Assembly (NCBI GenBank): GCA_026387965.1
Contig: JAPLKR010000107.1
Coordinates: 1-18,610 of the forward strand
Direction: 5' to 3'
DNA from: Fusobacteriota bacterium
GTDB taxonomy: Bacteria; Fusobacteriota; Fusobacteriia; JAPLKR01
Length of the DNA stretch: 18,610 bases
Positions 1-18,610 of the stretch are shown here, piece by piece. How positions within the stretch are numbered: the first letter of the stretch is position 1; each line of letters starts with the position of its first letter. A model generated the notes under the pieces. The model did no database searches and was not told the DNA's origin. It saw only the letters and a program-made list of their open reading frames with translations. The position numbers and the translations under genes are program-made.

Positions 1-1
1 T

Positions 2-88
2 AAAGAACAACGTAAAAATGCAAAATATCCACTTCTACCTAGAAATTCAGAATACCCAAAAGGACTTAATATACCACTTAGTTTATAA
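2..88 (+). CDS. C-terminal end of an unidentified protein (partial)
   Basis: An open frame enters from the left edge and runs 28 codons to a TAA at 86-88. The visible tail is basic and proline-containing (KEQRKNAKYPLLPRN, then YPKGLNIPLSL). No stop interrupts it and the composition looks like coding sequence, but 28 codons can occur by chance and I do not recognise the family. It is on the same strand as the decayed phosphorylase that follows about 22 bases later, so the two may once have been neighbours in one transcript. The rest of the gene is outside the window. Confidence 0.4.
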   Translation, partial: KEQRKNAKYPLLPRNSEYPKGLNIPLSL

Positions 89-110
89 TTCTATTAAACT
101 AAATCTCATG

Positions 111-515
111 ATAATTTATCTGATTTATTGTGAGATGCTCAACGATATTTTCTACTGCAGCAAAGCAATTTTTCTTTAGAAATTAAAAAATTAAACCGTA
201 TTTTGACATGTGTGAGCATTCGCGAAGATGCAAATTTATAGGATCTCGTTATTACAAGTTCGGCAGTAAAACTTGATGGAATTTCAAACTCGTATGTCGA
301 TAAGGACTTTCTAGCCCCCATCTTTTTTTCTCTCATGGGCGCTTCAAAAATGTCCTCACTTCCTTGCCATTATGCTATTACTGCTACTTCTGATATTTTT
401 TGGTCCGAAAAGAACGATGTGACAACTATTCCGATTATATACTCTTTGCTCTTCAAGTGGCAAGAAATGTACCCTTAGAGATTCAAAAGTTCGTTATATT
501 TTTCTTTTAATAATA
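111..515 (+). pseudogene. decayed nucleoside (uridine) phosphorylase, plus strand
   Basis: Conceptual translation across frameshifts aligns with the intact uridine phosphorylase at 1775-2560. AIFL*KLKN*T matches AIELHKLGVET; after a frameshift near 197, IREDANL*DLVIT matches IKEKINLGDICIT; SSAVKLDGISNSYVD matches RAAVKLDGISREYVD; ITATSDIFW matches ITASSDTFW. After another frameshift near 420, DNYSDYILFALQ matches DNYSGYLLRSLQ. In-frame TAG and TAA codons and at least two frameshifts rule out a working enzyme. The N-terminal part with the GDPxR phosphate loop and the C-terminus are not recognisable. The orientation is opposite to the intact copies, so this is a separate dispersed paralogue or an inverted duplicate, not a tandem copy. 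Start and end are approximate. Confidence 0.8.
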
Positions 516-535
516 ATCTGTTTCACACGACGTAT

Positions 536-569
536 AAAGAAAAATCTCTCACATGAGAGATTTTTCTTT
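536..569 (-). terminator. perfect 15-bp hairpin ending the cytidine deaminase operon
   Basis: The arms aaagaaaaatctctc (536-550) and gagagatttttcttt (555-569) are exact reverse complements around the four-base loop acat. The U-rich descending arm makes a typical intrinsic terminator for the minus-strand operon. The stem overlaps the last two bases to be transcribed before the end of the cdd stop codon (568-570). Because it is symmetrical it could also stop plus-strand transcription arriving from the decayed phosphorylase. Confidence 0.85.
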
Positions 570-960
570 ATTTATAATTTGAGAAACCAAAAGGAAATAC
601 TTCTTTTAAGGTATGGATTTTATAATCGCCGTTTGGTTTTGAAACAATAATATGTCCTTCACTCGGCATAAATTCACACAAAACTTGCCTACACACTCCA
701 CAAGGATAGATAAAGTCACTCTCTAAATCGCTTGCAATAGCAATTTTGACAATTTTTCTGTGTCCTTCAGATATTGCTTTTGATACAGCCACTCTTTCTG
801 CACAAATTGTTGGGGTAAACGATACACTTTCTATATTACACCCCGTATATAATGTCCCATCTTCTGTAAGAAGTGCCGCCCCTACTTTAAATCCTGAATA
901 CGGATTGTAAGCATTTTCTTTTGCTTTTATTGCTAATTCAACTAACTCTTTATCTGTCAT
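568..960 (-). CDS. cdd: cytidine deaminase
   Basis: Hydrolytic deamination of cytidine and deoxycytidine to uridine and deoxyuridine in pyrimidine salvage; cytoplasmic. At 130 residues it has the length of the small homotetrameric zinc type. The catalytic block CAE (Cys53, Glu55) and the zinc pair PCxxC (Cys87, Cys90) are both present, as are the N-terminal AYNPYSGFKVGAAL substrate segment and the CNIE motif near residue 41. It is the last gene of a four-gene minus-strand operon, 20 bp after the phosphorylase paralogue, with GAGG ahead of its ATG. Its product feeds the uridine phosphorylase encoded two genes upstream. A second, decayed deaminase-fold gene lies at 13537-13877. The call is secure. 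Confidence 0.97.
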   Translation of the reverse strand: MTDKELVELAIKAKENAYNPYSGFKVGAALLTEDGTLYTGCNIESVSFTPTICAERVAVSKAISEGHRKIVKIAIASDLESDFIYPCGVCRQVLCEFMPSEGHIIVSKPNGDYKIHTLKEVFPFGFSNYK

Positions 961-980
961 TGTCGCCTCACTTAAAGTTT

Positions 981-1766
981 TTAATAATTTTTATATACAG
1001 TTCTGAGAATTTTACCCCACTTTTCAACTCTTTCAGTAGGATTAGGCTGTATCTCACTACGAATACTGCCTTCTTCAAAATTTCGCATTACGATATCTAA
1101 AATAGCAGCGCTCTTTAAACCAAATACATTACAAATGGTAAACATTGCGGATACCGCATTATCCATACAATGAACTTTCTGTTTTCTCCATTTTTTAAGC
1201 AACTCTCTATATAACTCTTCATTTAAATAATCAAAAATGTGTTCAGTTGTGTTTTCAACTGGCCAAAGCATATCTACTGACACCGTTACACCTGCAACAT
1301 AAGGAATTTGTGCTTCATCAAAAGCACCTCTAACCACTTGAGTCAATGATAAACTGGCTGCAGCTGGGTAGTTCAGTGGAGCATAATGAAGTGAGGTTCC
1401 TTCTTTTCGAATTGCCCCCATTGATATTACAAAATCACCAATATTTAGTCCATACTGAATTGCGCCAGCTTCCCCTACACGTATAAAATGCTTAAGCCCA
1501 ACCATCGCCATCTCTTCTAAACCTATGCCCAACGGAGGTGCTCCAAATCCTGTGGATGCAATTACAACTTTTTTACCTGCTACCGTTACAAGATATGTCA
1601 AATATTCTCTATTATCTGAAATAAACTTTGCATTTAAATCAAGCTCTTTAGCAAGTAGCTCTACATACTCTGAATTATCTAGTAGCACCGCATGCTCAGC
1701 AAACTCTATCATCTCTGGTGAAAATCCTATATGATATAAAATTTCATCTTTTGGAACTAATTTCAT
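981..1766 (-). CDS. uridine phosphorylase-like paralogue with degraded active site (probable pseudoenzyme)
   Basis: Full-length (261 residues) member of the hexameric nucleoside phosphorylase fold: STGFGAPP near 71, FIRVGEAGAI near 94 and IGDFVI near 109 line up with uridine phosphorylase. Key residues are replaced, numbered as in E. coli Udp: the phosphate loop GDPxR (Gly26-Arg30) is DNSEY; Thr94 is Glu99; uracil-binding Phe162, Gln166 and Arg168 are Leu167, Glu171 and Thr173; ribose-binding Glu196-Met197-Glu198 is Asp-Asn-Ala (202-204). It keeps Arg96 (Arg91) and also His12 and Arg53, equivalents of His8 and Arg48, which in this family reach into the neighbouring subunit's active site. AGGAGG precedes the ATG, 8 bp after the active paralogue, and there are no internal stops. 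Inference: a non-catalytic partner or regulator of the active enzyme. An altered substrate is the main alternative. Confidence 0.85.
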   Translation of the reverse strand: MKLVPKDEILYHIGFSPEMIEFAEHAVLLDNSEYVELLAKELDLNAKFISDNREYLTYLVTVAGKKVVIASTGFGAPPLGIGLEEMAMVGLKHFIRVGEAGAIQYGLNIGDFVISMGAIRKEGTSLHYAPLNYPAAASLSLTQVVRGAFDEAQIPYVAGVTVSVDMLWPVENTTEHIFDYLNEELYRELLKKWRKQKVHCMDNAVSAMFTICNVFGLKSAAILDIVMRNFEEGSIRSEIQPNPTERVEKWGKILRTVYKNY

Positions 1767-1774
1767 TTATCCTC

Positions 1775-2560
1775 CTATTGAATTAACCCATTACGCTTCA
1801 TATCTATAATTAACCCTGCCTTAAGCGTCTTCTCCCAGTGCATTTGGGCTTTTTCTTTACCTTCATGGTTCGGCTCTTCACTCTCAGTTCTTTTGGCAAT
1901 AATTCCACAAAAACACGCTGCGCGAACATCTAATACTTTTGCAATTGTAAGAAGTGCCGAAGCCTCCATTTCAAAATTAGCGACATTTAGGGCTCTCCAC
2001 TCTGTTATTGCACCTTGAAGTGAACGCAGTAGATACCCCGAATAATTATCATGCCGTTCTTGACCTGGCCAAAATGTATCAGATGAAGCCGTTATTCCTA
2101 CATAATGGGGGATTTTTTCTTGTTTCGCGCCATCAACAAAAGCTTGAGTTAAAGCAAAATGTGCTACAGCAGGATATCCTTCGTCAACATATTCACGAGA
2201 AATTCCATCTAATTTAACCGCTGCTCGGGTAATACAGATATCTCCTAAATTTATTTTTTCTTTGATCGTTCCTGAGGTTCCCAAACGAATATACGTTTCA
2301 ACCCCTAATTTATGAAGTTCAATAGCTGTCACACTAATTGCAGGACATCCCATTCCAGTGCTTACTACCAAAACATTTACACCCTCTAGATTAGCCAAAT
2401 ACGAAGCATGTTGACGATTAAATGCTAAAAACTTTGCATTCGGATCTAACATAAAAGCTAAATCTTTCGCTCTTTTGGGGTCTCCAGGTAGTACAGCATA
2501 CTTTGCTCCTGCAACCAATTCTTCAGTGAGGTGTGTTAAATACTGTTTATCACAATTCAT
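1775..2560 (-). CDS. udp: uridine phosphorylase
   Basis: Reversible phosphorolysis of uridine (and usually deoxyuridine) to uracil and ribose-1-phosphate; a cytoplasmic hexamer. The 261-residue protein has the complete family active site: phosphate loop GDPKR (26-30), Arg92 and Thr95 in RLGTSG, uracil contacts Phe163, Gln167 and Arg169 in DTFWPGQER, and the ribose-binding EME at 197-199. His10 and Arg49 correspond to the residues donated to the adjacent subunit. AAGGAG precedes the ATG. It sits 17 bp after a small membrane protein gene and 8 bp before its own degenerate paralogue, with cytidine deaminase next. A broader nucleoside range cannot be excluded, but GQER points to uracil nucleosides. 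Confidence 0.94.
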   Translation of the reverse strand: MNCDKQYLTHLTEELVAGAKYAVLPGDPKRAKDLAFMLDPNAKFLAFNRQHASYLANLEGVNVLVVSTGMGCPAISVTAIELHKLGVETYIRLGTSGTIKEKINLGDICITRAAVKLDGISREYVDEGYPAVAHFALTQAFVDGAKQEKIPHYVGITASSDTFWPGQERHDNYSGYLLRSLQGAITEWRALNVANFEMEASALLTIAKVLDVRAACFCGIIAKRTESEEPNHEGKEKAQMHWEKTLKAGLIIDMKRNGLIQ

Positions 2561-2577
2561 AATAACTCCTTTTCATT

Positions 2578-3084
2578 TTAATGGAGGGTTTTAATAAACC
2601 CTAACAAAGATGTAATTGTAAAAATAACATTGAGCACAAAAAAAACCATCCCAATTTTTTCACCACGTTTAAATACGACCAATGCATATATTGATAAGAA
2701 TACTCCTGATATAATAAGCCCTATTGGCATGTAAAAAACAGCTCCTACTACTAAAAAAACAAGACCGATAATTCCATTAATAAAATTTTTATCTTTTAAC
2801 ATTCCCTTTTTAGCTAAATAAATTATTGTTACTACAACAAGAACAACAATAACAATTCCTTTTATATCAGTCGCTACACTTAAGATCGATAGTAGCGCTC
2901 CAATTGAGACTATTCCTTCAAGAAGTGCAAAAAAGAGATTTTTACTCAAATATGATGAGAGAGTCAACAATAGTGCGCCTACAAAGAAAAAATAAATTTG
3001 GATCGGTGCACCTGGAAGCAATGTTCCAATACAAAAAATAATCAATCCGATTATCCCCACTATTATGTCACTATATTTAGTCAT
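2578..3084 (-). CDS. small multi-pass membrane protein, internally duplicated, unknown function
   Basis: A 168-residue, very hydrophobic protein with about six membrane segments and only short polar loops (KKGMLKDKN near 92, FKRGEK near 138). It has an internal duplication: residues 7-46 (IIVGIIGLIIF and following) resemble residues 101-138 (FINGIIGLVFL and following), each a GIIGL-type hairpin ending near a YAL or SSY segment. The shape recalls the HdeD/DUF308 class of small membrane proteins, but I see no diagnostic motif. GGAGG stands ahead of the ATG. It is the first gene of the pyrimidine salvage operon, 17 bp before udp, so a role linked to nucleoside supply or export is possible but unproven. 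It is too small for a classical nucleoside transporter. Confidence 0.85.
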   Translation of the reverse strand: MTKYSDIIVGIIGLIIFCIGTLLPGAPIQIYFFFVGALLLTLSSYLSKNLFFALLEGIVSIGALLSILSVATDIKGIVIVVLVVVTIIYLAKKGMLKDKNFINGIIGLVFLVVGAVFYMPIGLIISGVFLSIYALVVFKRGEKIGMVFFVLNVIFTITSLLGFIKTLH

Positions 3085-3112
3085 TTATTCCTCCATATTC
3101 TCACATATTCAT

Positions 3113-3141
3113 ATAATATCATATTTTTAGCATATATTAAA
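3113..3141 (-). promoter_or_regulatory. possible promoter of the pyrimidine salvage operon
   Basis: On the minus strand TTTAAT (3141-3136) and TATTAT (3118-3113) are 17 bases apart, about 30 bases before the start codon of the membrane protein gene. The -10 box is good and the -35 is weak. The stretch is AT-rich, so chance matches are likely. Confidence 0.35.
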
Positions 3142-3215
3142 GTACTTTTATTTAGTTTAAACAAAATACTATTCAAAAATTAACGCAATCTTACTAATAT
3201 TGATTAAATTAGTCC

Positions 3216-3248
3216 AAAAAAGCCTGCTGCTTTCTAAAAAGCAACAGG
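3216..3248 (-). terminator. intrinsic terminator of the MFS transporter gene
   Basis: The arms cctgctgcttt (3223-3233) and aaagcaacagg (3238-3248) form an 11-bp stem with one G-U pair in minus-strand RNA, around a four-base loop. On the minus strand it is followed by a run of T (the A run at 3216-3221). It lies 16 bp after the MFS stop codon and separates that gene from the salvage operon. Confidence 0.85.
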
Positions 3249-3263
3249 TTTGAAATTATTAAA

Positions 3264-4508
3264 TTAGGCTTTCTTTACTGATTTCATTCTACTTACAACA
3301 AAAATCAATATTGCTACGATAATCAACATTACTGGTCCTACCATCATTGCTGGTACACGTCCAAATGATTGACCTAAAATTCCACATAAAGATGTTCCTA
3401 AAGGAATACCAATTCCACCTATGGTTACCATGAACGATGTTCCTGCAGAACTTGAACGATCGATTTGATCTAATCCATATCCAAGAATTGAAGGATACAA
3501 ACACGAGTCGCAAAGTCCTAATATTCCAACAATAATCAATATTATTGTAAGTGAAGTGCCTGTATGCACACCCAAGTAAATAAATAAGACGATTGCAAAT
3601 ACGATTGCTGCTACCATAATGTAAATTGCTACATTAACTCTTGGAAGCACAAGGGAACCAATTACTGCTCTACCAATTAATTGACACATTGAGTATACCA
3701 TTATAACCATTCCAATAACTTCCATATTTAACATTAAATCATAATGAAGATGTGGCTGGTTATAGTAATTCATAATTTGCTCTACATATACAATTCCAAA
3801 TAGTGCAACAGCAGTAATAATGAGTCTTGGGTTTATGAAACTCTCTTTTTTACCATTCGCTTTTTCAGAAATTTTCTTCTCAATAGCTACTTCAGTTAAC
3901 TCATCAATTCTTAAAGAGAGTAAGAAGAAAATAAAGACTACAAACAAAACCATTACCATAATGAATACCCATTGCCATGTGCTATGGAAAAGTACAATAC
4001 CAACAACTGGTGCACTAATCATCCAACCAAGACTAAAGAATACATTCAATACGCTTAACTTTCCTTCTGATTGCCCTTCTTTTTCAGAAGCACCAATAAT
4101 CATATAGTTACACGCCACTAAAACATATCCAACCGCCATATTACATACAAATGACATTGTTGTATAGAAATAGATGTTTGGCGCTAGAATCGATACGACC
4201 GAACCAATTATCATAAGTACTGCAGCAATTAGCAATAGATTTTTTCCTCTAACAGCACGAATAATGATACCACCTGTTGCCATCGCAAGAATTTGTCCCC
4301 ACATTCCAAATCCATCAAAAAATATGATAATGTTTGAACTGATTCCGAAATGCGCCGTAATTGGAACTGTTAGCATTCCATAGATTGCACACTGAAATCC
4401 TGTAAAAAGAAATGCAACAAAAGTAAGCAAAACTGCTTTTCTTGCGTCAATAGGTGAACCGAAAATCATCTGTCTTTCGCCACCTAAATTTGTGTTCATA
4501 TTAGCCAT
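3264..4508 (-). CDS. major facilitator superfamily transporter
   Basis: A 414-residue integral membrane protein with about 12 hydrophobic segments in two halves, split by a charged cytoplasmic loop near residues 205-225 (VAIEKKISEKANGKKE). This is the usual MFS arrangement and length. Segment patterns such as GMWGQILAMATGGIIIR near 88 and the late GGIGIPLGTSLCGILGQ recall the sugar and TsgA-like branch of the superfamily, but nothing fixes a substrate. GGAGG precedes the ATG, and the gene has its own promoter-like sequence and terminator, so it is monocistronic. It sits beside the nucleoside salvage operon on the same strand, which makes nucleoside or sugar transport conceivable, but the terminator between them weakens that link. 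Confidence 0.9.
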   Translation of the reverse strand: MANMNTNLGGERQMIFGSPIDARKAVLLTFVAFLFTGFQCAIYGMLTVPITAHFGISSNIIIFFDGFGMWGQILAMATGGIIIRAVRGKNLLLIAAVLMIIGSVVSILAPNIYFYTTMSFVCNMAVGYVLVACNYMIIGASEKEGQSEGKLSVLNVFFSLGWMISAPVVGIVLFHSTWQWVFIMVMVLFVVFIFFLLSLRIDELTEVAIEKKISEKANGKKESFINPRLIITAVALFGIVYVEQIMNYYNQPHLHYDLMLNMEVIGMVIMVYSMCQLIGRAVIGSLVLPRVNVAIYIMVAAIVFAIVLFIYLGVHTGTSLTIILIIVGILGLCDSCLYPSILGYGLDQIDRSSSAGTSFMVTIGGIGIPLGTSLCGILGQSFGRVPAMMVGPVMLIIVAILIFVVSRMKSVKKA

Positions 4509-4553
4509 TTATCCTCCTAAGTATATTTTGTTCACTAAATTTGCACATTTACA

Positions 4554-4582
4554 ATTATACACCACAGCACAACAAAATACAA
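4554..4582 (-). promoter_or_regulatory. promoter of the MFS transporter gene
   Basis: On the minus strand TTGTAT (4582-4577) and TATAAT (4559-4554) are separated by exactly 17 bases, about 45 bases before the start codon. The -10 box is a perfect consensus. No clear operator palindrome overlaps it. Confidence 0.65.
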
Positions 4583-4636
4583 CAGATTCATTAATTAAAT
4601 TTTATATAATTTTTGATAAATATAAATTGACTTAAT

Positions 4637-5260
4637 TTAATTTTCAGAAGTGTTATTAATAATTTTCCACTTAACTGTTATATGCGCAGGGTTCCCTTGA
4701 GCATTATCACCTACCACAATATAGGCATATTTTCCAGCGTTTAAAATATTATAGGTCGTAAAAACTTTCTTATTAATCGTAATATCGCCTATTTTACTGT
4801 TATCATCAAGATTTACAAAGCCAATTTTTAACACTCCTTTAGTTATTTTAGAATTTGTATAAAATATTATTTCATCGCCTGAATTTAACTGGAATAACTG
4901 CACTTTAGAGCCACTAAATTGATTAAAGCTCATACTGAAATTATCATTTCCAGTTGTAACCGTTGAACTATCGCCAAAAACAGACGTTTGACTTATTTTA
5001 GTAAAACGATTCTGGTCAAATTTTGTATAGTCGTCCTCACTGTTTCCTTCTAAGCTTAAAGTTGGATTCCAGCTGCTAGCCGGTTTAACAACTTTCGTCT
5101 TATGTGGTTTTTTTATAGGCGATGCTGTTGTTGAACCCCCACTTACCACACTACTTTGAATGACTTCTTGACTGGGGCTCGCTGTAACATCTTCAGCCCA
5201 CACCGTGGTCATCGCGCTTAATAGTATAAGTGGTATTAGTGCATATTTTAAATGATTCAT
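4637..5260 (-). CDS. secreted or periplasmic protein of unknown function
   Basis: A 207-residue protein with a clear signal peptide: a basic start, hydrophobic stretch YALIPLILLSAM, and a likely signal peptidase I site after VWA (residue 22). A low-complexity Ser/Thr region follows, then a Lys/Pro linker near 47-62 (SPIKKPHKTKVVKP). The rest, about 63-200, alternates hydrophobic and polar residues with many Gly, Asn and Thr and no cysteine, suggesting a beta-rich domain such as a small carbohydrate- or wall-binding module. I do not recognise the family. It follows the penicillin-binding protein gene on the same strand by 47 bp, but a strong terminator lies between, so it depends on read-through or an unseen promoter. 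A link to the cell wall or envelope is only suggested by this position. Confidence 0.8.
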   Translation of the reverse strand: MNHLKYALIPLILLSAMTTVWAEDVTASPSQEVIQSSVVSGGSTTASPIKKPHKTKVVKPASSWNPTLSLEGNSEDDYTKFDQNRFTKISQTSVFGDSSTVTTGNDNFSMSFNQFSGSKVQLFQLNSGDEIIFYTNSKITKGVLKIGFVNLDDNSKIGDITINKKVFTTYNILNAGKYAYIVVGDNAQGNPAHITVKWKIINNTSEN

Positions 5261-5277
5261 TTACTTTCTCTTTCCCT

Positions 5278-5310
5278 TAAAAAAACTCCCCTTTAGGGGG
5301 AGTTTTTTTA
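5278..5310 (-). terminator. hairpin after the PBP gene, upstream of the secreted protein gene
   Basis: The arms taaaaaaactcccc (5278-5291) and ggggagttttttta (5297-5310) are exact reverse complements around a five-base loop. In minus-strand RNA the stem ends in a U run. The ascending arm includes the PBP stop codon at 5308-5310. It probably ends or attenuates the rlmN-pbp transcript before the secreted protein gene. Confidence 0.85.
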
Positions 5311-7323
5311 GTTTGTTGTATTAAGTCCATGTGAAAAATCAAAAGAACTTTGGTTTGGAACTTGACCTGGAAGAAACATCGCTTGTTGAATATTTCCTGT
5401 AGGCGTAGAACCATCTGCAAGTAATCCCGTTGTCGAATCAATATTAGCTAGCACCAATTGATTACTTTGAAGTAAGTCTTGAATATATCCAAAACCTACT
5501 GGTGTATATCCTCCATTTGCAATGGCACCCGCCATCATTTGGTGCCATAGTGGCGCTGAAACACCATTTCCATAATAGCTCGACTTCATGGGAGAACTAT
5601 CATCGTAACCCTCCCAAATAGCCGTAACGAGATCTCCCGTATAACCGACAAACCAAGTATCTGTACTGTTATTGGTCGTTCCAGTTTTACCCGCCATTTG
5701 TACACCTGGAATATTCGCAGGCATACCTGTACCGGACTTTACCACCTGTTCAAGCATAAATGTTAATAGTGCAACATATTTTGAATCAACGACTTGAGTT
5801 TTTTGAGGTGTCGCTTGATACAATATGTTACCGTACTTATCTTCCACTTTTGTTATAAACATTGGCGTTACTTTATATCCTCCATTTGAAAATACGCAAT
5901 AATTTGTTGCTTGTTGAAATGGGGTCATCGCTATTGCTCCAAGGGCTACCGAAGGATAGTTTGGTGTTATAGTTGGAAATCCAATTTGTTTTTCAACATT
6001 TGCAAGAGCTCCATAACCAATTTTTTGTAGTAGCTTAACCGCAACAATATTCACTGAATTCTCTAAGGCCGTTACTAAAGTAATATTAGTCATCGTTGGT
6101 GCTTCAGCATCCGTTGGTGTATAATCTTTTCCCCCGAGCCCACCCGATATGGTAATTGGAGAGTCCTCAAAAAGGGTATTCATTGTAACTCCTTGTTCTA
6201 ATGCCGCTAAATATAAATACGGCTTAAAAGATGATCCCGGTTGTCTGTTCGCAGAAATAGCACGGTTAAACAATCCAGAACGATAATTTTTTCCCCCGAT
6301 CATCGCTTCAACATAGCCGTTTTGAGAATTTATAGCTACCATTCCCACTTGAAGTTTCGGGTCAGATTGTAGAAGGAAATTACTATTAACTGCCGACTGA
6401 GCTGCTGACTGCACTTGTAGATTCATAGTCGTATAAATTTTTAATCCTTGAGTATAAAGTTCTTCATCAGTAAACCCCATTTGACCCGTCAAAATATTTT
6501 CAACTATATCTGTAAATGCAGCTGCACCTGAGTTAGACTGAGCATTAGAAATAACATTAATCGGTGTTTTAATCGCCACTTCATACTGTTCTTTAGTAAT
6601 ATAGTGATATTGCAACATTTTCTTTAATATGATTTTTTGTCTATTCATTGCTGCATCTAAATGCGAATACGGGCTGTACATCGAAGGATTATTTGGTATA
6701 CCTGCTAAAAATGCCGCTTGAGCAACACTTAACTCGCTTGCATGAATTCCAAAATAAAGTTCTGAAGCAGAATCAATTCCATACACTCCACCACCATAAT
6801 AAATAACATTAAGATATTGATCAAGAATTTCTGGTTTAGTATATTTCCTTTCAAGTTCAACCGTAATGATGGCTTCTTGCACTTTTCTAAAAATATTCTT
6901 TTTCATATTTAAAAAGGCATTTCTAGCTAGCTGCTGTGTAATAGTACTACCACCTTGAGCATACCGCCTCTCTACTATATTTATCAATGCAGATTGTACG
7001 GTTCTTTCAATGTTAAATCCATTTTCATGGTAGAAATTATGATCTTCAATAGCTACCGATGCATTAGCAACATAAGACGGTATATCCTTAATATTCACAA
7101 TGCTTTTCTTTTTGACTGAAATTGTATCAATCACTTGCCCATTTTCATCATACATGATTGTCGGCGTAGAAATAGTATAATTTTCAACCAAATTAGAAAT
7201 ATTTGGCAGCGTACGATATGCTTTATAAAATATGAGCCCAGCAACAATAAGGATTAAGACGATCACTACAACTACAATTTGAATAATTCGCTTTATTAAA
7301 ATATCCCATTGAACATTTGCCAC
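5308..7323 (-). CDS. class A penicillin-binding protein (PBP1A family), glycosyltransferase and transpeptidase
   Basis: Builds peptidoglycan at the outer face of the membrane: the first domain polymerises lipid II, the second cross-links stem peptides. The 671 residues show a membrane anchor at about 11-34, a GT51 domain at about 60-245 with catalytic Glu93 in AIEDHNFY, then GGSTITQQLARN and ELERKYTKPEILDQYLN, and a transpeptidase domain from about 325. All three transpeptidase motifs are present: SSFK (Ser364-Lys367), SVN (423-425) and KTGT (546-549). The start is GTG at 7323, one base after the rlmN stop, so the two genes are translationally close. The C-terminal tail beyond about 620 is short and Asn/Gln-rich. 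Length and domain order are normal for the family. Confidence 0.95.
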   Translation of the reverse strand: MANVQWDILIKRIIQIVVVVIVLILIVAGLIFYKAYRTLPNISNLVENYTISTPTIMYDENGQVIDTISVKKKSIVNIKDIPSYVANASVAIEDHNFYHENGFNIERTVQSALINIVERRYAQGGSTITQQLARNAFLNMKKNIFRKVQEAIITVELERKYTKPEILDQYLNVIYYGGGVYGIDSASELYFGIHASELSVAQAAFLAGIPNNPSMYSPYSHLDAAMNRQKIILKKMLQYHYITKEQYEVAIKTPINVISNAQSNSGAAAFTDIVENILTGQMGFTDEELYTQGLKIYTTMNLQVQSAAQSAVNSNFLLQSDPKLQVGMVAINSQNGYVEAMIGGKNYRSGLFNRAISANRQPGSSFKPYLYLAALEQGVTMNTLFEDSPITISGGLGGKDYTPTDAEAPTMTNITLVTALENSVNIVAVKLLQKIGYGALANVEKQIGFPTITPNYPSVALGAIAMTPFQQATNYCVFSNGGYKVTPMFITKVEDKYGNILYQATPQKTQVVDSKYVALLTFMLEQVVKSGTGMPANIPGVQMAGKTGTTNNSTDTWFVGYTGDLVTAIWEGYDDSSPMKSSYYGNGVSAPLWHQMMAGAIANGGYTPVGFGYIQDLLQSNQLVLANIDSTTGLLADGSTPTGNIQQAMFLPGQVPNQSSFDFSHGLNTTN

Positions 7324-7324
7324 T

Positions 7325-8365
7325 TTATTTTATCTCCCTTTTTCTCAGTTGTCCACAAGCTCCCTGAATATCTCTCCCTTTACTTGCACGCAAAGTTACG
7401 TTTACTCCAAGTCTCTCTAATTGGCTTGTAAATCTTTCAATTTCAGTTCTTCCTGGGGATTCGAATTCACAATTTTCTATTGGATTATATGGTATTAAAT
7501 TAACATTACAAATAAAACTTTTTGTGATTTCTCGAAGCCGATTCGCATCATCCCTTGTCATATTAAAATCTTTAATCAATATGTATTCAAATGTAATTTT
7601 TCTACCGGTTCGACTTTGATAAAGTCTCAGTGTTTCAATTAACTCTTTCAAAGAATAGCGTTTATTTATTGGCATAATTCTTGACCGTTGTTCATCCGTT
7701 GTTGCATGAAGTGAAATAGAAAGTGTGAGGGGAAATTCATCAATTAACAACTCTTCAATTCCTGGAAGAATTCCAGCTGTAGAAACTGAAATACGTCTAA
7801 TTGATACATTTTGACCATTTTCATTTCCTAAAATAGTAATCGCTTCCACTACATTTCCAAGATTAAGAAGAGGCTCCCCCATTCCCATAAAAACAATATT
7901 TCTAACATGCCCACCGCTTTTTTTTACTTCTCTCTCTACTTCATAGTACTGGTTAACAATCTCTGTTGCCGTTAGGTTTCTGACAAAGCCACCTTTTCCC
8001 GTTTGACAAAATACACAGTTCACAGCACACCCTACTTGAGAAGAGACACAAAGAGTCATATGATCCTTATATTTCATTAAAACCGTTTCAATAAGTTCCT
8101 GATCTGCAAGTTCAAATAAAAATTTAACACTATTATCTAATTTAGATACTTCTCTTTTTTTTCGCTTCAAGCGGGTTATTTCACATTTTTCATTTAACTT
8201 GTCTCTAAAATCCTTAGGCAAATTCGTCATATCATCAATACAGATAGCTAATTTATTGTGTAACCAATCAAAAACTTGCTTTGCTGTAAACTTTTTTCCA
8301 CCTAATTCAACTACCAAACTCTCAATTTCATTCTCAGAAAGCGCCAATATATCAACTTTATTCAT
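7325..8365 (-). CDS. rlmN: 23S rRNA (A2503-C2) and tRNA methyltransferase, radical SAM
   Basis: Methylates C2 of adenosine 2503 in 23S rRNA and of A37 in some tRNAs by radical SAM chemistry with a methyl-cysteine intermediate. The 346-residue protein has the cluster motif CxxxCxxC (Cys113, Cys117, Cys120), the family's two catalytic cysteines (Cys106 in TLCVSSQ and Cys337 in GACGQLR), the SAM-binding GMGEPLLN near 161-168, and SISLHA in the barrel. The C-terminal GRDIQGACGQL is diagnostic for RlmN and Cfr. I prefer RlmN because of the housekeeping context; Cfr confers antibiotic resistance and is usually mobile. GGAGG stands ahead of the ATG. It is the first gene of the unit with the PBP gene and diverges from accB. 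Confidence 0.96.
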   Translation of the reverse strand: MNKVDILALSENEIESLVVELGGKKFTAKQVFDWLHNKLAICIDDMTNLPKDFRDKLNEKCEITRLKRKKREVSKLDNSVKFLFELADQELIETVLMKYKDHMTLCVSSQVGCAVNCVFCQTGKGGFVRNLTATEIVNQYYEVEREVKKSGGHVRNIVFMGMGEPLLNLGNVVEAITILGNENGQNVSIRRISVSTAGILPGIEELLIDEFPLTLSISLHATTDEQRSRIMPINKRYSLKELIETLRLYQSRTGRKITFEYILIKDFNMTRDDANRLREITKSFICNVNLIPYNPIENCEFESPGRTEIERFTSQLERLGVNVTLRASKGRDIQGACGQLRKREIK

Positions 8366-8391
8366 TTATCCTCCAATTAGTTCATAATTAC

Positions 8392-8420
8392 ATTTTAACA
8401 TATTTATGTTACGCTTTCAA
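8392..8420 (-). promoter_or_regulatory. promoter of rlmN
   Basis: On the minus strand TTGAAA (8420-8415) and TAAAAT (8397-8392) are 17 bases apart, about 27 bases before the rlmN start codon. Both boxes are close to the vegetative consensus. It lies back to back with the accB promoter. Confidence 0.6.
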
Positions 8421-8437
8421 TCATAACTCAAATTATA

Positions 8438-8467
8438 TTGCTTTTTTTTACACTTTTTTGATATAAT
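8438..8467 (+). promoter_or_regulatory. promoter of accB
   Basis: TTGCTT (8438-8443) and a perfect TATAAT (8462-8467) are 18 bases apart. The -10 is about 38 bases before the accB ATG, which has GGGAGG (8494-8499) five bases upstream. Confidence 0.7.
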
Positions 8468-8504
8468 ACTCATACAGTTAAAAGAATATTTTCGGGAGGA
8501 ATTC

Positions 8505-8963
8505 ATGGAATTCAATGAAACAAATATAGAGCGTTTAGCAGGACTTATGAAAACGAACAATATTGAGTCACTTAAGTTAGAACAAGAAGGTGAAAAACTC
8601 ATTTTAAAAACAACTAGAAAAAGTAAAGTGAAAATGGTTCAAGCCCCTAGTACTGTTGATGCTATTCCTTCGATATCTGTTGTCGCTAAAGCACCAACAG
8701 TGGCTGCTGCTCCAATAAATAATTTTGCAAAAATAAAATCTCCTATGGTCGGAACTTTCTACACCTCTGCTTCTCCTGATTCACCGAACTATGTCAAAGA
8801 GGGACAATCTATAAGTGTTGGCGATACACTGTGCATTGTAGAAGCCATGAAGCTTATGAATGAAATTAAGAGTTCCGTAAGTGGTAAGGTGGTTAAAATT
8901 TGTAGCAAAAGTGGTTCTGGTGTAAAATCTGGGGACGAACTTTTTTGGATTGAAGAAAACTAA
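8505..8963 (+). CDS. accB: biotin carboxyl carrier protein of acetyl-CoA carboxylase
   Basis: Carries the biotin that shuttles carboxyl groups between biotin carboxylase and carboxyltransferase in the first step of fatty acid synthesis. The 152-residue protein has an N-terminal segment (about 1-45), a flexible Ala/Pro/Val linker (about 46-73) and a C-terminal biotinyl domain beginning at IKSPMVGTFY. The biotinylated Lys116 sits in EAMKLMNE, and the AccB thumb-like PDSPNYVKEG segment distinguishes it from carriers of decarboxylases. It has its own promoter and a good ribosome binding site. No accC or other carboxylase gene follows, which is unusual because accB and accC are commonly adjacent; those subunits must be encoded elsewhere. 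It is the only intact plus-strand gene in the window. Confidence 0.94.
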   Translation: MEFNETNIERLAGLMKTNNIESLKLEQEGEKLILKTTRKSKVKMVQAPSTVDAIPSISVVAKAPTVAAAPINNFAKIKSPMVGTFYTSASPDSPNYVKEGQSISVGDTLCIVEAMKLMNEIKSSVSGKVVKICSKSGSGVKSGDELFWIEEN

Positions 8964-9144
8964 TCAAAATAAAAAATTGTCAAATTTAAGTGCAACTTAA
9001 TTGAGAATTGAGGTTTTTATTTCTTATTTGCAGCTAAATTTTGTCCAAATTCACTACTTCATTATGGAGCTTGCTGGCACTATGCAAAGGACTAAAACTA
9101 TTCATAAATACAGTGACAATGTTTTATAATATGCTTATCTTGTC

Positions 9145-9178
9145 AAAAAGAGAACCCCCAAAATGGAGTTCTCTTTTT
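9145..9178 (-). terminator. terminator of the phospholipase D-like gene
   Basis: The arms aaaaagagaacccc (9145-9158) and ggagttctcttttt (9165-9178) pair over 14 bases with one G-U in minus-strand RNA around a six-base loop, ending in a U run two bases after the stop codon. It may also serve accB on the other strand. Confidence 0.8.
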
Positions 9179-9180
9179 CA

Positions 9181-10374
9181 TTATTTAGCATTAATCAATG
9201 CTGGCTCTTGCCCAGTATAGTTTACGCTATACTGGCTGTTCCATACCTGATTATAAAGATTTTGAATCACTTGTATCACGCGCGGATTATTCTTCACCAC
9301 TAAATTAAAATTTCTGCACGCATTAAAATAATTCCAAGTAAGATTTGCGTTACCAACCCATACCGTTTTTCCATCAATAATCATATCCTTCGCATGATCA
9401 ACATACGCGTAATTTGCAAATGGATTCGTTGGTGGAAAATTGGTAATTTTAATTGAAACATTTGGGCTTGATTGTTGCATTGCAGTTAAAAAAGCCTTTC
9501 CATCTGCCATCATTGTTGGACTATCAAACTCCCAGTTCGATACTAACAATCTTACTTTTACACCTTTTTTTGCAGCAGCTATTAAAGCATCTTGAAATCC
9601 TGGCCACACTGCATTATTTTGATAAGGCTCCATAGATGTGATGTTCATAACTTCAATATCAATAGAACTTTTTGCGTTATTTATCAGTTGAAAAAGTGCT
9701 GTCTGCGCATCTTGAAGACCAAGGTTATTTGCTGGTGTCATTACCAATTGATAAGGAGCATTCGTAAGTCCCTTCTGATTTATCGTCACCGCTTGAAACT
9801 GCTTATTATAACTATCCCAATCAAAATTAAATGCTTTTTGAATTTGACTTCCAATTTTTTTATCTGTATAAATAATTCCAAGTTCATGATTATAGGTAAA
9901 GGCTACCCAATCGAAACAAATACTTCCAATATAAAATGTTTTTCCATCCACTAGAACAACTTTTGAATGTTGGACTCCATTACCAGAATCATAATAGGTT
10001 GATTGACGTACTTCTATATTTTTATTATTCATTAATGGTGTTAAACTATCTACATAGTACTTTTCAAGATTTTTATCTACGAGTATCCTAATTTTTACAC
10101 CTTGATTTGCTTTTTGGATAATCGTTTGAATAATTTGTGTATCAAAAGCTGTTCCTGCTTTATTGTTAATATAAAACGGCTCAATATCAATGGTTTTCTT
10201 AGCTGATTCAAGTAGTGCTTGGATTCCGTCATAGGTTGTCACTGTTCCACTCCCCGAAAAACTCACATTTACTGGAAATGTTGTCGCAATTACTGGTTGA
10301 TTAAAATTCATGGGTTTTGCAAAAAGAATGCATCCCATAAGTACAAAAGATATTAGTCCTACAATTTTTTTCAT
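9181..10374 (-). CDS. secreted phospholipase D superfamily protein, PLD3/PLD4-like
   Basis: A 397-residue protein with an N-terminal signal (KKIVGLISFVLMGCILFA, then KP) and two complete HKD motifs: His136, Lys138, Asp143 in HSKVVLVDGKTFYIGS, and His327, Lys329, Asp334 in HAKDMIIDGKTVWVGNAN. Such pairs form one phosphodiesterase site with a phosphohistidine intermediate. Segments around the motifs resemble the animal PLD3/PLD4 branch: a DW-x-NHELGIIY stretch after motif 1, VWPGFQDALI and GVKVRLLVSNWEFDSP before motif 2, and NLTWNYF then WNSQYS after it. That branch includes lysosomal 5' exonucleases, so nuclease as well as phospholipase activity is possible. LMGC could be read as a lipobox, but the hydrophobic run continues past it to a normal AxA-like site. 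AGGGAG precedes the ATG; the gene stands alone with its own terminator. Confidence 0.88.
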   Translation of the reverse strand: MKKIVGLISFVLMGCILFAKPMNFNQPVIATTFPVNVSFSGSGTVTTYDGIQALLESAKKTIDIEPFYINNKAGTAFDTQIIQTIIQKANQGVKIRILVDKNLEKYYVDSLTPLMNNKNIEVRQSTYYDSGNGVQHSKVVLVDGKTFYIGSICFDWVAFTYNHELGIIYTDKKIGSQIQKAFNFDWDSYNKQFQAVTINQKGLTNAPYQLVMTPANNLGLQDAQTALFQLINNAKSSIDIEVMNITSMEPYQNNAVWPGFQDALIAAAKKGVKVRLLVSNWEFDSPTMMADGKAFLTAMQQSSPNVSIKITNFPPTNPFANYAYVDHAKDMIIDGKTVWVGNANLTWNYFNACRNFNLVVKNNPRVIQVIQNLYNQVWNSQYSVNYTGQEPALINAK

Positions 10375-10464
10375 TATCTCTCCCTCTATTTATAATTAAT
10401 ATATTTTAAATTATATATTGTTGTAATGAAAAATACATGAAGTTTTATTTATTTAAATTTATTC

Positions 10465-10959
10465 TTATATACGATCTCTTTCATATACAACAAAATCAAA
10501 AGCAAGATTATCATTCTCCACACTGATGTTTTTTTCACAGCTTATCTCTTGCCACTTTGAGTTGAATCGTGGAAAAAAGGTGTCTGCCTCAAATTGTTTA
10601 TGTATATGCGTGATATAAAGTCTCTGTGAAAACGGCAAAAATGCTTCATACACCGAACTACCGCCAATTATGAAAAGCTCACGACCTGCTCCCTCATGTG
10701 AATAATACTCTAATACCTCCTCAACCGTTTTACACATCTTAGTTCCAGATAACTCTAACTCACTTTTTGAAAGGACAATATTCGCGCGACCTTTTAAAGG
10801 TTTATAGGGAAGGGATTCGTATGTTTTTCTCCCCATGACGACAATCTGCCCAAGTGTTTTCTCTTTAAAATAGTTCAAATCCTCTCGAATATGCACTAGA
10901 AGTTGATTTTCTTTTCCAATTCCAAAGTTTTCATCTATCGCTACAATTATGTTAATCAT
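10465..10959 (-). CDS. folA: dihydrofolate reductase
   Basis: Reduces dihydrofolate to tetrahydrofolate with NADPH. The start chosen is the ATG at 10959 (164 residues, beginning INIIVAIDENFGIG), because GGGAG lies eight bases ahead of it; the GTG three codons earlier is too close to that site. Family landmarks are present: GIGKENQLL, the acidic active-site residue in REDLNYF, VVMGRKTYESLP, the FIIGGSSVYEAFLP cofactor segment, and YITHIHKQFEADTFFP. The usual Trp and Pro of the LWxxPxDL signature are Val and Arg here (LLVHIRED). Position 22 varies in many anaerobe enzymes, so this does not argue against function. It lies 45 bp after a broken VOC gene, and no thymidylate synthase is near. Confidence 0.93.
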   Translation of the reverse strand: MINIIVAIDENFGIGKENQLLVHIREDLNYFKEKTLGQIVVMGRKTYESLPYKPLKGRANIVLSKSELELSGTKMCKTVEEVLEYYSHEGAGRELFIIGGSSVYEAFLPFSQRLYITHIHKQFEADTFFPRFNSKWQEISCEKNISVENDNLAFDFVVYERDRI

Positions 10960-11003
10960 ATTTTCCACTCCCTCAACTCACTATCATACATTCTCTTAGA
11001 AAT

Positions 11004-11407
11004 TTAATGGTTTGAATTCAGTTGGAGTAAATCGAATCGATTTACATATAAATCGTCAACAACTGCAGCCATTCCACACTCTTTCTCTCTACGTTTTCGA
11101 ATAAATTTTATTCCTTTTTCTTTCATCAAACGATAATCTCTCCAGAAACTATCGCTATTTAAAAATAGAAATACTTTATTTCCAGTTTGATTACCAATAA
11201 ATTTCCTCTGTTTCTCGGTTGAAGCACGTGCTAAAAGAAGTGTTATGCCTTTTCAACTTTTAGGTGCGCCAAGCACCCAACGCTTGTTTTGGTCTTTTAG
11301 GTAGTTGTCCTCAAGAAGTTCAAAATCTAATTTTTTAGTATAAAATTCTATCGCTTCATCATACTCCCTCACCAAACCGCGACATGTACAATTGCTTGCC
11401 ACACCAT
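11004..11407 (-). pseudogene. broken VOC (glyoxalase/bleomycin resistance fold) protein
   Basis: GGAGG precedes an ATG at 11407, and the translation starts VWQAIVHVAV like a small VOC-superfamily metal-binding protein. A one-base deletion after about ten codons shifts the frame; the second frame continues LVREYDEAIEFYTKKLDFEL and KRWVLGAPKS, meets an in-frame TGA, then resumes KGITLLLARASTEKQRK and ends at a TAA at 11004-11006. The family usually has Gly or a similar residue at the TGA. The last segment (REKECGMAAVVDDLYVNRFDLLQ, broken here by diverged residues) matches the usual C-terminal strand. With two lesions it is almost certainly inactive. It starts 10 bp after the second FUSC gene, so it was part of that operon. 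The former substrate is unknown. Confidence 0.8.
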
Positions 11408-11417
11408 TACCTCCGTA

Positions 11418-12413
11418 TTAGCGTTCAACAATTTTTACAATCCATTTACTCATCATCTCTTGTTGAAAATGTATCGAACGAATTTGAATTTCAATCTTAC
11501 TTTTTTCCAATAACTCCTCTTGATTTTTCATGACCATTTTCATTTGACAAAATCTATCGGAAAGTTCTTCGCTTCTTCTAATTTCAACACTATCGCTCTT
11601 TAAAAAGCTTAATATTTCAGTGTTTGTATCACTTAATATCTTCAAGATATTCTGATACTCATGAAGTTTTTCTTGCGAGAGTGTTGAGCTTTCTAAAACA
11701 TCATATAAATTTTCCAATTCAAAAAGAAGAATATTTAACGTTTTTTTCAGTCTAAGCAAAATCGTATAACGTTTTTGTTTAAATAAATTTTCGTATCGAA
11801 TATTATTAATAATAGAGTGAATCTTTTTCTTTGCTTGAATTAATTCGGCAAAAGAGCGAATTTCCATCTGGCTATTTTTGCTATCTGTAAATTGTGATAT
11901 CGAGACAATTCTCTTTCCTACAATTTCAAAAAGTGCTATCAGTTCATTTTGAAGTCGCCTATTTTCTTTAATGGGAAATAGCTGTGAAACGATAATTACA
12001 ATAACTGCCCCTATGCCTGTCTCATAAACACGCATAGATAAAACTTGAACACTCCAACCCCCTATGGAACTATATAAAAAGACGACCAAAAATACGCTAT
12101 AAAATATACTCCAAGCATAAGAACGTAGAAGGTAATAAAACATTAAATAGGTAAAAATAAAAATAATTATCAAATATACATAGAAACTAGGATGAAAAAA
12201 TGTCCCCAATAAAGTTCCTAATAACCCCGCTACAATCGTTGTAAGTAGTCTAGAAATAGCTCTCGAATTACTCTCACCTTGGCCACTGGAAAACAGATAT
12301 AAAATTGTCATTGGGCACCAATATGATTTGTCTAAATGAGAAAAATGCATTACTATTTCAGAAATTAATATCGCTAATGTAACCTGAATAGCTAGACGTG
12401 TTGTGTTTAACAT
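11418..12413 (-). CDS. FUSC-type membrane protein, half-size, second partner
   Basis: A 331-residue protein with about six membrane segments in residues 5-165 followed by a long helical cytoplasmic part (about 170-331) rich in Lys, Glu, Gln and Leu. Features such as LDKSYWCPMTILYLFSSG, RLLTTIVAGLLGTLLGT and RVYETGIGAVIVIIVSQLFP match the aromatic acid exporter/FUSC superfamily (AaeB, YccS, FUSC). Full-length members of about 650-700 residues carry two such transmembrane-plus-helical halves; this is one half. Its ATG overlaps the stop of the preceding 343-residue gene (ATGTTAA), implying translational coupling and equal production. The two together (674 residues) equal one full-length exporter. 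The substrate is not predictable from sequence. Confidence 0.82.
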   Translation of the reverse strand: MLNTTRLAIQVTLAILISEIVMHFSHLDKSYWCPMTILYLFSSGQGESNSRAISRLLTTIVAGLLGTLLGTFFHPSFYVYLIIIFIFTYLMFYYLLRSYAWSIFYSVFLVVFLYSSIGGWSVQVLSMRVYETGIGAVIVIIVSQLFPIKENRRLQNELIALFEIVGKRIVSISQFTDSKNSQMEIRSFAELIQAKKKIHSIINNIRYENLFKQKRYTILLRLKKTLNILLFELENLYDVLESSTLSQEKLHEYQNILKILSDTNTEILSFLKSDSVEIRRSEELSDRFCQMKMVMKNQEELLEKSKIEIQIRSIHFQQEMMSKWIVKIVER

Positions 12414-13438
12414 GAACCCTCCAGAAAATGACTATAGATTTTTTCAATATCTCCAGATAGTCCTCTAATTGAAAACAAAAGTTCTGTTAATTCTGTCTGA
12501 GTAACTTGATTTCTAGTTTGAATTTTTTGCAATCTCAAATAAATAAGTTGAAAAATAGACTCCATCTTTCTCTTAGAAATATCATCACTGTTCTTTAAAC
12601 AAATTTTAAAACTTTTTAAAAATCTCTGTATCAGTTCAATAATTTCCTTAGTTGACATCTCTAACTCGATTAAATGAAGTATACTCTCTTCTAAAAGGTT
12701 AAATTTTTTAATAATCGAGTGGTGAAGTGCCACATCTTGATACAACAGTTCTGTTTCTTCTTGAGTAAAGTCGGAATTCTTAGGAAGCTCTGTTATCGCA
12801 CCAATAAACTGAAAATAATCTTCATGGAATCTCTTTTTATGTCTTTTATAAAAAAAAATATTTGATTTTTTAAGCTTCGTCAATTCAATCAGTTTTCTTG
12901 TATAATAGTCATACGCTTTTACAAATCTTTTATGGATTTTTTTTATGTAAAGAAAATCACTCTCTGGATAAAAAAAATAATTAATCAAAAAATATACGAG
13001 CAACCCAAAAATCCCCACCAATACAACCACCCACTCGTACCCTTGAACCATTTTTAAGTTGAATGAGAATATCAAATAATCTACGATAGCATATTTCATA
13101 ATTTGAGACTGTATTGTTGTTTTATATTTTAAAATATAAAAGGCAAAAAAACTTGAAATAAGTACAAATATCATTGATATCACATAGAATTTTGAAAGAT
13201 AACATCCTAACATAGAATACCCAAGTAATATGAGGGCATTTACCCAAAACTTTCTCATCAATTGCTTTCTTGATAAAGCATAGAGCGCAATTCCTATTTC
13301 TAAATTATATACAAAAACTAGAACAGATAGCCCATAATTTCGAAATAATCCTTGTATAATAAATGCTGGCACACACAGTGACAGCGCCATTTCAAAACTT
13401 TTTATTATCGAATTTTTCCTTATAACTGTTATGTACAT
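12407..13438 (-). CDS. FUSC-like membrane protein, half-size, first partner
   Basis: A 343-residue protein with about six membrane segments in residues 14-157 (for example SVLVFVYNLEIGIALYALS and VVLVGIFGLLVYFLINYFFYP) followed by a basic, helical cytoplasmic region with several Leu/Ile heptad-like stretches. The order of parts is the same as in the next gene, with which it overlaps by seven bases, but the sequence is more divergent and lacks a clear RxxET motif. The YFFYPESDF exit from the last membrane helix is like the LFP exit in FUSC proteins. I infer that it is the N-terminal half of a split FUSC exporter; recognition rests mainly on architecture and pairing. AGGAG precedes the ATG. No clear promoter is seen upstream, where remains of a decayed deaminase lie. 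Confidence 0.78.
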   Translation of the reverse strand: MYITVIRKNSIIKSFEMALSLCVPAFIIQGLFRNYGLSVLVFVYNLEIGIALYALSRKQLMRKFWVNALILLGYSMLGCYLSKFYVISMIFVLISSFFAFYILKYKTTIQSQIMKYAIVDYLIFSFNLKMVQGYEWVVVLVGIFGLLVYFLINYFFYPESDFLYIKKIHKRFVKAYDYYTRKLIELTKLKKSNIFFYKRHKKRFHEDYFQFIGAITELPKNSDFTQEETELLYQDVALHHSIIKKFNLLEESILHLIELEMSTKEIIELIQRFLKSFKICLKNSDDISKRKMESIFQLIYLRLQKIQTRNQVTQTELTELLFSIRGLSGDIEKIYSHFLEGSC

Positions 13439-13536
13439 CTTAGGCTCCTACTTCTCTAAATTTATAAGTTTAACCATTTTAAAGACTCTTCTAATGCATA
13501 CTCTCTAAGTTCTTTTTTGGAAAAACACGCTTATTT

Positions 13537-13877
13537 TCAGAATTTCCCTTTATCTTTACACTCACCCTACCACTGAGGAAGAAGTTCTTGCAATTGTATT
13601 CTTTAGTCTTATAATCATATTTAATCTCTATTTGGAGCTTCTTTCATCTAATTGCATCAAATACTCTCTACATGCTTTATCATGTTCGCTATTGCATTTC
13701 TTTCGGCACTCAATCCAGTGAACTCGCCGTATCAATGCATACCCCCATAAATATATTTCCTTTTTCGGTTAAAAGGGCTGCTGCTACTCCACCAACTTCA
13801 ATAAATTAAGAAATTTTTATCGGTTTCAGTACCCCTTTACCTGCACAATAAAGTTCCGCCCACTCCATATTTTCCAT
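13537..13877 (-). pseudogene. decayed cytidine/blasticidin deaminase-fold protein
   Basis: GAGGGG precedes an ATG at 13877. Pieces in different frames match the small deaminase fold. Frame one gives ENMEWAELYCAGKGVLKP, a TAA, then GGVAAALLTEKGNIFMGVCI. A second frame gives SAERNAIANMIK (normally CAERNAIANM, so the zinc Cys is lost). A third gives CREYLMQLDERSS, the second zinc motif with its first half deleted. A fourth gives LQELLPQW, a TAG, then GE near the end. Stops, several frameshifts and an internal deletion make it non-functional. It is a different deaminase subfamily from the intact cdd at 568-960. It follows a conserved hypothetical gene by 18 bp and was probably the last gene of the threonine aldolase unit. 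A further scrap (ELREYALEESLKWLNL then TAA) at about 13462-13515 is unidentified. Confidence 0.8.
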
Positions 13878-13895
13878 ATAAGCCCCTCAATTCGT

Positions 13896-14414
13896 CTATT
13901 CAATTTCATTGGCTACACAAAACGCGACTCTATCCTCTAGATTAAACTCATAGTCATCTGAGCAGGAAAAACCTCTTAACCATTTTTCTCCATGAATTTT
14001 TCTTAAATAAAACCCCTTTGGAAACTCCGGTGTGTCACTCGAAGATGCAGAAATCACTGTAATAGATCCCGTTGGTGCCTTTCCAGAAGTCATCTCTGTT
14101 TCGCTCTGTTCTTCATCAAAAATCACTCTAAAACTTAACGCAACCGTTAAAGAACACGGCTTTAAACCTCGCTTTTTTCCTCTCTCTATCATCTTAGAAA
14201 GGGTTGCACCCTTTTGAAATCCTAATGACTTAACAGATAATACAATCAAACTCTCTACTTCCCTCTCGTTGGCAACGTTGCAATGGGTAGAATTTAAGAG
14301 CTGAAGAGCATACTCGTTTAGCAAAATTCTCTCTCTTTCAAAAATTTTAATCCACTCTTTATTGCAATGTTTCAGAATTTTGATTGCATATGTTGTGCCT
14401 TTTTCTAAAGCCAT
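13896..14414 (-). CDS. conserved hypothetical protein
   Basis: I chose the ATG at 14414 (172 residues, beginning ALEKGTTYAIK), which has AAGAGG five bases upstream; the earlier in-frame ATG at 14456 would extend into the threonine aldolase gene without a visible ribosome site. The N-terminal third is helical. From about residue 80 the order GATLSKMIERGKKRGLKPC, RVIFDEEQ, GSITVISASS, GFYLRKIHGEKWLRGF and EDRVAFCVA matches a widespread family of uncharacterised bacterial proteins recalled from other genomes, in which a helical part is followed by a small beta domain with a FYL...WL pattern. No catalytic motif is known to me. It lies 22 bp after the threonine aldolase stop and before a decayed deaminase. 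Function unknown. Confidence 0.75.
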   Translation of the reverse strand: MALEKGTTYAIKILKHCNKEWIKIFERERILLNEYALQLLNSTHCNVANEREVESLIVLSVKSLGFQKGATLSKMIERGKKRGLKPCSLTVALSFRVIFDEEQSETEMTSGKAPTGSITVISASSSDTPEFPKGFYLRKIHGEKWLRGFSCSDDYEFNLEDRVAFCVANEIE

Positions 14415-14436
14415 ACACGCCTCTTTCTCTACACGT

Positions 14437-15471
14437 CTAAGAAGTAATAATATCACTCACCAATTTTTCTACATCCTCAATTTTTGTTGCCCAACTGGTG
14501 CAAAAACGTACTGCGCTATGCTCACTATCCACAGATTGCCAATAGGCAAAAGCATACTTTTTTTCAAGAATCTCTAAACTTTTATTTTCAAGTATGGGAA
14601 ATTGTTGATTGCTTGGAGAGTCATATAAAAATATCACCCCTTTATCTCTAAAAGCCTTTTGAATCTTATCAGCCATTGAGATTGCATGCTTAGAAATCTC
14701 AAAATAAAGCCCCTCTTCAAAAAGTGCTAGAAACTGTATTCCAAGAAGCCTTCCTTTTGCCAGTAGCCCCCCATGACGTTTTATCATATAGCGAAAATCT
14801 TTTTTCAAATTTTCGTTTGAAATCACCACTGCCTCACCAAAAAGAGCTCCTACTTTTGTACCACCAATATAAAATACATCACATAGTTTGGTCAACTCTT
14901 CTAAAGTCAGATCATTTCCTGTTGCAGCCAACCCATAACCAAGCCGTGCCCCATCAATAAAAAGTGGAAGTTTTAGATCCTTACACACACTGTAGAGCTC
15001 AATTAAATCTTGCTTAGAATATATCGTTCCATTTTCAGTTGGATTTGAGATGTAGACCATTCCTGGCTGTACACAGTGCTCAGGACCGCTATCGGCTAGA
15101 TGCTCCTTCATTGCTTTTCTTACTTGATTGGAGGTAATTTTGCCATTTCCGCTCTGCAATGCCAATACTTTATGCCCTGTCGCCTCTATCGCCCCTGTCT
15201 CATGGACATTAATATGCCCTGTCTCAGCGCACAATACCCCTTGATAAGGACGCAGAATTGAGGAGATTACCGTTGTATTAGTCTGTGTCCCCCCTACTAA
15301 AAAATGAACATCCACACTCATATCGCCACATGCTTTTTTAATAGCAATGCGGGCTCTATCGCAGTAGATATCCTCACCATAGCCAGGAGTTTGCTCAAAA
15401 TTACTCTTTACCAATGCCTCTAATATTTTAGGGTGTGCTCCTTCGGCGTAATCACATTCAAATCGTATCAT
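14437..15471 (-). CDS. low-specificity L-threonine aldolase
   Basis: A PLP enzyme of fold type I that cleaves L-threonine and L-allo-threonine to glycine and acetaldehyde. The 344 residues include the PLP lysine (Lys206 in YIGGTKVGALFGE), the ring-nitrogen aspartate (Asp173 in FIDGARLGYGL), the histidine segment TGHINVHETGA (His86, His90), and GGTQTNTTVIS at 60-70 in the phosphate-cup position. Length is normal for the beta-eliminating lyase/threonine aldolase family. AAGGAGG precedes the ATG. It heads a minus-strand unit with a conserved hypothetical protein and a decayed deaminase. The family contains relatives with other beta-hydroxy amino acid substrates, so exact specificity is less certain than the reaction type. 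Confidence 0.92.
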   Translation of the reverse strand: MIRFECDYAEGAHPKILEALVKSNFEQTPGYGEDIYCDRARIAIKKACGDMSVDVHFLVGGTQTNTTVISSILRPYQGVLCAETGHINVHETGAIEATGHKVLALQSGNGKITSNQVRKAMKEHLADSGPEHCVQPGMVYISNPTENGTIYSKQDLIELYSVCKDLKLPLFIDGARLGYGLAATGNDLTLEELTKLCDVFYIGGTKVGALFGEAVVISNENLKKDFRYMIKRHGGLLAKGRLLGIQFLALFEEGLYFEISKHAISMADKIQKAFRDKGVIFLYDSPSNQQFPILENKSLEILEKKYAFAYWQSVDSEHSAVRFCTSWATKIEDVEKLVSDIITS

Positions 15472-15512
15472 TATTCCTCCTTAATTTCACTTTGCTTTAT
15501 CACTCATAAATC

Positions 15513-15541
15513 TTAATATCTTTTTTATATAAAAGCTACAA
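15513..15541 (-). promoter_or_regulatory. possible promoter of the threonine aldolase gene
   Basis: On the minus strand TTGTAG (15541-15536) and TATTAA (15518-15513) are 17 bases apart, about 40 bases before the start codon. The -35 box overlaps one arm of the neighbouring hairpin, so one of the two readings may be accidental. Confidence 0.4.
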
Positions 15542-15566
15542 CAAGCAAAATGCCAATTGTAGCTTT
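15532..15566. terminator. hairpin between the decayed methyltransferase and threonine aldolase
   Basis: The arms aaagctacaa (15532-15541) and ttgtagcttt (15557-15566) are perfect 10-base reverse complements around a 15-base loop. T-rich sequence follows on both strands, better on plus. The likely past role is terminating the minus-strand methyltransferase transcript that ends at 15678. Confidence 0.55.
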
Positions 15567-15677
15567 CCTTTTTATTTTACAATAAATCCCTGCATAATGC
15601 AATTTTTCAAATATTCTTTGCGGCGAATCCGCTTTTTTCAAGTTAATCAGATTTAGAATAATATATGCGGCTCATCA

Positions 15678-16467
15678 CTAACTTTCTCCTTTTTTCTCAG
15701 CGAAAATATAGTGTGCCTCAATTGTAAGATTCGGTTTTTGTGTTACAGATATCTCTTTTGCTTCTATGATTTTAAATTGACATTTTATTCGAGCTTATAA
15801 ATCCTTTAATTTTGTAAAATGTAGAGTTATTCCAGAACTGACCGTTCTTAATCATCTCTTTCTTAAAAAGCACTTTTTTCTGAAAATGAAGCGGTTAGAT
15901 ACTTACCATCAACTTCTATAGCTGTTTTCTTAAATATGAGGAATGAATGCTTCGCTTGTCATTCCGGCCATAGTATCGGAATCTATTTTTAAAGTTTGTA
16001 GATACCGGCATTAGCAACCGTTATGACAAATTTTATAATTTTATACGTTTTAACAATTCGCTATAATACTCTATGGACATTCTTATAATACTTTTCTCTT
16101 TGAAATGCGTCCTTAATTTTGTGTAAAAATCTCCAATCAAAAATAAAATCAAATTTTCCTTGAATTTTTTCAATATTTTCAAACAAATTACAGCAAAATC
16201 AATGTAAATATTTTCATTTTTAGAATTCTCTCTTGCCAATTGAATAACGTTTTTTGAAGCATCAATCGCCTTTACCTCTAATTCATTTTTGGCTAACTAT
16301 ATTGTATTATGCCCTTCATCACAATCTATTTCTAAAACTTCCATCGTCTTTTTCAATACTGATTTTGAAATCAGCTCTTGTATTTGAATGGGAATTTCAG
16401 CATATGACCATGGCGCATTTTGAGGTTTACAGTAGAATCCTTCAAAATCATTTCCACCTTTGTCCAT
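15678..16467 (-). pseudogene. decayed class I SAM-dependent methyltransferase, interrupted by a palindromic element
   Basis: From an ATG at 16467 (AGGGGAG upstream) the frame reads DKGGNDFEGFYCKP, APWSYAEIP, then VLEIDCDEGHNTI, where motif I normally reads VLEIGCGEG, so two glycines are already lost. An in-frame TAG follows, then LAKNELEVKAIDASKNVIQLA (the motif II region). A frameshift leads to KFDFIFDWRFLHKIKDAFQ and REKYYKNVHRVL. A 74-bp palindrome (15956-16029) then separates this from EVDGKYLTASFSEKS, and a last shifted piece gives FKIIEAKEISVTQKPNL and EAHYIFAEKKGES to a TAG at 15678-15680. Together these cover a complete small methyltransferase of the TPMT/tellurite-like kind. Substrate unknown; clearly non-functional. 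It begins 25 bp after the alpha/beta hydrolase stop, on the same strand. Confidence 0.82.
15956..16029. repeat. 74-bp imperfect palindrome of the GTCATTCCGGC type
   Basis: The element begins TTGTCAT and ends ATGACAA, perfect 7-base inverted ends. Inner paired blocks follow: CGG near 15965 with CCG near 16018, and CGGAATCTA (15977-15985) with TAGATACCG (15999-16007), around an AT-rich centre. The left arm also folds on itself (attccg at 15961-15966 with cggaat at 15977-15982). The layout is that of short dispersed palindromes or MITE-like elements common in bacterial genomes. It is the most GC-rich patch in this intergenic stretch. No second copy was seen in the window. Confidence 0.7.
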
Positions 16468-16491
16468 TTTTCTCTCCCCTTTCAAATCATT

Positions 16492-17283
16492 CTACTTAAG
16501 AAAATCTAACACTTTCTCACAAAAAAGCTCTGGATATTGAAACATCACACCGTGCCCACCCTTTTCAATCAGTTCAAGCTGAGCATAAGGAAGCTTTTCA
16601 TTCATAAAATGCGCATTTTGAACAGGTACCACGATATCTTCTATTCCAGTAATAACAAGCGTAGGATTTCGAAGTGAACTGAGCCTATCTGCTGCGCCTT
16701 GCCATGTATAAATTGCCATCCCTTGAAGTTGTGTTGACTCTTCTGAGATATTTCCCATTGGACGGAAGAAAATCCCACCAAGACGTTGGCCATTTGTTTC
16801 TAGCCAACTGTGAGGAAAGAGTATTCCGATAGCACGCATCCCTCTCTCTTCAGGCGTACCTGAACTGTCCGTAAGTTGCGCTAGCACTTCTGGTGCTGGG
16901 GGAAATAAGCTCGCTCCACAGTGCCCCGCGTGAATTATAAGTTTATTTACCTTTGATGGATAATTTAATGCAAGCTCCTGAGCGATCATAGAGCCCATTG
17001 ACCACCCCAATATGTGAGCTTTTTCTAATCCAATAGCCTCCATAAACAGTGCCGTATCTTCACTAAATTGCTCAATAGAGAATGCCTTTGTCCCCATGGT
17101 AGAGCTTCCCATTCCTCTATTGTCAAAAACTATCACTTTAAACTGTGATGCTAGGGTAGAAATGAATCGCTCTTCCCATAAATTCATCGTACATCCATAT
17201 CCCATGATCATAACCAGTGGATAGCCTTCTCCACTGATTCTATACCCTACTTGAATATCTCCAACTTGAACTGTTTTTTCCAT
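16492..17283 (-). CDS. alpha/beta hydrolase
   Basis: A 263-residue alpha/beta hydrolase with an intact catalytic triad: Ser95 in the nucleophile elbow GWSMG, Asp216 in ITGIEDIVVP, and His244 in KGGHGVMFQYPE. The oxyanion segment MGYGCTMNLW (27-36) and the strand-turn FDNRGMGSS (53-61) are typical of the AB hydrolase 1 family, which covers esterases, haloperoxidase-like enzymes and C-C bond hydrolases. A lid region lies at about 125-185. The substrate cannot be told from sequence. GGAGG precedes the ATG. Downstream on the same strand is a decayed methyltransferase; upstream, 138 bp away, is the DNA glycosylase gene. No signal peptide, so it is cytoplasmic. Confidence 0.92.
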   Translation of the reverse strand: MEKTVQVGDIQVGYRISGEGYPLVMIMGYGCTMNLWEERFISTLASQFKVIVFDNRGMGSSTMGTKAFSIEQFSEDTALFMEAIGLEKAHILGWSMGSMIAQELALNYPSKVNKLIIHAGHCGASLFPPAPEVLAQLTDSSGTPEERGMRAIGILFPHSWLETNGQRLGGIFFRPMGNISEESTQLQGMAIYTWQGAADRLSSLRNPTLVITGIEDIVVPVQNAHFMNEKLPYAQLELIEKGGHGVMFQYPELFCEKVLDFLK

Positions 17284-17421
17284 CTCTGCCTCCTTGAATA
17301 TTTATGTATTTACAATACTTCAAAATTATTTTATATTCTTGCATACTTTTTATTTCGGAATTTTTTTTTTATTTTTTCTGCCCTATTTCTTTGGGGCGGT
17401 ACAGTATCCATTACCTTTTTT

Positions 17422-18033
17422 TTATTTTGCTGCAGATATTTTCCAAAAATAGATAGAAGCAATGGAACCTAATGGAGAATAAATTTTTCTATACTCTTCA
17501 AAATCTTTTTTGTTGATACTTTCTAAATTATGAACTTTGCAAAGCCCTTTTTTAATAGCAATATCTCCAAAACTCATTATATCCTTTCTTTCCATTGAAT
17601 TAATCAAAATCATTTCGGCAGTCCAAATACCAATCCCTTTTATTTTAACCAGCTCTTTAATTACTTCCTCATCACTTAAATCATAAAAACCTTCTAAATT
17701 CAACTCTTTGTTTAAAACAAGTTCTGATATAATTTTTATTGTTTCTGATTTTTTTTGAGTTAAGCCAAAAAATTTAATTTCTTCTATAGTTAAACACTTA
17801 AAAATCTCTGGCGTAATTTCCCCTAAATTACTTTCTATTTTTTCCCAAATACTTTGGGCTATTTTTGTTGAAATCACTTGTCCGATAATAGCATTAACGA
17901 GAGCTTGAAAAATATTTGGAATAACCATTCTTTCTATTCTTCCGATTCGCTCTATTTCTGATGCAAGCTTGATATCTTTATTTTTTACTTCATATAAGTC
18001 TTCATCAGTATAATGAAATAGTTTTGTTTTCAT
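17422..18033 (-). CDS. DNA-3-methyladenine glycosylase II-like (HhH-GPD superfamily)
   Basis: A base-excision repair glycosylase of the AlkA type that removes alkylated purines from DNA. The 203-residue protein lacks the N-terminal domain of E. coli AlkA and is the short form common in other bacteria. It shows the conserved IIGQVISTKIAQ segment (49-60), a helix-hairpin-helix KIKGIGIWTAEMIL (130-143) and the catalytic aspartate (Asp157 in SFGDIAIKKGL). There are no C-terminal cysteines of a [4Fe-4S] cluster, which argues against an endonuclease III or MutY type. AAGGAA precedes the ATG. It appears to be a single gene; a degenerate IS3 remnant lies upstream. Confidence 0.9.
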   Translation of the reverse strand: MKTKLFHYTDEDLYEVKNKDIKLASEIERIGRIERMVIPNIFQALVNAIIGQVISTKIAQSIWEKIESNLGEITPEIFKCLTIEEIKFFGLTQKKSETIKIISELVLNKELNLEGFYDLSDEEVIKELVKIKGIGIWTAEMILINSMERKDIMSFGDIAIKKGLCKVHNLESINKKDFEEYRKIYSPLGSIASIYFWKISAAK

Positions 18034-18110
18034 TTTTTTCCTTTTTATATACGCACTTTTAATTTAAGCTTTTAATCCTTTTATTCAGTAAATATCGACT
18101 TCGTCAGTCC

Positions 18111-18610
18111 TTGTATAGAAAATATAGCAAAGAATTCAAAGAACAATTAGTAGCGCTCATAATGGGACGAAATTAAATGTAATAAGGCGTAATAGCCATA
18201 AATATTCGATATCTGCAATGTGTAAAATATTACAAGTCCCAAGAAGTAGTTATTACTATGAAAGCAAGCTTGAAATTCCGGATGAAACAATTCTAAAAGA
18301 ATTAATAATAGAAATTTTTTAGAAATAGCAGAAAAAATTATGGCACAAGGAAAATCAAGCAAGAACTGATGATTCATAACCATCAAATATTCCGAAGAAT
18401 ATGATGTAGCTATTAGTGATTTAACTTATGTTCGAGCAAATCGAAAATGGCATTATATCTACCTAATCATAGATTTGTTTAATAGAGAAATCATAGGTCA
18501 TAGTGCTGAAGTACACAAGAATACTAATCTGTTACTTGAAGCTTTTAGCAGTATTCAAGTCTCATTAAAAAAAATCACACTTTATTATACTGATAGGGGT
18601 AGTGAATTCA
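18111..18610 (+). mobile_element. IS3-family insertion sequence remnant (decayed orfA/orfB, runs off the edge)
   Basis: Plus-strand pieces match IS3-family transposases of the IS150-like group. An orfA start-like fragment (RKYSKEFKEQLVAL) at 18117-18158 is followed after a large gap by orfB fragments: HKYSISAMCKILQVPRSSYYYE from about 18196, RKNYGTRKIKQEL in a shifted frame near 18315-18370, then in another frame YSEEYDVAISDLTYVRANRK. ISDLTYV (Asp at 18418-18420) and YTDRGSEF (Asp near 18590) are the first two residues of the DDE integrase triad; the final Glu would lie beyond the window. Most of orfA is missing and orfB has a stop and at least two frameshifts before the catalytic core, so it cannot transpose by itself. 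No terminal inverted repeat was found on the left side. Confidence 0.85.

Follow-up and report, generated by a model that had tools for sequence, protein, structure and literature searches.

A possible two-gene uridine phosphorylase in a Fusobacteriota genome: a paralogue without a pocket keeps residues normally lent to a neighbouring subunit

Complexes of an enzyme with a pseudoenzyme are known in few families, of which the trypanosome cases are the best studied. In Trypanosoma brucei, formation of the DHSc/DHSp complex gives ~3000-fold activation (PMC3663545), and in bacteria the metformin hydrolase MetCaCb is a heterohexamer of an enzyme and a pseudoenzyme, neither of which is active alone (PMC11271267). 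The uridine phosphorylase Udp (NP-I, EC 2.4.2.3) of E. coli, Salmonella and Shewanella, which has the same fold as the two proteins described here, has an inter-subunit active site to which the neighbour lends His8 and Arg48. The corresponding residues of Phytophthora capsici UP1, His19 and Arg59, also come from the neighbouring subunit, where they bind the ribose 5′-hydroxyl and phosphate, and Arg59 variants lose activity (PMC7271239). In human UPP1, His36 and Arg94 are contributed across the interface together with Tyr35 (PMC2939078). The title of a study of a Schistosoma mansoni uridine phosphorylase isoform suggests a non-canonical function (da Silva Neto 2016, Biochimie; cited in PMC7271239 and PMC7226091).

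We analysed a window of 18,610 nt, contig JAPLKR010000107.1 of a Fusobacteriota bacterium, and all positions refer to this whole stretch (Table 1). A compact cassette on the minus strand encodes, in order, a predicted membrane protein, the uridine phosphorylase homologues P2 and P1, and a cytidine deaminase. P2 and P1, each of 261 aa and each matching PF01048, are ~30–31% identical; their genes are separated by 8 bp, and the stop codon of P2 shares bases with TAGGAGG, the ribosome site of P1.

Table 1 Features of the P1–P2 locus and decayed copies in the window
Feature	Position	Strand	Remark
P1	981..1766	-	261 aa; uridine-phosphorylase-fold pseudoenzyme (by sequence); pocket lost, lent residues kept
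P2	1775..2560	-	261-aa uridine phosphorylase (by pocket); pocket complete, H8L and E49Q
cdd, cytidine deaminase	568..960	-	Closes operon
Predicted membrane protein, 168 aa	2578..3084	-	Opens operon; no family matches
Promoter-like site, extended -10	3113..3140	-	Upstream of operon; consensus match only
Terminator-like stem, 17 pairs	534..571	not assigned	After cdd
Terminator-like stem	3248-3223		Precedes cassette
P1 Tyr11-His12 (equivalent of Phe7-His8)	1731..1736	-	Lent to partner's ribose site in the family
P1 phosphate loop DNSEY	1665..1679	-	GDPxR in the family; sequence alignment
P1 Arg53-Glu54 (equivalent of Arg48-Glu49)	1605..1610	-	Kept; sequence alignment
P1 uracil site	1248..1268	-	Lost: F162L, Q166E, R168T; sequence alignment
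P1 ribose site	1155..1163	-	Lost: E196D, M197N, E198A; sequence alignment
P2 codon TTA (Leu8)	2537..2539	-	His in 107/107 readable intact relatives
P2 codon CAA (Gln50, equivalent of Glu49)	2411..2413	-	Glu49 in 110/110 intact relatives
Decayed P2-like udp remnant	173..462 (approx.; within 1-540)	+	Frameshifts, stops; tblastn
Broken IS3-like transposase remnant	18080-18610	+	At contig end; pieces in several frames

P1 matches PF01048 with an E value of 1.2e-24, which places it in the NP-I fold; its closest solved relatives are uridine phosphorylases. The AF2 model (pLDDT 89.9) shows a confident uridine phosphorylase fold, and its top Foldseek match is the uridine phosphorylase 4yjk_A (TMt 0.90). 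We aligned P1 with E. coli Udp and use the numbering of that enzyme, in which the assignment of His8 and Arg48 as the lent positions was taken from a preliminary description of the locus and the alignment. P1 carries the substitutions G26D, D27N, R30Y, T94E, F162L, Q166E, R168T, E196D, M197N, E198A and R223N. The phosphate loop and Thr94 are replaced by DNSEY and Glu, the uracil-binding Gln166 and Arg168 by Glu and Thr, and the ribose-binding Met197-Glu198 by Asn-Ala. P1 aligns without gaps in this last region and is firmly anchored downstream of it, but the predicted helix of P1 begins some two residues before that of P2, so that Asp202 of P1 may sit somewhat differently from Glu196. Most of the pocket positions that P1 lost are nearly invariant among 106 homologues, all of which have Arg48, Arg91, Met197 and Glu198. 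Losses were concentrated in the protein's own pocket, with 15 of 16 conserved residues gone compared with 14 of 49 conserved residues elsewhere (Fisher p 4e-6). P1 retains His8 (H12), Arg48 (R53) and Arg91 (R96). The preliminary description had listed the loss of the GDPxR loop, the threonine, the uracil residues and the ribose glutamate, the retention of these three residues and a fully open reading frame, and our alignment and reading-frame analysis bear it out on each. The score of P1, 153 bits, lies below the NCBIfam equivalog cut-off of 262 (NF008383). A start-site or frameshift artefact was ruled out, as the frame is intact and has its own ribosome site. We conclude that, judged by its defining residues, P1 is not a uridine phosphorylase, and that its previously proposed status as a pseudoenzyme is well supported by the sequence.

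P2 keeps all 16 conserved pocket residues and loses none (p 0.03 compared with the rest). Its AF2 model (pLDDT 88.8) is likewise a confident uridine phosphorylase fold and has uridine phosphorylases as best Foldseek matches, and its score of 251.7 bits is just under the uridine phosphorylase cut-off. At position 8 it has Leu, whereas every readable intact relative of an extended set has His; at position 49 it has Gln in place of the Glu of intact relatives. In P1 the two sites are still His and Glu. In the E. coli and Salmonella enzymes, Glu49 helps to bind the potassium ion that sits at the dimer interface. Misalignment of Leu8 was ruled out, since the stretch has no gaps and is held in register by Tyr7 and the Gly-Ala that precedes the phosphate loop. 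Of the two lent residues P2 still has Arg48, and the part of His8 might be taken by its His10, which lies two positions further on. From H8L and E49Q we predict that P2 alone would be impaired. P2 is a uridine phosphorylase by its pocket, yet it lacks the lent His8; its earlier portrayal as the active twin of P1 holds for the complete pocket, but Leu8 and the Gln at position 49 weaken that premise.

An alignment of 33 diverse uridine phosphorylases has 65 columns conserved at ≥90%, and over these we compared the losses of the two proteins. P1 had lost 29 and P2 12, with a single column lost in both compared with 5.35 expected under independence (p 0.0046). This exclusivity is largely trivial because P1 lost the pocket that P2 kept; outside the pocket and lent residues, one shared loss compared with 3.28 expected (p 0.086) makes mutually exclusive loss only suggestive. 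Since P2 lost 12 of the 65 conserved residues, the loss of one residue such as His8 is in itself not improbable. The pattern fits an enzyme divided between two chains, without proving the division.

In a phylogenetic tree, P1 and P2 formed one clade (support 95/99) with six intact single-copy enzymes of the order to which Gammaproteobacteria bacterium GWE2_37_16 belongs. The end branches of P1 (~4.0 changes per site) and P2 (1.25) are long, most relatives having 0.1–0.4. Because both proteins share this clade with single-copy intact enzymes, they are probably paralogues from one duplicated gene that split its residues. On the simplest reading, such a gene was acquired and duplicated in tandem, and both copies then diverged fast, P1 the most. 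A sequence-pattern search of genome contigs and viral contigs found no orthologue of P1, and 98 genomes of the source genome's class, among which the source genome is the sole member of its own order, yielded ordinary relatives only. An alignment scan recovered 80 Udps, all ordinary and intact, and no second copy lay within 4 kb of any of them. No pair was present in Acidaminococcales, where 55 of 63 genomes have one copy each, or in the GWE2_37_16 order, where the close type occurs six times, always as a single copy; no synteny with the closest relatives was found. The pair is known from one draft genome, and homologues with the same substitutions beside an intact udp, which the preliminary description had proposed to look for, did not turn up in any of these searches. 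A relative in the GWE2_37_16 order encodes a divergent phosphorylase-like protein near udp (L177 1586-2425, L175 1291-2142), in which a GSxGR loop replaces GDPxR and Gln166 and Arg168 are missing. A long-branch phosphorylase-like protein in a genome of the same class as the source (L035, G032) has Gly at position 94 and the loop GDHAR.

We simulated neutral drift of the P2 frame to 45% identity in 200 runs, which produced a mean of 10.5 stops, at least four in every run and never zero. P1 is only ~30% identical to P2, yet has no stop. Since stops arose in all 200 simulations, P1 cannot be a long-decaying neutral relic. The codon-position GC of P1 (51/34/23%) is coding-like and similar to that of its neighbours. 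The simulation and the coding-type codon composition support the earlier proposal that selection keeps P1 open, but the searches gave no orthologue for a dN/dS comparison. Of five decayed genes reported before in the window, two were confirmed, a udp remnant and a transposase remnant. The former matches P2 (tblastn E 2e-17) and has no significant match to P1, and this decay of a third, P2-like copy indicates that spare copies do decay at this locus. The remnant lies past the terminator of the operon, oriented against it, and contains a P2-type 'KLDGIS.xYVD' stretch, not P1 sequence.

The source genome has three more PF01048 genes, which we read as encoding an MTA/SAH nucleosidase, a trimeric-type PNP and a DeoD-type PNP, and it has a UPRTase to use uracil. 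We found no PF00591 protein in it, an absence that is not final because the draft is 95.5% complete. Neither deoA/pdp nor trpD was seen, and the family was present in 14 of 14 control genomes. There is consequently no visible thymidine or pyrimidine-nucleoside phosphorylase of that other family, which leaves no visible means of phosphorolysing uridine to uracil other than P2, with or without P1; this route would also cover uridine from the adjacent cytidine deaminase. Elsewhere in the window, two tandem genes overlap on the minus strand (11418-12413 and 12407-13438); the first matches YccS/YhfK-type (FUSC-like) transporter models and the second is membrane-protein-like.

These observations suggest a route by which a uridine phosphorylase could have become divided. 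The gene would have been duplicated in tandem within an operon with cytidine deaminase, the phosphate, ribose and uracil pocket staying in P2. P1 would have lost its pocket while retaining the residues lent to a neighbour, His8 for the ribose 5′-hydroxyl and Arg48 for the phosphate, after which His8 would have been lost from P2. In a mixed P1:P2 dimer, probably within the usual trimer-of-dimers hexamer, His8 and Arg48 of P1 would complete the P2 site, the P1 site being dead. The analysis shows the residue losses, the intact frames, the predicted fold, the operon layout, the common ancestry and the lack of a PF00591 phosphorylase in the draft; the binding of P1 to P2, the stoichiometry of the complex, the need of P2 for P1 and a weak or absent activity of P2 by itself are inferred. 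We give an even chance to the proposal that P1 is an activating pseudoenzyme lending His8 and Arg48 to P2 in such a mixed dimer. That the two form an obligate two-component uridine phosphorylase, with pocket and cross-subunit residues parted between tandem paralogues, each missing the other's share, is put forward more tentatively. The mixed-subunit reading is the more strongly motivated because P2 itself lacks the lent His8. Against a divided enzyme count the retention by P1 of Arg91, a residue of its own pocket, and the retention by P2 of Arg48, along with the His10 that might replace His8.

In a different reading, P2 forms an active homohexamer, either tolerating Leu8 or with His10 in the role of His8, and P1 is a stand-alone sensor, a scaffold or an inhibitory or allosteric subunit. 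The complete P2 pocket and a score barely under the family cut-off agree with this, but P2 has lost a residue found in 107 of 107 readable intact relatives, and P1 keeps precisely the lent residues, which would be of no evident use to a free-standing sensor; we regard this arrangement as rather unlikely. P1 might instead be a copy that is being lost under relaxed constraint and has so far escaped interruption, with P2 doing all the work. Its very long branch and the nearby P2-like copy that has already decayed would suit such a fate. However, its losses are concentrated in the pocket instead of being spread, its codon-position GC is coding-like, its ribosome site overlaps the P2 stop codon in an operon, and drift to a higher identity than it now shows never left a frame open, all of which makes this improbable. 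We consider it very improbable that P1 has taken up a new reaction or a new substrate (that of a hydrolase, say, or of another nucleoside or sugar-phosphate enzyme), as might be imagined from a complete, confidently folded protein with a rearranged pocket (T94E, Q166E, Asp202), since it lacks not only the phosphate loop and base-binding residues but also the ribose-binding glutamate kept in 106 of 106 homologues, including divergent non-uridine branches.

An obligate pair with pocket and lent residues parted in this way would, as far as we found, be without precedent among the nucleoside phosphorylases of the NP-I family; in the open-access papers searched, we found no report of such a split in nucleoside phosphorylases. 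If true, it would give a residue-level view of how duplication of a homomer with shared sites can make a heteromer obligatory, in a textbook hexameric enzyme. P1 and P2 have two traits of enzyme–pseudoenzyme heteromers, being a duplicate pair (one clade, adjacent genes) in which one chain lacks the catalytic residues. T. brucei DHSc/DHSp joins a catalytically impaired chain to a dead paralogue, with active sites at the interface, and P2, with its predicted impairment, may work with P1 in a similar way; DHSc/DHSp belongs to another enzyme family, is eukaryotic, is encoded on different chromosomes and has been demonstrated experimentally (PMC3663545). In T. brucei AdoMetDC/prozyme, too, a dead paralogue activates its active twin, as is proposed for P1, but through relief of autoinhibition and not through lent catalytic residues (PMC5201418). 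MetCaCb, of the ureohydrolase superfamily, is likewise bacterial, with adjacent genes and a probable duplication, its heteromer being established where that of P1 and P2 is proposed; unlike the role suggested for P1, its pseudoenzyme caps the cavity without lending canonical residues (PMC11271267). Known Udps are homo-oligomers whose chains each have a pocket as well as the lent residues, whereas in P1 and P2 these appear to be divided over two genes.
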